A stretch of DNA of 64,000 bases, from contig CAJXYP010000007.1 in NCBI GenBank assembly GCA_913063225.1, positions 1 through 64,000 of the forward strand, written 5' to 3'. The position numbers and the translations under genes are program-made. Each line of letters begins with the position of its first letter. The stretch's first letter is position 1. Shown here in pieces: positions 1 to 64,000 of the stretch. The stretch comes from an uncultured Cellvibrionales bacterium. Its GTDB lineage: Bacteria > Pseudomonadota > Gammaproteobacteria > Pseudomonadales > GM7GCV1. The notes under the pieces are model-generated. The model searched no databases, was not told the origin of the DNA, and saw only the letters and a list, made by a program, of their open reading frames with translations.

Positions 1-1071
1 AGGTCGTATAATTCTATTGTCTGAACGCTGCTCAAAGACATGAGCTGACCAGCCCGCAGTTCTGGATATCACAAATATAGGCGTAAACAGTTTTGTAGCA
101 ATGTTCATATAGTGATATGCCGAAGCATGGAAAAAATCTGCATTACAGAATAACTTTTTCTCGCGCCACATTACGGCTTCACAGCGTTCTGAAACGACAT
201 AAAGCTGGTCATCGCCAAATTCTGCCGCCAGTTTTTTTGACCAAGGTTTGATAACTTCATTGCGCGGATCTGAATCTGTATAAACCGCGTGACCAAAACC
301 CATAATTTTTTCTTTGCGGGCAAGCATACCCAGTATTTCGCGCTCTGCTTCATCTGCCGAGGTCCAGCCCTCTATCATTTCCATTGCGGCTTCGTTAGCA
401 CCACCGTGCAACGGTCCGCGGAGGCTACCAATCGCACCGGTGATGCAGCTGTGATAGTCCGATAGCGTAGAAGCGCAAACCCGCGCGGTGAAGGTTGAAG
501 CATTGAATTCGTGCTCTGCATAGAGAATTAGAGAGATATGCATCACCCGCTCATGAAGCGCACTCGGAGCGCTATCATGCAACAGCGCTAGAAAATGCCC
601 ACCAATGGAATTAGCGCCGGTATTGATATCAACCCGAACACCATCATGACTGTACCGATACCAATAACAAACGATTCCCGGCAAAGCCGCTAATAGGCGA
701 TCAGCTTGGCTTTCCTGCTGACTAAAATCACTTTCCGTTTCCAAATTTCCGAGCATAGAAACGCCCGTGCGTAGCACATCCATTGGGTGGGCTGATGCAG
801 GAATTCGCTCCAGAACCTCTATTAGCTCTTGCGGCAACTCCCTCAAACTAGCGAGCGTTCTCTTATAGTCGGCTAACTCGGCCCTAGTAGGCAATTCACC
901 CTTTAGTAGAAGCCACGCTACTTCCTCAAACTCGCAATGCTCAGCCAGATCTTCGACCTCATAACCATAGTAGGTAAGCCCAGCATGACCCTGAGACGCC
1001 ACGGTACAAATCGCACTTTTGCCTGCGACTTGCCCACGCAAGCCTGCACCTTCTAGCTTCTTCTGAGCCAT
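1..1071 (-). CDS. prpC: 2-methylcitrate synthase (partial, C-terminus off the window)
   Basis: Condenses propionyl-CoA with oxaloacetate in the methylcitrate cycle. The frame is open from an ATG at 1071 to base 1, giving 357 residues that begin MAQKKLEGAGLRGQVAGKSA. Citrate-synthase hallmarks are present: the conserved region LHGGANEAAMEM, then IMGFGHAVYTDSDPRNEV, and near the window edge the SDNRIIRP segment close to the usual C-terminus. Only about 15-20 residues should be missing. The gene lies 24 bases downstream of prpB on the same strand, which favours methylcitrate synthase over housekeeping citrate synthase. The neighbouring prpB makes this assignment firm; family membership alone would not separate the two. 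Confidence 0.93.
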   Translation of the reverse strand, partial: MAQKKLEGAGLRGQVAGKSAICTVASQGHAGLTYYGYEVEDLAEHCEFEEVAWLLLKGELPTRAELADYKRTLASLRELPQELIEVLERIPASAHPMDVLRTGVSMLGNLETESDFSQQESQADRLLAALPGIVCYWYRYSHDGVRVDINTGANSIGGHFLALLHDSAPSALHERVMHISLILYAEHEFNASTFTARVCASTLSDYHSCITGAIGSLRGPLHGGANEAAMEMIEGWTSADEAEREILGMLARKEKIMGFGHAVYTDSDPRNEVIKPWSKKLAAEFGDDQLYVVSERCEAVMWREKKLFCNADFFHASAYHYMNIATKLFTPIFVISRTAGWSAHVFEQRSDNRIIRP

Positions 1072-1095
1072 ATATTTCTCCAAGTAAATTAAATG

Positions 1096-1995
1096 TTATG
1101 AGCCGTCTTCTTTACTAAATAAGTCGTCTAATTTCTGCTCGTAGCTGTGATAATCGAGATAGTCGTAAAGCTCCTCTCGCGTTTGCATCTCTTCGACCAA
1201 CCGACTCTGGTCTCCTTCCGCTAGTAATACTCGATATAGATTTTCAGCCGCTTTATTCATCACTCGAAACGCTGACAGAGGATAAAGAACCATGTCGACA
1301 CCCCAGCGACCTAAATCATCTCGGTTATAAAGTGGCGTTTTTCCAAACTCTGTCATATTCGCCAATATTGGTACGTCGACAGCTTCACGAAATGCTTCGT
1401 AATGTGATTGCTCTGTTACAGCCTCTGCAAAAATTCCGTCCGCTCCCGCTTCTACGTAGGACTGCGCTCGCTCAATTGCGCTGTTCAATCCCTCTGTGGC
1501 AAAAGCATCGGTACGTGCCATAAGGAAGAAACTGCTATCAACCTTTGCGTCGGCAGCAGCCTTAATTCGGTCGCACATTTCTTCTTTGGAAACACATTCT
1601 TTATTTGGGCGATGTCCACAGCGCTTTTGAGCAACTTGATCTTCGATATGCGCCGCCGCAGCACCAGAACTAATAACATTCTTTATGGTTTTGGCAATAT
1701 TGAAAGCACCACCCCATCCAGTATCGATATCAACAAGTAATGGCAGACTGGTTGCTGAGCCAACGCGCCGGACATCCTCGAGAACATCGTTTAAGGAGGT
1801 CATGCCCAAGTCCGGAATCCCATAAGATGCATTGGCGACTCCCCCTCCAGAAAGGTAGAGACATTTGTGGCCAATTTTCTCAGCCATTACAGCTGTGTAA
1901 GCGTTTATAGCTCCTACGATTTGTAACGGCGCGTTGTCTTCCAGTGCTTTGCGAAATCGATTGCCGGGTGTGATATTTGTATATGTGTCACTCAT
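1096..1995 (-). CDS. prpB: 2-methylisocitrate lyase
   Basis: Cleaves 2-methylisocitrate to pyruvate and succinate, the last step of the methylcitrate cycle. The 299-residue protein has the isocitrate lyase/PEP mutase fold. The catalytic loop KRCGH sits at residues 124-128 with the nucleophilic Cys at 126; the metal-site region VDIDTGWGG is at about 88-96. Length matches E. coli PrpB (about 296 residues). The start is supported by an AAGAG ribosome site just before the ATG. It is co-directional with prpC downstream and with the lipoyl protein and E1 genes upstream, separated from the latter by 138 bases. No 2-methylcitrate dehydratase gene is visible in this window; it may lie beyond position 1. 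Confidence 0.95.
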   Translation of the reverse strand: MSDTYTNITPGNRFRKALEDNAPLQIVGAINAYTAVMAEKIGHKCLYLSGGGVANASYGIPDLGMTSLNDVLEDVRRVGSATSLPLLVDIDTGWGGAFNIAKTIKNVISSGAAAAHIEDQVAQKRCGHRPNKECVSKEEMCDRIKAAADAKVDSSFFLMARTDAFATEGLNSAIERAQSYVEAGADGIFAEAVTEQSHYEAFREAVDVPILANMTEFGKTPLYNRDDLGRWGVDMVLYPLSAFRVMNKAAENLYRVLLAEGDQSRLVEEMQTREELYDYLDYHSYEQKLDDLFSKEDGS

Positions 1996-2133
1996 CTCTT
2001 AATGCCCATTTTTCTAACTTAGGGATATATATCATATGTCGGCTATTTAACCACTTGGTCGAAAAAGTTTGCCTCAGCGCGAATCTATTTTCGGTTTTCT
2101 TGTGATATTGCTCTCAGAAGTACTTCGGAAGAT

Positions 2134-2382
2134 TTATTCTTCTATAGTCGCAAAGGGCACACCCTGAGAAACCTCGTCACCAACTTTTACTGAAATGTCG
2201 ATTATGGTTCCCGCTTGCTCAGCAGGAACCTCCAGGGTAACTTTTTCGATTTCTATCTCTAACAGTGTGTCACCAACATTCACAACATCACCGACGCTTA
2301 TGGGAATATCTAGAACCGAGCCCCGAATACTTTCATCGCTTTCACTCAAAGGGGGGATTTTCAGTAACTTTTTCATTTCCAT
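2134..2382 (-). CDS. stand-alone lipoyl-domain protein
   Basis: An 82-residue protein consisting almost only of one biotinyl/lipoyl-type domain. The hairpin that carries the modified lysine reads EIEKVTLEVP with Lys47 as the expected lipoylation site, and the flanking GDTLLEIE and GTIIDISVKVGDEV segments match E2 lipoyl domains. There is no subunit-binding domain or acyltransferase domain, and the 138 bases downstream do not encode one. It starts two bases after the E1 gene stops, so the two are almost certainly co-translated. Inference: it serves as a trans-acting swinging arm or acyl carrier for the adjacent E1, borrowing E2 and E3 from elsewhere. GcvH is less likely because the sequence is E2-like and shorter than GcvH. 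Confidence 0.85.
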   Translation of the reverse strand: MEMKKLLKIPPLSESDESIRGSVLDIPISVGDVVNVGDTLLEIEIEKVTLEVPAEQAGTIIDISVKVGDEVSQGVPFATIEE

Positions 2383-2384
2383 TC

Positions 2385-5090
2385 CTATGTCCGAGTGCGC
2401 GGTTCGCGCTTTTTATTGTCGATATCTAAGGAAGCGCATTGCTCACCAACTACCTCTGCATTTATTCGACCCTCTCTGTACAAAGCAGAAATAGCTGCCT
2501 GTGCAATATATGCCGCGCTAACTTCGAAAAAATCGCGCAAGTTTTCTCTTGATTCACTCAGTCCATAACCGTCAGTACCGAGCACTTCATAGCGGCCCGG
2601 TATCCAGGGTGCAATGCTAGACGCCACACTCTTCATAAAGTCTGTGGCCGCAACAAATACGCCTTTATGTTCCGCAAAGAGAGTCGCTACGAATGGAATA
2701 CGTTGTGGACCTGTTGGATTGAGCCTGTTCCACCGTTCAAAGGTCTCCGCCTCACGATGTAGTTCAGAAAAGCTGGTGATACTCCAGATATTTACCTGAT
2801 ACTCAAGCTCCTCAAGAATGTCAGCCGCTAAAATAATCTGCTGCATAATAGAGCCGCTGGATAAAAGGTTGATTACTTCACCCTTATCTCGCCGCGATGA
2901 CCGATAGCAATAGCCGCCCTTAAGGATGCGTTCGACGATATTTTTATGGTCCGGCAATGAGGGCATTACATGGTTTTCGTTGTAGACCGTCAGATAATAG
3001 AAAACATCTTCTTGCTCCGTATACATTCGACGTATGCCATCTCGGATAATGATGGCTAGTTCGTAGCCAAAAGCTGGATCGTAGCTCACCAAATTAGGCA
3101 CCGTGCTAGCAAGCACATGAGAGTGCCCATCTTGATGCTGCAAACCTTCACCATTTAGCGTGGTTCTGCCGGCAGTGCCCCCGAGTAAGAACCCGCGACA
3201 CATCATGTCACCACAGCCCCATATCATGTCCCCGACGCGCTGAAACCCAAAGATGGAGTAAAAAATGTAAAAGGGGATCATCGGCAGTCCATGTACCGCA
3301 TACGCACTTCCTGCTGCCATAAAGGAAGCGATAGCGCCTGTCTCACAGATGCCTTCTTGCAATATCTGTCCGTCTTTCGCTTCTTTATAGGGAGTTAAAG
3401 TCTCAGCATCAACTGGCGTATAGTTTTGTCCATCATGGGAATAGATACCTGCGGCTCTGAATAGTCCGTCCATTCCAAAGGTACGTGCCTCGTCTGGCAC
3501 AATAGGCACCACGTATTTGCCAATATCCTTTTCTTTAAGAAGCTTCGACAAAATGCGCACGGCAACCATGGTTGTCGAGACCTTTCGCTCTCCACTACCT
3601 TTGAAGATGTCCGAGAAAAATTCCAAAGGCGGAGCTTGAATCGACTGACATTTAACTTCTCGAGACGGCAGGTAGCCACCCAAAGCCTTTCTATGCCGCT
3701 TCAAGTACCGCAGCTCTTCACTGTCTTCAGCCGGCCGATATAGATCTGCTCTTGCTGCAGCGTCTTCGCTTAGAGGTATGCCATAGTTCTTGGCGATTTG
3801 AATTCGTTCTTCTGGCGCGAAATTCTTTTTCTGATGCGCATTGTTGCGACCTTCCGCAGATGGCCCCATGCCATCACCCTTAACAGTTTTTATCAAGATA
3901 ACCGTGGGTTTATTCGATTCTTGCGCGGCGCGCAGATAGGCGGCGTAGATTTTTTTTACATCTTGGCCACCACGTTTAATTAACTTCAATTCCTGATCCG
4001 TCAGTGAATTCATCATTTTTTCTAATTCGGGATTGCCCTCCACCCAATGCTCCCGCTGAACATCGCCAGGCAGAATCGAGTACCGCTGATAGTCACCATC
4101 TAGGCAATCATCCATGCGCTTTCTTAGAATACCTTTCGCGTCCTGAGCGAGTAATACATCCCAGCCGGAACCCCAGACTACTTTGATAACGTTCCAATCC
4201 GCTCCGCGAAAGGACCTTTCGAGCTCCTGAATGACTTTGCCATTTCCTCTTACTGGACCGTCCAATCGCTGAAGATTGCAGTTAACTACCATCACTAGAT
4301 TGTTGAGCCTTTCTCGAGATGCGATATTTATGGTACCTAGAACTTCTGGTTCATCCGCCTCACCATCACCTATAAAGCACCAGTACTTCCCGCCGGAATC
4401 CTGTTTCAGTTTGCGGTTAATAAGGTATTTGGCAAAACGCGCCTGATAGATTGCCGAAGGCGTAGACAGTCCCATGGAGGCGTTTGGCATTTGCCAAAAC
4501 GATGGCATTGATCTCGGATGTGGATAAGACGAGAGCCCACCCCCCTCACCGAGTTCTCGGCGATAGTTGTACAACTGCTGTTCAGATAATCGCCCTTCGA
4601 GAAATGCCCTTGCGTAAATACCCGGAGCCGCGTGGGGCTGAGGCATCACAACATCTCCACCGTAGTCTTCAGTTCTAGCGCGGAAAAAATGATTGAATCC
4701 CACTTCTAATATGGTTGCCGCTGAAGCGTAGGTGGCGATATGCCCGCCAACGCCAGTACCTTCATCCTGAGCCCGAAGTACCATCGCCATGGCGTTCCAG
4801 CGAATGATATTTTCAATTTTCTTCTCCATACCAAGATCACCAGGATAACTAGGCTGGTCTGATAGAGGGATGGTATTTGTGTAAGGCGTATTTAACGTGG
4901 CTTCACTAATCTGAATACCCTTACTTAACGCATGATCCTGAATAATCCGAAGTAATTCTTTAACTGCATCGTCACCGAAGGATGTGCAGATATTATCAAT
5001 GGACTCTAGCCACTCTTGTTTGTCTTCTGCTAAGAATTCGTTTAGCGCACTACTCACTTTGACTTCGCCTATTTCGGACCAATATTTCAA
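2385..5090 (-). CDS. 2-oxoacid dehydrogenase E1, AceE/MdeB type (probable 2-oxobutyrate dehydrogenase)
   Basis: Thiamine-diphosphate E1 component of the homodimeric AceE class, 901 residues against about 887 in E. coli AceE. The ThDP motif begins GDGEADEPE at residue 241 and continues to NCNLQRLDGPV. The active-site His/Gln pair is recognisable in VVMPQPHAAPG. Around the first active-site His the sequence is HIATYASA, where E. coli AceE has, from memory, HMASFQSS, so the substrate pocket differs. Known context: Pseudomonas MdeB is an AceE homologue encoded beside an Lrp-type regulator and used for 2-oxobutyrate. Here the gene faces a divergent Lrp gene and precedes a lipoyl protein, prpB and prpC. 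The inferred reaction is 2-oxobutyrate to propionyl-CoA, though pyruvate cannot be excluded. Confidence 0.85.
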   Translation of the reverse strand: MKYWSEIGEVKVSSALNEFLAEDKQEWLESIDNICTSFGDDAVKELLRIIQDHALSKGIQISEATLNTPYTNTIPLSDQPSYPGDLGMEKKIENIIRWNAMAMVLRAQDEGTGVGGHIATYASAATILEVGFNHFFRARTEDYGGDVVMPQPHAAPGIYARAFLEGRLSEQQLYNYRRELGEGGGLSSYPHPRSMPSFWQMPNASMGLSTPSAIYQARFAKYLINRKLKQDSGGKYWCFIGDGEADEPEVLGTINIASRERLNNLVMVVNCNLQRLDGPVRGNGKVIQELERSFRGADWNVIKVVWGSGWDVLLAQDAKGILRKRMDDCLDGDYQRYSILPGDVQREHWVEGNPELEKMMNSLTDQELKLIKRGGQDVKKIYAAYLRAAQESNKPTVILIKTVKGDGMGPSAEGRNNAHQKKNFAPEERIQIAKNYGIPLSEDAAARADLYRPAEDSEELRYLKRHRKALGGYLPSREVKCQSIQAPPLEFFSDIFKGSGERKVSTTMVAVRILSKLLKEKDIGKYVVPIVPDEARTFGMDGLFRAAGIYSHDGQNYTPVDAETLTPYKEAKDGQILQEGICETGAIASFMAAGSAYAVHGLPMIPFYIFYSIFGFQRVGDMIWGCGDMMCRGFLLGGTAGRTTLNGEGLQHQDGHSHVLASTVPNLVSYDPAFGYELAIIIRDGIRRMYTEQEDVFYYLTVYNENHVMPSLPDHKNIVERILKGGYCYRSSRRDKGEVINLLSSGSIMQQIILAADILEELEYQVNIWSITSFSELHREAETFERWNRLNPTGPQRIPFVATLFAEHKGVFVAATDFMKSVASSIAPWIPGRYEVLGTDGYGLSESRENLRDFFEVSAAYIAQAAISALYREGRINAEVVGEQCASLDIDNKKREPRTRT

Positions 5091-5192
5091 GTCACATACT
5101 ATCCATCAGCAAAAAACAGGGATTGCCAAACAGGTCTAATAACATCTAATATTTAGCACTTTATTTCAATAAACCGAAAAAATGAGCCAAAT
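5091..5192. promoter_or_regulatory. divergent promoter region between E1 operon and lrp-type gene
   Basis: This 102-base AT-rich gap separates the divergent E1-lipoyl-prpB-prpC set from the Lrp-type regulator. It must hold both promoters and is the natural site for autoregulation by the Lrp protein. I could not fix individual -35/-10 boxes or a palindromic operator with confidence. Confidence 0.5.
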
Positions 5193-5672
5193 ATGCCAAA
5201 AGTTAAACTTGACCGACTAGATGCTCGAATACTGCATCACATACAATCAAACGGAAAAATATCCAATACCGAACTTGCAGATAAAGTAGGCCTGTCTCCC
5301 TCACCCTGTTTACGGAGGGTAAAAGCTCTCGAAAAAAGCGGCGTTATAAAACGCTATGTGGGTATTCTTGATCCAGCCAAGGTTGGGCTTCCTATCAACG
5401 TATTTACAACTGTGAGCCTTAAGAACCAGGGACGACCCTCGCTAGAAGAGTTTGAGCGGAGCATTATCGGTTTCACCGAAATTATGGAGTGCTACCTTAT
5501 GACTGGCACCTCTGATTATTTTCTACGGGTGTCAGTGCCGGACATGGAAGGCTATGAACAATTTCTGCTGGACAAAATTACCACTATTCCCTGTGTAGCT
5601 AACATCGAATCAAGCTTTTCGTTGAAGCAAGTCATTTATCGAACAGAGATGCCTATTATTCCCCATCAATAG
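5193..5672 (+). CDS. Lrp/AsnC-family transcriptional regulator
   Basis: A 159-residue feast/famine regulator. The N-terminal winged helix-turn-helix covers about residues 8-65 (ARILHHIQSNGKISNTELAD, then SPSPCLRRVKALEKSG), followed by the RAM ligand-binding domain (MECYLMTGTSDYFLRVSVPD at about 100-118). Such proteins bind amino acids and switch adjacent catabolic operons. It is transcribed divergently from the E1-lipoyl-prp genes, the same layout as mdeR/mdeB of Pseudomonas, so control of 2-oxobutyrate/propionate catabolism is the likely role. The effector (methionine, threonine, leucine or another amino acid) cannot be read from sequence. Confidence 0.92.
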   Translation: MPKVKLDRLDARILHHIQSNGKISNTELADKVGLSPSPCLRRVKALEKSGVIKRYVGILDPAKVGLPINVFTTVSLKNQGRPSLEEFERSIIGFTEIMECYLMTGTSDYFLRVSVPDMEGYEQFLLDKITTIPCVANIESSFSLKQVIYRTEMPIIPHQ

Positions 5673-5702
5673 ATTACTAAACAGGATGATGAATGGGCTC
5701 AA

Positions 5703-6734
5703 CTATAGATCGAGCTTGCCAAAAGGGTATCGCGCTTTATTTAACTCGCGCATTCGACCAAGGACATCCACACCAATTTGCGCGTAAACGCTAAGCAGAT
5801 CTACCAACACCCAGTTTTCGCGAATCTTGCCATTTTCACAGCGCCAAAAATCCAGGCTGCGCATGGTGACCTTTTGTCCCGCAGGCGCTATCCCCATCCA
5901 ACCGTCGTTAGATATGGTTGCACTCATTCCAGGCCAGGCAGTAAAGGCGACGTACTCGCCCTCACTAAAAAAGTGCCCTGCATTGGCATCGCCCTGACGA
6001 TTCGGCATGCCATTCAGGAAAGGTATTTGATGCCAGTTACGAAAACCTTCTATGCCGCGACAACTGCCTATTCCCGCCGGGCCGTACCAACTGCAGCGGG
6101 GATGCCAGTACTTGTCCAGACCCATTGCTTCGACGCCACCGGCAGCAAATTCGCCCAAGCCGGCGCACATATCACCGACCAGTTTGATACTTGCCCGCGA
6201 TTGCTCCTCAGATCCCAATATAGGATTCAGGCCATCCTGAGTTGCCGGAGCTGGCACCTGCCATTCTCTGCCCAGACTTACCGCCATGGGCCAAACCCCT
6301 GCCTGCATCATCACTTCAGGAATATCCCACAGAGCCTGCACTTCGGTAATCAGCCCATCCTGAACCCGGTAAAACTCATGAAAACGCATAGCAAACTGAT
6401 GACCCGTTGGCGGAATATCCAACCAAGGCTTAGAAAAAAAACCCGTGTAATATCCGCAGCATCCCACCCAGTCGCCGTCGCCAGTTTTTCCCGACATTAT
6501 GATGGTATCGCGGCGCTCCAAATCTGGCACTGCATCATGTAAGGGCGCCAGGGCGTCATTGTAAAAACCTTCCGGGCCATCTAAATCCTCAAACGGATAG
6601 CAAAGCTGTATCCTGGCGTCCGGGTGAAACCTGGATTTTAAAACTCCACGAACATCGGATTGCTCAAAGTTGTACATGGCGTCGCACAGGGATTTAACGA
6701 CGGCCTTATTTTGTTGGTATATATCTGAGTTCAT
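5703..6734 (-). CDS. two-domain SnoaL-like (NTF2-fold) protein
   Basis: A cytoplasmic protein of 343 residues built from two SnoaL-type NTF2 domains, at roughly residues 5-150 and 180-330. Typical features are the aromatic-rich strands (CCGYYTGFFSKPWLDIPPTG, and MRFHEFYRVQDGLITE) and the second copy's MRSLDFWRCENGKIRENWV. Members of this fold include polyketide cyclases, dehydratases and isomerases, but also non-catalytic binding proteins, so the substrate is unknown. It begins 10 bases after the lipoprotein hydrolase gene ends and is the last gene of the sdaA operon. A second two-domain member lies at 9743-10795, just before kbl. Confidence 0.75.
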   Translation of the reverse strand: MNSDIYQQNKAVVKSLCDAMYNFEQSDVRGVLKSRFHPDARIQLCYPFEDLDGPEGFYNDALAPLHDAVPDLERRDTIIMSGKTGDGDWVGCCGYYTGFFSKPWLDIPPTGHQFAMRFHEFYRVQDGLITEVQALWDIPEVMMQAGVWPMAVSLGREWQVPAPATQDGLNPILGSEEQSRASIKLVGDMCAGLGEFAAGGVEAMGLDKYWHPRCSWYGPAGIGSCRGIEGFRNWHQIPFLNGMPNRQGDANAGHFFSEGEYVAFTAWPGMSATISNDGWMGIAPAGQKVTMRSLDFWRCENGKIRENWVLVDLLSVYAQIGVDVLGRMRELNKARYPFGKLDL

Positions 6735-6743
6735 TAGATCTGT

Positions 6744-7601
6744 TTACCGATTCTGCTCAAACCAGCTAACATCTCTAAGAATGGCCTGATCAAAAAAATC
6801 TTGGCCAAAAAGGTGATTATCGGTTTCATAAATAAACGCTTGGTGTGGCTTTTGATACGCATCTAATTGCTCAACATAAGAAAGCGTATTTTCTACCGCT
6901 GTAGATTGATCGCCCCGGCCGTGATGAATTATTACCGGCACATCCAGATCAGGGACCCGCTCATAGTGCCAAAGGTCCTCGAAGCTGGTAGACCAAATTG
7001 CAGCCGCCTTTAACTTGCTTCCCAATACCTGAACCGCTCGCTGCGTGATGCCGCCACCCATAGAGTGACCTGACATATAGAAGCTATCTCCATCAACGCC
7101 TTTCAATTTTAGGGCCGCGTAATAGGCCGCAACAACATCTCGTGTATACCAAGCTGCTGCATTTGCCATCTCAACAAAATCCGAGCCTTCAGAGACATTG
7201 TGTCCGCGATAGTCTGGTGCAAGCACCACATAACCCTGTGCAACGTAGGACTGCGGCAAATCCCAGTAATAAGCACCGGGCCGAGCGTCTTCACCATCTA
7301 TACGGCCGTGATTGGGCGGATCAGGGTGAAAGCCGTGATTAAAGATAACCAGAGGCCAACCAGCTTCGGGGGCTTGTCCCCTAGGCCAAAGAATCAAAGC
7401 GTATTGCGTCAACCCGTCAACGTTGTAATTAACTAACTCTCTCCGAATGCCATCGGTATCGACAGTCGATCCTTGTGAGGAAAAACTATAGCCGGACGCC
7501 GAAGCCTCTTGATCTGAGTAATACACTTCAGACTCATACGCGGCGCATCCAGCCAACAGCAGTAATCCGAGCAAGCTCAAAGCAATACAACTTAGCTTCA
7601 T
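6744..7601 (-). CDS. alpha/beta-hydrolase lipoprotein (dienelactone-hydrolase/esterase type)
   Basis: Secreted lipoprotein hydrolase of 285 residues. I place the start at 7601, which gives MKLSCIALSLLGLLLLAGC, a clean lipobox with acylation at Cys19; starts further upstream would add a tail lying inside the kinase-like gene. The alpha/beta-hydrolase triad is visible: nucleophile Ser in GHSMGG, Asp in HHGRGDQS, and His in YETDNHLFG. The oxyanion region is IFNHGFHPDPPNHGR. The DLPQSYVAQGYVVLAPDYRG segment is typical of acetyl-xylan-esterase or peptidase-S9-like hydrolases. The gene starts one base after the kinase-like gene stops, so it belongs to the sdaA operon. The substrate is unknown. Confidence 0.82.
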   Translation of the reverse strand: MKLSCIALSLLGLLLLAGCAAYESEVYYSDQEASASGYSFSSQGSTVDTDGIRRELVNYNVDGLTQYALILWPRGQAPEAGWPLVIFNHGFHPDPPNHGRIDGEDARPGAYYWDLPQSYVAQGYVVLAPDYRGHNVSEGSDFVEMANAAAWYTRDVVAAYYAALKLKGVDGDSFYMSGHSMGGGITQRAVQVLGSKLKAAAIWSTSFEDLWHYERVPDLDVPVIIHHGRGDQSTAVENTLSYVEQLDAYQKPHQAFIYETDNHLFGQDFFDQAILRDVSWFEQNR

Positions 7602-7602
7602 C

Positions 7603-8109
7603 CTATTTTTCGCCGCTTTCGATAATAGCCGCAAGCTCATCCAATATTTCCGCCTGAGACCTGCTGCCGCAATCGATAACAATATCGGCGTACTTTCTAT
7701 ATAGGGGAATTCGCTCGGCACAGATATCGGCAAAGCTTTGACTCTGGTCCGAGGCAATTCCTCGCTGACTGTAGTCGCCAATACGACTAAGAAGCTCTTC
7801 CATCTGCACATCAAGATGGATCACAGGCCCAAGGCTTTTAAGCTTAGCCATGCCGGCTTCGCTATATACGGCGCTTCCACCAGTAGCTATCACATGATTC
7901 TGCAAACTCAGGCCCAGTAGGATTCGCTCCTCAATACTGCGTAAATTAAGGAACCCAGTGCTTTCCAATATATTGTGAAGCAGCTCACTTTCAGATAACT
8001 GAATAAGCACATCGGTATCAACAAAATCCAGTCCGAGCTGTTTCGCCAACTGCACACCTAAGGTGCTTTTGCCCGCTCCGGGCATGCCTATCAAAATAAT
8101 ATTGTTCAT
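7603..8109 (-). CDS. shikimate kinase-like P-loop kinase
   Basis: A 168-residue protein of the shikimate-kinase fold. The Walker A motif is GMPGAGKST at about residues 8-16; the substrate-binding region DTDVLI and Arg in LRSIEE are kept. Two shikimate-kinase signatures are altered: the GGG substrate loop reads GGSAVY, and the lid Arg region that normally reads RPLL is QRGIAS. It starts immediately after the sdaA stop codon and is translationally linked to the lipoprotein hydrolase, a context unrelated to aromatic biosynthesis. It may therefore phosphorylate another small hydroxylated metabolite. A true second AroK remains possible. Confidence 0.75.
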   Translation of the reverse strand: MNNIILIGMPGAGKSTLGVQLAKQLGLDFVDTDVLIQLSESELLHNILESTGFLNLRSIEERILLGLSLQNHVIATGGSAVYSEAGMAKLKSLGPVIHLDVQMEELLSRIGDYSQRGIASDQSQSFADICAERIPLYRKYADIVIDCGSRSQAEILDELAAIIESGEK

Positions 8110-9507
8110 CTAACACTCGATAATATTGACCGGCACAGCGACTACATTAATAGCTAAGCCGCCGCGCGATGTTTCTTTATACTTATCCTGCATATCCCTG
8201 CCGGTATCTCGCATGGTTTTAATCACTTGATCCAGAGATACATAATGCTTACCGTCTCCACGTAATGCCATTCGAGCAGCACTAATTGCTTTTACCGCCG
8301 CCATCGCATTGCGCTCTATACAGGGCACTTGCACCAAACCACCTACTGGGTCACAGGTTAGACCAAGATTATGCTCCATAGCTATCTCAGCAGCGTTTTC
8401 TACCTGCATAGGCGTTCCACCAAGAGCTTCAGTTAGCGCGGCGGCGGCCATGGAACATGCCGAGCCAACCTCTCCTTGGCAGCCAACTTCAGCCCCGCTT
8501 ATGGAAGCATTAGTTTTATACAAAATACCGACCGCTCCAGCCGTCAGCAGAAACCTAGGGGCATCGCGCTCGGCGTTGCCGGAACAAAAATGCAGATAAT
8601 ATCTGAGCACCGCCGGAATAATGCCCGCCGCTCCGTTTGTAGGCGCCGTTACCAACCGACCCCCCACTGCATTCTCTTCATTTACCGCAAGCGCATAGAG
8701 GCTAACCCAATCCAATGCATTTAGAGGATCCTCAACAACACTGCCTTTTTGACCACGAAGCTGTCTATATAGCTGCGCAGCACGACGTTTTACTTTAAGA
8801 CCGCCAGGCAGAATGCCCTCGCTCCGATAGCCCTTTTCGATACAACTATCCATTACTCGCCAAAGCTCAAGTAGATCGGCATTTATCTGCTCTTCCGGGC
8901 GCCAGACCTTTTCGTTCTCCATCATTAAGGCGCTAATCGAAAGACCTGATTGGTCGCACTGCTGCAAAAGCTCATCGCCACTGCTAAACGCATATGGCTG
9001 AGGCGTTTTATCTTCAGATATTAGATTTTCGGCTTCAGCATTTTCATCCACAACAAAACCGCCACCGACCGAGTAAAAAACTCTGGCATAAATTTCGCTG
9101 CTTTCATCATATGCAGTGAACCGCATTCCATTTGCGTGAAAGGGAAGGCTCTCTTGACGATGCATTAGCAAATCATTTCGATAGGAAAATTCCAGCTGAT
9201 GCATACCTAGAAGGTTTAGCTTGCCGCTTTCGCGTACTTCAGATATTCGGGCAGCAATAGATTCGACCGCTACAGACTCTGGCGTCTCTCCTTCCAAACC
9301 CAAGATTATGGCCTTTGGCGAACCATGGCCCGCTCCTGTCGCACCGAGAGAACCATAAAGCTCGGCTTTCACGCGGAGGGTTTTTTCTAATAATCGCTCT
9401 TCTTGAAGGGCCTCGGCGAATTGCCGCGCAGCACGCATCGGGCCCACTGTATGGGAGCTTGAAGGTCCAATTCCAACCTTAAATAGGTCAAAGACACTAA
9501 GAGACAT
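8110..9507 (-). CDS. sdaA: L-serine ammonia-lyase (iron-sulfur type)
   Basis: Deaminates L-serine to pyruvate and ammonia in the cytoplasm. The single-chain 465-residue protein carries the N-terminal beta domain with [12 protein letters not shown] and the C-terminal alpha domain. The three cysteines known to hold the 4Fe-4S cluster are visible in [21 protein letters not shown] and [10 protein letters not shown]. Length fits the family (about 455 residues). It heads a minus-strand operon with the kinase-like, hydrolase and SnoaL genes, and lies back to back with the SnoaL-kbl-tdh operon. Glycine made by kbl can become serine, so this enzyme may finish threonine breakdown to pyruvate. Confidence 0.95.
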
Positions 9508-9742
9508 AAGAAATTTCCAGAAAATATTCCATCATTTTGCATTCGAATTCATTTTAAAGCTACAAAATAGTCGTATAATACCCAGTACTTACAAGACACC
9601 CTAAAAATATATCCATATAAATGGCGCTACATTCCCATATATTTATGACTTCGGATTCATTTCGAAAAGCTCAATCCAGCGACTGGAACAGACTCTTTAC
9701 CAGCGCTAAGATAAACTGATAAAACTAAAGGCCTTAGACACC
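9508..9742. promoter_or_regulatory. divergent intergenic region, sdaA and SnoaL-kbl-tdh operons
   Basis: A 235-base AT-rich gap between two divergent catabolic operons. A TATAAT hexamer lies at 9574-9579 on the plus strand, but the matching -35 position is weak (ATTTTA), so it is only a candidate. No riboswitch-like fold was recognised. Confidence 0.35.
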
Positions 9743-10795
9743 ATGACCAATCACTTTGATAACGCTCCCGCTTCTGACCAAACCGGCAATATGGCCGGAT
9801 TTGACCCAGAGTTCACCAGCATTATCGATTACATATTGCGCATTACCTACCGAATCTGGGAAGGCAAACAGGTAGGCCTGTGCCGCGACTACTATTCTGA
9901 AGACTGCCCGGTATATACCCTTGCTGGCTATTTCGAGGGCGCCGAAACGGTTACTCAGAATACGCTTAAAACGCTTTCCGGCTTTCCCGATAGAACCTTG
10001 CACGCAGACAATATTATCTGGGGTGGCAATGATACGGACGGATACCATACCTCCCACCTTATATGCACCAATATGACCAACTTGGGGCCAAGCGAATTTG
10101 GTGAAGCCACTGGGAACAAAGCTCAGATTCAAGTGATTGCTCATTGCATATGCAAAGACAACCGCGTTATTGAAGAGTGGCTAGTGCGCGACAACTATTC
10201 GCTCGCCGAACAACTCGGCGCAGATCCAAAGGCCTACGCCATAGAGCAAGCCAAAAAACCTCTGGACCCAAATGGTGTTTTTACCACCTGGCTATCCAGC
10301 GAGCACGAGCGCGTTTCAAAGCAAGATCGCAGCAACCTTCCTTACCCAAAAGATGCAAACTCTGAAGTGGAACCATTTATAACGGCAGGCTTGCAGAACA
10401 TTTGGAACGCCCGACTACTGGGCGACTGCAATCTCTTCTACGCAGAAAATGCCCGACTGCACGCGTCTGCTCGCAGCGACTATGAAGGCGCAGCTGATAT
10501 TGCCCAGTTCTATATGGAAATTCTTGGCAGCATTGCCGACGCCAAAGTATCTATAGACTATGTTTGTAGTAATTCCATGATTACCACTGACCAGCACGTA
10601 GCGGTTCGCTGGACACTAGCGGGAACCCATAACGGCGGTTCGCTTTGGGGCACTGCCACTAACACCCCGTTGCTGATACTGGGCGAAAGCCAATACCGTA
10701 TTGTTGATGGAAAAGTAGCCGAAGAATGGTTGGTATTTGATGAGCTGGCCGTGCTAACTCAAGTCGAAAGAGCGCGATTGAAGCAGGATCTATGA
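9743..10795 (+). CDS. two-domain SnoaL-like (NTF2-fold) protein
   Basis: A 350-residue cytoplasmic protein with two SnoaL-like halves (about 25-160 and 205-340). Motifs include [34 protein letters not shown], and [20 protein letters not shown] in the first half, and [17 protein letters not shown] in the second. It is a distant paralogue of the protein at 5703-6734 with the same double-domain architecture. It is the first gene of a unit with kbl (22-base gap) and tdh. Position suggests a role linked to threonine or aminoketone metabolism, but no catalytic activity can be assigned from sequence. Confidence 0.78.
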
Positions 10796-10817
10796 CCACA
10801 CCGGAGACTCTTCTGCT

Positions 10818-12023
10818 ATGACAAAGTCATTTATAGAGCATATTAACAATACGCTTGAATCAATCAAAAGTGATGGCCTTTATAAACAAGAAAAGGCCAT
10901 TGCCTCACCTCAATCTGCCAATATTAAGGTTGGTAGCGCCGCATCGAATGCCGAGTCAGTTTTAAACCTTTGCGCCAACAATTATCTCGGCTTATCGGAC
11001 AATCCGGAATTAATTGATGCAGCAAAAGCCGCATTAGATAATCGTGGTTACGGCATGGCCAGTGTTCGTTTTATCTGCGGCACACAAGACATTCATAAAC
11101 AACTTGAGCTCGATCTGGCCGACTTTCTAGGAAAGGAAGATTCGATTCTATTCGCCGCATGCTTTGATGCGAACGGTGGAGTTTTTGAGCCGTTGTTAAG
11201 TGCCGACGACGCGATCATCTCAGATTCGTTGAATCACGCTTCTATTATTGACGGCATACGATTGTGCAAAGCACGACGTTATCGGTATGCACACTCTAAT
11301 ATGGAAGAGCTAGAGTCATGCTTGAAAAAAGCGACGGACGAAGGGGCCCGTTTCATTATGATCGCCACCGACGGTGTTTTCTCTATGGATGGCACCTTTG
11401 CAAAACTACCTGAAATCACAGCATTGGCAAAACACTACAACGCCGTAGTCATGGTTGATGATTGCCATGCAACTGGCATTGTAGGTCCGCAAGGGCGGGG
11501 AACTCATGCACATTTTGAGGTGGACGACGATGTGCACATCCTGACAGGCACCCTGGGTAAGGCTCTTGGTGGCGCGATGGGTGGTTACATTGCAGGACCG
11601 AAGCCAATTATTGATTTGCTGCGTCAACGGGCTCGCCCTTACCTTTTCTCCAATTCATTAGCACCAAGCATTGTTGCGGCAAGCTTGACGGCGCTCGAAT
11701 TGGTAAAACATGGAGACGATCTGAGATCGCACCTTTTTGAGAACACCCGATTTTGGCGTGATGGGCTGCAACGACTTGGGTTTGATCTACTTTCAGGAGA
11801 GCATCCAATTGTACCCATCATGTTAGGCGATGCGGTATTGGCTCAGGAGCTAGCTTCAGAGCTTTTTAAAGAAGGCGTATATGTAGCGGGCTTCTTTTTT
11901 CCTGTTGTGCCTAAAGGTATGGCACGTATTCGAACTCAAATGACGGCAGCGCTGACTAGAGAAGATTTAGAACGAGCACTTAAAGCGTTCGAAATTGCTG
12001 GTAAGCGAGTTGGAGCAATCTAA
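10818..12023 (+). CDS. kbl: 2-amino-3-ketobutyrate CoA ligase (glycine C-acetyltransferase)
   Basis: PLP enzyme of the alpha-oxoamine synthase family. It converts 2-amino-3-ketobutyrate and CoA to glycine and acetyl-CoA, the second step of threonine breakdown. The 401-residue length equals the usual 398-400. Seen motifs are [20 protein letters not shown], the substrate-site region [27 protein letters not shown], and the PLP lysine in [15 protein letters not shown]. The stop codon overlaps the tdh start by one base, giving the classic kbl-tdh pair. Confidence 0.97.
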
Positions 12024-13081
12024 TGACGATCAGGGCATTGCCAAACAACATGAAAGCTTTATGCAAAGCAAAACCTGAAATTGGCCTATGGATGGAGAAC
12101 CATCCCGTCCCGGAAATTGGCCCTGAAGATGTGCTTATTAAGATAAATAAGACAGCCATTTGCGGCACGGATATTCATATCTGGAACTGGGACGATTGGG
12201 CGCAAAAAACAATCCCAGTACCCTTGATAACGGGCCATGAATTTGCCGGCGAAATTGCCGCAGTGGGCAACGAAGTTAAAAACTTTTCTATAGGTCAGCG
12301 TGTATCTGGTGAAGGCCACCTTGTTGGCGATAAAAGCAGGGCAAGTAGAGCCGGTCGCTTCCATCATGATTCGGAAACACGCGGCATTGGAGTGAATGTG
12401 CAAGGCGCATTCGCTGAGTATTTACGCATGCCTGCCTTTAATGTTATCCCGCTTCCAGATGAGATTAGCGATGATATTGGCGCCCTACTTGATCCCTTGG
12501 GCAACGCTGTGCATACGGCACTGTCGTTTGACCTAGTCGGCGAAGATGTCCTTATCACTGGAGCTGGACCAATTGGGATCATGGCCGCTGCAATCGCTAG
12601 ACATGTTGGTGCCCGGCAGGTCGTTATCACTGATATTAACCAGGACCGTTTAGACCTCGCTTCAAAAGTAACCGATGTTATTCCCGTTAATGTAGCTGAA
12701 ACCGACCTAATTTCTGTTCAGCAAAACCTAGGCATAAAAGAGGGTTTTGATATCGGCTTGGAGATGAGTGGTGTTGCTAGCGCTTTTGATCAGATGAGTA
12801 AATCATTAGTCATTGGCGGCAAAATAGCTATGCTTGGTATCCCCGCGGGAAAATCTCTAGTGGATTGGAACGATATCGTATTTAAATCCATAACTATCAA
12901 AGGCATATATGGTCGCGAAATGTTCGAGACCTGGTACAAAATGATCGCATTGCTGCAAAATGGTTTGGATGTGAGCAAGATTATTACGCACTCATTCTCT
13001 GCTGATGATTTCGAGGTAGGTTTCGAGACCATGAGGTCTGGACAAAGTGGCAAAGTGATTCTTGATTGGAGCTCAACCTAA
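12023..13081 (+). CDS. tdh: L-threonine 3-dehydrogenase lacking the structural-zinc cysteines
   Basis: Zinc-type medium-chain dehydrogenase that oxidises L-threonine to 2-amino-3-ketobutyrate with NAD+. The 352-residue protein follows E. coli Tdh closely ([20 protein letters not shown], the Rossmann motif [24 protein letters not shown]). Catalytic zinc ligands Cys (ICGTD) and His-Glu (GHEFAG) are present. The lobe that normally carries four structural-zinc cysteines reads [20 protein letters not shown], with no cysteine. Enzyme identity is clear; the lost zinc lobe is unusual and worth checking. It ends the SnoaL-kbl-tdh operon. Confidence 0.95.
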
Positions 13082-13141
13082 ATCTTGGTCAAACGTTATC
13101 ATGCGACCATAAAGGGTGACAGCGTTTTCACCGCCGTAGGC

Positions 13142-13489
13142 TTAGACGGCCGGTTCGCCACTGGCATCAAACCAGAACTCGACCTCAGAAGTCTCGATCT
13201 CGAACCGCGCCGCATGTGTTTGTCCGGGCTTTAAGTAGTACCACTGGCCTACGCTGTAACGGGCCTCCTCCCCATCGACGATCAATATTAGTTCACCGGC
13301 TGTAATTACCCCACAATTCTCTGTCGGATGGTCGTGCGGCTCAACCTTGGTCCCCGCTGGATAGGATGCGAACAGGACGTCACACCCATTTGCACCCAGC
13401 TTAAACGCATCGAATGGGCCGGTGAACTGCGGTAGTGATGTGATGAGTTGGGGAAAGTGGTCTCTCTTCATTGTGGTTAGATCTACCAT
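13142..13489 (-). CDS. small cupin-domain protein
   Basis: A 115-residue single-domain cupin. Motif 1 shows the metal-type ligands in EPHDHPTENCGVITAGE, followed by the second motif YYLKPGQTHAARFE. It resembles ethanolamine-utilisation/polarity-type small cupins that bind small molecules. An alternative start is Met7 at 13471. It is convergent with tdh and directly downstream of the LysR gene on the same strand (19-base gap). The ligand is unknown. Confidence 0.8.
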   Translation of the reverse strand: MVDLTTMKRDHFPQLITSLPQFTGPFDAFKLGANGCDVLFASYPAGTKVEPHDHPTENCGVITAGELILIVDGEEARYSVGQWYYLKPGQTHAARFEIETSEVEFWFDASGEPAV

Positions 13490-13508
13490 CTAATATTTTG
13501 GATATTGT

Positions 13509-14444
13509 CTAAACCTTATCCACCACGGGTTCGCCCCGCAGCCGGTCTTCTTTTCTGGCAAGCTCCATTGCTTCTTTTATAACTCCGACCACTATACCAA
13601 CAGCCCGCGATGGCATTCCTCTTAGGGAAGAAATTAGACATATAGTTCTGTTGATTGATGGATTTTCTATGCGTCGAGCAGTAACCATTTTTGCGCTCAC
13701 TTGATCCTGAACTTCGTCCCAGGGAGAAATGGTATTAGCCAAACCGGCTTCAGCAATTTTTATGCTGGCGTGTGCGGACTGGAAGTCCGGTAAAAAGTTA
13801 AACCGCACCTTATGCTCAAAGGCATACCTTTCTAAAGTTGTACGCATGGCGTTTGTGCCAGGACTACAAACAATGGGAAGGTCGGACAAGTCTTTTAGAT
13901 CCATTTCTTCAATATCCTTTAAGACCGGATCATAGGCAGAAACAAAATAGAGTTTTTCTTCATAAAGGGGTTCGCATTTTCGATCCATTTTCTCAACCAC
14001 ATCGTAGTTGATCATTAGATCAATCGAGCCACTTTCGTAAAGCTTGCCTAAACTAGTGGTATTGCCCTCCTCGATTTCGAGATCAATGCCGGGAAACTTT
14101 TCAGACAATATCTTAAAAAACGGGGCTGCAAGCGAGTTATTAAGCCCATAAGGAATGCCAAGGCGCACCTTTCCTGTGGGACTGTCTTCGTTTCCCTTCA
14201 TCGATGCCTGCAAGTCATCTATCTGCCGCAGCAAAGAATGTGCAGACTTCAGAAATTGCTGCCCTGCATAGGTCATTTCTACACCACTGCGCCCTTTGTC
14301 CAAAAGTTTCACACCAAGGTTAGTCTCTAGGTTCTTTATGCTCATACTTAGCGCAGGATGGGTTATATTCATACTCTCACTAGCTTTGCGTAAGTTGCCA
14401 GCCTCAGCTGCCGCAACAAAGTGTCTTAACTGTCTAATTTCCAT
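13509..14444 (-). CDS. LysR-family transcriptional regulator
   Basis: A 311-residue LTTR. The N-terminal helix-turn-helix is typical (MEIRQLRHFVAAAEAGNLRK, then HPALSMSIKNLETNLGVKLL), and the effector domain begins at about residue 90 (GKVRLGIPYGLNNSLAAPFF). It lies downstream of two sulfatase genes and upstream of the cupin on the same strand. The strong terminator at 14490-14518 separates it from the sulfatases, so it probably has its own promoter in 14445-14490. Its target and inducer are not evident. Confidence 0.93.
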   Translation of the reverse strand: MEIRQLRHFVAAAEAGNLRKASESMNITHPALSMSIKNLETNLGVKLLDKGRSGVEMTYAGQQFLKSAHSLLRQIDDLQASMKGNEDSPTGKVRLGIPYGLNNSLAAPFFKILSEKFPGIDLEIEEGNTTSLGKLYESGSIDLMINYDVVEKMDRKCEPLYEEKLYFVSAYDPVLKDIEEMDLKDLSDLPIVCSPGTNAMRTTLERYAFEHKVRFNFLPDFQSAHASIKIAEAGLANTISPWDEVQDQVSAKMVTARRIENPSINRTICLISSLRGMPSRAVGIVVGVIKEAMELARKEDRLRGEPVVDKV

Positions 14445-14489
14445 AATCTATCTAAGTGGCCCTTCCAAGAAATTTAGTAACGATTATTG

Positions 14490-14518
14490 TAAAAAAAAAC
14501 GGACCAACAAATGGCCCG
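14490..14518 (-). terminator. Rho-independent terminator after sulfatase gene
   Basis: On the minus strand a six-pair hairpin (CGGGCC/GGTCCG, one G-U pair, seven-base loop) is followed by nine T residues. It lies 27 bases past the sulfatase stop codon. Confidence 0.8.
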
Positions 14519-14545
14519 ATTAGATTTTGATAGGTAGAAAAAATA

Positions 14546-16267
14546 TTATTCGCGAACCGGTAATACGATACCGTTATCTGCCACGTATTGATCCCAAGCT
14601 ATTAGAAGATCAGCCACAATTTCGGGTTCCGATGCGGAAAGATCATTCATTTCACCTGGATCAACCGAGATGTCGTACAACCCCCAATGATCAGCGCGTT
14701 CTGGCGTTCCTTGAAGCCACTCAGCTGGCGTTGAGGTTAACCAAAGTAATTTCCAATCTCCTTTGCGGATTGCTCTGTGTCCAAAAATTTCCCAGCCAAA
14801 GGTGAAATCATCCGGACGTACCTGAGTATCATCGCCAAGTAGGAATGGCAAAAGGGAATAACCTTGCAGCTCTTGCAGAGGCGTGCCGTTGCTTCCCGTG
14901 GTGAGATCAGTGGCACCAGCCAATTCTAAAAAGGTTGGCGCAAAATCAACAACGGAAATAAACTCATCGCTCATCTGACCCGTTTTGGTTAACTCCGGGT
15001 AGTGAATAAAAGCCGGGCCATGAGTTCCGCCCTCAGAACTATAAGATTTGTGATATCGCCCGACACCTACTCCTGCCTGAGCCCACCTCTCGCCGTAGTA
15101 AATATAAGAGTGCATGCGACCCATATTTTCTAAGCTGTTATCCCAACCGGTTCCACCAAAATCGCGTTGTGAACCTTCGGCACCATTATCGGAAATAAAC
15201 ACGATTAGGGTATTTTCGTATTCGCCTGTCGCCTTGAGGTGATCTATAAGGCGACCAACATTTTGATCGACGCCATCAACCATGGCTGAGTAGAGTTCCA
15301 TTTCTCGAGAGGCTACCGCTTTTTCTTCTTCAGACAGTTCATCCCAAGCAGGCACCACTTCATAGCGCGGATACATCTCTGCTTCTTGAGGAATAACGCC
15401 TAGTTCTTTACCGGCGGCAATTCGTTGCTCGCGCAGAACTTCGTAACCTTCGTCGTAGCGGCCTTCATACTTATCAATGTAGTCTTCTGGAGCCTGCAGA
15501 GGCCAATGAGGTGCGGTGTAACCTAAAAATGCAAACCAAGGTTTGTCATTTACCGCGTCGGCGTCAATGGCGTCAATAAGATAATCCGTATAGAAATCCG
15601 TTGAGAAAAAATCCTCTGGCAGGTTCTCAATAAGATTCCCGTCTTCGTAATAGGCGCCAAAGTTGTCTGGAGCAGTTCGCGCCGCATCGGAAAAGTGACT
15701 GGCGAAGCCTTCCATGAGTGCAAAAGAACGATCAAAACCGCGAGCATCTGGCGTTAAATCTGGCTCTGAGCCCAAATGCCATTTGCCAATATAGTAAGTG
15801 TCGTAGCCACTTTGACTAAGAAGATCTGGAAAGGCCACAACGTCGCGACTCAGGTGAGACTCGTACCCAGGCACATCTATCTGATTAGGGGTTTGGTGCA
15901 TTGCACCGCCCGCATTTCTATTGTCAGTTCCAGAAAGAATGGACGCTCTTGTTGGCGCGCAAACCGCTTGGTTATGGAAGTCAGTGAGGATTAGGCCCTC
16001 TCTGGCTAGCTGATCCAGAATTGGCGTTTCAATTTCACCACCGTAAACACCCAGATCCGTGTAGCCGAGATCGTCTGCAACAATCAACAATATATTGGGT
16101 CGAGATGCCGCTGCGACTGCAGCCATTTCAACTTCAGTTTGCATACCATCGACATGATCATCGGCAGAACTGTCGTTATGAGAGTCCATTTCAGAGCCGC
16201 TATCACAAGCAACAAGAAAGAACGCAAAAGCACAAATCAGTGCCAAAGCAAATTGATTTTTAACCAT
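14546..16267 (-). CDS. sulfatase lipoprotein
   Basis: Formylglycine-type sulfatase, 573 residues, exported as a lipoprotein: the signal ends in FFLVAC, then an acidic, Ser-rich linker. The alkaline-phosphatase-fold sulfatase core follows: metal Asp pair in IVADDLGYTDLGVYGGE, the formylglycine motif C-A-P-T-R in AVCAPTRASILSG, GKWHLG, and the second metal site in FISDNGAEG. It should hydrolyse sulfate esters at the cell surface or periplasm; the substrate is unknown. It needs a formylglycine-generating or anaerobic sulfatase-maturing enzyme, not seen here. The neighbour at 16445-18127 is a close paralogue with collinear blocks, pointing to tandem duplication. Confidence 0.95.
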   Translation of the reverse strand: MVKNQFALALICAFAFFLVACDSGSEMDSHNDSSADDHVDGMQTEVEMAAVAAASRPNILLIVADDLGYTDLGVYGGEIETPILDQLAREGLILTDFHNQAVCAPTRASILSGTDNRNAGGAMHQTPNQIDVPGYESHLSRDVVAFPDLLSQSGYDTYYIGKWHLGSEPDLTPDARGFDRSFALMEGFASHFSDAARTAPDNFGAYYEDGNLIENLPEDFFSTDFYTDYLIDAIDADAVNDKPWFAFLGYTAPHWPLQAPEDYIDKYEGRYDEGYEVLREQRIAAGKELGVIPQEAEMYPRYEVVPAWDELSEEEKAVASREMELYSAMVDGVDQNVGRLIDHLKATGEYENTLIVFISDNGAEGSQRDFGGTGWDNSLENMGRMHSYIYYGERWAQAGVGVGRYHKSYSSEGGTHGPAFIHYPELTKTGQMSDEFISVVDFAPTFLELAGATDLTTGSNGTPLQELQGYSLLPFLLGDDTQVRPDDFTFGWEIFGHRAIRKGDWKLLWLTSTPAEWLQGTPERADHWGLYDISVDPGEMNDLSASEPEIVADLLIAWDQYVADNGIVLPVRE

Positions 16268-16444
16268 TATTTGTTCCCAAGAATTTAAAACTATTTACAC
16301 ACAGTACTTATGCATAATTTCGATATTTTTAACCCGATGCACAGTCTACCGAACATCCCCCAATGTCCCTAGAAAATTAATTAAAAATTAAGCGACTGCA
16401 GTACCTAGACGACCTCGCTTGCATAAACTCAATTGAAAGAACTT

Positions 16445-18127
16445 CTAATCAAGCACCGGCACTATTAAACCATTGGCCGAACTGTATTCAGCCCAAGCTT
16501 CCTGTAGTTCAGCAACCTTGGCTGGAAACTCCGCCGAAAGATCATTGGTTTCGCCGGGATCAATTCGCATATCAAATAGCTCCCACTGATCTGCGCGTTC
16601 GGCCAAAGGCTGGCGCGCTTCAGAAGGCGTTGACGTTAACCGCAAAAGCTTCCAATCCCCTTTGCGGATGGCCAAATGGCCAAAGACTTCCCAACCAAAC
16701 ACAAAGTCATCCGGTCGAACCGAGTCGGCATCGCCCAAAGCTAGTGGCAGCAATGACTTGCCTATATGCGGCTGTATTGGTCGGCCGTTGTATCCAAATT
16801 CTGGATGCTCTGCACCAGCGAGCTCCAAGAATGTCGGCGCCAAATCAACCACTGAGGTAAAGGCATTGCTAATCTCGCCTTTTTTACTAACCTCTGGATA
16901 GTGAATAAAGGCAGGACCGCGTGTGCCACCATCAGAACTCAGGGACTTAAAGTACCTCATAACTCCAACGCCGGCAGCGGCCCATTCAGGGCCATAGGAA
17001 ATATAGGAGTTAACACGCCCCATATTATCCAAACTGTTATCCCAGCCATTGCCGCCGCGATTCAGCCCTTCTGCCCCGTTGTCCGAAATAAACACAATAA
17101 AGGTATTCTCGTATTGGCCCGTTGCTTTCAAGTGATCGATAAGCCGCCCAACATTCTGATCGAGAACATCAACCATGGCCGCGTAAATTTCCATTTCTTT
17201 TGAGGAGATGGCTTTCTCTTCATCCGATAACGAATCCCAGGCTGCTACTACTTCCAAACGCGGGTACATCGCCGCCTCTTCAGGGATTACACCCAGTTCT
17301 TTGCCGCTGGCAATACGGTTGTCTCGCAGTATTTCATAACCTTCATCGTAAAAGCCCTTGTACTTAGCAACTTCCGCATCCGGCGCTTGCAGTGGCCAGT
17401 GGGGCGCTGTGTAGCCCAAGAAAGCAAACCAAGGATCGCCACTAGCACTGTCCTTATCAATAGCATCGATTATGTAATCGGTATAGAAATCTGTTGAATA
17501 AAAATCCGTTGGCAAGCTCTCTACCAAATTACCGTCTTCAAAATATTCGGCAATAACGTTAGGGCTAGCACGAGTAGCGTCAGAGTAGTGACTAGCAAAC
17601 CCCTCCATAAGCGCAAAAGAACGATCGAATCCTCGTGCATTTGGTATTTGATGAAACTCATTGCCCAAATGCCATTTTCCGGCCCAATAGGTGTTGTACC
17701 CCGACTGCTTCAATAGCGCCGGGAACGCGACTACATCTTCGTTTAGATAGGACTCATAACCCGCAACATCTCTTTGGTTGGGGGCCTGATGCATAGCGCC
17801 GCCAGCGTTATGATTATCTGTACCAGAAAGAATCGCCGCTCTCGTAGGCGCGCAAACCGCCTGATTGTGAAAATCCGTCAGAATCAGACCGTCATTGGCT
17901 AGCTGATCAAGGTTAGGCGTATTGATTTCGCTGCCGTAAACACCCAGATCGGTATAACCCAGGTCGTCAGCGACAATTAGTAGGATATTGGGCCGTTTCA
18001 AATTCGCTTGAGTAAAACCCGCTACCGGAGCAGCAACGCTTTCTGATTCATCCAGCGTTCCGCCGCCGCAAGCCACTAAAGTTCCCAGGATACTTAACAA
18101 CGCCAACTTAAATTTTTGATTTTTCAC
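16445..18127 (-). CDS. sulfatase lipoprotein (tandem paralogue)
   Basis: Second sulfatase, 560 residues. The signal peptide ends with the lipobox LGTLVAC followed by GGG. Motifs match the neighbour almost block for block: IVADDLGYTDLGVYG, formylglycine motif in AVCAPTRAAILSG, WHLGNEFHQIPNARGFDRSF, and FISDNGAEGLNRGG. It is upstream of, and co-directional with, the 14546-16267 gene (177-base gap), so the two are likely co-expressed but not tightly coupled. Differences are concentrated in the linker and in loops around the predicted substrate pocket, which suggests related but non-identical sulfated substrates. Confidence 0.95.
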   Translation of the reverse strand: MKNQKFKLALLSILGTLVACGGGTLDESESVAAPVAGFTQANLKRPNILLIVADDLGYTDLGVYGSEINTPNLDQLANDGLILTDFHNQAVCAPTRAAILSGTDNHNAGGAMHQAPNQRDVAGYESYLNEDVVAFPALLKQSGYNTYWAGKWHLGNEFHQIPNARGFDRSFALMEGFASHYSDATRASPNVIAEYFEDGNLVESLPTDFYSTDFYTDYIIDAIDKDSASGDPWFAFLGYTAPHWPLQAPDAEVAKYKGFYDEGYEILRDNRIASGKELGVIPEEAAMYPRLEVVAAWDSLSDEEKAISSKEMEIYAAMVDVLDQNVGRLIDHLKATGQYENTFIVFISDNGAEGLNRGGNGWDNSLDNMGRVNSYISYGPEWAAAGVGVMRYFKSLSSDGGTRGPAFIHYPEVSKKGEISNAFTSVVDLAPTFLELAGAEHPEFGYNGRPIQPHIGKSLLPLALGDADSVRPDDFVFGWEVFGHLAIRKGDWKLLRLTSTPSEARQPLAERADQWELFDMRIDPGETNDLSAEFPAKVAELQEAWAEYSSANGLIVPVLD

Positions 18128-18546
18128 TTAGCCTCCAATTTTTCACCAATAAATTTTTTGTTTTATTTCGCCAATTTCTCTATGTGGCTCATACCAAAAT
18201 AGTACCTTAATACCCAATCTAACAAAGAATACGCTCAAAACTCACTTGGAAGATAGGCTGCGACAAAAGAGGGTCAGCAAACTCAAACTCATTCAAAACA
18301 AAAAAGGCGCACCTAAGTGCGCCATAAATGGTGGATGGGTTTATTATTCGCCACCCGAAAGTCATATTTCACTTCAATACCATGCGCGAAATCAAATAGG
18401 TATAACCTGAACTTCAAATACAAAGCTTTTTACTAACTACGCTAATTATCGAAACTTTTGTAAGGAAATCAATTACTCCGGCAGAGTGCCCAAGTGAAAA
18501 GAGGCGAAAAACTGATTGGGCCGAAAGGAGCCAAATATATGCCACT
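18128..18546. other. intergenic region upstream of the sulfatases
   Basis: A 419-base stretch with no convincing gene. It should contain the sulfatase promoter near 18130-18230 and holds the terminator at 18301-18324. A short minus-strand frame ending just before that hairpin (reading DFAHGIEVKYDFRVANN) looks like the end of an outer-membrane beta-strand but is too short to call. Confidence 0.4.
18301..18324 (-). terminator. Rho-independent terminator
   Basis: Perfect seven-pair stem GGCGCAC/GTGCGCC with a four-base loop, followed on the minus strand by six T residues. It would stop transcripts coming from the LysE-type gene upstream at 18547-19193. Confidence 0.8.
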
Positions 18547-19193
18547 CTAATCTTTTCTCCACCACCCTAATCCGATAACTTTAAAGTCATCTACCAAAAA
18601 ACTCTTACTCCGTTTACAGCAAGGGTTGCGCTGAAAAAAAAGCATAGGAAAGGACAGGCCTTTCAGCAGTCTAGAATAATATTTTGGACTGAATTTATTG
18701 CCGAGAAGTCTGACAGCAACCGAGACAAAAAACTTCGTGGCACAAAGAACAACTAGCATGCAGGTAACAAATACACAGGCTTCAAACACAGTGCCTGAAA
18801 CTATGTATGCGCCTCCGACGGCCCCCAAAAAATATAGGGCACCGGGTTAAGAAAGTTCATCTTCACACCAGTGAGCCAATCAATTTTTTGTCCCTCGCCC
18901 TGACTGGGGTCAATCCGGTCAGAAGACTTAAACATCCGGTAAGCCAGGCGCGCTAAATAAGCAGCTCCGGCAAAAGATACGGCTGAAACAAACCAAGCTT
19001 GCTCACCGATCTTAACCGTTAGCAATACAACCAATATGAGGATTGGTAGATCGGTCAAAAAGGGCGTGCAACTAGCTACTAGGCCATGAAGGTAACCCTT
19101 AGACATCGTTTGATGGATAACGTAAACGCCTAGCGGCCCGGGGTTTAATCCAGCGACTAGCCCAAAGGTTATTGCTGCCAATGCGAAACTCAT
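18547..19193 (-). pseudogene. LysE/RhtB-family exporter, frameshifted
   Basis: Amino-acid exporter family gene split into two frames. The first 130 codons (from 19193) read MSFALAAITFGLVAGLNPGP, with the conserved NPGP, and continue to NPVPYIFWG; the reading then changes frame and continues as AVGGAYIVSGTVFEACVF with further membrane segments to LFFQRNPCCKR. The join lies in a T6-G5 run at about 18820-18832 (plus-strand CCCCCAAAAAA). One extra G would restore NPVPYIFWGAVGGAY, which fits the family. Either a real one-base deletion or a homopolymer sequencing error. Confidence 0.8.
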
Positions 19194-19341
19194 ACGCCCC
19201 CATAGCGTGATGACCCTGAAAGGATCATTTTTCTGAAGTATAGGACAAATATGTCGTCAATTGCCCTCAAAGTTCAAATAATACCAGCCGGATCAAGCTA
19301 AACTATCTCGTCTATCCACTAGCCTTCAAAAACGTCACAAA

Positions 19342-19812
19342 ATGTTCTCTGGAAAAACTGGGTTACCACGATTCGATGTAAGTCATATGGACACCAATTC
19401 GCTTCTTTCGAGCTGGTCCAAACACACCATATTTATAGAGGACCTAAAGTGGCCGTCAGTTGAGCATTATGTGCAGGCAATGAAATACGAAGAGGGACCT
19501 TATAGAGACAAGATTCGAACCGCGGAACATCCTAGAGCATCAAAAAAGCTCGGCGAAGCTAGATGGAAAAGAAAGCGTAAGAATTGGAAATCGGAGCGCG
19601 AGGTATATATGACACGCGGCATGTATACCAAGTGCAAAACCTTTCCTGAAGTTGCCGAAGCCTTACTGGCTACTGGCGACCAAAAAATCCTGGATACCAG
19701 CAACTACGATTACTTCTGGGGTTGTGGCCGAGATACCTTCGGCCACAACCGTTTTGGCGCGGTACTAACGGATATTAGGGCTAAGCTTAAAGAAGAAGCC
19801 AAATCTAATTGA
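19342..19812 (+). CDS. NADAR/YbiA-like N-glycosidase
   Basis: A 156-residue protein of the NADAR superfamily (YbiA/RibX type), which hydrolyses N-glycosidic bonds of ADP-ribose-like or reactive riboflavin intermediates. Visible signatures are WPSVEHYVQAMKYEEGPYRD at about 33-52, the basic stretch LGEARWKRKRKNWKSEREV, ALLATGDQKILDTS, and YFWGCGRDTFGHNRFGAVL near the C-terminus. The family commonly uses Glu in the WPSVEHY motif. The ribosome site is weak. It is divergent from the LysE-type gene. The physiological substrate here is unknown. Confidence 0.85.
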   Translation: MFSGKTGLPRFDVSHMDTNSLLSSWSKHTIFIEDLKWPSVEHYVQAMKYEEGPYRDKIRTAEHPRASKKLGEARWKRKRKNWKSEREVYMTRGMYTKCKTFPEVAEALLATGDQKILDTSNYDYFWGCGRDTFGHNRFGAVLTDIRAKLKEEAKSN

Positions 19813-19980
19813 TGCTCGTCGCAACATGTTACATAAGCCCTTTGAATTTCGGCATTTAACTTTGTTACGACTTTTATTACAGGTATTAGCCGGATTGGGA
19901 AGCGTAACAAAAGCAGTAGCTATTACTGCGCGCTCATGCATCGGGCATATTTATCACTTAGTTATACCAGGTAACACTTA

Positions 19981-20257
19981 TCACAATATGCGTGATCTCT
20001 CGACGGAATCTACTGCTTCTCTAAAATCACTCATGCAATTTTTTTCACCTATTAAATCCAGCATCCCGAGTTGGCTAAACTCACTACGCGAGCCTTTATT
20101 TTGATCAATGAGCTTGATAATCGTACCTGAGCCTTTTAGCTTCGTAATCAACTGCTCTATCGCAAGCGTTGCAGATATGCCAATGATTGATCCAGACGCC
20201 AGTTCAACCAATAAAACACGCGGTGGTTTTATCGCTCCAAATCTTCGCGTCAGACCT
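19981..20257 (-). pseudogene. STAS-domain remnant (SulP C-terminal type)
   Basis: The minus-strand frame encodes about 90 residues resembling the STAS domain at the end of SulP anion transporters: PPRVLLVELASGSIIGIS, AIEQLITKLKGSGTIIKLID, and LGMLDLIGEKNCMSDFREAV. There is no start codon with a ribosome site and no transporter domain. The 5' end runs directly into the truncated GGDEF gene at 20258. It looks like what is left after a deletion that joined two unrelated genes. Confidence 0.55.
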
Positions 20258-21604
20258 CTACTTACTGCATAGCTCGATAGGCCGAGATACTGCGTCCAAG
20301 TAGCGCTGCGCTAAATCAGCTTGAGTATATTCATCAGTATCTGGAATTAGAATACAGAACTCATCGCCACTAAGCCGGGCGACAAAATCAATCTCGCGGC
20401 TGACAGCAGACAGACGTCCCGCTATTTCCTTAAGCAGCCTATCGCCAACATCATGTCCTGAGCTGTCATTTACCACTTTGAACCCGTCTATATCAACGTA
20501 GAGCAACCAAAACCTGCTGCCCTGGTGTTCACATTTTTTAATAAGCACTTCAAGATTTTGATAAAAATACGCTCGGCTACCTAGCCCGGTTAGACCATCG
20601 GTATAGGCCAATTTGCGGATACGTTTTTGCGACTGGTCTCGCTCCATTACGATACTGGCAAGTCTAGCGGCAGATTCGAGGTCATCGGATTCACGATCAC
20701 TGGGCAACCCCGGATCGTTGTAGTACATGCCAAAGGCACCTAATACCTGCCCCGAAGAACTCTTAATCGGCTCAGACCAGCAGCTTCTCAGCCCATGGGG
20801 AAGCGCGTATTTCTTTAGCTTTTTCCATTTAGGGTCTGTTTCAATATCATCAACTAAAACGCGCTTTCCCGTATAGGTCGATGCGCCACATGAGCCGACT
20901 TCGGGGCCATATTCCAAACCATTCACGTCATCACAGTATTCCGTTGGTAAGCTTGGTGCGCCGCCGTGCAGCAGCAGGTTGTCGTATAATTCGAGCGTCG
21001 AGCAGCGCAGTCCCGGATGACGTTCTTCATACATTAGCGCTATCGCATCATAGATTTCAGATGCCGGATTCCCCATCGCTATCATTTTCAAAATTTTCGT
21101 ACTCTTTTGGTCAAAAGACTCCTGCCTTTTGCCCTCGGTTATATCGACATGAGTACCCGTCATATGCGTTGGCTTGCCGTCGGAATCGGGGTCGACCAGA
21201 AAGGCGCGGGATAGAACAAAAACCTCTGCGCCACTTTTGTGGTGCATACGCAATTCAACTTCCAAGGAATCGATACGGCCGGCTAGGTAATCTCGTGTTT
21301 GGGTCAAGACCCTTTCTTTATCGTCAGCATGAATAAGGCTTAGCCATGTACCAACTTTGTTTTTAAGTTCGTGCTCTTCATAGCCGAACATACTTTTCAG
21401 GCCTGGCGAGCAATAGACCTCATCTGTCTTTAGGTTTCAATCCCACAGAGCGTCATGGGTTAGACCCACAGCCCGAGAAAATAATCCCAGGCTCCTGTTA
21501 TGTTGCTCAGTATGACTATCATCCACTGGGGCGCCGTTGATCCGCAAAGCCAATTGGTTAATTTCTTTGAGCAACTGCATCTCAGATATATCTATTTTTT
21601 TCAT
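20258..21604 (-). pseudogene. PAS-GAF-GGDEF diguanylate cyclase with internal stop and truncated end
   Basis: From an ATG at 21604 (MKKIDISEMQLLKEINQLAL) the frame encodes the start of a PAS domain, then an in-frame TGA at 21437-21439, where the family usually has Trp (ALWD-stop-NLKTDEVYCSPGLK). The same frame continues for 377 codons: rest of PAS (HADDKERVL, THVDITEGKRQ), GAF (EYCDDVNGLEYGPEVGSCGA), and GGDEF (LAYTDGLTGLGSRAYFYQNL, SREIDFVARLSGDEF). The signature is SGDEF with an RxxD inhibitory site (REID). The GGDEF domain ends early at PIELCSK and lacks its last 30-40 residues. Two independent lesions support a pseudogene, though the 377-codon part could still be translated from Met at 21391. 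Confidence 0.8.
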
Positions 21605-21803
21605 GACCGTTTTATCTTAGATACCCTTTCATGACGAAGTAAGGCAACGCGAAGTGCCTGTCCCCTAGAAGATACCTACTAATGTGCCTTAGTGGAAACA
21701 TTGTAGAGAATTGCAAAGTTTGCGCCCTTCTCGATTGGCCGAAAATCGACTCATGCTAACCTTCTGCGTTGTTCAAAAATGATATTTTTCCTGGGGAGAG
21801 AAA

Positions 21804-22835
21804 ATGAAATTACCTATAGCGGCATCTGTCGCCCTAATAGCAACAAGCTTAAGCACCACAGCCATTGCTCACCACGGCAGCAATGGCCAGTTTGACCATG
21901 AGTCCAAAATCGAAGTCACCGGAGTGGTTAAGGATGTTAGGTTGGTAAATCCACATGCCTACGTCTACTTCGACGTTACTAACGCCGCCGGCGGAATAGA
22001 TGAATGGCGCTGTGAAATGCGTGCAGGCAGCCTGCTTAAAAAGAATGGCTGGACCGAAGAAATGTTTTCACCAGGAACCGGCATCGTTATCAATGGCTCT
22101 CAGGCTCGTCGCGAAGAGCATGGTTGCTACGTCGACAACATCGCCTTCGATAGCGGACAGGTAGTTCAGCGTAACGAAACCATCGAAGTGGTAGCGGCTA
22201 CGGCAGTAGTTGCAGAAGTGCAGCTGGCTCCCGGGACGCCGAACATCAATGGCAACTGGGAGCGCGCACGCAGAGCTCCCGGAGCGCCAAGAGGCGGCGG
22301 CAATCCATATATGCCTACCGCATTAAACTCCTCCGAGACCGTCGGATTTGATCGCGAGATGAATCCACGATTTGTCTGTGAAGTTACTAATATCTTCCAT
22401 GACTGGACCTTCGACGAACATATCAACACTATCACCCAGACCGACGACAAAGTTGTACTGACCTACGGCTTTATGGATCTGGTGCGCACTATTCATCTGG
22501 ACATAGATTCTCATCCGGAAAATATAGCCCCAAGTAGCAGTGGCCATTCCATCGGCAAATGGGAAGGCAATACCCTAGTGATAGATACGGTGGGTTTTGT
22601 ACCCGGTTGGCTGGAAGGCTCGCGAGTTGGCGTAAGGCACGGTGGAAATATGCACACAATAGAGCGCCATACGCTTAGTGAAGATGGTCAGTCACTAGTG
22701 CTCAGCTATACCATTACCGATCCTGAATACTTGGAAGAGCCCTACAGCGGTGGAGCTACGGTTGCTAGAACTCCAGCGGCCTTTGATCCTTATGCCTGTG
22801 AAGATCTTACTGAGGAATTTGTTGAGGGCTTTTGA
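21804..22835 (+). CDS. exported DUF6152-type protein
   Basis: A 343-residue secreted protein with a Sec signal (MKLPIAASVALIATSLSTTA, then IAHHG). The N-terminal part (about 22-115) has DUF6152 features: AHHGSNGQF, GVVKDVRLVNPHAYVYFDV, and EWRCEMRAGSLLKKNGW, a small OB-like domain. The C-terminal half (about 140-335) has INGNWERAR and GKWEGNTLVIDTVGF, seen in many proteins of marine gammaproteobacteria of unknown function. A good ribosome site (GGGGAGAGAAA) precedes the ATG. The function is unknown; a related shorter protein is encoded at 44770-45234. Confidence 0.8.
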   Translation: MKLPIAASVALIATSLSTTAIAHHGSNGQFDHESKIEVTGVVKDVRLVNPHAYVYFDVTNAAGGIDEWRCEMRAGSLLKKNGWTEEMFSPGTGIVINGSQARREEHGCYVDNIAFDSGQVVQRNETIEVVAATAVVAEVQLAPGTPNINGNWERARRAPGAPRGGGNPYMPTALNSSETVGFDREMNPRFVCEVTNIFHDWTFDEHINTITQTDDKVVLTYGFMDLVRTIHLDIDSHPENIAPSSSGHSIGKWEGNTLVIDTVGFVPGWLEGSRVGVRHGGNMHTIERHTLSEDGQSLVLSYTITDPEYLEEPYSGGATVARTPAAFDPYACEDLTEEFVEGF

Positions 22836-22841
22836 TTCTTT

Positions 22842-22865
22842 AAGTGGGGTCAGATCACACTTTTT
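22842..22865 (+). repeat. RAYT terminal inverted repeat, left copy
   Basis: 24 bases, exact reverse complement of 23626-23649; it starts seven bases after the preceding gene's stop codon. Confidence 0.9.
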
Positions 22866-23548
22866 CACTGCGAGGTCTGCCAATATGGGCAGGCCTCACT
22901 CTTCTTCCATGCAGCGCCTCAATCTCATCTTTAAATCGATCACTTCCAAGCGCCATGCCTTTATTCACCGCTTCCCGAATTGACTTAAGTAGCGGGCCAT
23001 CAACATGCGTAGAAAACAAGCTTCGATAAGCTTCTTGCCGGTCCGAATTGGAATCACCCAAATTGAGATACTCAGGATGTGGCGTCCACATCTTCGCTTC
23101 CGTTCTGAGCCCATTGCATCGGTAGCTCGACCAAACATAGTCTGCTGGATCTGCCGCCATATTTGCGCGTACCGGATTCAATTCAATGTATCGCTGGCAG
23201 GCCAATAGATACTCTTCGCTTTGAACCAAGGACGACTTAAATCGTCCTTCCCATAACGTACCCGTGCGCCGATAAGTAAAATTGAAGTAGCGCACGTATC
23301 GACGCCCTAAAGCCTGCATCAACATCGATACGCCATCAACGCTTTGAGGCGTCACCAGAAGGTGACGCATGGTTTGTCATAAATACCCAAGCATGGATAT
23401 CAACAGAAAATTTCTGAGCGTACTCATCATGCCAATAAGCGTAGGCAGAAAAGTCTTTGTCGTTGCCTAAGCAAGCTTGACGATTGTTGCCCCATTGAAT
23501 TAGATGTTGAGGAACACCCACGGGGCAGAAACAAGGTAAACGTGCCAT
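22855..23548 (-). pseudogene. Y1-family (REP-associated) transposase, frameshifted
   Basis: HUH/Y1 transposase related to TnpA-REP. From 23548 the first frame reads MARLPCFCPVGVPQHLIQWG to HAWVFMTNH, the HUH-containing region of the family being HVHLLVTP. A surplus base at about 23365-23372 shifts the frame; the second frame carries on as HLLVTPQSVDGVSMLMQAL, then YRRTGTLWEGRFKSSLVQSE and CQRYIELNPVRANMAADPAD. Without the extra base the protein would be about 230 residues, as expected. Inactive unless the base is a sequencing error. Confidence 0.85.
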
Positions 23549-23625
23549 GATTTCTTCCTTGAAATAGACAGGGTGTTATTTTAACAAATTAAGCAGAGCT
23601 AGGGTGGGCCCAGAAAATACCAGCT

Positions 23626-23649
23626 AAAAGTGTGATCTGACCCCACTTA
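23626..23649 (-). repeat. RAYT terminal inverted repeat, right copy
   Basis: 24 bases, exact reverse complement of 22842-22865, followed by a degenerate second core that overlaps the stop codon of the M48 gene. Confidence 0.9.
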
Positions 23650-23671
23650 TTCCCACTTATTTTGACCCCAC

Positions 23672-25636
23672 TTATTTAGGCGACAGGACTATCGGCGGGA
23701 TCGGACAACCGAGAGTATCTGCAAAGGCGCGCAGTAACTCGATTTCAATCGGAGATACTTCCTGATCACGGACAATAGCCGCGACACAGGCATTCAGCAG
23801 TTGCAGCTTGGCTTGCGGGCTGAGTTTTTCGGCATGTTGCAAGGCGCGATCCAAATCGGAAAAGCGGGCGGAATTTTTTTCCAACAATTCCAGTCCGGTA
23901 ATTTTCAGTGCGTTCGTCGCTGCACTAAACGCCGCTTCGATATCTTTTTGATCTTGCTGACCTGCATTGGCTAATACCGAGAGGATTAGCTGCACTTCCT
24001 GCCTAAGCTGACCGATATGGGCATAGCGCGTTTTTATGCGCGCGGGCTTGAAGAAGTGGTCATCCAAGTGGCCAAGCAGAATTTTCTGTAACGACCATTC
24101 CAGCAAATCGACCCTAGAATCCGCTTCAATCAATACGTTCAGGTTATCTCTAAAAGCTTGGTATTGAGCCAGCGACAACTGTTTTAGTGCCGGGATGGCG
24201 ATATCAATCAGCGGCAAACGATATTTAATATCTAGGCTATGCGTCTGTGGTGCTAGCTTGTGCGTTAACACCAAGACATCAGCATCGGCATGCTGCTGTA
24301 AATGCGCTAGCTGTCTCTCGCGAACTTCTTGCTGCGAATCAAGCAGCAGCGAATAGATAACTGCGCGTGCGCCATAGGGTTCACGCGCAGCCCAAGCAAC
24401 AACATCGGGCAACCCGGCGATCAGCGTGCGTGCGTAAGCTATGGTTTCTTGTTTGGGATTGCCAATCTGATCGATAGCCGCCGCCACCGAATCCATCGAG
24501 GCCACCGCAGCACCTACCGCAACGGTGGCAACTTTTTGCGCCAGTTCCTCGCGCGAAAGAGCTGGCTTTGCGCCAGCATCTTTATCGCCACTAGACTTAC
24601 CTAGTGGGTCGGTCTGGTCGGCAACATCGAATTTACCATCCCACTGAGGATCGATTGCCAGAATGCGTTTGTTCAGTGGCGGATGCGTGGCTGACAAGCC
24701 CTGCATAAAACCCGAAACGCCCTGGGCAAAAAACGCATGGCTGATTTCGGGCGCGTGGGAGTTTTCTACGACCGACCCAGACTCGAGCCCGCCGATTCGC
24801 TTTAATGCGCCGGCGATTCCACTCGGATTGCGGGTGAACTGAACTGCCGAGGAATCCGCCAGGTATTCCCGTTGACGGCTCACTGCCGCCTTAATCATGC
24901 TGCCAAAAAAGGTACCGGCAAAGCCAATAACCATCAGCCCGATACCCAGCGCCAGTATTCCGCCGGAATCTTTGCTATTTCTGCTGCGCCCGGAAAAAGC
25001 CGTGGAGCGCAAAATAAAGTAACCGATAAAGCCGATGATCAGGATACCGTTCAGCACGCCCATCAAACGGATATTGAGGCGCATATCGCCGTTAAAGATA
25101 TGGCTGAACTCATGGGCGATAACGCCCTGTAATTGCTCACGACTTAAATGATAAATCAGTCCCTGTGTGACACCGACAACGGCATCGCGCGGGCTAAAGC
25201 CAGCCGCAAAGGCATTGATACCGGCTTCACCCCTAAGGATATAAACCGGCGGTGCCGGTATGCCGGAGGCGATGGCCATCTCTTCGACCACGTTCAACAA
25301 CTGGCGCTGCTTTAGGTCATCGGTATTTTGTGGGATTAATTGTCCGCCTAGTGCATCCGCAACTATCCTGCCGCCGGCAGATAACGCCATAATCTTGTAG
25401 AGGCTGCCCCCCAGTACCACGGCACCCACACCAACGCTAATCATGGCAAACGTACGCCAATCCATGTTCTGCGGCAGCAGCTGGCCGCTTTGCATCTGTT
25501 CGCTATTAATAAAACCAAATACCAGCATGACCAGGAGATTAGTCACAATAATCAGGGTGATTACCGCCAGAGCGAACAGCAACACAAGCTGCGATGTGTT
25601 TTTGCGCGCACGGTCCTGTGATTCGAAGAAATTCAT
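23672..25636 (-). CDS. M48-family membrane zinc metalloprotease with C-terminal extension
   Basis: A 654-residue HtpX-like protease. Two N-terminal membrane helices (about 17-40 and 60-85) precede the catalytic domain with HEFSHIFNGD (about residue 175) and two more helices after it; the third zinc ligand lies in REYLADSSAVQF. The C-terminal 300 residues go beyond ordinary HtpX (about 290 residues) and end in a TerB-like stretch (VRDQEVSPIEIELLRAFAD). It is paired with lemA (45-base gap), a conserved combination. The stop codon lies inside a copy of the RAYT repeat core, so the original C-terminus may have been altered by insertion. Confidence 0.9.
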   Translation of the reverse strand: MNFFESQDRARKNTSQLVLLFALAVITLIIVTNLLVMLVFGFINSEQMQSGQLLPQNMDWRTFAMISVGVGAVVLGGSLYKIMALSAGGRIVADALGGQLIPQNTDDLKQRQLLNVVEEMAIASGIPAPPVYILRGEAGINAFAAGFSPRDAVVGVTQGLIYHLSREQLQGVIAHEFSHIFNGDMRLNIRLMGVLNGILIIGFIGYFILRSTAFSGRSRNSKDSGGILALGIGLMVIGFAGTFFGSMIKAAVSRQREYLADSSAVQFTRNPSGIAGALKRIGGLESGSVVENSHAPEISHAFFAQGVSGFMQGLSATHPPLNKRILAIDPQWDGKFDVADQTDPLGKSSGDKDAGAKPALSREELAQKVATVAVGAAVASMDSVAAAIDQIGNPKQETIAYARTLIAGLPDVVAWAAREPYGARAVIYSLLLDSQQEVRERQLAHLQQHADADVLVLTHKLAPQTHSLDIKYRLPLIDIAIPALKQLSLAQYQAFRDNLNVLIEADSRVDLLEWSLQKILLGHLDDHFFKPARIKTRYAHIGQLRQEVQLILSVLANAGQQDQKDIEAAFSAATNALKITGLELLEKNSARFSDLDRALQHAEKLSPQAKLQLLNACVAAIVRDQEVSPIEIELLRAFADTLGCPIPPIVLSPK

Positions 25637-25681
25637 TTCAAATGCCTACTGCACAGCAATCGTCAACAACAGCAGCCGAGA

Positions 25682-26278
25682 CTAGAATGATATTTTAGGT
25701 GCAGCTTGTATCGCTACCGTATCTTCAAATTCCAGCAAACTGGCGTCTTGCGCATGGCCGAACGTTGGCGCAAAAAATACCGGCGGAAAGGTCTGCTTGA
25801 AGGTGTTGTAAGCCATCACTTGGTCGTTAAAGGCCTGCCGTGAGAACGCAACTTTGTTCTCGGTAGAAATAAGTTCTTCACTTAACTGCATCATGGTCTG
25901 ATCGGCTTTGAGGTCTGGATATGCCTCCATCACCACATTTAAGTTCATCATGGCACCAGACAGATTGCGTTCGGCACCACCAAGACCTTTAATTGCGTCG
26001 GCATTGCCCGGATCAGCCGCGGCATCAGACAACATATTTGACGCCGTATTGCGCGCTTCAACCACCGCCTCCAGTGTTTCACGTTCGTGCTTAATATAAC
26101 CCTTGGCGGTCTCGACCAGATTGGGTATCAAGTCGTAACGCCGTTTTAATTGCACCTCGATCTGTGCAAAGGCATTCTGGTAACGGTTCTTCAGCGTAAC
26201 CAGTTTGTTGAATATTCCGATCACATAAAAAACGATCAGCGCTAGCACAACCAGAATAACGATCAATGTGGTGCTCAT
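25682..26278 (-). CDS. lemA: LemA family protein
   Basis: A 198-residue inner-membrane protein with one N-terminal helix ([20 protein letters not shown]) and the helical LemA domain ([20 protein letters not shown] at about 33-52, then [20 protein letters not shown]). A strong ribosome site (AAGGAGAG) precedes the ATG. It is co-transcribed with the M48 protease downstream. LemA proteins are often found with membrane proteases or TPM-domain proteins, but the biochemical role is unresolved. Confidence 0.93.
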
Positions 26279-26373
26279 ATTTCTCTCCTTTTGTAGCTCG
26301 CAGAACTAGATAACAGAATTAGATAGATACTATCAGTAGCGACAGGCTAGCAGTAGCGGCAGGCTAAGTTGGA

Positions 26374-26790
26374 TCAGATGTTGAGGAACACCTTCGGGGC
26401 AGAAACGAGGTAAACGTGCCATGATTTCTTCCTTGAAATAGGTAGTAACCCGATGGTTTGCAGCTGACTAAAGCTGAGCTCTTGCCCGGTAACATCTGCT
26501 AGCTGTCCGGAAAGCACCGCAGAGGATATAAGCTCGTTGCCGCTAAAACGGAAACTATTGACCATTAGCGTTGGCCCTTCGTCTTGGGCTTCCAGAATGG
26601 GTTGTTCAACGGTCGGCTGAGTTTGGGGAGGCTGGGTGAACACCGGCTGTTGTTGGTTCTGCTCCCGCAAAATGGTTCCCGCATCGGGCACTTGCTGAGC
26701 AACTACGAACATTGGCATGGTCATTAAACCGAGCAACAGACCAAAACTTAGCTTATTGCGCTCGACAAAAATCGGCGCGGCTAGAGACAT
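26374..26790 (-). pseudogene. two-partner secretion TpsB (ShlB/FhaC type) gene, truncated
   Basis: Encodes the N-terminus of an outer-membrane TpsB/FhaC-like transporter: an extended signal peptide (KLSFGLLLGLMTMPMFVVAQ), a Gln/Pro-rich linker (PVFTQPPQTQPTVEQPI) and the beginning of a POTRA domain (MVNSFRFSGNELISSAVLSG, then LSFSQLQTI). After about 120 residues it runs into the RAYT scrap (GLLPISRKKSWHVYLV) and stops. Family members are 500-600 residues, so the POTRA2 and beta-barrel are gone. Start at 26790 chosen to give a Met before the signal; 26841 is the longest option. Confidence 0.75.
26376..26441 (-). repeat. fragment of a RAYT element (transposase 5' end)
   Basis: These 66 bases repeat, with few changes, the sequence at about 23504-23569 that covers the start of the Y1 transposase and its leader (shared block TCAAGGAAGAAATCATGG). 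No terminal repeats accompany it. It joins directly onto the truncated TpsB gene. Confidence 0.8.
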
Positions 26791-26992
26791 AATCGACACA
26801 AGTACCTCCAAAGGCAGTTTGTTACTACTGTTTTTATACAAATGCCAAAGCTGAGGCAGGACAGAGAATAGCCCGCCTCATGGAATACAACAAGATAGCT
26901 ATGAATTGGCACATTTATTAAGTGAAACTATCCAATGAAGCGCCGGGTAATTCTCTCCCACAGCATTCTTCATCCGCTAGCTTTTTCTGGGA

Positions 26993-28192
26993 CTATATTC
27001 TTGTTATATGATTTCTAGAAATATCAGCAAGACTAGGTGTGCCCATTTGCTGCATGGTTATGTGCAGTTCTCGATTTAGCAGGTCCAGCACCTTCTCTAC
27101 CCCTTCTTGGCCATAGGCACTTAGCCCCCAGAGGTAGGGGCGGCCAATGCAGATTGCATCCGCTCCGATCGCCAGCGCCTTGAATACATCGGTACCTCGG
27201 CGGAATCCGCCATCTATCAGCACAGGAATTTTTCCATCAATGGCATCGACCACTTCGGGCAACGACTCGATAGTGGCACGCCTACTTTCTATAGCGCGGC
27301 CACCATGGTTGGAAACAATCAATCCATCCACGCCATGCTCAAGGGCGAGGCTAGAGTCTTCGTGGGTAACTATGCCTTTTAGCAGCAAGGGTAAGGAGGT
27401 CAGGTTTTTGAGCCGATCTACAAAATCCCAATCCATCTGCGGCGCTAATGAATTACTAATGCCGGAAAGATTCAAACCGTCAAACATAGGCTTGCGCGCA
27501 TAGCCTGCTTCAACACCGGGTGTATGGCATGCCAAACAATCGGGATTTTCGGTTCGTCGAAACCGATCGAGTGCTTCGCGATTGCTGGCAGGTAGATCTA
27601 GCGTAACCGCGATAGCGGGACAGCCAGCATCTTCGGCACGCCTTACCAAGGCTTCGGTAATGCTCCAGTCTTGCGTTGGATAGAGCTGATACCAAACCGG
27701 ATTGGTTCGGGCGGCATTTACCTCTTCCACACTAGTAGTTGAAACGGTGGAAAGTAACTGCAAGCTATCTCGAGATGACGAGCCACGGGCTACCGCCAGC
27801 TCGCCATCTTCGTGAAACATCTTGTGAGTGCCGCAGGGCGCTATCGCAATGGGCGAGGCGTAGTTTGTACCCAACAAATTTACTTTGGTATCGATGGTTC
27901 TAACATCGACTAATCGACGTGGCCGCAGTTGCAAAAGATCAAATCCGGCTCGGTTCGAATCCAGGGTCCTGCCGCCATCAACACCCATCGCCATATAAAT
28001 GTAGTGGGCCTCCGTAAGTTTAGCTTTGGCTATAGGCTCAAAATCTAAAAGGTTAAAAACATCGGCTATTTCCGTTAGCGCACCGTTTTCTGAGTTTCCC
28101 AATACTTGCGCTAAAGCTCGACTTGCAGGCGTGAGCGCCGGACTAGCGGCGAGGTAGGTAAGAAATGCACGTCGTGATTTTAGATTTGTCAT
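26993..28192 (-). CDS. FMN-dependent alpha-hydroxyacid oxidase/dehydrogenase with Tat signal
   Basis: A 399-residue member of the lactate dehydrogenase (LldD)/glycolate oxidase family. The N-terminus MTNLKSRRAFLTYLAASPAL has a twin-arginine motif, so export of the folded flavoprotein is likely; ordinary LldD has no such signal. FMN/catalytic blocks are clear: ASPIAIAPCGTHKM, QLYPTQDW, the catalytic His in VSNHGGRAIE, and IDGGFRRGTDVFKALAIGAD. It oxidises a 2-hydroxyacid to a 2-oxoacid; which one is not evident. It is divergent from the RidA-like lipoprotein gene at 28367. Confidence 0.9.
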   Translation of the reverse strand: MTNLKSRRAFLTYLAASPALTPASRALAQVLGNSENGALTEIADVFNLLDFEPIAKAKLTEAHYIYMAMGVDGGRTLDSNRAGFDLLQLRPRRLVDVRTIDTKVNLLGTNYASPIAIAPCGTHKMFHEDGELAVARGSSSRDSLQLLSTVSTTSVEEVNAARTNPVWYQLYPTQDWSITEALVRRAEDAGCPAIAVTLDLPASNREALDRFRRTENPDCLACHTPGVEAGYARKPMFDGLNLSGISNSLAPQMDWDFVDRLKNLTSLPLLLKGIVTHEDSSLALEHGVDGLIVSNHGGRAIESRRATIESLPEVVDAIDGKIPVLIDGGFRRGTDVFKALAIGADAICIGRPYLWGLSAYGQEGVEKVLDLLNRELHITMQQMGTPSLADISRNHITRI

Positions 28193-28366
28193 TGTTTATC
28201 CCCCGAATAAAAACAAAAGCCCCTAGCAAACAATAAACGCGCTGGCCGCCGGAGACAAGTCGTGGCTATTAGCTTCCGGTACTGGCTTCAGGTATTAACT
28301 TCCGGTATTGGCGTCATGTGCAAGTATTCATATATGCTTATTGGCTCACATTGGGGGAGTATAGAA

Positions 28367-28882
28367 ATGATCAGAAGTTTTTCGACAAAGATGCTGGCCT
28401 TGGCCGCGGCCGTTTTAATCGCTGGCTGCGCAAACACTGGCCCAAGCTTTGAATATATCCATCTGCCGGGAACAGAACCTTCGGCCGGGGCCAACATGCC
28501 CTTTACATCAGCTATCGGTGTCGGCTCAGGAAGAGTCGTATTTCTGTCTGGCATCACCGGTGCGCCGGTACCACACAGCCATCCGCATGTTCCCGCAGAG
28601 TTTGATCATGTCGACTTTGATCCGGAGGCTCAGGCCATCGAAGTTATGGAACGGTTAAAAGAAACCGTAGAAGCGGCGGGCGGCGATCTGCAAGATATAG
28701 TCAAGGTTACTCGCTATGTCCGGGACATCGGCGCCAACCAAGATATTATTAACGCGGTAATGAACCGCTATTGGGGACCAAACCATCGACCTGCCAGCAC
28801 CTCAGTTGAGATCGTGCGCTTGGCAACTGACGCCAGATTTATATTGGAAGTAGATGCAGTCGCGGTTTTACCCGGATATTAG
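28367..28882 (+). CDS. RidA-fold (YjgF/YER057c) lipoprotein
   Basis: A 171-residue Rid-family protein. I choose the ATG at 28367 because GGGGGAG lies just upstream and it gives a lipoprotein signal (MLALAAAVLIAGC). The Rid domain follows (VGSGRVVFLSGITGAPVP, EAAGGDLQDIVKVTRYVRDI, PASTSVEIVRLATDARFILE). In RidA enamine deaminases the last block holds an Arg (PARSCVE); here it is PASTSVE, so deaminase activity is not expected. Export of a Rid protein as a lipoprotein is uncommon. The LplT-Aas fusion gene starts 15 bases downstream, so the two may be one unit. Confidence 0.85.
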   Translation: MIRSFSTKMLALAAAVLIAGCANTGPSFEYIHLPGTEPSAGANMPFTSAIGVGSGRVVFLSGITGAPVPHSHPHVPAEFDHVDFDPEAQAIEVMERLKETVEAAGGDLQDIVKVTRYVRDIGANQDIINAVMNRYWGPNHRPASTSVEIVRLATDARFILEVDAVAVLPGY

Positions 28883-28897
28883 TAAGAGAAGGCATCA

Positions 28898-31800
28898 ATG
28901 CCTAGCTTGATTCGTGTTCATGGCGCAAAGGTATTTTTTGCGGCGGCGTTCCTGAATGCCTTTGTTGATCTTGGCCACAAGATCACCATTCAGAACACTA
29001 TCTTCAAGATCTACGACAGCAGCACTCAGGTTGTGCTTACGGCGGCTGTTAATGGGCTAATTCTTCTACCCTTTATCTTTCTTTTTATCCCCGCCGGGAA
29101 AATTAGCGATCGCTTTGCGCGGCATCGCGTTATGCAAATTTCCGGCTGGTTCGCGGTATTCCTAACTCTCGGCATTGCTATTAGTTATCACATGGGCTGG
29201 TTTGTTGCGGCCTTTGCCATGACCTTTTTACTGGCAGCGCAATCGGCTATTTATTCGCCAGCAAAGTTTGCCTATCTCAAATCATTGTTCGGCGCCGAAA
29301 ATTTGGCTCGCTCCAACGGTGCGCTGCAGTCACTCGCTATTGTGGCCATTCTGGCAGCCACCTTTGCTTTCTCTATCCTCTTTGAGAGTTCTTTTTCCGG
29401 CGCCTTAACCACGGGAGAAACGCTTCAGCAAGTATCTGGCATTGGCTGGATGTTGGTAGCAGGCGCACTAATTGAACTTGCCTGCCTTTATCGATTGCCG
29501 GATTTAAAGGTTATAGAGAAGGTGCTGCAGGAGTCATCTGCACAACCCAAAGCGATGCAGAGAACTCCTCTGCAAACTGTACTGAAACGTCCAATCATGG
29601 GCCGATCCATATTGGGCATAAGCCTGTTCTGGGGCATTGGTCAGGTAATGCTGGCGGCCTTTCCTGCATTCGCCGAAATGCGCACTGGGGTCACCAACGT
29701 CGCCGCCGTTCAAGGCGTGCTCGCCATGTCCGGCATAGGCATTGCTATCGGCGCTTATATAGCCGGTCGTGTTTCCAAAAACTATATCGAAACCGGGCTA
29801 ATTCCCGTGGGCGCAGTGGGCATCTGCTTTGCCCTGTGGTTCATGCCCTTTGCCGACACATTGACCACCTTCGCCATATTGCAATTGATTATGGGTATCG
29901 CCGGCGGCATGTTCCTGATTCCGCTAAACGCATTGGTTCAGTTTCATGCGGATGAACGTGAGCTGGGCGGCATTATTTCTGTACGGAATCTATTTTCCAA
30001 TCTCGCCATGCTGGGGTTTTTGGTGGCGACCATTGGTCTGACTTATATAGGCTTCAATGAACAGTTCTTGCTAATTATTCTGGCCATTGTCGCCTTTGCA
30101 GGAACCATCTATACAGTAGCTAACGTTCCCCAGAGCCTAACTCGATTTGCTGTGGGCACTTTGATGTCACAGCGCTACCGCCTCAAAGTACAGGGAGTAA
30201 AAAATATTCCCGCTTCAGGCGGAGCTCTGCTGCTGGGCAATCATATTAGTTTTGTTGATTGGGCCATGATTCAAATTGCCTCGCCCAGGCCAGTGCGCTT
30301 TGTGATGGCCGAGATCTACTACAACCGCTGGTATCTTAAATGGATTTTTGATCGCTTTGGCTGCATACCTATTGCGGGCGGTGCCTCAAGTAAAGCGGCT
30401 CTCGAGGCGGTGTCAGATGCGCTCGCCTCTGGCGACTTGGTATGCCTTTTCCCCGAAGGTGCGCTTACCTCAAACGGGCACCTAGGAGAATTCCGGCGCG
30501 GCTATGAAACCGCCTGCCGAATGACAGAAGCAGATATACCTATAGTGCCTTTCTATCTTCAGGGCCTTTGGGGCAGCCGGCATTCCCGGTCTTCAGAAAG
30601 CTTTAAAAGCGCTCGCGCAATTCCCGGCAAACGAGATGTGGTTGTGACCTTTGGCAAGATTCTGCCAAGTGATACGCCCGCAGATGTTCTAAAACGGAAG
30701 GTTTCTGAGGTGTCAGTAGTAGCTTGGGAGCATTACGCGAGCTCGCTGCCGAACTTGGCAGAAGCTTGGGTGGATAAAGCCAAGACTATGGGCAAAACCC
30801 AAATAATGCATGATGATTTATCCGGCGACCTGTCAGCGTACAGAGCATTAACCGGTGCGGTATTGATGTCGCGCCGCATCAGCGAACTTTTTCCGGAACA
30901 GAATGTTGGATTGGCACTGCCTTTCACTATTGGCGGCGTGCTGGCCAATATGGCTACCCTATTGGCCGGTAAAACCCTGGTTAACCTTAACTACACTGCC
31001 AGTGCGGAAGCTTTGCAGTTCGCCTGCCGGGAATCCGGCATTACGAAGGTGGTTACTGCCCGCAGATTTATAACCAATTTGCAAAAGAGAGGCATCGAAC
31101 TACAAGAGTTGCTGCCAGACCAAGAGCTCATTTATCTGGAAGATGTGCGTGAAAGCTTTAGCAAATTGGAATCATTACGAACCCTGTTGATGGTGTGTTT
31201 GTCGCCAACCTGGTTCCTAAAAAGAATGGTGTGCAAAAAGTGCGATCCTACAAAGGCTGCCATTATATTTTCCAGTGGCTCTGAAGGCCTTCCCAAGGGC
31301 ATCGTCCTTAGTCACAAAAATCTAATGGCCAATGTTAAGCAGGCCGCAGATGCACTGCAGCCCGATAGCCAAGACGTAATGATGAGTAGCCTGCCACTAT
31401 TTCACGCGTTTGGCCTTACCGCAGCGCAGTTTTTGCCCTTGATTGAGGGCATGCCCATGGTGTGCCAGCCGGATCCAACGGACGTAGTTTCCGTTGCCAA
31501 AGCGGTAGCCAAATACAAAGCCACCATAATGTTTGGCACCTCAACCTTCCTGCGTTTTTACTGTCGCAACCCCAAGGTACATCCGCTTATGCTGGATAGC
31601 ATGCGACTCACGGTTGCCGGTGCCGAGAAATTATCTGCAGATGTGCGCCTGGCCTTTGAAGCCAAATTTAGAAAACCCATTTACGAAGGCTACGGAATGA
31701 CTGAATGCTCGCCGGTAGTGGGCGTTAACTTACCGGACCAGCTCGACGATAAAAATTGGCGCGTTACCACTTCCAACAAACTGGGCACCATTGGCCAGCC

Positions 31801-32347
31801 ACTCTCAGGAACAAGCTTGCGCATAGCTGACCCGGATACCTTGCGTGAACTTGAAACCGGCGAAGAAGGCATGGTGTTGGTGGCAGGACCACAGGTTATG
31901 ACCGGCTATTTAAACGCTCCCGAAAAATCGTCTGAGGCATTGGTTGAGCAGGACGGTATGACTTGGTACGTATCCGGAGACAAAGGCAAGCTAGATGAAG
32001 ACGGGTTTTTAACCCTGATCGATCGCTATTCCCGAATGGCAAAACTTGGCGGCGAAATGATAAGTCTGGGAGCCGTTGAGCAGATGATTCGCCCTGCGCT
32101 AATCGATCAGGACTATACCGGAGACATCGTTGCTACTAGTGTCGAAGATAAACGCAAAGGCGAAAAGCTGGTAGTGCTGCTGGACGAACCCTTTAATCAG
32201 AAAGCCGCCGTCGATTACTTGAAGAAAAGCAAAGCCAACTCGCTGATGCGCCCTGGAGCTTGGATTCAGGCAGAAGAAATTCCCCGCCTCGGCGCTGGCA
32301 AGGTGGATTTTCCTAGCGCCAAGAAGCTGGCGGCAGAATTAGTTTAA
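28898..32347 (+). CDS. aas: fused LplT (MFS) - PlsC acyltransferase - acyl-ACP synthetase
   Basis: A 1149-residue inner-membrane protein that combines functions separate in E. coli as LplT (lysophospholipid flippase) and Aas. Residues 1-405 are a 12-helix MFS domain. Residues 415-610 are a PlsC-type acyltransferase with NHISFVDW and FPEGALTSNG. Residues 640-1149 are an AMP-binding acyl-ACP synthetase with IIFSSGSEGLPKGIVLSHKN, GYGMTECSPVVGV and YVSGDKGKLDEDGFL. Predicted job: import of 2-acyl-lysophosphatidylethanolamine and its re-acylation. The fused form is known in other proteobacteria. Confidence 0.93.
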   Translation: MPSLIRVHGAKVFFAAAFLNAFVDLGHKITIQNTIFKIYDSSTQVVLTAAVNGLILLPFIFLFIPAGKISDRFARHRVMQISGWFAVFLTLGIAISYHMGWFVAAFAMTFLLAAQSAIYSPAKFAYLKSLFGAENLARSNGALQSLAIVAILAATFAFSILFESSFSGALTTGETLQQVSGIGWMLVAGALIELACLYRLPDLKVIEKVLQESSAQPKAMQRTPLQTVLKRPIMGRSILGISLFWGIGQVMLAAFPAFAEMRTGVTNVAAVQGVLAMSGIGIAIGAYIAGRVSKNYIETGLIPVGAVGICFALWFMPFADTLTTFAILQLIMGIAGGMFLIPLNALVQFHADERELGGIISVRNLFSNLAMLGFLVATIGLTYIGFNEQFLLIILAIVAFAGTIYTVANVPQSLTRFAVGTLMSQRYRLKVQGVKNIPASGGALLLGNHISFVDWAMIQIASPRPVRFVMAEIYYNRWYLKWIFDRFGCIPIAGGASSKAALEAVSDALASGDLVCLFPEGALTSNGHLGEFRRGYETACRMTEADIPIVPFYLQGLWGSRHSRSSESFKSARAIPGKRDVVVTFGKILPSDTPADVLKRKVSEVSVVAWEHYASSLPNLAEAWVDKAKTMGKTQIMHDDLSGDLSAYRALTGAVLMSRRISELFPEQNVGLALPFTIGGVLANMATLLAGKTLVNLNYTASAEALQFACRESGITKVVTARRFITNLQKRGIELQELLPDQELIYLEDVRESFSKLESLRTLLMVCLSPTWFLKRMVCKKCDPTKAAIIFSSGSEGLPKGIVLSHKNLMANVKQAADALQPDSQDVMMSSLPLFHAFGLTAAQFLPLIEGMPMVCQPDPTDVVSVAKAVAKYKATIMFGTSTFLRFYCRNPKVHPLMLDSMRLTVAGAEKLSADVRLAFEAKFRKPIYEGYGMTECSPVVGVNLPDQLDDKNWRVTTSNKLGTIGQPLSGTSLRIADPDTLRELETGEEGMVLVAGPQVMTGYLNAPEKSSEALVEQDGMTWYVSGDKGKLDEDGFLTLIDRYSRMAKLGGEMISLGAVEQMIRPALIDQDYTGDIVATSVEDKRKGEKLVVLLDEPFNQKAAVDYLKKSKANSLMRPGAWIQAEEIPRLGAGKVDFPSAKKLAAELV

Positions 32348-32469
32348 GAATTGATTTAAGCGCTAGATTAGGCGTTAGTTTTAGCGCTAGTTATTCCAGA
32401 TCTAACTGAGTGCTATTATTCAGGTTATTCGATCCAGTCCGGTCCAAACATACTTCAGAGGAAACAGGG
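32348..32469. repeat. short direct repeats between aas and M1 peptidase gene
   Basis: Just after the aas stop, 32354-32394 contains near-copies of a GCGCTAG unit spaced about 25 bases apart (TTTAAGCGCTAGATTA and TTTTAGCGCTAGTTAT) with a GGCGTTAG copy between them. No clear terminator is seen. Confidence 0.4.
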
Positions 32470-35046
32470 ATGAAACTGTGGATTTGCGCGTCTTTTCTGA
32501 TATTTGCGACTTGCCTTAGCGCACAGTCGGTTCAACAAACCAAAGGTAGTTTTGAAGATAAATTTCGTCAGCTCGATGAAGTATTGCCAACTCCCAATAC
32601 CTACCGAAATGCCGCGGGCGAACCTGGCCATGATTATTGGCAGCAGCAGGTGGACTACGAAATAGAAGTAACTTTGGACGAAGAGCGAAAACGTCTTGAA
32701 GGATCGGTAGAGATTAACTACCAGAACAACTCTCCAGATACGCTTCGCTACCTCTGGCTTCAGCTGGATCAAAATATATTCCGCAACGACTCGATGTCCG
32801 AGTTAACCAATACCTTCGCTGGCATTGGCCGCCGTGGCCCAAGAACAGAATTGGCTGACGGCGACGACCCCGCTCAATTGAGCATCTCTGAATTACGACG
32901 CCAACAATTTATGGCGGATGTAGAGCTTGGCTACGATATCCAAAGCGTTGAAGCCGCCAATGGCGATGAGCTGAACGTGGTAATAGTCGGCACCAATATG
33001 CGTATTGATTTGCCGAGCCCGCTTTCATCGGGCGACAGCTTTTCCTTTTCTATCGACTACGCCTACAACATTGTTGAAGAAGACGCCGTTCGGGCACGAG
33101 CTGGGTATGAGCACTTCCCAGATGATGCTCGCGACGGCGGAAACGATATTTTCCTTGTAGCCCAGTGGTATCCAAGATTACACGCCTACACAGATTACGA
33201 AGCTTGGACCAATAAAGAGTTTCTGGGTCGCGGCGAGTTCACCTTGGAATTTGGTGATTACGAAGTAGCTATTACCTTGCCTGCGGATCATCTCGTATCC
33301 TCAACGGGAGAACTTCAAAACCCTAACCAAGTACTAACGGCAACCCAACGCGAGCGACTACGGGAAGCAGAAACCGCTGACCGCCCGGTATTTATCGTTA
33401 CCGCCGAAGAAGCTTTAGAGAACGAAGCTGAGGGCACATCCGAAACTAAGACATGGCACTTTGACGCGGAAAACGTGCGCGACTTTGCTTGGGCCTCTTC
33501 ACGAAAATTTATCTGGGATGCTCAGGGGCATAACCAGGGCGGTGATGTGCAGCCATTAGTAATGGCGATGTCCTTTTATCCAAAAGAAGGAGAGCCTCTC
33601 TGGTCTAGTTATTCAACGGCCTCAGTGATTCATACCATGGACGTTTATTCCCGATTCTCCTTTGATTACCCCTACCCCGTTGCGCAGTCTGTAAACGGTC
33701 CAGTTGGCGGAATGGAATACCCGATGATTACCTTCAACGGCCCTCGAACCGAGCCACCGGATGAAGAAGAGGAGGAAGCAGCTGAGAATGGAATTGAGAG
33801 CGGTGCGACCGAAGAGAATGAAGAGACTGCAGAATCAGACGAACCTGGTCAACGAACCTATTCTTTGGCGGAAAAGCGATTCCTGATTGGCGTAGTGATT
33901 CATGAAGTTGGTCATATCTATTTTCCTATGACGGTAAATTCAGACGAGCGCCAGTGGACCTGGATGGATGAGGGACTGAATAGCTTTCTCGACGGTGTTG
34001 CTGGGCGCGAATGGGATCCGGATATTCCCTGGGGCGTAGAACCCCGAGACATAACAGGCTATATGGAATCTTCGAATCAGGTTCCGATAATGACTCAGTC
34101 CGATAGTGTCTGGAACTTGGGGCCAAATGCCTATGGCAAACCCGCAGTAGCGCTAAATATATTGCGTGAAGTGATACTGGGCAGGGAGTTGTTTGATTTT
34201 GCCTTTAAAGAATATTCAAGACGCTGGGCCTTTAAGCGCCCCACCCCCTCTGACTTTTTCCGAACCATGGAAGAAGCCTCCGGCGTTGATTTGGATTGGT
34301 TCTGGCGCGGTTGGTTTTACAGCACCGATCACGTCGATATCTCTCTCGACAGTATCTATTCCCTGCGTATAGATACGGCAGATCCAGATATTGATTTTGA
34401 TCGTCAGCGACAAGAGGTCAAAGACGAACCCATTTCGCTTTTTGTTGAACGCAATAGAGAGCTGGGATTAGTGCCTTGGGTTGATTCAAATCCGGACATC
34501 CGAGACTTCTACGACGATAACGACCAATTTACCGTTACCAATAGAGAGCGCAATTCCTATCAAAGCTTTTTAGATGGGCTGGACGACTGGGAACGGGAAG
34601 CTTTCCTACGCGCCGTTGAAGAAGACAAAAATTACTACATCCTGCAATTTTCAAATCTTGGCGGATTGGTATCCCCTATCTTGCTGCAGCTGAACTTTAT
34701 GGACGGCAGTAGTGAAGAGATGAATATTCCCGCAGAGATCTGGAGACGCACACCCGAACAGGTGCACAAGCTTTTGGTGTTCGATAAGGAACTAGAAAGT
34801 GTGGTGGTCGACCACCGCTGGGAAACGGCCGACGTCGATATCGAAAATAACTTTTATCCGCGCCGGATAATTCCTTCTCGAATCGAAGCCTATCAAGATA
34901 GGGATTCAACTGCTCTTACCTCTCGCGACATTATGCGAGACATCGAAACCGAGCTTGATACCGACGATGAGGATGATTCGGAAGTTGAAGAGCCTGAAGG
35001 GGAAGAAGGAGTAATAGACGGAGACGGAGATAGCGCATCAGAATGA
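32470..35046 (+). CDS. M1-family metallopeptidase (exported)
   Basis: An aminopeptidase-type gluzincin of 858 residues from the ATG at 32470, which yields a Sec signal (MKLWICASFLIFATCLSAQS). The zinc motif HEVGHIYFP with the downstream Glu in WMDEGLNSFLDG matches M1 peptidases; an N-terminal beta-domain precedes it (VSSTGELQNP). An acidic insertion (EEEEEAAENGIESGATEENE) interrupts the region before the active site, and the C-terminus is also highly acidic (LDTDDEDDSEVEEPEGEE). It overlaps the next gene by four bases (ATGA), so translation is coupled. Likely periplasmic protein or peptide breakdown. Confidence 0.92.
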   Translation: MKLWICASFLIFATCLSAQSVQQTKGSFEDKFRQLDEVLPTPNTYRNAAGEPGHDYWQQQVDYEIEVTLDEERKRLEGSVEINYQNNSPDTLRYLWLQLDQNIFRNDSMSELTNTFAGIGRRGPRTELADGDDPAQLSISELRRQQFMADVELGYDIQSVEAANGDELNVVIVGTNMRIDLPSPLSSGDSFSFSIDYAYNIVEEDAVRARAGYEHFPDDARDGGNDIFLVAQWYPRLHAYTDYEAWTNKEFLGRGEFTLEFGDYEVAITLPADHLVSSTGELQNPNQVLTATQRERLREAETADRPVFIVTAEEALENEAEGTSETKTWHFDAENVRDFAWASSRKFIWDAQGHNQGGDVQPLVMAMSFYPKEGEPLWSSYSTASVIHTMDVYSRFSFDYPYPVAQSVNGPVGGMEYPMITFNGPRTEPPDEEEEEAAENGIESGATEENEETAESDEPGQRTYSLAEKRFLIGVVIHEVGHIYFPMTVNSDERQWTWMDEGLNSFLDGVAGREWDPDIPWGVEPRDITGYMESSNQVPIMTQSDSVWNLGPNAYGKPAVALNILREVILGRELFDFAFKEYSRRWAFKRPTPSDFFRTMEEASGVDLDWFWRGWFYSTDHVDISLDSIYSLRIDTADPDIDFDRQRQEVKDEPISLFVERNRELGLVPWVDSNPDIRDFYDDNDQFTVTNRERNSYQSFLDGLDDWEREAFLRAVEEDKNYYILQFSNLGGLVSPILLQLNFMDGSSEEMNIPAEIWRRTPEQVHKLLVFDKELESVVVDHRWETADVDIENNFYPRRIIPSRIEAYQDRDSTALTSRDIMRDIETELDTDDEDDSEVEEPEGEEGVIDGDGDSASE

Positions 35047-35543
35047 TCAGCAAGCCTACAGCACTAGCAGGCCTTTTGGTCTGCTTCTGCGCTGGTGCAG
35101 TCTTGGCGCACCAACAAAAATCTACCTTTATAGAAGTTCTCTACAATCAGCGATCCGGAAGCATGGAGATATCCCAACGCTTTGATTTGCACGATGCGGA
35201 ACACGCGGTAAGACAAATTTTTGATGCTAGGGCGGATATTCTGGGTTCGCTAGAAACCCAAACATCCTTCTACGAATATGCGGTTCAAAACTTTTCGATG
35301 GAAAGACCGGATGGCAGCACAATCGCCTTGGAAAGTATCGGTTTCGAAATTGAAGGGAAATTCTTCTGGGTATATCAGACAGCTCCGTTAGAACCAGAAC
35401 TATCGAAACTGCGTCTATCGAGTACGGTATTACAGGACCTTTGGGCTGATCAGGTGAATTGGGTGAATGTCGAACGGGATGGGGAGATCCAGACCGCGGT
35501 ATTTCAAGCCCACGACAATCTAATAGACATATCCTTTGATTGA
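35043..35543 (+). CDS. DUF6702-type exported protein coupled to M1 peptidase
   Basis: A 166-residue secreted protein with a signal peptide (MISKPTALAGLLVCFCAGAV, cleavage before HQQKS). Its body (FIEVLYNQRSGSMEISQRFD, then DLWADQVNWVNVERDG) resembles DUF6702 proteins, which are often encoded next to M1 peptidases. It overlaps the peptidase gene by ATGA, so the two products probably act together, for example as peptidase and accessory domain. No catalytic motif is visible. Confidence 0.75.
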   Translation: MISKPTALAGLLVCFCAGAVLAHQQKSTFIEVLYNQRSGSMEISQRFDLHDAEHAVRQIFDARADILGSLETQTSFYEYAVQNFSMERPDGSTIALESIGFEIEGKFFWVYQTAPLEPELSKLRLSSTVLQDLWADQVNWVNVERDGEIQTAVFQAHDNLIDISFD

Positions 35544-35636
35544 TCCGAATGTACTTTTGCTCAATTCAGCAAGATTCGGGTCGAATAACTAATTCAACTT
35601 GGCGGACAATGATTGCTCAAACCGAGATTCGAGCAA

Positions 35637-36470
35637 ATGTCTGACTACCAGCGCATAGAAACCGCCATCAACTTTATTGTTGAGCAGGGCAATGCCCAGC
35701 CTAGCTTGGAAGAGATCGCCGCAGCGGTGCATTTGAGTCCCTTCCATTTTCAACGACTATTTAGCCAGTGGGCTGGAGTAACCCCGAAAAGGTTTTTACA
35801 GACCCTAACGGTCGAGCGCGCCAAAGCCTTGCTGGCTCACTCCAAACCTCTTTTAGAGGTATCTGATCTAGTTGGCCTAAGCGGCCCATCCAGACTGCAC
35901 GATCATTTTGTAAAACTGGAAGCGGTAACTCCGGGCGAATATAAAAATGCCGGCAGCGGACTAACCATTAATTACGGAATTTCTGAAACGCCCTTTGGTC
36001 TAGTTTTTCTCGCCACGACAGCGCGCGGCATCTGCAAAATTGCTTTTGTGAATTCTTCGGACATTGGCGCACCTTTAGAGCAACTAGTAGCCGAATGGCC
36101 AAATGCACAGGTTGTTGAGAATATTGAAGCCACTGGCGAACTTGTAGACAATCTATTTCAGGCAAAGGCGGCTGAAACCGAAGTAAGCCAACCCGTTTCA
36201 CTCTATGTAAGAGGCACTAACTTTCAAGTGAAAGTCTGGAAAGCACTGCTACAAATACCCCTAGGGGCGCTTACCAGTTATTCAGAGGTAGCCACTGCTG
36301 TTGGCAGCCCTAAGGCAGTGCGAGCGGTAGGAACCGCGGTAGGCGCCAACCCTGCGGCCTTCGCTATACCCTGTCACAGGGTTATTCGACAAAGCGGCGG
36401 CATAGGTGGCTATCGCTGGGGCGAAACCCGCAAACACGCCATTCATGCCTGGGAATCAGCCAGAGCCTAG
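35637..36470 (+). CDS. AraC-type regulator fused to methylated-DNA cysteine methyltransferase
   Basis: A 277-residue Ada-like protein without the N-terminal zinc/Cys phosphotriester domain. Residues 1-100 form an AraC helix-turn-helix (PSLEEIAAAVHLSPFHFQRL, then FSQWAGVTPKRF). Residues 110-277 form the O6-alkylguanine transferase with the acceptor cysteine in IPCHRVI and RAVGTAVGANP. It repairs O6-methylguanine and may regulate alkylation responses. Start at the ATG 35637; a TTG at 35615 region is the alternative. Gene neighbours do not share the function. Confidence 0.9.
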   Translation: MSDYQRIETAINFIVEQGNAQPSLEEIAAAVHLSPFHFQRLFSQWAGVTPKRFLQTLTVERAKALLAHSKPLLEVSDLVGLSGPSRLHDHFVKLEAVTPGEYKNAGSGLTINYGISETPFGLVFLATTARGICKIAFVNSSDIGAPLEQLVAEWPNAQVVENIEATGELVDNLFQAKAAETEVSQPVSLYVRGTNFQVKVWKALLQIPLGALTSYSEVATAVGSPKAVRAVGTAVGANPAAFAIPCHRVIRQSGGIGGYRWGETRKHAIHAWESARA

Positions 36471-36493
36471 ATCTCAATAATTCTCGCCTAGAC

Positions 36494-36661
36494 TTAGCCT
36501 TTGTCGGCTTTTAATGCAGAGCGAAGCATTAACGTCTTAATTTTAGACTTGGTCTGAGAATTACAGGACTGCAGATCCTCGACAAAAAGAAGTCGATTTT
36601 CGAATAGATAGGCCAAGCGCTCATCGTCGATACTTATTTTTAGTGATACCTCTGATTTCAT
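36494..36661 (-). CDS. small protein behind a Fur box
   Basis: A 55-residue frame starting MKSEVSLKISIDDERLAYLF and ending LMLRSALKADKG, preceded by a good ribosome site (GAGGCAGAGAA). A 15-of-19 match to the Fur consensus lies 41 bases upstream at 36702-36720. The peptide is charged, mostly helical in appearance, with one Cys and no signal or membrane segment. I do not recognise the family. The combination of SD, operator and codon structure favours a real gene made under iron starvation. Confidence 0.65.
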   Translation of the reverse strand: MKSEVSLKISIDDERLAYLFENRLLFVEDLQSCNSQTKSKIKTLMLRSALKADKG

Positions 36662-36701
36662 TTCTCTGCCTCGCCGCGCAAATTACAAATACAGTCTAAA
36701 T

Positions 36702-36720
36702 AATAATGATTCTCATTTAC
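36702..36720 (-). promoter_or_regulatory. Fur box
   Basis: Read on the minus strand the site is GTAAATGAGAATCATTATT, which matches 15 of 19 positions of the E. coli Fur consensus GATAATGATAATCATTATC. It is placed where a promoter for the 55-residue gene would be. Confidence 0.8.
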
Positions 36721-36750
36721 TTAAACAAGCGTTTAAAAAGCAGTAGGCAA

Positions 36751-36785
36751 AAAAAAGCCAACTCAATAGAGCTGGCCTTTTTTAC
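36751..36785. terminator. bidirectional Rho-independent terminator downstream of metY
   Basis: Eight-pair hairpin (GCCAACTC/GAGCTGGC with one G-U pair, loop of four) flanked by A-runs on the left and T-runs on the right. On the minus strand it ends metY (stop at 36804); on the plus strand it would stop read-through from the other side. Confidence 0.85.
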
Positions 36786-36803
36786 ACATAAAATCTAACT
36801 GGA

Positions 36804-38075
36804 TTAGACTTTATCGAGTGCCTGACTAATATCCGCAATAATATCGTCAATATGCTCGATACCAACAGATATACGAACCAGATCTTCAGATACTCCAGCC
36901 GTCGCCAGCTCTTCCGGGTTTAACTGCCGGTGAGTTGTTGAAGCCGGGTGACAAGCCAATGATTTAGCGTCGCCAATATTTACCAAGCGCAGGATCATTT
37001 CCAAAGCATCAATAAATCGACCGCCCGCTTCTTGTCCGCCGGTAATGCCAAAGCTCAAAATGCCTGAAGCCTTACCACCGGTAATTTTTTCGCAGGCAGC
37101 TTTGTATGGGCTATCGTCTAGTCCAGCGTAGTTAACCCACTCGACTTTTGGATGTGTCTTCAAATATTCAGCAACTGCCTGGGCATTCTCGCAATGACGC
37201 TCCATTCTCAAACCGAGCGTTTCTAGGCCCATCAAAATTTGGAAAGCGCTCATCGGCGATATTGCAGCACCGGTATTTCTCAGCGGTACAACACGACAAC
37301 GACCGATATAAGCGGCAGGCCCGAGAGCTTCGGTATAAACCACGCCATGGTAGGAAGGATCGGGCTCGTTAAGCATGGGGAAACGCTCTTTATTTGCGAC
37401 CCAATCAAATTTGCCAGAATCGATAATAATTCCGCCAATAGTGGTGCCGTGACCACCGATATATTTGGTTAGTGAGTGAATCACAATATCCGCGCCCAAT
37501 TCGATTGGCTTACACAAATAAGGTGTAGCCACCGTGCTATCAACTATTAATGGCACACCGTGTCGATGAGCGATCTCTGCTAACTTTATTATATCGACCA
37601 CATTACCCGCCGGGTTGCCGATACTTTCGCAAAACATAGCTTTAGTTTTGTCGTCTATCAGCGCTTCCAAGCCAGCAAAATCGTCATGGGAAGCCATGCG
37701 CACGTCAACACCCTGCTTAGGCAAAGTATGGGCAAATAGATTGTAAGTTCCGCCATAGAGCTGAGTCGTACTAACGATGTTAGAACCGACGTCAGTTATG
37801 CATTGGATAGCATAGGTAATAGCGGCCATACCGGAAGCAAGCGCAAGACCTGCGATACCGCCTTCCATTGCTGCCAAACGTTGCTCAAGAACGTCCGTAG
37901 TAGGATTCATAATGCGGGTGTAGATATTGCCCGGTACGGCAAGATTAAAAAGATCTGCACCGTGCTGTGTATTGTCGAAGGTATAGGACGTGGTTTGATA
38001 AATGGGTACCGCAGCCGCTTTAGTGGTGGCTTCGGATTCATAACCCTGATGTAGTGCTAATGACTCGAGTTTCAT
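36804..38075 (-). CDS. metY: O-acetylhomoserine sulfhydrylase (Cys/Met metabolism PLP enzyme)
   Basis: A 423-residue PLP enzyme starting MKLESLALHQGYESEATTKA; the start at 38075 has GGGA in front and removes an atypical leader found with the start at 38108. Diagnostic blocks are the PLP lysine in HSLTKYIGGHG, IYTRIMNPTTDVLEQRLAAM, and VNIGDAKSLACHPASTTHRQ, typical of MetY. It makes homocysteine from O-acetylhomoserine and sulfide. A methionine gamma-lyase is less likely because the MetY-type C-terminal insert is present. If it were a lyase it would supply 2-oxobutyrate to the pathway at the start of the window. Confidence 0.9.
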   Translation of the reverse strand: MKLESLALHQGYESEATTKAAAVPIYQTTSYTFDNTQHGADLFNLAVPGNIYTRIMNPTTDVLEQRLAAMEGGIAGLALASGMAAITYAIQCITDVGSNIVSTTQLYGGTYNLFAHTLPKQGVDVRMASHDDFAGLEALIDDKTKAMFCESIGNPAGNVVDIIKLAEIAHRHGVPLIVDSTVATPYLCKPIELGADIVIHSLTKYIGGHGTTIGGIIIDSGKFDWVANKERFPMLNEPDPSYHGVVYTEALGPAAYIGRCRVVPLRNTGAAISPMSAFQILMGLETLGLRMERHCENAQAVAEYLKTHPKVEWVNYAGLDDSPYKAACEKITGGKASGILSFGITGGQEAGGRFIDALEMILRLVNIGDAKSLACHPASTTHRQLNPEELATAGVSEDLVRISVGIEHIDDIIADISQALDKV

Positions 38076-38269
38076 TTTTTTCCCATAGTGATTTTTCGTT
38101 CGGCGCATATCTTGCCGGATAGCGAGAAAAATTTCACTTGTTCATGGCTATCAGATACGCAAAAACTTCATCTGGCTTTAGAAGTACCTGCATAGTTCAG
38201 CCTTAGCATTGCACCTGAACCGCTTCAAAGCAGAGTTAAACGCCGTATTTACTATGAAGAAACACAAAG

Positions 38270-38557
38270 TTGCTTATGTTTTTGGGCCTAAACACGGAGG
38301 ATTGGGCTTCTCGACCAGACGACACACCGGGCTTGGCAGTGGCGAGGGCATTCAACGGCGGCGAGTTCAAACAATTTAATGCCCGAAGCGTGGACGATAA
38401 AAAAATCGCTATTGAGCTTACATACAGCGCACAAATCTCTGAATACCTGCGCGTGCAACCTGACATTCAATACATCATAAACCCGGGCGCAAATACGGCT
38501 CTAGACAATGCGTTGCTGGTAGGAGTTCGCTTCGAACTCGGCTGGACTAGCCCTTAA
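38270..38557 (+). pseudogene. OprB-type carbohydrate porin, C-terminal remnant
   Basis: About 90 codons resembling the end of OprB porins: GLNTEDWASRPDDTPGLAVA, IELTYSAQISEYLRVQPDIQ, YIINPGANTALDNALLVGVR and a final FELGW. Family members are about 400 residues with a signal peptide; here everything upstream is missing and no ribosome site is seen. It is on the opposite strand to both neighbours, so it appears to be a leftover of a deleted gene. Confidence 0.75.
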
Positions 38558-38577
38558 CATTAGATTGGCAGATCCGA

Positions 38578-40020
38578 CTAAGTCTTTGTTAGGCGTTTCC
38601 AGCCAAGCCAAGTACCAGTGACTGCCCCTGCGGTGACGCCGGCAAGAAGCAATAATACCAGAATGTCCCATAACGGCCGCTGCCGGATAAAGTTGTTAAA
38701 GTCCAAACTGTGCAACCCGTTATAAAGCCATCTATTCCATTGTCGCGGCTTGTCGACAAAGTCGCTTAGCTCTCCGCTAATAGCGTTAAAGTAAGCTCGT
38801 TCACCATCGTCATAAATCACTCTATAAGCTGGCAGCAGTGGAGCCGTTCTACGTGAGTAGTAATAGCTGTCTTGTTCGGTAATCCAACCCTGAGAAGCAA
38901 TACCGGCATTAGGTTTTATCCTTGGTGCAATATCTAAGAAATAGCTTTGTTCGAGAACCTCGGCGTCCCAGGTATTGGGGTTGTAGCGAACCCGCTCACC
39001 AGATTTATCAGTAATCACAGCAAGTGTCTCGCCGCCAATAATACTAAACTCGATCGACACCGCGTTGGAGGGAATATTGGCCGCAGACAGTTGTCTTATA
39101 TTTTGTCTAATAGATTCGTCAAAACTCAGCGTGCGACCCGTTACAACGGAGCGTTCATAGTCTGCATTGCGGCCCTCTAAAGCTGAAAATGGCGTCATAG
39201 ACAGCAGGCCACTAAGTAGCCAAGTAAGCGTTAGCAGGCCGAAGGCCAAGCCAATATAGTGATGCCAAAGACCCCAGCCGTGAAATGGCGATAATCGACC
39301 GTCCCTTTTAAAATTTAAATATCGTATGGCGACATAGACACCGGTAATAGTCAGAAACAAGCTCAGGCCGCTCAATATCACAACGGTCCAAAACCAAGCA
39401 GTTTCATTTTGTCTTAGGGCGGCAGGATATATCCAATGTACTACTGCACCGATCCAGTTAAAAAACCGCTCGTTTCGGTCGGTGTGCTGAACTACCTCTC
39501 CGGTTACCGAAGAGACATAGAGTATGGTACCGCGACTATCCTGAGGCTGATATTGATAAAAGGGTCGAAGCGGAATAAACGATTGGTAGACAGTCCATTG
39601 ATCCAATTCGACCGTACCCAATAACGCAAGATCAGCACCCAATCCAAACTCACGACTATATTGGCGGGCAGCGTCCGCGGCCATGTCTTGTGTAATTTCC
39701 ACTAGATATTCGCTGGTTTGTAAGTCAATGGCATGCTGACCGCCATATTCATCCGACAAAAACAGAGTTGGCCCCTGCGGCCACATTGCGACACGAGCGC
39801 CGCTAATAGCTATATCGGAAAACTCATCCAGGCTAGGCAATAGGCAGCAGTCTTGAAGCGCTAAATAAGGTGATGCGGCCAATCGATCCTGCGCACTTAC
39901 CTCCGGATAGGCGACATACATCATCACAAAGCCGCTGAGACACCAAAGCGTTACGATCAGGCCGAGGCCGATACCGAAGTAACGATGTATGAGAAAGATA
40001 ATACGGCTAAAGCTGAGCAT
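38578..40020 (-). CDS. PepSY-domain transmembrane protein (iron-uptake associated)
   Basis: A 480-residue inner-membrane protein of the PepSY-associated TM family. Helices lie at about 8-35, 200-230, 265-290 and 445-470, with His residues near the helix ends (IHRYFG, VVHWIYPA, WGLWHHYIG, LHSLDF) that could bind haem. These proteins act as possible ferric-siderophore reductases. It lies downstream of, and co-directional with, the siderophore-type TonB receptor (182-base gap), so reduction of imported iron complexes is the likely role. A G-rich inverted repeat (GAGCGCTTG...CAAGCGCTC) lies in that gap. Confidence 0.85.
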   Translation of the reverse strand: MLSFSRIIFLIHRYFGIGLGLIVTLWCLSGFVMMYVAYPEVSAQDRLAASPYLALQDCCLLPSLDEFSDIAISGARVAMWPQGPTLFLSDEYGGQHAIDLQTSEYLVEITQDMAADAARQYSREFGLGADLALLGTVELDQWTVYQSFIPLRPFYQYQPQDSRGTILYVSSVTGEVVQHTDRNERFFNWIGAVVHWIYPAALRQNETAWFWTVVILSGLSLFLTITGVYVAIRYLNFKRDGRLSPFHGWGLWHHYIGLAFGLLTLTWLLSGLLSMTPFSALEGRNADYERSVVTGRTLSFDESIRQNIRQLSAANIPSNAVSIEFSIIGGETLAVITDKSGERVRYNPNTWDAEVLEQSYFLDIAPRIKPNAGIASQGWITEQDSYYYSRRTAPLLPAYRVIYDDGERAYFNAISGELSDFVDKPRQWNRWLYNGLHSLDFNNFIRQRPLWDILVLLLLAGVTAGAVTGTWLGWKRLTKT

Positions 40021-40202
40021 CTGTCTTATTACCCAAGAACCTTAGAAAACATTATCGGAATGCATTCTAAAAATAGCAGAAGAAGTGGTGAGCGCTTGCC
40101 TGCCATTACCCTGGCATTCTTCCTAAGAAGGGGGGAGCCAAAGCGGGCGACAATAAACAGACAAGCGCTCGGAAAAGTTAGTTCTATGAGGCGTCTTCCT
40201 AT

Positions 40203-42272
40203 CTAGAAACTGAAGTCAGCAGTCAAACTGAAAGTTCGAGGCTGACCTACAAGCCAGGTCCCAGAATAGTAGGCAGCACTGGCATACAGCTCATCTAATA
40301 GATTATCAGCCTTCAACGTCAGGGTTAGATCATCATTAACTTGATAAGCAATACTAACGTCGACAACATTGTAAGACGGAATCGGGCGAGTTGGATGAAA
40401 CCTTTCACCAACATAACGTAAGTCAATATATGCTTTGGTCTTTGCCGATGCCGCAATTGCCAAGCCCAGATTCACAGTGCTCTCCGGAACGTAGTTAGGG
40501 GTAGCACCTGTATCAGTTTCTGCTTCAAGAACCACCAGGTTCCCGTAGGTTTGCACCCGCTCACCAACATTTAGGCTGTAGCCCAATTCAATACCCTGAG
40601 AGGTCTGCTCAGGAATAATAATTAGATCATTAGGGTTGCCAGAGTCCGGATCATCTTCGATCAGATTATTTTTGGTGATGTCGAAATAAGCCAAGCTCCA
40701 CTGCAACCGGCCATCCAAACCGGCTTGCTTGATACCGATTTCAAACTGCTCGGTTTTGATCGTATCTAACTCGCGATTTGAAGCACTGGTACTAACAATA
40801 CTATTGCTCGGATGGGTTGCGCCGGTGGAATACTGTCCATATACCGCTGCAACATTGTTCAGTTCATAGACTAAACCAACACGCCCGGTTGTCGGATTAA
40901 CCGACTGTTCAAGGGGAATGAGCCCAACGCGATCATAATCGGTGTCGATGCTTTCACTTCTCAGCCCGACCACTAGAGAAAGTGGATCTGACAACTGAAC
41001 TTGCGCCTCAGCAACCAGCGCAAATTGCTCAACATTTGCCTCGATATCTGTGTCCATGTCTATAGCGGTTAGATCAGAAAGAACACCGGCAACAAAGCTA
41101 TTCGGATCAACTACATCAAAATCAGCGGCGAAGTCCACAGACAGCGGATTATTGGAATTGAAGTTACTGGGACGAAGGAAGCTAACGTCGTTCATCTCAA
41201 AACCGATCGATGAGCGAACATCAAACCCGCCGAGCTGATTGTTAAAGGTGAAATTAGTGCGTAAGCCTGTGTGCTCCATATCATGAGCAAGCTCAAGCGG
41301 ATCAAAGCGTTCGACCAGCCCGGTTACTTCATCATAGGAATAGAATTCAGAGTTTCTCCAATAGCGATCACTTTGCAACTGATAGACCTCGGCTTCCATA
41401 GCCGCATCTGCTGAAATAGCCCAATCGGCTTTTAAGCGGAAAGACTTATCTTCATAGCTGAGCTGTGCATCGCCCACATTAAAATTGGACGCGACAAGCG
41501 AATCAACAAAATCGCCGTCAATAAGTGGCGTACCGAAGTATTTCATCGGCGACTGATCGCCATAATCAAAGCGTGCGGTTAAAGATAGATCGCTCGAAAC
41601 CTGCCAGAGCAAAGCAGCGGAGATCATCTGCGATTCAGAAGAACCATTGTTAACCCAACCGTCCGACTCTTGGTGACTAATATCTAATCGATAAGCGAGG
41701 TCATCAGTTAGCCCTCCACTTAATCCAATACCTACGCCCAAAGCGCCATTCTCACCGGCGGTTAAACGCAAATCCCGCTCAACATCAAAGCCCGGTGATT
41801 TCGGAATCACATTAATCGCACCGCCAATACCACCTTCACCGTACATAACCGAAGACGGCCCTTTCAGCACTTCGATTCGCTCGACGCCCCAGGTATCAAA
41901 AGGAAAGGTGATGGTGCTGACCGCAGTGTAGTAATTAGTGCCGTCGTATAGTTTGGTAACAGCGCCCTGCCCTCGGAAGCCTCGTGCAGCAATGCTCTGA
42001 CCGCCATTGCCGGGGTTACTTTCATTGGTAAAACCTGCACTGCGGGTAACAGCGCCGATAACAGTAGGTTCGATCCGAGAGCGAATAGTGTCGCCGTCAA
42101 TAATATCTACCGAAGCAGGAGTCTCTATAAGAGTGAGACCCATACGGCTGCCAGTCTCTGTTTCGACATTCATTTGCTGGCCGTACACCAGAATTTCGTC
42201 AATTTCTGATTGCGCGTAGACCGCTGGTGTGGAAGCCATACAAATGGCTAGAATTAGATTGCTTTTTTTCAT
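40203..42272 (-). CDS. TonB-dependent siderophore-type receptor
   Basis: A 689-residue outer-membrane receptor from the ATG at 42272, which has AGGAAAAG in front and gives a signal peptide (MKKSNLILAICMASTPAVYA). The plug domain shows IDEILVYGQ (TonB-box region), RSAGFTNESN, SIAARGFRGQGAVTKLYDGT and VERIEVLKGPSSVMYGEGGI. The barrel ends with the C-terminal Phe (FSLTADFSF). The plug resembles FhuE/FpvA-type siderophore receptors. Ligand unknown; pairing with a PepSY protein supports iron uptake. No clear Fur box was found in the upstream 360 bases. Confidence 0.9.
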   Translation of the reverse strand: MKKSNLILAICMASTPAVYAQSEIDEILVYGQQMNVETETGSRMGLTLIETPASVDIIDGDTIRSRIEPTVIGAVTRSAGFTNESNPGNGGQSIAARGFRGQGAVTKLYDGTNYYTAVSTITFPFDTWGVERIEVLKGPSSVMYGEGGIGGAINVIPKSPGFDVERDLRLTAGENGALGVGIGLSGGLTDDLAYRLDISHQESDGWVNNGSSESQMISAALLWQVSSDLSLTARFDYGDQSPMKYFGTPLIDGDFVDSLVASNFNVGDAQLSYEDKSFRLKADWAISADAAMEAEVYQLQSDRYWRNSEFYSYDEVTGLVERFDPLELAHDMEHTGLRTNFTFNNQLGGFDVRSSIGFEMNDVSFLRPSNFNSNNPLSVDFAADFDVVDPNSFVAGVLSDLTAIDMDTDIEANVEQFALVAEAQVQLSDPLSLVVGLRSESIDTDYDRVGLIPLEQSVNPTTGRVGLVYELNNVAAVYGQYSTGATHPSNSIVSTSASNRELDTIKTEQFEIGIKQAGLDGRLQWSLAYFDITKNNLIEDDPDSGNPNDLIIIPEQTSQGIELGYSLNVGERVQTYGNLVVLEAETDTGATPNYVPESTVNLGLAIAASAKTKAYIDLRYVGERFHPTRPIPSYNVVDVSIAYQVNDDLTLTLKADNLLDELYASAAYYSGTWLVGQPRTFSLTADFSF

Positions 42273-42636
42273 TACTTTTCCTATAACTTCTATTTCGGTT
42301 TTTATCACTCGCAAACACAGTCAATCTGCATGGGCGGGAGCGATAGCTATCATCCCGGCGCGGGGCACAATATTTAAGTTATTTGAGGTTTTATCTGAGT
42401 TAACCTGCCTGTTAACGAGCGCCTGGTAACTGTTAATAAACGATAGTTTAAATCATTCCTCGAGAACACGAATCACCTATATAGCAACGGCTTCGGGCAG
42501 TTTATTAAGAATTTTTTTAGTTTAAGAAGGCACTGTATCTTTTAGAAAATTGAGATAAAAAACGTTAAGGTTTCACTACTCTCAATTACTACATGAGAAA
42601 CTTTTGTTTTTACTAAATATAGGTATGGAACAACCA
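42273..42636. other. divergent intergenic region, TonB receptor and small lipoprotein
   Basis: 364 AT-rich bases between divergent genes. A partial Fur-like run (GCGATAGCTATCATCC at about 42337-42352) is too weak to call. Nothing else stands out. Confidence 0.35.
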
Positions 42637-43125
42637 ATGAAACTCGTTTTTACATCTGCTTTTTGTCTAGTACTCGTCGGCTGCGCAATAGGACCACAAC
42701 AAGAAATGGAGCCAGTCATCGAAGGAAACTGGATTGTTCTGCCGATGCCCGAAGGCGTATTTGCAGAGATTAATCGCTTCGCTACCGAAACCTACGACGT
42801 CGTTATCCCTGCCAGCGACTGGATTGAAACCAAAGTTGAAATGGACATGGGTGAGTCCATCGTCTATCACTGGGAGCTTGTGGAAGATGAAAACACCACT
42901 GAGCTAACTAGCGACTCGATCTATACCGAGTTTCACGGACACAAACCAAGAATAGAAGGTGAGCTGGGCGAACTTATGTACTTTAGAAAGGCCACCGGTG
43001 GGTCTGGGCAAGGAATATTTACTTCTCCATTCTCAGGTATTCACGGCTGGTTTATAGACAATACCAACGATCACGACATCACTGTGCGCGTAACCGTATC
43101 TGGTGAGTTTTCGCTGGGCAGCTAA
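42637..43125 (+). CDS. lipoprotein of unknown function
   Basis: A 162-residue lipoprotein; the ATG at 42637 gives MKLVFTSAFCLVLVGCAIGP with the lipobox LVGC and a GGAA ribosome site. The mature part has a beta-sandwich look, with a motif FTSPFSGIHGWFIDNTNDHD near the end that resembles proteins in which a Trp/Phe-rich loop precedes T-V-R-V strands (HGW-F-x-N-x-T). It is divergent from the TonB siderophore receptor. Function unknown. Confidence 0.75.
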   Translation: MKLVFTSAFCLVLVGCAIGPQQEMEPVIEGNWIVLPMPEGVFAEINRFATETYDVVIPASDWIETKVEMDMGESIVYHWELVEDENTTELTSDSIYTEFHGHKPRIEGELGELMYFRKATGGSGQGIFTSPFSGIHGWFIDNTNDHDITVRVTVSGEFSLGS

Positions 43126-43586
43126 TACCAATCGCAAATCAGATATGGCGCAAAAGGAAATATCGGTTTGGCGCTGGCTCTGTTGATTTATCTCGGGTGA
43201 ATTTGAGCTCCGTCCGCAGCTATTGGTTCGCCCACAGAACTGGCCTGATACTGACTGTGCAAGGGTGACCACAAAAAATAGAACTCGCCAAATGATAGCG
43301 CTGGGAACCAGCGAAATCATCATCAGCTATGGCTTATCGCCATCACCGGTCATGCAACCCATCATTTTTAAGCCCGCCTTTGAGCAATGGGTGATGTATC
43401 TGACCGGATCGACTGCGCCGAAGTTAACGACGACCTAAAAGATAATTTGAAAAACGAAGCTTGGGTAGATATCGGATTCAGTCTAAACTTCCCGCTCAGA
43501 TCGCTTGACCTGTTGTCGATGTATATCCCGCAACTGGTTTTCTTCCGTAATCGAACTAGATTTTAACTTGAACCAGAGGTAATCGG
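43126..43586. other. intergenic region with a small open frame
   Basis: 461 bases upstream of the membrane regulator. A 59-codon frame at 43387-43566 reads MGDVSDRIDCAEVNDDLKDN and ends LVFFRNRTRF; it has a weak ribosome site and no recognised family. It may be a scrap of a lost gene. The promoter of the next gene must lie near its end. Confidence 0.35.
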
Positions 43587-44798
43587 GTGCCGTCAGATGA
43601 CGAAACCAACAGTCAGATCCAGGCCCAGGTAGAAGAAATTATTTCTGCAGGCGCTCTCGGCAGATCTGATGCTTTTGTGCGTCTGCTGCGGTTCCTTGCC
43701 AATCGAGCTGAGACAAAAAAGTCTGTTAAAGAAATAGAAATCGCCATTGAGGTTTTTAGCCGGGACGAGACCTTTGATGTAACCCAAGACTCTCTGGTTC
43801 GCGTCTACATCCACAAACTCAGAACTAAGCTAGATGTCTTTTATCGCAGCACCGACAGCAAATACTCTGAGCGCCTAATAATTCCCAAAGGCAGCTACTT
43901 ACTGCAGCTGGAAAAAAACATCTCGCAGTCGGCAACGCCGAGCAAACTTATTAGCTTTATAGGACAACAGCAGTTCGCAGTAGTAATACTAAGCCTAGTT
44001 GTCGGCGCAACGGGTGCGCTAGCTTTCAACTATTTTTCTGCTCAGTCGCAAACAAAGTCCCTCGCGATCAGCTCTCCGATCTGGTCTCCTCTGGCCGAAT
44101 CGGATAAAGCATTACTTGTGGTGGTGGGCGATCAATTCATATTTTCTGAAGTAACCCAAGAGTTTGAGCAATTGCGCGAGATCCGTGATTTCTCCATCGC
44201 CAGCTCCCTCGATTTTGAACAGCGGCTAAATTCTAACCAGGGCTTTGCAGAGAGCCATCGTGATTTCGGAGTCCGTTATCTGCCCAGAGCGTTGGCGCCG
44301 GCTCTTAAAGAGTTTTCAGTATTTGGCTCTACTCTGCAGGACTGGCAAGTAATAACAGCCTCACAGCTTGACGAGTACAACATCGAAGAGTTCAATATTC
44401 TCTACTTGGGTTATTACACCGCCTTAAATGGCCTTGCCGGTCTTGCATTTGCAGACTCTTCTCTTCAACTGCACCCGAATGGAAATCTGCTGATTCAAAA
44501 AGACAGTGGAGAGGTTTTTGTGGGGACTGGACAGCTAGGCAGTGGTTACCGAGATAGGTATATCGATTACGCGATTTTTCGAAAAGTTCGCTTGGAATCC
44601 GGCAGTACGCTCTTTGCACTGATGTCGGCGCGTGACCCCGGACTCGAAAATTTGGCTTCTTTTGTATTCTCAACAGAAGGAACTGCCGCCATTGAATCTG
44701 GACTTGAAAGCCCGGCTGAAGACTTTGAAATGCTTTTAGAAGTATCCGGTACCGGACAGGACGACCTAATTAGTCAGATAAGGATGACACAACAATAG
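43587..44798 (+). CDS. membrane-anchored winged-helix regulator
   Basis: A 403-residue protein, start codon GTG with AGAGG in front. Residues 1-115 form a winged-helix DNA-binding domain of the type found at the N-terminus of ToxR-like regulators (FVRLLRFLANRAETKKSVKE, EVFSRDETFDVTQDSLVRVY, LIIPKGSYLLQL). One membrane helix follows (about 127-150, FAVVILSLVVGATGALAFNY) and then a 250-residue periplasmic domain. By analogy to ToxR/CadC it senses a periplasmic signal and controls genes directly; the adjacent TonB receptor at 45467 and the DUF6152 gene are likely targets. It overlaps the convergent DUF6152 gene by 29 bases. Confidence 0.8.
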   Translation: MPSDDETNSQIQAQVEEIISAGALGRSDAFVRLLRFLANRAETKKSVKEIEIAIEVFSRDETFDVTQDSLVRVYIHKLRTKLDVFYRSTDSKYSERLIIPKGSYLLQLEKNISQSATPSKLISFIGQQQFAVVILSLVVGATGALAFNYFSAQSQTKSLAISSPIWSPLAESDKALLVVVGDQFIFSEVTQEFEQLREIRDFSIASSLDFEQRLNSNQGFAESHRDFGVRYLPRALAPALKEFSVFGSTLQDWQVITASQLDEYNIEEFNILYLGYYTALNGLAGLAFADSSLQLHPNGNLLIQKDSGEVFVGTGQLGSGYRDRYIDYAIFRKVRLESGSTLFALMSARDPGLENLASFVFSTEGTAAIESGLESPAEDFEMLLEVSGTGQDDLISQIRMTQQ

Positions 44799-45234
44799 TG
44801 TTTTTTGTAAGAGCAGAATCCGACAGCTCTGGCGTTTCAATTCCCAATAAATCACAGCGGTCACTGCAATAAATTTCGCCATTTACCTCAATACTAAGAA
44901 TACGTCCGGCAGGCTCACCAGAGCGAGCGGGATAGACTGTAAAATGCACTGTGGCTCCGGGTTTCAGCATATCAAACCGCCAACCTGAACGGGTCAGCAT
45001 AACGCGGCTTCGTCCTTCTAGAACCCAATCTGTTGTTTCACTCTGCTCTTCAACAGTCACAACCAAGTAGGAATGCGGATCCAGTAAAGAGAAGTTTTTA
45101 ACAAGCCCCTGTTTAACTATGATCGACTCGTCATCAGTTAGGTAGTGAACTTCCATAGCATGATGCGCAACCACTAGGTTGCTGCACAGCAACATCAAAG
45201 CAGCGATGCACATCTTAAATTTTTGGAAGGTCAT
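44770..45234 (-). CDS. DUF6152-type exported protein
   Basis: A 154-residue secreted protein; chosen start 45234 (MTFQKFKMCIAALMLLCSNL, cleavage before HHAM), with 45276 and 45213 as alternatives. The DUF6152 pattern is clear: HHAMEVHYL, GLVKNFSLLDPHSYLVVTVE, DWVLEGRSRVMLTRSGWRFD, and LKPGATVHFTVYPARSGEP. It is related to the N-terminal half of the protein at 21804-22835. It is divergent from the TonB receptor at 45467 and overlaps the regulator gene tail to tail. Function unknown; a periplasmic metal- or ligand-binding role is possible. Confidence 0.75.
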   Translation of the reverse strand: MTFQKFKMCIAALMLLCSNLVVAHHAMEVHYLTDDESIIVKQGLVKNFSLLDPHSYLVVTVEEQSETTDWVLEGRSRVMLTRSGWRFDMLKPGATVHFTVYPARSGEPAGRILSIEVNGEIYCSDRCDLLGIETPELSDSALTKNTIVVSSLSD

Positions 45235-45466
45235 TATTATCAGGAGCAATTTCATCGGAGAGGGATTCTCCCACAAATTCGATACTAAGATCTAACTCCT
45301 ATTGGTAAAGAAGCCTTAACTTCGAAGGTTTAATGGAGACGGAGACAGCCGTGGTAACTCAAAAGTAACCTTGGGGTAACTGTTCATTACCTAGGCAAAC
45401 CTAAGGGAGTATCCAACAATCACGGCCAGTTCAAACCATGTCAGAAAACAAGGAAAACCACTAGAA

Positions 45467-47446
45467 ATGAAAACAGGTATTCGCAGCTCGATTATTCTGA
45501 GCATCGCCGCTAGCTCAGCTAGCTTTGCCCAGACACAGGACATTCATGTTGAAGACGTTCTTGTATTTGGCCGCTCTTTAGAGCAAATCGGCAACGCCGA
45601 AGCTGCAAGTGAAGGTACAGTAGGTGGTGCAGATTTGGCCATTCGCCCACTGTTAAAGGTGGCAGAACTTTTAGAGGCGGTGCCCGGCATGGTGGCCGCA
45701 CAACATTCCGGCTCAGGTAAAGCCAACCAATATTTTATGCGCGGTTTTAACCTTGATCATGGTACCGACTTCACAAACTACGTCGACGACGTTCCTTTTA
45801 ATCTGAGGTCTCACGGACACGGCCAGGGCTATCTCGACGTAAACGGCCTGATTCCAGAAACTGTCGATCGCATCGACTACCGCAAAGGTACTTATCGCGC
45901 AGATACCGGTGACTTCTCTATGGCTGGCGCCTCTTTTATGAGCACCATTGACCATTTAGACGAATCTTTCGTGGCATTGGAGACAGGAGACTACGGCTGG
46001 CAGCGTTTGGCTGGTGGAACCACCTTTGAGTTGGCCGGTGGCGAACTAACCACTATCGCAGTAGCTAAATCATACGACGGCCCCTGGGAGCTCGAAGAAG
46101 ACTTGGACCACAAGTCCATCTGGAGCAAGTACGTCAAGGAAACCAGCTTCGGAACTCTGCGAGCCTCTACCTCGATCTACAGTGCGACATGGGCGCCCAC
46201 TGAGCAAATACCAGAAAGCGCAATTGGCACCGCAGTTTGTGAGGATGAGTTTTGTGCTTTGGACACCACCGCACGGGGCGAAACTGATCGCTGGATAAAT
46301 ACTCTGCAACTTGATGGAGACGACTGGCGCGCCAGCCTCTATGCGCAGTACTACGATTGGCAGATGAGCTCTGATCCAACCTATGCAGAGCAAATCAATC
46401 AATTTGACGAGCGTTGGACCTTCGGCGGACGCCTCGAGAAAGACTACGACCTCAGTTCAAACCTGACCGCCACTGCTGGAGGAGAGTTTCGCTACGACAA
46501 CGCCAGCGAAGTTGGTGTCGACTTTTATAACAACGGCGTTTTCTTAGCTGAGAACGGCAAAAACCAGATCAAAGAAACTTCTGTGGCGGTCTATGGCGAA
46601 CTGAACTATCGGGCAAGCGACAAACTACGAGTGTTGGCCGGATTACGCGCCGACACCTACAACTTCGATGTCACCGCTCTAAATACTCTAAGCCAAGAAG
46701 GCGAAGATTCAGACTCTATTATTTCACCTAAACTTGGACTCGCCTACAGACTGACCGATCAGGTAGAGGCCTATGCGAACTGGGGCTATGGATTCCACTC
46801 CAACGACGCCAGAGGTGTGGTCAACGATACCGACCCGGTTGATGGCTTAGTTAAAGGCGAAGGCTATGAAACCGGGATCCGTTTTGAAAATTCAGACGTT
46901 AAACTCACCGCAACCCTTTGGTGGTTGACCCTCGGCAGTGAACTAAGCTTTGTTGGCGACTCCAACTCGGTTGAACCCAAGGGCGGATCAGAGCGTGAAG
47001 GTTTGGAACTGGTGGCATTTTGGAACCCGGTAGACTGGCTGGCAATAGATGCGGTTTATGCAGTAAGTGACGCCAACTACACCGATCCGATTGAAGCCGG
47101 TGGCCCAAATATCGAAGGTGCTGTGGAAGATACCGGGCAAATAGGCATCACGGCTCATCTAGAAAAATGGGAGCTGAGCTCACGATTGCGCTACTTAGGC
47201 GAATACGCGCTTACTCCAGACAACGCAGAGCGCGCAGGATCCAGCACTTCACTCAATTTACGTGCTGCTCGAGAATTCGATAACTTCACTCTTTACGGCG
47301 AATTAATCAACGCCACGGATGAAAGTAACAAAGACATCGTCTACTTCTACGAAACCAATGTGACAGGCCTTGGGATATCTGAGGGCCGAGTAAGTCGAGC
47401 CAGCGAGCCACGTACCGTTCGACTTGGGGTAAAGTTTGAGTTCTAA
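45467..47446 (+). CDS. TonB-dependent receptor
   Basis: A 659-residue outer-membrane receptor with a signal peptide (MKTGIRSSIILSIAASSASF) and a plug domain (PLLKVAELLEAVPGMVAAQH, YFMRGFNLDHGTDFTNYVDD, VDRIDYRKGTYRADTG). The barrel ends in Phe (RLGVKFEF). The plug departs from the standard GPxxxLYG motif (RKGTYRADTGDFSMAG). It sits next to the membrane-anchored regulator and a DUF6152 gene, so the three may form a sensing-uptake unit. A strong terminator follows. Substrate unknown. Confidence 0.88.
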   Translation: MKTGIRSSIILSIAASSASFAQTQDIHVEDVLVFGRSLEQIGNAEAASEGTVGGADLAIRPLLKVAELLEAVPGMVAAQHSGSGKANQYFMRGFNLDHGTDFTNYVDDVPFNLRSHGHGQGYLDVNGLIPETVDRIDYRKGTYRADTGDFSMAGASFMSTIDHLDESFVALETGDYGWQRLAGGTTFELAGGELTTIAVAKSYDGPWELEEDLDHKSIWSKYVKETSFGTLRASTSIYSATWAPTEQIPESAIGTAVCEDEFCALDTTARGETDRWINTLQLDGDDWRASLYAQYYDWQMSSDPTYAEQINQFDERWTFGGRLEKDYDLSSNLTATAGGEFRYDNASEVGVDFYNNGVFLAENGKNQIKETSVAVYGELNYRASDKLRVLAGLRADTYNFDVTALNTLSQEGEDSDSIISPKLGLAYRLTDQVEAYANWGYGFHSNDARGVVNDTDPVDGLVKGEGYETGIRFENSDVKLTATLWWLTLGSELSFVGDSNSVEPKGGSEREGLELVAFWNPVDWLAIDAVYAVSDANYTDPIEAGGPNIEGAVEDTGQIGITAHLEKWELSSRLRYLGEYALTPDNAERAGSSTSLNLRAAREFDNFTLYGELINATDESNKDIVYFYETNVTGLGISEGRVSRASEPRTVRLGVKFEF

Positions 47447-47468
47447 ATAAATAGAGCAGAACAACAAA

Positions 47469-47500
47469 AAAGGGCAACCCATTTGAGTTGCCCTTTTTTA
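47469..47500. terminator. Rho-independent terminator after TonB receptor
   Basis: Seven-pair stem GGGCAAC/GTTGCCC followed by TTTTTT, with a matching A-run on the other side, so it may act in both directions. Confidence 0.9.
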
Positions 47501-47596
47501 TGGATATTATTACCTCACACTTAAATCAAATTTCTATGGTTTTGATCGGTTAAACTATCGCACCTGCTACTAAAAAACCCCAAGGTTTAAGTTTAA

Positions 47597-48082
47597 ATGG
47601 CGACAAAGCCAAAGAAACAAAATGACAATACTATCGCCCGCAACAAGCGCGCGAGCCATGACTATTTTCTGGAAGAGAAGATAGAGGCTGGTCTTGAGCT
47701 AACGGGCTGGGAAGTTAAAAGCTGCCGGGCCGGTAAGGTTCAGCTCACGGACTCCTACGTATTTTTTAAAAATGGTGAGGCCTGGTTATTGGGCACGCAA
47801 ATAACGCCTCTAAATACCGCATCTACACACTTTGTAACCGAACCTAAACGCTATCGAAAGCTACTGATGAAGCGCAAAGAAATCGACCACCTGGTAGGTG
47901 CTGTGGACCAAAAAGGCTATACCGCACTTTGTATTGGCATCTACTGGAAAGGCCATTTGGTAAAAGCGCAGATAGCGCTGGGTAAAGGTAAACAAGATCA
48001 CGACAAGCGCGATGCCATAAAAGATAGAGAATGGCAGCGCCAAAAGCAGCGCGTGCTGCGTAGCACCCTTAAAACGGGTTAA
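47597..48082 (+). CDS. smpB: SsrA-binding protein
   Basis: Binds tmRNA and brings it to stalled ribosomes. The 161-residue protein has the SmpB OB-fold blocks [40 protein letters not shown] and the basic C-terminal tail that enters the ribosomal A site ([20 protein letters not shown]). Its RNA partner ssrA is encoded 1.3 kb downstream on the same strand. The ribosome site is weak. Confidence 0.97.
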
Positions 48083-48117
48083 ATCCTGGTTATCGGCCTA
48101 TAGATAAGTGCCAGACA

Positions 48118-48147
48118 AAAAAAGAGCCGCTATTGCGGCTCTTTTCA
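48118..48147. terminator. terminator between convergent smpB and Usp genes
   Basis: Nine-pair stem AAGAGCCGC/GCGGCTCTT with a four-base loop, preceded by an A-run and followed by TTTT-rich sequence. It can serve both convergent genes. Confidence 0.88.
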
Positions 48148-48163
48148 ATTTTGTCGACAGCTA

Positions 48164-48970
48164 TTAACCAATAGCCATTACGTCGCAATGTATCTTGCGG
48201 ACAATTCGACTAATAGTGCTTCCGCGCAGTACCCCCGCAATACCTTGTTTTCGAAGGGGAGCGATCATCACAATATCGGCCTTAACTTTTTTAGCGATCT
48301 TCGGCAGTACATCACTGATCTGGCCAGCAACCACATGTACATTTGAGTTAGGCACACCCGCCATCTTCATAATCTTGGTTCTATCCGGGAATTTAGCCTG
48401 ATCCTGGTAGGCGTTAACAATATGAACTTCCGAACCATATATCTTGGCTAAAGCCTTAGCCTGGGCAATGGTTTTCTTGGTGCGTTCGTCAAAAGCAGGG
48501 TCTTGGGTTTTTACCGTTGCCAAAATAACTTTGCGTGTTTCAGTATTGTCTTTTCGCGGGTGAATCAGTGAGATATTCACGGTTGAAGAACGTATTAACC
48601 GCCAAATTTGGTCGGTCAATACACGGTTACCCTGCTCATCTTCGTAAACAGGAACCATAACGAGATCTGGCTTTGATCGTTTAATTTCCGTCAAGACCGC
48701 ATCGGACCACTCGTCGTCCCAACTAATACAGAGCTCATGCTCTAGACCAACATCAGTCAAGGCAGACAAGGTATCTGAAATCCATTTAGGGTTCCGATAC
48801 ATAATAGGTGGCGTTTTCATCTGCTTATGTACTTCATGATCAACAGCCATAAAAACCGTCAAATGCGGTTTTTCGCCACGGCGTTCAGCATTAAAGCGCG
48901 CGCGATGCAGGGCCTGCTGTTTTTTCTGCGAAGGATCGACCAAAACCAAGATGCGAGAACTCAAAGACAT
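48164..48970 (-). CDS. tandem universal stress protein (UspA family)
   Basis: A 268-residue cytoplasmic protein with two UspA domains (about 5-135 and 150-268). The second keeps the ATP-binding G-x2-G-x9-G-S/T pattern in HVVAGQISDVLP and APLRKQGIAGVLRGSTISRI. The first domain reads ILVLVDPSQKKQQALHRARF and lacks an obvious nucleotide motif. UspE-like in architecture. Convergent with smpB. Confidence 0.9.
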   Translation of the reverse strand: MSLSSRILVLVDPSQKKQQALHRARFNAERRGEKPHLTVFMAVDHEVHKQMKTPPIMYRNPKWISDTLSALTDVGLEHELCISWDDEWSDAVLTEIKRSKPDLVMVPVYEDEQGNRVLTDQIWRLIRSSTVNISLIHPRKDNTETRKVILATVKTQDPAFDERTKKTIAQAKALAKIYGSEVHIVNAYQDQAKFPDRTKIMKMAGVPNSNVHVVAGQISDVLPKIAKKVKADIVMIAPLRKQGIAGVLRGSTISRIVRKIHCDVMAIG

Positions 48971-49420
48971 GTTTACTCCATAACAATCAATATACCGGGC
49001 CGTGCATCATACGAAATTCTTCGATACTTGGCATTTAAATTCCTTGACGGGCCCTAATCTAATAGTATGGTGCGATACCCGTTCTTTAACAGCATTGGAA
49101 CTCTCAGTTTGAGAGCACAATACCAACCAGTTTAAGACTCGTTTTGTTAAGGTTTATTGCAAAACCTGTTTAAAAACATAAAACGAGTGTTTTTGTGTCT
49201 GGCAAAGCGCGCAAGGCGAAGATAAGGGAACATTACAAATGTAAGTGACCGCATCTGAGACCGCAGTGCAATGTAGCCAGGCGCAAAAAGACGAAGTTTA
49301 AAACGCAGGATATTTTGGCTTCTGGCTAGGAGCACAAGTGAAAGCGAAGGCGTTTACATATTGTAAATGACTGAACTTGAGCGAAGTGCGACACCGCCAG
49401 AAACAAAATAGACAAGTTTT
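48971..49420. repeat. region upstream of ssrA with two degenerate tandem units
   Basis: 450 bases. A likely promoter lies at 49044-49071. From 49184 to 49413 two related units of about 105-110 bases follow each other (49184-49291 and 49305-49413). Each starts near TCTGGC, has a central AT-rich palindrome (TTACAAATGTAA at about 49234; TTTACATATTGTAAA at about 49358) followed by TGAC, and ends near CGCCAG/CCAGGC plus AAAATAGAC or AAAAAGAC. They look like copies of a short dispersed hairpin element rather than genes. Confidence 0.5.
49044..49071 (+). promoter_or_regulatory. candidate sigma-70 promoter upstream of ssrA
   Basis: TTGACG, 16-base spacer, TATGGT. It is the best sigma-70-like match in this gap, about 340 bases before the mature tmRNA; a nearer promoter was not recognised. 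Confidence 0.5.
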
Positions 49421-49813
49421 GGGGGCGATCTGGATTCGACGAGGATTGGATCGTAACAGGAGCATGCCGAGATGGTGACCAATCTCGTTAATAAAAGTCG
49501 CAAACTTATAGTTGCCAACGATGACAACTACGCGCTAGCTGCCTAAGAAACAGCGAATGCCATTTGACCGGAGCCGTTCTTGTGCGTCCGGAGATCCATC
49601 AACCTTCGGGTTGCGGCGGATCGCTCAGGTGTCATATCTCACAAGATCGCAGCGAAGTCTGTTTGGCGCGGACCTGCTAAAAACTTAGCCGAAATCGTCA
49701 ATAACGTCCTGGCCTTTGGGCTGTTAACGACTAAATAAATAGAAGGTGCTAAGCATGTAGCGCCTGTTGCGGAAGGTTCGCGGACGCGGGTTCAATTCCC
49801 GCCGCCTCCACCA
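49421..49813 (+). ncRNA. ssrA: transfer-messenger RNA
   Basis: tmRNA of about 393 bases with encoded CCA. The acceptor stem pairs the 5' GGGGGCG with CGCCUCC before ACCA, including the typical third-position G-U pair. The tRNA-like 5' part reads GATCTGGATTCGAC and the T-arm is CGGGTTCAATTCCCG. The tag frame, 49514-49546, is GCC AAC GAT GAC AAC TAC and encodes ANDDNYALAA then TAA, identical to the Pseudomonas-type tag. It rescues stalled ribosomes with SmpB (47597-48082). Confidence 0.97.
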
Positions 49814-49820
49814 ATAAACA

Positions 49821-49850
49821 ACCCTCACCGTTTTTCGGTGGGGGTTTTTT
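49821..49850 (+). terminator. Rho-independent terminator after ssrA
   Basis: Ten-pair stem ACCCTCACCG/CGGTGGGGGT with a T5 loop, followed by TTTTT. Confidence 0.9.
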
Positions 49851-49861
49851 ATTGGCCGATG

Positions 49862-49994
49862 TTTGCTGGAATGAAGCCGCGGAGCGGGTTCACAAAACGG
49901 CAGGGATAGTCGTTTTGGAGTGCCAAACGCAGTAAGGCAAGCCCGAAGGGCCGAGGTGCATGGATGCACCGAGTCAATTCCCGACGCCCCACCA
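49862..49994 (+). repeat. degenerate tmRNA-3'-end-like sequence with hairpins (possible att remnant)
   Basis: The stretch ends GAGTCAATTCCCGACGCCCC then ACCA, resembling the tmRNA 3' end (GGGTTCAATTCCCGCCGCCT then CCACCA). It is preceded by short hairpins (CCC-GAA-GGG, GTGCATGGATGCAC). A similar layout is seen at 55619-55770. A prophage or island inserting in ssrA could leave such a copy. Confidence 0.5.
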
Positions 49995-50021
49995 ACACAC
50001 CAACACACCAACACACCAACA
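49990..50021. repeat. four perfect tandem copies of an 8-base unit
   Basis: CACCAACA occurs four times in a row. The first copy overlaps the CCACCA end of the tmRNA-3'-like sequence, so it probably arose by slippage from that end. Confidence 0.9.
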
Positions 50022-50378
50022 TTAGCTAATTGTAAAACTAGCCTTTACTAGCCATTAGTTGTAACTCAGTACAAATCCCCGATTAGAATAATCGCATCAA
50101 ATCATATCCAGTATTCGCTGGTAATCGCCCTGCTTTGGTATTTCTTTAGAGGAGTTATGAGGCGCAGCTCTGTTGCTATCTAGTACCGTGTCCGGAGCAC
50201 CATCTCCATTTTTGTTAGAACTAATTCCAGTGTTTTGACTGCCTATAACCCCTCGTTATGATTCTGAGGTATTAGAAGTCACGCGAATCGACGCACTCAG
50301 ACCGCTCTAAACCCTAATATATACTCTCACTCAAACTGAGCTGTCTTATTCAAGAGATGGCAGATTTCGGGGGGGGGA
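50022..50378. other. intergenic region before the TPR gene
   Basis: About 357 bases with no gene found. The last ten bases before the next start contain nine consecutive G residues (50369-50377), which also serve as the Shine-Dalgarno region. Confidence 0.4.
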
Positions 50379-51992
50379 ATGAATCACAAAACAAACTTTG
50401 TAGGTCTCAACAGCATTTTGATGCTGATCGCGCTATGCGCCTTATTGCTCAATAGCATTCCGGCCCGCGCGCAGCCTGTAGATGACTTGGAAAGCCTTTT
50501 AGCGGAACCTTTTCCGCTGGCTTCTTCTGCGCTGGGCAACTACACGTTCCTGGTTTCTACAGATGTCCCTGAAGCTCAGGCTTACTTTGACCAAGGCATG
50601 CAACTGATGTTTGCCTATGGCAAATATGAAGCAGTCCGGTCTTTTCGCGAGTCACAACAACGCGATCCGGATTGCGCCATGTGTTATTGGGGCGAAGCTT
50701 GGTCTTGGGGTTCGTATCTAAATGTAGCCATGTCTGAAGCCGACGCCCCTTATGCCTATGCCGCAATACAAAGGGCGATAGAGCTCCGTTCAAGAGCAAC
50801 CGAGCGGGAGCAGGCCTATATCGATGCACTTTCCGTGCGATACCTAGCTGATTTTGACCCTGAACTAAGCCGAGTTCAGAGCGAAGCCTATGCTGAAGCC
50901 ATGGCGGGGTTAGCCGACACTTACCCCGATGACTTGGATGCCGCTACTCTCTATGCAGATTCCTTATTTCTGCTAGAAGAACGCCGCGGATATCGTGATA
51001 TTGCCAATCCCCAAGTCGTGCGTATTCATTCTATTCTAGAAGGGGTATTGGAACGGGATATTCGTCATCCATATGCCTGCCATCTGTATATTCATGCAAC
51101 AGAATCTACTACTAAGCCTGAACTAGCAGAACCCTGTTCAGAATTTATGGGCAATGCCATTCCCGGTGCGAGCCATCTCAATCACATGCCATCTCATACC
51201 TGGAACGAAATCGGGCGCTGGGGCGATAGCGTTAGGGCCAACTTGCAAGCCTGGCATACAGACCAGAAAGCTGCCTTTGGTGAAGGCGTTGCCATTTATC
51301 CAACTCATAACCTGCAAATGCTACTTTTTGCCGCATCTATGGACGGCCAGGGTGCTATCGCCACTCAGGCAGGAAGAGACTTGTCCAAGCTGCTTGGCAA
51401 CAATATGTTCCAACTATTAACCCTGCTGCGTTTTGGACGGTTTGATGAAATCTTGCTGATTACAGAGCGTCCCGAAGCTGATTACCCTGCCGGCGTATGG
51501 GACTTTGCTCAAGGCTATGCCAACCTCAAGACAGGCGAAGTGGCATTTGCTCGGGCACACCTTGCCCGACTCACCAGTATTGCCGAGACCACTGATGCCA
51601 TGTTTCGTTTCGATCCTGCCAGCCGTCTATTATCAGTTCTGCAAGAAATACTGCAGGGCGAAATTGACTTGCAAGAAGGTGACCTCAGAAATGCGATCAG
51701 GGCGTTTGAACGATCGGTTGAGTATGAGGATGCTCTTGGTTACGACGAACCCGAACCACTTCCTTTTGCCGCACGTCATTGGCTAGGTGCGGCTTTGCTC
51801 GAAGCCGAACGCTATCGGGATGCGGAACGTGTCTATCGCGAGGAACTGTTGGATCATCCACACAATGGCTGGTCCCTGTATGGCCTGCAAAAAGCCTTGG
51901 CGGCTCAGAACAAGGCCGATACTGCTGTCGATGAAGACTTCCAGAACAGCTGGGCTAGAACTGACGTATGGATCAGGTCGTCACGATTTTGA
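50379..51992 (+). CDS. exported TPR-repeat protein
   Basis: A 537-residue protein with a long N-terminal signal (ILMLIALCALLLNSIPARAQ). TPR-like helices run through the rest, including YGKYEAVRSFRESQQRDPDC, AMCYWGEAWSWGSYLNVAMS, and, at the end, AERVYREELLDHPHNGWSLY. It belongs to a group of periplasmic TPR proteins of unknown function; CAMCYWGEA and HATESTTKPELA are characteristic. The nine-G tract at 50369-50377 is its ribosome site. It lies in the possible ssrA-linked island, beside the PQQ dehydrogenase. Confidence 0.85.
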   Translation: MNHKTNFVGLNSILMLIALCALLLNSIPARAQPVDDLESLLAEPFPLASSALGNYTFLVSTDVPEAQAYFDQGMQLMFAYGKYEAVRSFRESQQRDPDCAMCYWGEAWSWGSYLNVAMSEADAPYAYAAIQRAIELRSRATEREQAYIDALSVRYLADFDPELSRVQSEAYAEAMAGLADTYPDDLDAATLYADSLFLLEERRGYRDIANPQVVRIHSILEGVLERDIRHPYACHLYIHATESTTKPELAEPCSEFMGNAIPGASHLNHMPSHTWNEIGRWGDSVRANLQAWHTDQKAAFGEGVAIYPTHNLQMLLFAASMDGQGAIATQAGRDLSKLLGNNMFQLLTLLRFGRFDEILLITERPEADYPAGVWDFAQGYANLKTGEVAFARAHLARLTSIAETTDAMFRFDPASRLLSVLQEILQGEIDLQEGDLRNAIRAFERSVEYEDALGYDEPEPLPFAARHWLGAALLEAERYRDAERVYREELLDHPHNGWSLYGLQKALAAQNKADTAVDEDFQNSWARTDVWIRSSRF

Positions 51993-51999
51993 ATCAAAG

Positions 52000-52029
52000 G
52001 GGTTAGATTCAACTCCCTCCTTCCCACCA
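52000..52029 (+). repeat. tRNA/tmRNA-3'-end-like sequence after the TPR gene
   Basis: Eight bases past the TPR stop, GGGGTTAGATTCAACTCC (52000s) then CTCCTTCCCACCA ends in CCACCA and contains a T-arm-like TTCAA. It resembles the tmRNA 3' end and the other two degenerate copies at 49971 and 55750, and may be another attachment-site remnant. Confidence 0.4.
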
Positions 52030-52034
52030 AAAAC

Positions 52035-52066
52035 AGAAAGCCCAACCTTTTATGGTTGGGCTTTCT
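52035..52066. terminator. strong hairpin terminator between convergent genes
   Basis: Thirteen-pair perfect stem AGAAAGCCCAACC/GGTTGGGCTTTCT with a six-base loop, placed between the ends of the TPR and PQQ-dehydrogenase genes. The T-run is short. Confidence 0.85.
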
Positions 52067-52104
52067 ACTTGAAGCATCTAGTGAGTGCCGCTCAGCGGTT
52101 TTAA

Positions 52105-53247
52105 CTATTCCGGGGCGGTGAGCTTGATTAGATTGCCGAGACCACCGCGGCCATCTCTTCCATCTTCTAGAAGCCAGATAGCACCATCGGGGCCTTGCTC
52201 CACTTCACGAATTCTACGGTCCATCTCAAAGCGCTCTGCTTCCCATGCTGTGTCGCCATTAAAATCTACCCGAATTAGGGCCAGAGAAGACAGTCCTCCG
52301 ACAAAGGCATCACCTCGCCATTGAGGGAATTCGTCGCCGCTATAAAACATCATGCTTGAGGGAGAAATAACCGGGCTCCAGGTTATCTCGGGAGGAGAAA
52401 ATTCACGTCGCGTATCATGGTCTGGGATGTCCCGCCCACTGTAATGGTCTCCGTTGGAAACCTCTGGGTAGCCATAATTCGAGCCGCGCCTAACCAGATT
52501 TAGTTCATCACCACCAGCAGGGCCCATTTCCACAACCCACAGCCGACTACTTTCGTCAAATGCTATTCCGAGGGGGTTTCGATGCCCAAGCGACCAGATT
52601 TCGGAAGTAACCGCACCGCCAAAAGGGAATGGGTTACCCTCTGCAGCAGAACCGTCTTCAGTTAGCCGTACGACTTTACCCAAATTCGATTCCATGTCCT
52701 GAGCCGGATCAAATTTCTGGCGTTCGCCAGAGCTTATCCATAGATTTCCGTCGGGACCAAATACGATTCGGTGACCATAGTGCCCTTGCCCCGTCACTTT
52801 AGGAACTTGTCGCCAAACCACTTCCACGTCGGTTAATTGACCACCATCAGCGGTCAACTCTAACTTTGCACGAGCCACTGCAGCTCCAGCCGTATCTCCC
52901 GGGCCGGCTTCCGCGTAGCTCATGTAAAGCATCTGATTGCGTTCAAAATCAGGGTGCAAGACGATATCGCCAAGACCACCTTGGCCGCCATAAGAAACAT
53001 CCGGAACTCCAGAGACATCGCCAAGTAACTGTCCGTCTTGATCCAATAGCTTAATAGCGCCAGCCATCTCGCTAAGTAAGAGTCGATTATCGGGAAGAAA
53101 TTCGAGCGCCCAAGGCGCCTGATACTGTCCGACAATAGTGGTATCGAATTCCGAGCTTTGCGCGCTTGCGCCATTGCTCAGGTTAAGGCCAAAAAACAGG
53201 CCCGCAAGTGCAAATAACCGAAAAAAAGGATTTGAAAATTTCAACAT
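52105..53247 (-). CDS. PQQ-dependent aldose sugar dehydrogenase (soluble, periplasmic)
   Basis: A 380-residue six-bladed beta-propeller of the sGDH/sorbosone-dehydrogenase family. It has a signal peptide (LFALAGLFFGLNLSNGASAQ). Conserved blocks are APWALEFLPDNRLLLSEMAG, GGQGGLGDIVLHPDFERNQM, YGHRIVFGPDGNLWISSGER (catalytic His), LGHRNPLGIAFDE, EMGPAGGDELNLVRRGSNYG, and VISPSSMMFYSG. It oxidises aldoses to lactones using PQQ and calcium, feeding electrons to the respiratory chain. Convergent with the TPR gene. The PQQ synthesis genes are not in this window. Confidence 0.92.
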   Translation of the reverse strand: MLKFSNPFFRLFALAGLFFGLNLSNGASAQSSEFDTTIVGQYQAPWALEFLPDNRLLLSEMAGAIKLLDQDGQLLGDVSGVPDVSYGGQGGLGDIVLHPDFERNQMLYMSYAEAGPGDTAGAAVARAKLELTADGGQLTDVEVVWRQVPKVTGQGHYGHRIVFGPDGNLWISSGERQKFDPAQDMESNLGKVVRLTEDGSAAEGNPFPFGGAVTSEIWSLGHRNPLGIAFDESSRLWVVEMGPAGGDELNLVRRGSNYGYPEVSNGDHYSGRDIPDHDTRREFSPPEITWSPVISPSSMMFYSGDEFPQWRGDAFVGGLSSLALIRVDFNGDTAWEAERFEMDRRIREVEQGPDGAIWLLEDGRDGRGGLGNLIKLTAPE

Positions 53248-53354
53248 ATTTGGCCTTATCTGAAGTCTACTAATTAGTCTAAATTTGAATAAAACGGAAA
53301 TTGAAGGACATCCGAGTCTGAACAGATTTGCGATCTAGCTACTGCCCGATTCAT

Positions 53355-55436
53355 CTAGTTAAAGTCCCAGTTAACGGCAAAGAAAGCCCGCAATCCTTCA
53401 CCCGGGAAATAACGGTCTCCGGTGAAGGTAGTCCAATCAGCTCTTTCTGCGTATTTCTTATTGGTCAGGTTCATCAGGTTAAGGGAGAAGCTGACGTCTT
53501 CATTTAGCAGATACCGCCCTCGCAGGTTGATCAGATTATGACCATTGTACTGGACAGTATTTTCAGGGTTAGTGAAGTACTCACCCATCGCTACCCATTC
53601 CAACTCGGTAGTTACTGACGGAGTCGGCTGCCAGTTTAAGCGCACACTGCCGAACCTATTGGGCGCCGTATCGACATCATTCCCTTTGATATCTATTCCT
53701 CCCGATAATCGGGAGTTTTCGTAGGTGTGTTTCACATAATTGAAAACACCCTGAAGCAACAATGAATCTGTTAATCGCCGCTCTAACTCAAGTTCCAATC
53801 CACGATGCTGCGTATGACTATCGTTTAGGTTTTCCCGGGCACTGTTTTGGAAGATCCCATTTTTCTTGTTCATTAAATATAAGTTGGCGGAATAATTCCA
53901 GGCGGCATCAGCGCCAACAACATTTAACTCATAGCTATCCAGTTCCACCGAGTTAAGATCGGCGACAGACTGATCGTTCTGAAGACGATAAAGCTCCGTT
54001 GCTTGGGGCGCTCGAAAACCCCGCTGAACTCGAAATTGAACGCTGTGGTCTTGATCAAATACATAGCTAAGACCGAACTTGGGAGAGAGGTTGGCAAAAG
54101 AATCTTCTCTGTCGGCAGGACGGCTGTAGCGGCAACCTAGCGCACAGGGCACTCCGAACTCGTCGGTGCGACCATCAATCATCAAGTTGTCGTATTGATA
54201 TACGATATTTTCCAAACGTAAACCGAGAGACAAATTCCAGCCCTGAGCTATTTCCTGCTCGTAACTGAGGAATCCGGCAATTTGCTGCGCCACTACTTCA
54301 TAGTCGTAGTGCCTACCCTGTGGGATAGTATTTACTAGAAAAAATGACCCCGCCGTTGGGTTTGGCTGAATTTGTTCCAGTGCGGCATCGGTATATTCGA
54401 CGTCCAAACCCAGCGCAAACTTGGCACCATTATCTAAGTCGTGGTAACCAGCTGCCTGCATTCCGAAGCTAGTATGCTCAAAATTTTCTATCGGCTGACC
54501 CGGCAGAAAATGCTGAATAAAGCTCATATCAACGTCTCGCCAGTAAGGTGTTAGAACCAGATCCCAGTCCATCCTATTGAGTGATACCGAGGTCCAGGAT
54601 CTAGAGCTTTTACTGTCCCGATAGGCCTCTGGGTTTGCATTGGATTTTCGCAAGGATGAATCTTTATAGGCGTTGGTCCCCACCAAAAATCCGGCTGTTT
54701 CCTGATTAAGATTGGTATGGGTAAAGCCACCATCCAGTTCGATACTGCTCTCGGTCGCATAGCTGTATAGCCAGGAGGTTTTCTGTTGATCGACACCCGA
54801 ATCCGCTCGATAACCTTGCTCACTAACGCCGCTCAAGAGTAACATTTGCTTAAAGTCTCCATGGTCATATCCCAAGGCTGCCTGAGTTCGGTATGTCCCT
54901 CTTGGTCCCAGTTCTAACCTTAAACGACCGGCTTCGCCAGGCTCTGGCAAAACCACATTTATTAGCCCATGCATTGCGTTGGAACCCCAAAATGCACTTG
55001 CCGGGCCTCTAACTACTTCTATCTGTTCAGCATTTTCTGTGTGAGCGTCAAACATCTCATTGACATTACAGAAGCCATTCGACCGCAAAGGGATACCGTT
55101 TTCCGCAATCAAAAACGCGCCGCAAGCGCCCGCTCCGGTCAATACAGGCGACCTTATAGAGACGAGACTTTCCTGGCCGCTATTTCGATGCACGTTGACA
55201 CCGGGCAAACGATTTAACGATTCTTGATAATGGGTATGGGACACAAGTTGGAGTTCTTGCCAGCCTATAACTGAGATTGACGCCTGAGTATCCGATAGGT
55301 TCTGAGGTTGTCGGGTCGTAGAGATAACGCGTATTTCTTTAATTGGCTCAGCCCTGCTGGTAGTTTGAGCAGTAGAAGCCGTCGAGCTCAACATAAGGCC
55401 AATAGAGATAGTGGTAATCACTATTGTGCGGAACAT
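53355..55436 (-). CDS. TonB-dependent receptor (BtuB/catecholate type)
   Basis: An outer-membrane receptor of 693 residues from the Met at 55436 (GGTAG in front); 55448 is the longer option. The signal is MFRTIVITTISIGLMLSSTA. The plug shows EIRVISTTRQPQNLSDTQAS, LPGVNVHRNSGQESLVSIRS, GACGAFLIAENGIPLRSNGF and EVVRGPASAFWGSNAMHGLI, as in BtuB/vitamin- or metal-chelate receptors. The two cysteines in GACGAFLIAENGIPLRSNGFC may form a plug disulfide. The barrel ends FFAVNWDFN. It is 107 bases upstream of the PQQ dehydrogenase, and might be co-transcribed with it. Ligand unknown. Confidence 0.88.
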   Translation of the reverse strand: MFRTIVITTISIGLMLSSTASTAQTTSRAEPIKEIRVISTTRQPQNLSDTQASISVIGWQELQLVSHTHYQESLNRLPGVNVHRNSGQESLVSIRSPVLTGAGACGAFLIAENGIPLRSNGFCNVNEMFDAHTENAEQIEVVRGPASAFWGSNAMHGLINVVLPEPGEAGRLRLELGPRGTYRTQAALGYDHGDFKQMLLLSGVSEQGYRADSGVDQQKTSWLYSYATESSIELDGGFTHTNLNQETAGFLVGTNAYKDSSLRKSNANPEAYRDSKSSRSWTSVSLNRMDWDLVLTPYWRDVDMSFIQHFLPGQPIENFEHTSFGMQAAGYHDLDNGAKFALGLDVEYTDAALEQIQPNPTAGSFFLVNTIPQGRHYDYEVVAQQIAGFLSYEQEIAQGWNLSLGLRLENIVYQYDNLMIDGRTDEFGVPCALGCRYSRPADREDSFANLSPKFGLSYVFDQDHSVQFRVQRGFRAPQATELYRLQNDQSVADLNSVELDSYELNVVGADAAWNYSANLYLMNKKNGIFQNSARENLNDSHTQHRGLELELERRLTDSLLLQGVFNYVKHTYENSRLSGGIDIKGNDVDTAPNRFGSVRLNWQPTPSVTTELEWVAMGEYFTNPENTVQYNGHNLINLRGRYLLNEDVSFSLNLMNLTNKKYAERADWTTFTGDRYFPGEGLRAFFAVNWDFN

Positions 55437-55448
55437 GTTTCTACCCAT

Positions 55449-55941
55449 AGGAGCTGTGAAATTGGTGCAATCTCTAAATTTCTCTAATCTGCGAAGCGGC
55501 TAGGATTAAGCGCGAGAACTCTCTTTAAACTATCTTTAATCCTTTTTATGCATACCTAGCTTAACTCTCAACACTCCTTTTAACTAGATTCATTAGCAAT
55601 AATTCAGGTCCCTATCCCGGCGCAGTGGGCGTGATTGTCGTTTCGGAAATTGAGCCCTTATGGAGCACGACTACCCGCAAAACGAATCAATAGCCCGCGC
55701 AGTATATCGTTCATACCGAATAACCCTTTTGGGTGAGGATCGAAAATCCGAGTGATTCCCGCCACCTCCGATAATCTACTACGCCCCTATTTCTGCAAAG
55801 CAGATCCTATCTTGGGTTAACGCTTCTCTTATTAAGTTTTACTCTATAGAACATTAAATTCATTAAATTCATTAAATAAAAATGTGACTCTTAATTTGGC
55901 TAGATATAATTTATTCAGATTTTTTCTACGAGAAAGGAATA
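55449..55941. other. intergenic region with degenerate tmRNA-3'-like element
   Basis: 493 bases between divergent TonB receptor genes. It contains the degenerate element at 55619-55770 and a TTCATTAAA-rich direct repeat at 55855-55880 (ATTAAATTC three times). No gene found. Confidence 0.45.
55619..55770 (+). repeat. degenerate element resembling the ssrA 3' end (possible right boundary)
   Basis: Ends GAGTGATTCCCGCCACCTCC-G, similar to the last part of tmRNA (GGTTCAATTCCCGCCGCCTC-C) and to 49971-49994. Short hairpins precede it (CCCTTTTGGGT; GATCGAAAATC), the same arrangement as in 49862-49994. Confidence 0.45.
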
Positions 55942-58486
55942 ATGTTTCAAAAAACATTGGGTTAGAAGTTTCACTAAACATTTTGTAGCAGCAGGCTCTC
56001 TGAGCAGTCTTTTGTTGTTAGTTCCGTCTTTGCCCGTTCTGGCCCAAGACGTTAATACCGGAAATTCGGCTAGAACAGCGATGGAGGAGATTTTGGTAAC
56101 CTCCCGACGTCGTGAGGAGAGTTTGTTAGATACGCCTCAAGCGATCAGTGCGATCACCGCCCAGCAAATGCAAGTTCAAGGTGTTTATAGCATTGATGAT
56201 GCGGCTCAATTTGTCCCTAACGTGACTTTGACATCGGCTGAACGTGCCAACAATACGCGAATTGTGATTCGCGGAATTGGCGGCGGCTTCCCCGATCCTG
56301 TGCGCGTTTTTGGTTCGGGTATGTACATCGACGGGCATTACATTCCGACATCTATTGGCGGATACATGAGCACCGTAGATATCGAGCGTATCGAATTATT
56401 ACGCGGTCCCCAGGGTACATTATTTGGTAAAAATGTTACTGGTGGAGCGGTCAATATTGTTTCTGTCAAACCGGGAGAGGAGTTTGATGCGAGTATTATT
56501 GCTCGACTAACTGATGATGGTCAGCAAGATGTTCGCGGCATGATCAATTTACCGATAACGGAGAACTTCTTTGGTCGTCTTACTTTCGCCAGCGAAGAGT
56601 ATGACGGTTATTACTTCAACAGATTTCTTGACCAAGACGCCGGATTTAGCGACAGCAAGTCCGGTAGAGCGGCATTTAGATGGATTGCAACTGATGAGCT
56701 GACTCTTGATGCAGCCCTCAGCATTGCTACCAAACGCGACGATAATCTGGGTAGCCAATGTCAAGGTTACGGTGAAAATAACGATGCTCCTCAATGGGGT
56801 GGTATGGGAGGCAACCTCGAAAGACGTTTGTACGCTGGAGCGGAAGCAGACTTTGTTGCGCTTTGTGCAGAGGATATGGCAGCAGGGGAATTTGTTTTCT
56901 CATCGGAGAAAGAGACATTTTCGGACGTGGATACTCAGGGATTGTCTATCGGAGCGGATTGGATCCCTCTAGATAGCGGCTCATGGAACAGCGTAGGCGT
57001 AAAAGCCAAAGCGGCCTATAGAAATATGGAGAATCTCTATCTAGCTGACCGTGATTATCTGCCTTGGCCAGTTGATGGCATCGGCAGCGTGGGCCCAAAT
57101 GGTGGGCTTTCCAATGAGACTCTAAGCTTTGAATTGTTATTTGAAGGCGAAGTGAATGACCGGTTCAAATTCACAACCGGGTTCAACTATTTCGACGAGA
57201 CGGCTCTTAGCGGCAACGACAAATGTTATGACGACTTCGTAGCTAGCGGCGCTGAAACGGACCCTACCGCATCAGCTATTTGTGAAGAGGGCATATTTTT
57301 TGAATTAGTTCCGAATAACCCAACGGGTTTAGGGCAGTGGCCTAACGGACCTCGCATTAATAACGGCGGCCCGGCACCTTTCTTCCAGAATGTAAGTGTT
57401 TGGAATCAGTCGATTGGAATCTTTGGTAATGCAACCTATGAAATCAATGATGATTGGATCCTAGATTTTGGTGCGCGCTATACCCAAGATGATCGCGAAT
57501 TTAATAATATTGAATTTCCAGTTACGGGCTGCGATCTCACGGATAACCCCACCGGGTTCTGTGATTTCCAGGGGATTATGAGCCAAGCTACGGTTATTGA
57601 TGAGGGCTTCTTTAATACTGCGGCCGACACCTTCTCCGCGTTCACTCCAATGATCAGTCTGACGAGAACTGTTGATACCGGAATTGTTTACGGTCTTATT
57701 TCTGAAGGCTTCCTGACCGGTGGTTTTAATACTGAAATCAACTCAAACATCCCGGCAGTAGCAGACATCCTCCCCTATGACCCAGAGAAAGTTATTAACT
57801 ACGAGCTAGGCTATAAAGGCCGAATCCTGGATGAAAGGGTAGAGATAAGCTCTAACGTGTTCTTAATGAATTACACCGATCAGCAACGTATTCAGTCGAT
57901 TTCTAACCCCGGTGGAATCTTCGGTAGCGATGACCCAATTCAGATTGTTGATAACGTAGCTGAATCGATAATCTACGGCTGGGAATTCGAAATGCGCGCT
58001 ACCCCCTGGGATGGTGGTTATATGACTCTCGATATCGGGTATCTGAACAACGAATACGAAGATTATTCTTTTGTTGATCCAGGTGACCCTAGTCAGGTTA
58101 TTGATTTCTCTAACGTGATCATCAATGACTATACCCCTGACTGGACAGTCAACTTTGCCGCTGATCATCAGTTCCAGCTTGATGGTGGCGCTACGCTTAC
58201 CCCGCGAGCCAATATCTATTGGCAGTCTGGGCTTGAGTGGGCTGCTGAAGAGAACTGGACTACCAACCAACCGGCTTCCAGCTGTTTCCAAGATAGCTAC
58301 TTTAAGGTAGATGCTCGAGTATCATACGAACCGGCTGATGGTGATTGGGCTCTCGCGGCATATAGCAGCAATCTTACCGATGAGCGTTATATAGATTTCT
58401 GCGATACGTCCCGCAGTGTATGGCGCGAGCGTTTGGCCCGCCCGCAGTCCTTTGGTATCGAGTTTTCAGCTAATTTTGGCAGCTAA
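55942..58486 (+). CDS. TonB-dependent receptor; start region shifted by one base in an A-run
   Basis: An 824-codon frame from 56012 encodes most of a large receptor: plug with EEILVTSRRREESLLDTPQA, RIVIRGIGGGFPDPVRVFGS, and ERIELLRGPQGTLFGKNVTG; barrel ends FGIEFSANFGS. The frame has no proper start there. An ATG at 55942 with a very good ribosome site (AGAAAGGAAT) reads MFQKTLG then stops; if the six-A run at 55949-55954 had five, it would read MFQKHWVRSFTKHFVAAGSL and continue in frame through SSLLLLVPSLPVLAQ to the mature protein. So the gene is probably one base out of frame by mutation, phase variation or sequencing error. A terminator follows. Confidence 0.85.
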
Positions 58487-58510
58487 TTCGTTGCAGTAAT
58501 AAGTAATTAA

Positions 58511-58540
58511 AAATTCGCTCCTTAGGGGGCGATTTTTTTG
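58511..58540 (+). terminator. Rho-independent terminator after TonB receptor
   Basis: Seven-pair stem TCGCTCC/GGGGCGA (one G-T pair) with a four-base loop, followed by TTTTTTT. Confidence 0.88.
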
Positions 58541-58669
58541 TCTACAAAAAATGTGCGGGCAACAAATAGCAAGTATCGGCCTATTTTTTCATAGATACCG
58601 GTCGCTACCCTGTTGCGTTACTTAAATCCGACAATTGGCTGCTCGAGCGGCCAGAGCGAGAACAACAAA

Positions 58670-59149
58670 ATGGCAACATTACGTATTAAGGAAATTGCTG
58701 AAGCTAATTCACGAACCGCAAAATCGGCAATGGCTGCCGGCGGGATGCGATGTGATGTAGAAATGGAAGGTCATACAACTATTATCGATGAGCCGCCGGA
58801 ACGTGGCGGCACTGATCAGGGCGCCACACCCTTGCTGCATTTCTCTGCCGCATTCGCCTCCTGTCAGACGGTTCAAATAGCTAAGGTTGCTGAGTCAATG
58901 AGGCTTAAGCTTGGCGAAATAAAAATTGACGCAACCATCGATACCGGCCGTGATGATGGCCGCGAGACAGGCGCGCGTATCATTCGCATAGTGGGTGCGA
59001 AGTTGGTTGTTAGTATTGAGACCAATGAGTCAGAGAAGAAGATAGACCGGTTAAAGCTTTTAGCGGTCGATCGATGCCCAGTTGGTGCATTGCTGGATGA
59101 TGCAGGTGTCGAACCGGAGTTTGTCTGGAACATCCTTCCATTAGCCTAG
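58670..59149 (+). CDS. OsmC-family peroxiredoxin-like protein
   Basis: A 159-residue OsmC/Ohr-like protein. The start at 58670 (MATLRIKEIAEANSRTAKSA) has GAGAAC in front; a longer start at 58613 gives an odd tail. The two family cysteines are in AFASCQTVQI and VDRCPVGALL, where OsmC has the active-site pair. It would reduce organic peroxides, though some members only bind ligands. It stands alone between two terminators/remnants. Confidence 0.85.
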   Translation: MATLRIKEIAEANSRTAKSAMAAGGMRCDVEMEGHTTIIDEPPERGGTDQGATPLLHFSAAFASCQTVQIAKVAESMRLKLGEIKIDATIDTGRDDGRETGARIIRIVGAKLVVSIETNESEKKIDRLKLLAVDRCPVGALLDDAGVEPEFVWNILPLA

Positions 59150-59225
59150 GGGAAATTTGCCTCAGAGAAAAGTATCTTGATCTTACTGGTCGGCTGCATG
59201 CATACACCACCAAATACTAGCTTAG

Positions 59226-59648
59226 TTCTGGACACGTCTAGGTCAGGCGGCGGCGTTCTGGGGCGGTGGCTCAGGTTGGCCGGGCTTCACAATAGTGATG
59301 CAAGAAGGCGGATGTTTTATCCCGCCCGCGTATGAGTATATTGAGCGCATTCTCGCCAAGCACAGCTACCTGCATGACCTAATTCTTCTTGCCAACAGCT
59401 ACCCAGGACAAGCCGAAGCGATTCGATCTGTAGGTTCCTGGAGCTTTCTGCTGGCGCGCCCCACACTTGATGAAGAGGTGGCGTACAAGCTGACCCGCGC
59501 CCTGCATCAAAACGAGGAGATCTTTGCAGAGCAGTCATTTCAAGCGTGTCAATCGACTGCCGCTAATACGGCGACTGCAGCCTACTCGCCAGAGTTACTG
59601 CACCCCGGCACGCGCCGATACCTGCAGGAAATCGGGCTGATTGATTAG
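59226..59648 (+). pseudogene. TAXI-type TRAP transporter solute receptor, C-terminal remnant
   Basis: About 140 codons from just after an in-frame stop at 59223-59225 resemble the C-terminal third of TAXI family receptors: AAFWGGGSGWPGFTIVMQEG, the region around YLHDLILLANSYPGQAEAIR, SWSFLLARPTLDEEVAYKLT, and LLHPGTRRYLQEIGLID. Full receptors are 310-330 residues with a signal peptide; here neither the signal nor the N-terminal lobe exists, nor are TRAP membrane subunits adjacent. A GTG/ATG at 59295-59300 could start a short peptide, but the missing lobe makes a functional receptor unlikely. Confidence 0.8.
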
Positions 59649-59680
59649 ATTACTTCTTCAAGGGATAGGCTGACTAGCCC

Positions 59681-60643
59681 CTAAGCAGCCGGCAGCGCGT
59701 CGATATGCTGCTCCATTCGACGCAGCATAGTTGGGTCAGGCAGCTGACCAATAGCTCCGCCGAGATTGTCGATCATGTTCGCCGGCTTACTGGTGCTCGG
59801 CGTTATACAGGTTACCGCTGGGTTCGCCGCAATGTACTTCAGGAAGAACTGCGCCCAAGTAGTTGCACCAATCTCAGCAGCCCAATCAGGTAGCTGCTGT
59901 CCGCTAACACGGCTCCAGAGGCGGCTGCGCCCAAAAGGTAGATAGATCAACGTCGCTATTCCCAGCTCTTGGGCCAGAGGCAACATTGTTTCAGCAGCCA
60001 CTCGGTTATCGATGGCGTAGTCGATGCCGATAAAGTCTAGTGGCTCGTTGCGCATAACCTCGGCGAGATCTTCAAAGCGCTGTTGGCCGGTCCAGGTGGT
60101 ACCAAGATAACGAATCCTGCCTTCCTGTTTCAGTTCCTTTAGCATTCCCATCTGAGTGGGTATATCGCCCAGGTTATGCACCTGAATCAGGTCGATAACC
60201 GGCTTTTTGATTATTTCGAAGGATCGCTCGATCTGCGCACGAGCAGCAACCGGGTCGGCGGTCCTAACTGCACTTCGGCGTTGAACCACATTGAGCTTAG
60301 TTGCCCAAAAAATATCGTCGGCCCTTCCTAGCTCATTTACAAAATCACCAGCGACGGCCTCGGAAGTGCCGCCACCATATCCCGGTGCGGTATCAAATAC
60401 CGTACCGCCATTATCCATAAGCGCTCGAAGCACTTCGCGCAATGCGGTCGCATCCTCGCTACCAGCCAGAGACGAAAAGGTAGCCGAGCTACCCAGGCCA
60501 ATCATCGGTAGCTGTTCACCAGTTTTTGGAATGGCGCGCTTTATGAGCCCACCACCCGTTTGTGCCCGCAGTAACTGAGGCATAAAAGCCATGGCGGAAC
60601 TGACTAGGGCGGAGTTCCTTAATAGATCGCGTCGAGTAATCAT
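59681..60643 (-). CDS. Tat-exported aldo/keto reductase
   Basis: A 320-residue aldo/keto reductase with a twin-arginine signal (MITRRDLLRNSALVSSAMAF). The AKR catalytic tetrad is visible as Asp in TVFDTAPGYGGG, Tyr in GYG, Lys in WATKLNVV, and His in IQVHNLGDI. NADPH-binding motifs near the C-terminus are CITPSTSKPANMIDN. Exported AKR proteins are unusual because NADPH is cytoplasmic; the protein would have to fold with cofactor before export. Its paralogue is at 60757-61674. Confidence 0.9.
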   Translation of the reverse strand: MITRRDLLRNSALVSSAMAFMPQLLRAQTGGGLIKRAIPKTGEQLPMIGLGSSATFSSLAGSEDATALREVLRALMDNGGTVFDTAPGYGGGTSEAVAGDFVNELGRADDIFWATKLNVVQRRSAVRTADPVAARAQIERSFEIIKKPVIDLIQVHNLGDIPTQMGMLKELKQEGRIRYLGTTWTGQQRFEDLAEVMRNEPLDFIGIDYAIDNRVAAETMLPLAQELGIATLIYLPFGRSRLWSRVSGQQLPDWAAEIGATTWAQFFLKYIAANPAVTCITPSTSKPANMIDNLGGAIGQLPDPTMLRRMEQHIDALPAA

Positions 60644-60756
60644 TTTGGTGTCTCTGAAAGTTTTTTACAGGGGCTCAACCTATAGATAACCGGCTTTCTG
60701 AGTCAATTCCTTAAAGAATTCTTCACAAATCCTGTTTACCTCAGACAAACAAACCG

Positions 60757-61674
60757 CTACCCCAAACCGTCAATGAATTGCTCCATGCGAATCCTAGCCG
60801 CAGCGTCTGGCATGCCGCCAAAACCTGCCATAAGATTGTCCACCATATGATGCGGTTTACTGGTCCGCGGAATCACAGAGGTAACTGCCGGATGAGAAAC
60901 CACATACTTAAGGAAGAATTGAGCCCAACTTTCGCAATCAAATTCGCTTGTCCACTCCGGCAGAGCAATACCGCTGGTTTTATTAAACAACTCAGCTTTC
61001 GCAAAGGGCACATTTACCATTACCGCTATGCCCAAGTCCTGAGCTAGTGGCAGTATTTGATTGGCCGCATTACGCTCGAGAAGATTGTAGTTAACTTGAA
61101 TAAAGTCCAGATCTTCAGTGCGCATAAGATCCATCATTTGCTCGTGACCGGGATCCCGGTGGATAGTAATGCCTATAAGTCGAGTTTTACCCTCTTCACG
61201 CAATTTGCGAATGCTTGGAAGATGCAGTTCCCAGTCACGCATGCTATGAACCTGCATTAGATCCACCTGCGGCACCCGCAATCGATTTAGGGACCCGTGC
61301 ATTTCATCTACGCCTTCCTGCTCACCCATTGAAAATACCTTGGTGGCAAAAAATAGCTGGTCCGCCAGATTCAGCTCAGCCACTAACTCGCCTATTACCG
61401 CCTCGGCTTCGCCATAACGTGGCGAGGTATCAACTAAAGTGCCACCCTGAGCAACCAAAGCCTTTAGCACTTCACCAAGGGCCGTTCGTTCTTCTGCCGT
61501 TAGAGATACATCAAAGGCTTCGAGCGTACCCAGCCCAATAACCGGAAGCTGTTCTCCGGTTGCTGGAATCGCTTTGGTAAGCATGCGCGCGGTTTGAGCG
61601 CTAATTTTGCCCGCGCTGGCAAGAAGTGCCGCAACGCTAAGCGCCATAAATTGTCGTCTATCAAAAAATGTCAT
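60757..61674 (-). CDS. Tat-exported aldo/keto reductase (paralogue)
   Basis: A 305-residue paralogue of the protein at 59681. I chose the start at 61674 (MTFFDRRQFMALSVAALLAS), which gives a twin-arginine signal; the longer start at 61728 adds 18 residues before it. Tetrad: Asp and Tyr in LVDTSPRYGEAEAV, Lys in FATKVFS, His in MQVHSMRDW. Both genes are minus-strand, 114 bases apart, and probably co-transcribed. They are divergent from the Tat-type amidohydrolase at 61872; all three may belong to one extracytoplasmic pathway. Confidence 0.9.
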   Translation of the reverse strand: MTFFDRRQFMALSVAALLASAGKISAQTARMLTKAIPATGEQLPVIGLGTLEAFDVSLTAEERTALGEVLKALVAQGGTLVDTSPRYGEAEAVIGELVAELNLADQLFFATKVFSMGEQEGVDEMHGSLNRLRVPQVDLMQVHSMRDWELHLPSIRKLREEGKTRLIGITIHRDPGHEQMMDLMRTEDLDFIQVNYNLLERNAANQILPLAQDLGIAVMVNVPFAKAELFNKTSGIALPEWTSEFDCESWAQFFLKYVVSHPAVTSVIPRTSKPHHMVDNLMAGFGGMPDAAARIRMEQFIDGLG

Positions 61675-61871
61675 TGAACTGCCTCTAATTAGAGAGGCTA
61701 AGAATATCAATTCTCTGCAATAGGTCATAAGGGATAATTGCTAAGCTTTATTAATTCACCTCTAAATTCCAATTCCCTATTTCAATATTTGGAGCTCGAA
61801 CAGTTAATGCTTCACATTAAAGTCTATCTGTATCAATCTATCGGTATAGGGGAGAACTAAAATGGGGAAAA

Positions 61872-62930
61872 ATGATTAATCGAAGAGCATTTCTATCTAC
61901 CACCGGCCAAGCATTTGCAGGCGTAGCCGCACTTGGTGGTTCAGCAGTTAACTGGGCTCAGTCGCGCAAAGAAGTTTTTGTCGGCGGCAAGCGTATGAAA
62001 GTTATTGATATCCACGCGCATTGCCTGTTTCAGGAAGTAGCTCCGGTTATTGCTGGTACTTCTATGGAGGGGGCTGATCTTGGCGACTTCCTTACCTTAA
62101 AGCCTCAACGCATCGATGAGATGGATGCCCGCGGAATTGATATTGCGGCCCTTAGCGTAAACAGGTTTTGGTGGTACGCAGCAAATCCAGAGCAAGCTGA
62201 TCAGATTGTTCGCATCAACGATGAAGGCTTGGCGGAATGGTGCGCAAGATACCCAGACCGTTTTGTAGGCCTTACTTCACCGTCAATACAACACCCGGAG
62301 CTTGCTGCCGAACAGCTTGATTACGCGGTTAATGAACTGGGGTTACGAGGCGCTTCTGTACTTGGCCATGTAAATGGCGAAGTGCCAACATCTGAAAAAT
62401 ACGATCCCTTTTGGGCCAAGGCCGAAGAGCTAGGCGTGCCGGTATTTATGCACCCAAACAACGCGGAAAACCTAATTCAACCAGGGCAACTAGGCGCTGT
62501 GGGTGACCTGCCAAATGTCGCAGGAAACCCTCTGGAAACCGCCGTTTTCCTCACACGCATGATTCTTGAAGGCACCTTGGACAGATTTCCTAATCTGAAG
62601 ATTTGCGCGTCCCACGGTGGCGGTTACTTGCCTTCTTATATGGGCCGCTTTGAACATGCCTGCAATAGAAATGGCGCTAACTGCGCAAATACCAAACCAC
62701 TAAGAGAGTATCTTCAAAATCAAATCAGCATCGACAGCATGGTTTTTTCCGAAGAAGGCTTGCGGCATTTGGTAGAGGAAGTTGGTGTGAGCCAGATTGT
62801 CTATGGCTCTGATATGCCTTTCTCTTGGCCTGACACCATAGATATTGTGGTTGATGCCCCTTTCCTAAGCGACGCTGAAAAAGAAGCCATTCTCAGCGGT
62901 AATTTGATGCAGATGCTTAAGATTACCTAA
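61872..62930 (+). CDS. Tat-exported amidohydrolase (amidohydrolase-2/ACMSD-like)
   Basis: A 352-residue metal-dependent hydrolase or decarboxylase of the amidohydrolase-2 family, with a Tat signal (MINRRAFLSTTGQAFAGVAA). Metal ligands are seen as the HxH pair in VIDIHAHCLF, His in VFMHPNNAEN, His in ICASHGGGYLPSY, and Asp in VYGSDMPFSWPD. Related proteins act on carboxylated aromatic or lactone-like substrates (ACMSD, PMDC families). Ribosome site GGGGAAAA. Divergent from the two AKR genes and 59 bases before a sulfatase gene. Confidence 0.9.
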   Translation: MINRRAFLSTTGQAFAGVAALGGSAVNWAQSRKEVFVGGKRMKVIDIHAHCLFQEVAPVIAGTSMEGADLGDFLTLKPQRIDEMDARGIDIAALSVNRFWWYAANPEQADQIVRINDEGLAEWCARYPDRFVGLTSPSIQHPELAAEQLDYAVNELGLRGASVLGHVNGEVPTSEKYDPFWAKAEELGVPVFMHPNNAENLIQPGQLGAVGDLPNVAGNPLETAVFLTRMILEGTLDRFPNLKICASHGGGYLPSYMGRFEHACNRNGANCANTKPLREYLQNQISIDSMVFSEEGLRHLVEEVGVSQIVYGSDMPFSWPDTIDIVVDAPFLSDAEKEAILSGNLMQMLKIT

Positions 62931-62989
62931 TGTATTAATTCTGTCTGTGGCTATGGAGTATATTCTGGCCCAGAATTTTGGGGAAAATT

Positions 62990-64000
62990 ATGAAAACTTG
63001 TAAATACATAGCGGCCTTTGCTGCGACGTTGCTGATATCAGCCTGCTCACAAGAGCAGCAAGAAACAGCAGCCATTGAAGAAGTAACAGCTACGGATACG
63101 CGTCCGAATATTCTTTTTATTGTCGCTGATGATCTTGGCTTCACCGATATAGGCGCTTTTGGTAGCGAGATAGCTACGCCAAATCTAGACCGACTTGCGT
63201 ATCAGGGGCTGCGATTGAATAACCTGCACGCTGCCTCTGCTTGTCAGCAGACTCGCACAATGTTGATGGCCAGTGCCCCGGTTTCTGGAACTATCATTAG
63301 ACGTCCCGCCTTTGAGGGCGGCCAGCGCGATAACTTGCTCAGCCAGGAATGGGCCATTATTCCCGAATTAATGCAAGAAGCTGGCTACGCAACCTATATG
63401 ACAGGCAAATGGGATCTAGGCTGGGATGATGGTTATACGCCAGCAACTCGAGGTTTTGACCGTTCCTTTGTTCAACTTAATGGAGCAGCTAGCTTTTTTC
63501 GGGAAACATTCCTTATGCCAGCGTCCATAGGCTTAGGATATGAAGACGGCGGAGAGCGGCTAGAGTTTGACGCGTTACCAGAGGACTTCTACGCCACTGA
63601 ACACTACACCAATAAGATGCTGGAGTATTTGCAGGAGCATGAAGAGGGCTCTCCTTGGTTCGCCTATATGCCCTATACCGCACCGCACTGGCCACTGCAG
63701 CTTCCGGAAGAATGGTTGCACCGCAATGACGGCCGCTACGACATGGGTTACGACGAACTGCGGGAACAGAGATTTGAACGCGCCGAGCGAATGGGCGTTT
63801 TGCCCAACAATTCAAGCTTGCAGGAATTTAGTCCCATTACCGAACCTTGGAACGATTTAAGCGAAGAAGAAAAGCTGCGCTATTCACTCGCCCAAGGCAT
63901 ATTTTCCGGCATGATCGAATATTTGGATATGAGCATTGGCCGAGTTATCAGTTACCTTGAAGAAAGTGGGCAACTCGAAAATACCGTTATCGTATTCACC
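62990..64000 (+). CDS. sulfatase-family lipoprotein with C-Q-Q-T-R motif (partial, C-terminus off the window)
   Basis: A 337-codon open frame from ATG 62990 (GGGGAAAA before it) to the window end. Lipoprotein signal MKTCKYIAAFAATLLISAC, acylated at Cys19. The sulfatase fold is plain: ILFIVADDLGFTDIGAFGSE, GKWDLGWDDGYTP, HWPLQLPEEW and, at the edge, ENTVIVFT. The formylglycine region reads HAASACQQTRTMLMASAP: Cys is present but the conserved Pro at +2 is Gln (C-Q-Q-T-R instead of C-x-P-x-R). Whether it is still matured is uncertain, so it may be an active sulfatase or a related phosphatase-fold enzyme. Confidence 0.9.
   Translation, partial: MKTCKYIAAFAATLLISACSQEQQETAAIEEVTATDTRPNILFIVADDLGFTDIGAFGSEIATPNLDRLAYQGLRLNNLHAASACQQTRTMLMASAPVSGTIIRRPAFEGGQRDNLLSQEWAIIPELMQEAGYATYMTGKWDLGWDDGYTPATRGFDRSFVQLNGAASFFRETFLMPASIGLGYEDGGERLEFDALPEDFYATEHYTNKMLEYLQEHEEGSPWFAYMPYTAPHWPLQLPEEWLHRNDGRYDMGYDELREQRFERAERMGVLPNNSSLQEFSPITEPWNDLSEEEKLRYSLAQGIFSGMIEYLDMSIGRVISYLEESGQLENTVIVFT

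Follow-up and report, generated by a model that had tools for sequence, protein, structure and literature searches.

We confirm that the window, which is the whole 64,000-nucleotide stretch of DNA analysed here, holds a genuine gene for a complete, clean-ended lipoyl domain detached from any E2 protein and located directly behind an AceE-type E1 gene. The gene is best read as an E2 that has been cut down to its lipoyl domain, and we assign a probability of about one half to the interpretation that this reduced E2 supplies an arm acting in trans, as a loose carrier that links the neighbouring E1 to a core belonging to a different E2 in the cell. Most likely the product remains functional, serving as an untethered lipoyl carrier. 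Read along the minus strand, the gene order is E1, lipoyl gene, prpB and prpC, with 2 nt between the first two and 138 bases between the lipoyl gene and prpB (Table 1). Base 1 of the window is also base 1 of its contig (C7), and the draft genome to which it belongs comprises 2.26 Mb and is 96.8% complete.

Table 1. Features of the E1-lipoyl locus and its immediate neighbours in the window.
Feature	Position	Strand	Basis
prpC, 2-methylcitrate/citrate synthase, truncated by contig start	1..1083	-	NF009006, 602.2 bits (cut-off 550)
prpB, methylisocitrate lyase	1096..1995	-	NF008455, 504.8 bits (cut-off 353)
Stand-alone protein consisting of a lipoyl domain, 82 aa or, from the second ATG (2376), 80 aa	2134..2382	-	PF00364; AlphaFold2 barrel; kin to E2 lipoyl domains
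Lys47 codon, predicted lipoylation site, in hairpin EIEKVTLEVP	2242..2244	-	K47 invariant in alignment A1
AGGA, overlapping the E1 stop; possible ribosome-binding site of the second ATG	2383..2386	-	Sequence reading
AceE-type homodimeric E1 (TTG start, 901 aa), the genome's second copy	2385..5090	-	TIGR00759; own clade (support 100)
Lrp/AsnC-type regulator, divergent from E1	5193..5672	+	Pfam AsnC_trans_reg and HTH

The lipoyl gene begins with ATG and ends with TAA, directly after the last strand of the barrel. Its product scores 54.7 bits with the Pfam Biotin_lipoyl model (cut-off 22.1), and 29 PDB sequences are matched at E ≤ 0.001, most of them lipoyl or biotinyl domains, with the E2 of a PDH complex at the top. 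AlphaFold2 confidently predicts an all-beta barrel (mean pLDDT 88.4, pTM 0.68), for which Foldseek returns both biotinyl and lipoyl domains. The lysine of the hairpin is conserved in all 21 lipoyl domains of alignment A1. The protein has the lipoyl domain and attachment lysine of an E2, whereas the peripheral subunit-binding domain (PSBD, PF02817) and the catalytic core (PF00198) are absent from it and from the adjoining DNA. When the window was searched by tblastn with six related E2 proteins, the lipoyl part alone was matched and no remnant of a PSBD or core was found, and the 138 bases before prpB contain no long frame. Only the two bases GA separate the stop codon of E1 (TAG, 2385-2387) from the lipoyl ATG. 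A second ATG (2376-2374) is preceded by AGGA, 6 nt upstream and overlapping the E1 stop, such that by this sequence reading the protein may be 80 aa long; the overlap suggests translational coupling of the lipoyl gene to E1.

A preliminary description of this locus had reported a complete lipoyl domain detached two nucleotides behind an E1, ending at a normal stop, followed by no E2 remnant and distinct from GcvH. These observations all hold, and GcvH is rejected as its identity since no GcvH family occurs among the Pfam and NCBIfam matches at E ≤ 0.001. Two other identities were considered and set aside. LbpA is rejected because there is no cysteine among the 82 residues and the neighbours are E1 and prpB. 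Biotinyl domains carry an MKM biotinylation motif, and a biotin carboxyl carrier is rejected because the hairpin here reads EIEKVTLE.

The neighbouring E1 is clearly of the AceE type, scoring 1211.5 bits against TIGR00759 (cut-off 859.9). Its alignment to E. coli AceE covers residues 22-897 and keeps the histidines of the GGH, HxxPG, NxAHQ and LQH stretches, which we take to be catalytic in AceE. The name MdeB, which had also been suggested for this E1, does not fit the protein or its clade: the score against TIGR03186 is 1044.8 bits, below the cut-off of 1408.3, and the E1 branches apart from the annotated mdeB of Martelella. Relatives were sought in overlapping draws of genomes from the order (390), the class (369), the phylum (398) and one family (140), and in the GTDB contig collection. 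Clade members are 59-77% identical to the window E1, and other AceE-type E1s reach at most 54% among the matches listed. When canonical AceE sequences and one annotated mdeB were added to the tree, the clade formed one side of a branch with support of 100. These comparisons place the clade apart both from the aceE of the same genome and from mdeB. Plasmid searches returned only matches under 60% identity, and no relative of the lipoyl protein was found when it was searched against viral contigs.

Several members of the clade have features of their own. In three loci (L112, L115, L120) a clade E1 is found with a two-lipoyl E2 on contigs named Flavobacteriaceae (Bacteroidota), which suggests transfer between phyla. 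One genome (G157) has two clade E1 copies (L074 and L076), with an E2 behind one alone. The E1 matches of L075 (G107), L142 (G1125) and L148 (G1212) each include one internal stop codon, although an open frame spans almost the whole gene, and the stop codon probably lies at an edge of the match.

The genome has further complexes of this kind. A canonical aceE-aceF pair is found on contig C10, a sucB-lpd cluster on C3, and an E1alpha/E1beta/E2 cluster on C12 (E1alpha assigned by eye), the E2 of which is a member of a heterodimeric-E1 cluster. Near the E1 operon, the window encodes a serine ammonia-lyase (8110-9507, minus strand) and a glycine C-acetyltransferase/threonine 3-dehydrogenase pair (10818-13081, plus strand), an amino-acid degradation neighbourhood. 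Farther along, two similar sulfatase-like proteins, recognized by eye, are encoded side by side (14546-16267 and 16445-18127, minus strand). A scan for promoters and terminators gave a signal no better than the shuffled level and was set aside.

What follows the related E1s was compared at 73 distinct loci of the clade, using lipoyl, PSBD and core sequences as tblastn queries so that the search did not depend on reading frames. A full E2 (lipoyl-PSBD-core) stands behind the E1 in 13 of them (L123, L124, L074, L077, L099, L117, L119, L125, L084, L112, L115, L120 and L151), and its lipoyl domain always starts at least 10 nt past the E1 stop. Neither an E2 nor a lipoyl gene lies beside the E1 in 59, some of which have little downstream sequence (161 bases for L144 and 1.1-2.6 kb for six more), and a single locus, L122, has an E2 that lacks the lipoyl domain. 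A stand-alone lipoyl gene occurs beside the E1 in none of the 73. The preliminary description had raised the prospect of a family of stand-alone lipoyl proteins beside such E1s; as far as searched, the window protein is outside any family of this kind, and our survey of open-licence papers, a weak negative, found no stand-alone lipoyl protein described beside an E1. A divergent Lrp-type regulator also adjoins the E1 in L122, L072, L073, L099 and others.

Left out of these counts were L105 (same contig as L104), L114 (same contig as L080) and L116 (949 bits, 51%; an AceE outside the clade). One search contributed 20 of its 28 new clade matches, the eight left out belonging to the 62-64% group g118. 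L104 and L105 represent the same E1 stretch at both ends of one contig (CACMHG010000037.1) in opposite orientation, which is probably a palindromic assembly artefact. Short lipoyl frames from three other genomes were rejected as stand-alone homologues: those of G001 and G003 are contig-end fragments behind canonical AceE-type E1s, and that at G173:C2:439096 sits, by eye, in a broken-up oxaloacetate decarboxylase-like region.

The locus without a lipoyl domain is also the one whose E1 is closest to the window E1 among the relatives found (77% identity), and the two E1s are sisters with support of 99 in two trees. The L122 E2 (L122:6978-7916, G726:C133) is a protein of 312 aa that begins at the PSBD, 3 bases past the E1 stop. 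Its PSBD match is weak (23.0 bits, below the 23.7 cut-off) and its core is intact by Pfam (246 bits); the genome is 71% complete. The sister pair thus carries complementary halves of one E2. The earlier statement that E2 proteins always continue with further domains after the lipoyl domain has to be qualified by this reverse counterpart, an E2 that has the further domains and no lipoyl domain.

The origin of the window domain is indicated by its closest relatives. The 11 best-scoring of 52 compared lipoyl domains all come from dedicated E2s behind clade E1s. The top two, from L123 and L124, are 51% and 50% identical to the window protein, and their E1s are among the next closest; in alignment A1 the identity to the L123 domain is 48%. 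A tree was built from 53 domains and has poor resolution (79 columns, unsettled bootstrap); in it, the 32 AceF-type domains, including that of L084, fall on one side of a branch with support of 100/96 and the window protein falls on the other. Grouping the window protein and the dedicated-E2 domains as one clade is not rejected by the AU test (p 0.347), a result that is no proof of the grouping. The window domain thus comes out closest to the lipoyl domains of dedicated E2s, not to the AceF of its own genome, and because of this kinship and its position off the AceF side of the tree we favour a reduced E2. A dedicated E2 (lipoyl-PSBD-acyltransferase) would once have stood behind the window E1, and a deletion would have taken the PSBD and core and left the lipoyl arm. 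The preliminary description had reasoned that close homologues found inside E2 proteins only would mark this copy as a fragment. That is largely what the comparison gives, the closest homologues being lipoyl domains of full E2s in the same position. The preliminary description is therefore partly supported, being right on a detached and intact domain and off on a family and on the derivation of the gene from an E2.

If the E2 was reduced, is the remaining domain still in use? The window domain averages 41.6% identity to the lipoyl domains of 12 dedicated E2s at a mean E1 identity of 66.4%, and the attached domains among themselves average 40.9% over 59 pairs at an E1 identity of 64.5%. Its divergence matches that of attached domains, and decay is not visible. 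Frame, barrel, lysine and coupling to E1 are all intact, and Lys47 and six other invariant positions of A1 are retained. Nevertheless, a recent cut of the E2 gene would give an equally undecayed picture. In the main rival, a recent deletion cut the E2 gene, and the lipoyl stub is translated but has no role, while E1 works with AceF, as E1s with no E2 next to them would have to. We regard this as a real if doubtful possibility. The stand-alone arrangement is known from one genome only, and substitutions occur at two positions that are almost invariant in A1 (G13S and D46E, the latter residue also being E in L151). Moreover, the 59 loci of 73 with neither an E2 nor a lipoyl gene, together with the loss of the other half in L122, point to frequent dismantling of the E2 in this clade. 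A roleless stub agrees less well with the clean end at a domain boundary, with the full barrel and lack of a scrambled tail, with a start coupled closely to the E1 stop, and with divergence no higher than that of attached domains.

It is unlikely that the E2 was already split into a lipoyl gene and a PSBD-core gene before the lineages of the window and L122 diverged, the missing half of each having since been lost or moved elsewhere. The sister relationship of the two E1s is consistent with such a split, as is the distance of each half from the E1 stop (2-3 nt), which is nearer than that of the lipoyl domain in any of the 13 full E2s. However, the window's own assembly contains no core-only E2, no short lipoyl frame was found in G726 at E ≤ 1 (in a genome only 71% complete), and two independent losses account for the pattern equally well. 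Least probable by far is the independent acquisition of a lipoyl domain, with AceF or a biotin carrier as the source of a copy inserted behind E1. Lipoyl domains are mobile between proteins, and Foldseek puts biotinyl domains beside lipoyl domains, but the sequence groups with dedicated E2s rather than AceF, and its hairpin reads EKV instead of the MKM motif of biotinyl domains.

If the arm does act as a loose carrier, Lys47 would be lipoylated by the ordinary machinery of the cell. The window E1 would decarboxylate a 2-oxo acid, most likely 2-oxobutyrate, and acylate the free lipoyl group, which would then pass its acyl load on to an acyltransferase core elsewhere in the cell, that of AceF or of the C12 E2, before being reoxidised by a shared Lpd. 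The resulting propionyl-CoA would enter the methylcitrate cycle via the neighbouring prpC and prpB products. The genome makes available the E2 cores of AceF, SucB and C12 as well as an Lpd, and among these cores AceF would be the most likely acceptor; no core-only E2 was found in the assembly, its three cores lying in frames of 417, 541 and 466 aa. We propose 2-oxobutyrate and propionyl-CoA because prpB and prpC adjoin the lipoyl gene in this one operon. Among the loci searched for prpB, one other (L088) has prpB and prpC near a clade E1, with prpB 6.5 kb off, such that the assignment leans mainly on the window's own gene order.

Two considerations count against a carrier function. A clade E1 that has no E2 beside it must rely on the E2 of another complex, or act otherwise. 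Since so many clade loci have neither an E2 nor a lipoyl gene, the window E1 is probably able to use the lipoyl domains of another complex, and a private arm would then be dispensable. In addition, free lipoyl domains lack the tether that gives E2 complexes their channelling.

In the usual view, lipoyl domains in 2-oxo acid dehydrogenases are swinging arms on a tether, and the E2s beside related AceE-type E1s (L123, L124, L074 and L099) conform to this architecture. These E2s resemble the window gene in their place behind E1, in lipoyl sequence and, in some loci, in the presence of a divergent Lrp-type regulator, whereas the window gene is without linker, PSBD and catalytic core. Similarly, the Martelella mdeB operon (divergent Lrp regulator, mdeB, E2, lpdA) shares the regulator-E1 layout and the lipoyl-bearing gene behind E1, but it includes a full E2 and its own lpdA, and the two E1s are about 50% identical and belong to different clades. 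Actinobacterial OdhA/KGD provides a precedent for transfer in trans, in that OdhA uses the lipoyl groups of AceF and the lipoyl group and acyltransferase core reside on separate polypeptides (PMC10415282, PMC7568260). In that system E1 and the core form one fusion protein and AceF supplies the arm, whereas the window arm would be a separate protein whose gene accompanies that of E1. Known single-domain carriers that move freely between enzymes with a lipoyl group include GcvH of glycine cleavage, LbpA of sulfur oxidation (PMC6067878) and LarG of Pelobacter (PMC3543383). These belong to a GcvH-like family, with LbpA having two conserved cysteines and linkage to hdr genes (PMC6067878), in contrast to the 82-aa, cysteine-free, E2-type domain of the window.

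We tentatively propose, at somewhat less than even odds, that a free arm encoded with an alternative E1 passes acyl groups to the E2 core of another complex, and that the reciprocal state, an E1 with an armless E2, exists in a sister lineage. It is this reciprocal state that makes the locus moderately interesting. If true, an E1 whose arm is untethered, together with a sister E1 whose E2 has no arm, would form a simple system for separating the contribution of the tether from that of E1-lipoyl recognition in flux and specificity, and would illustrate the borrowing of a housekeeping complex's core by an alternative E1. If decay alone is at work, the pair would still show an E2 gene coming apart at its domain boundaries.
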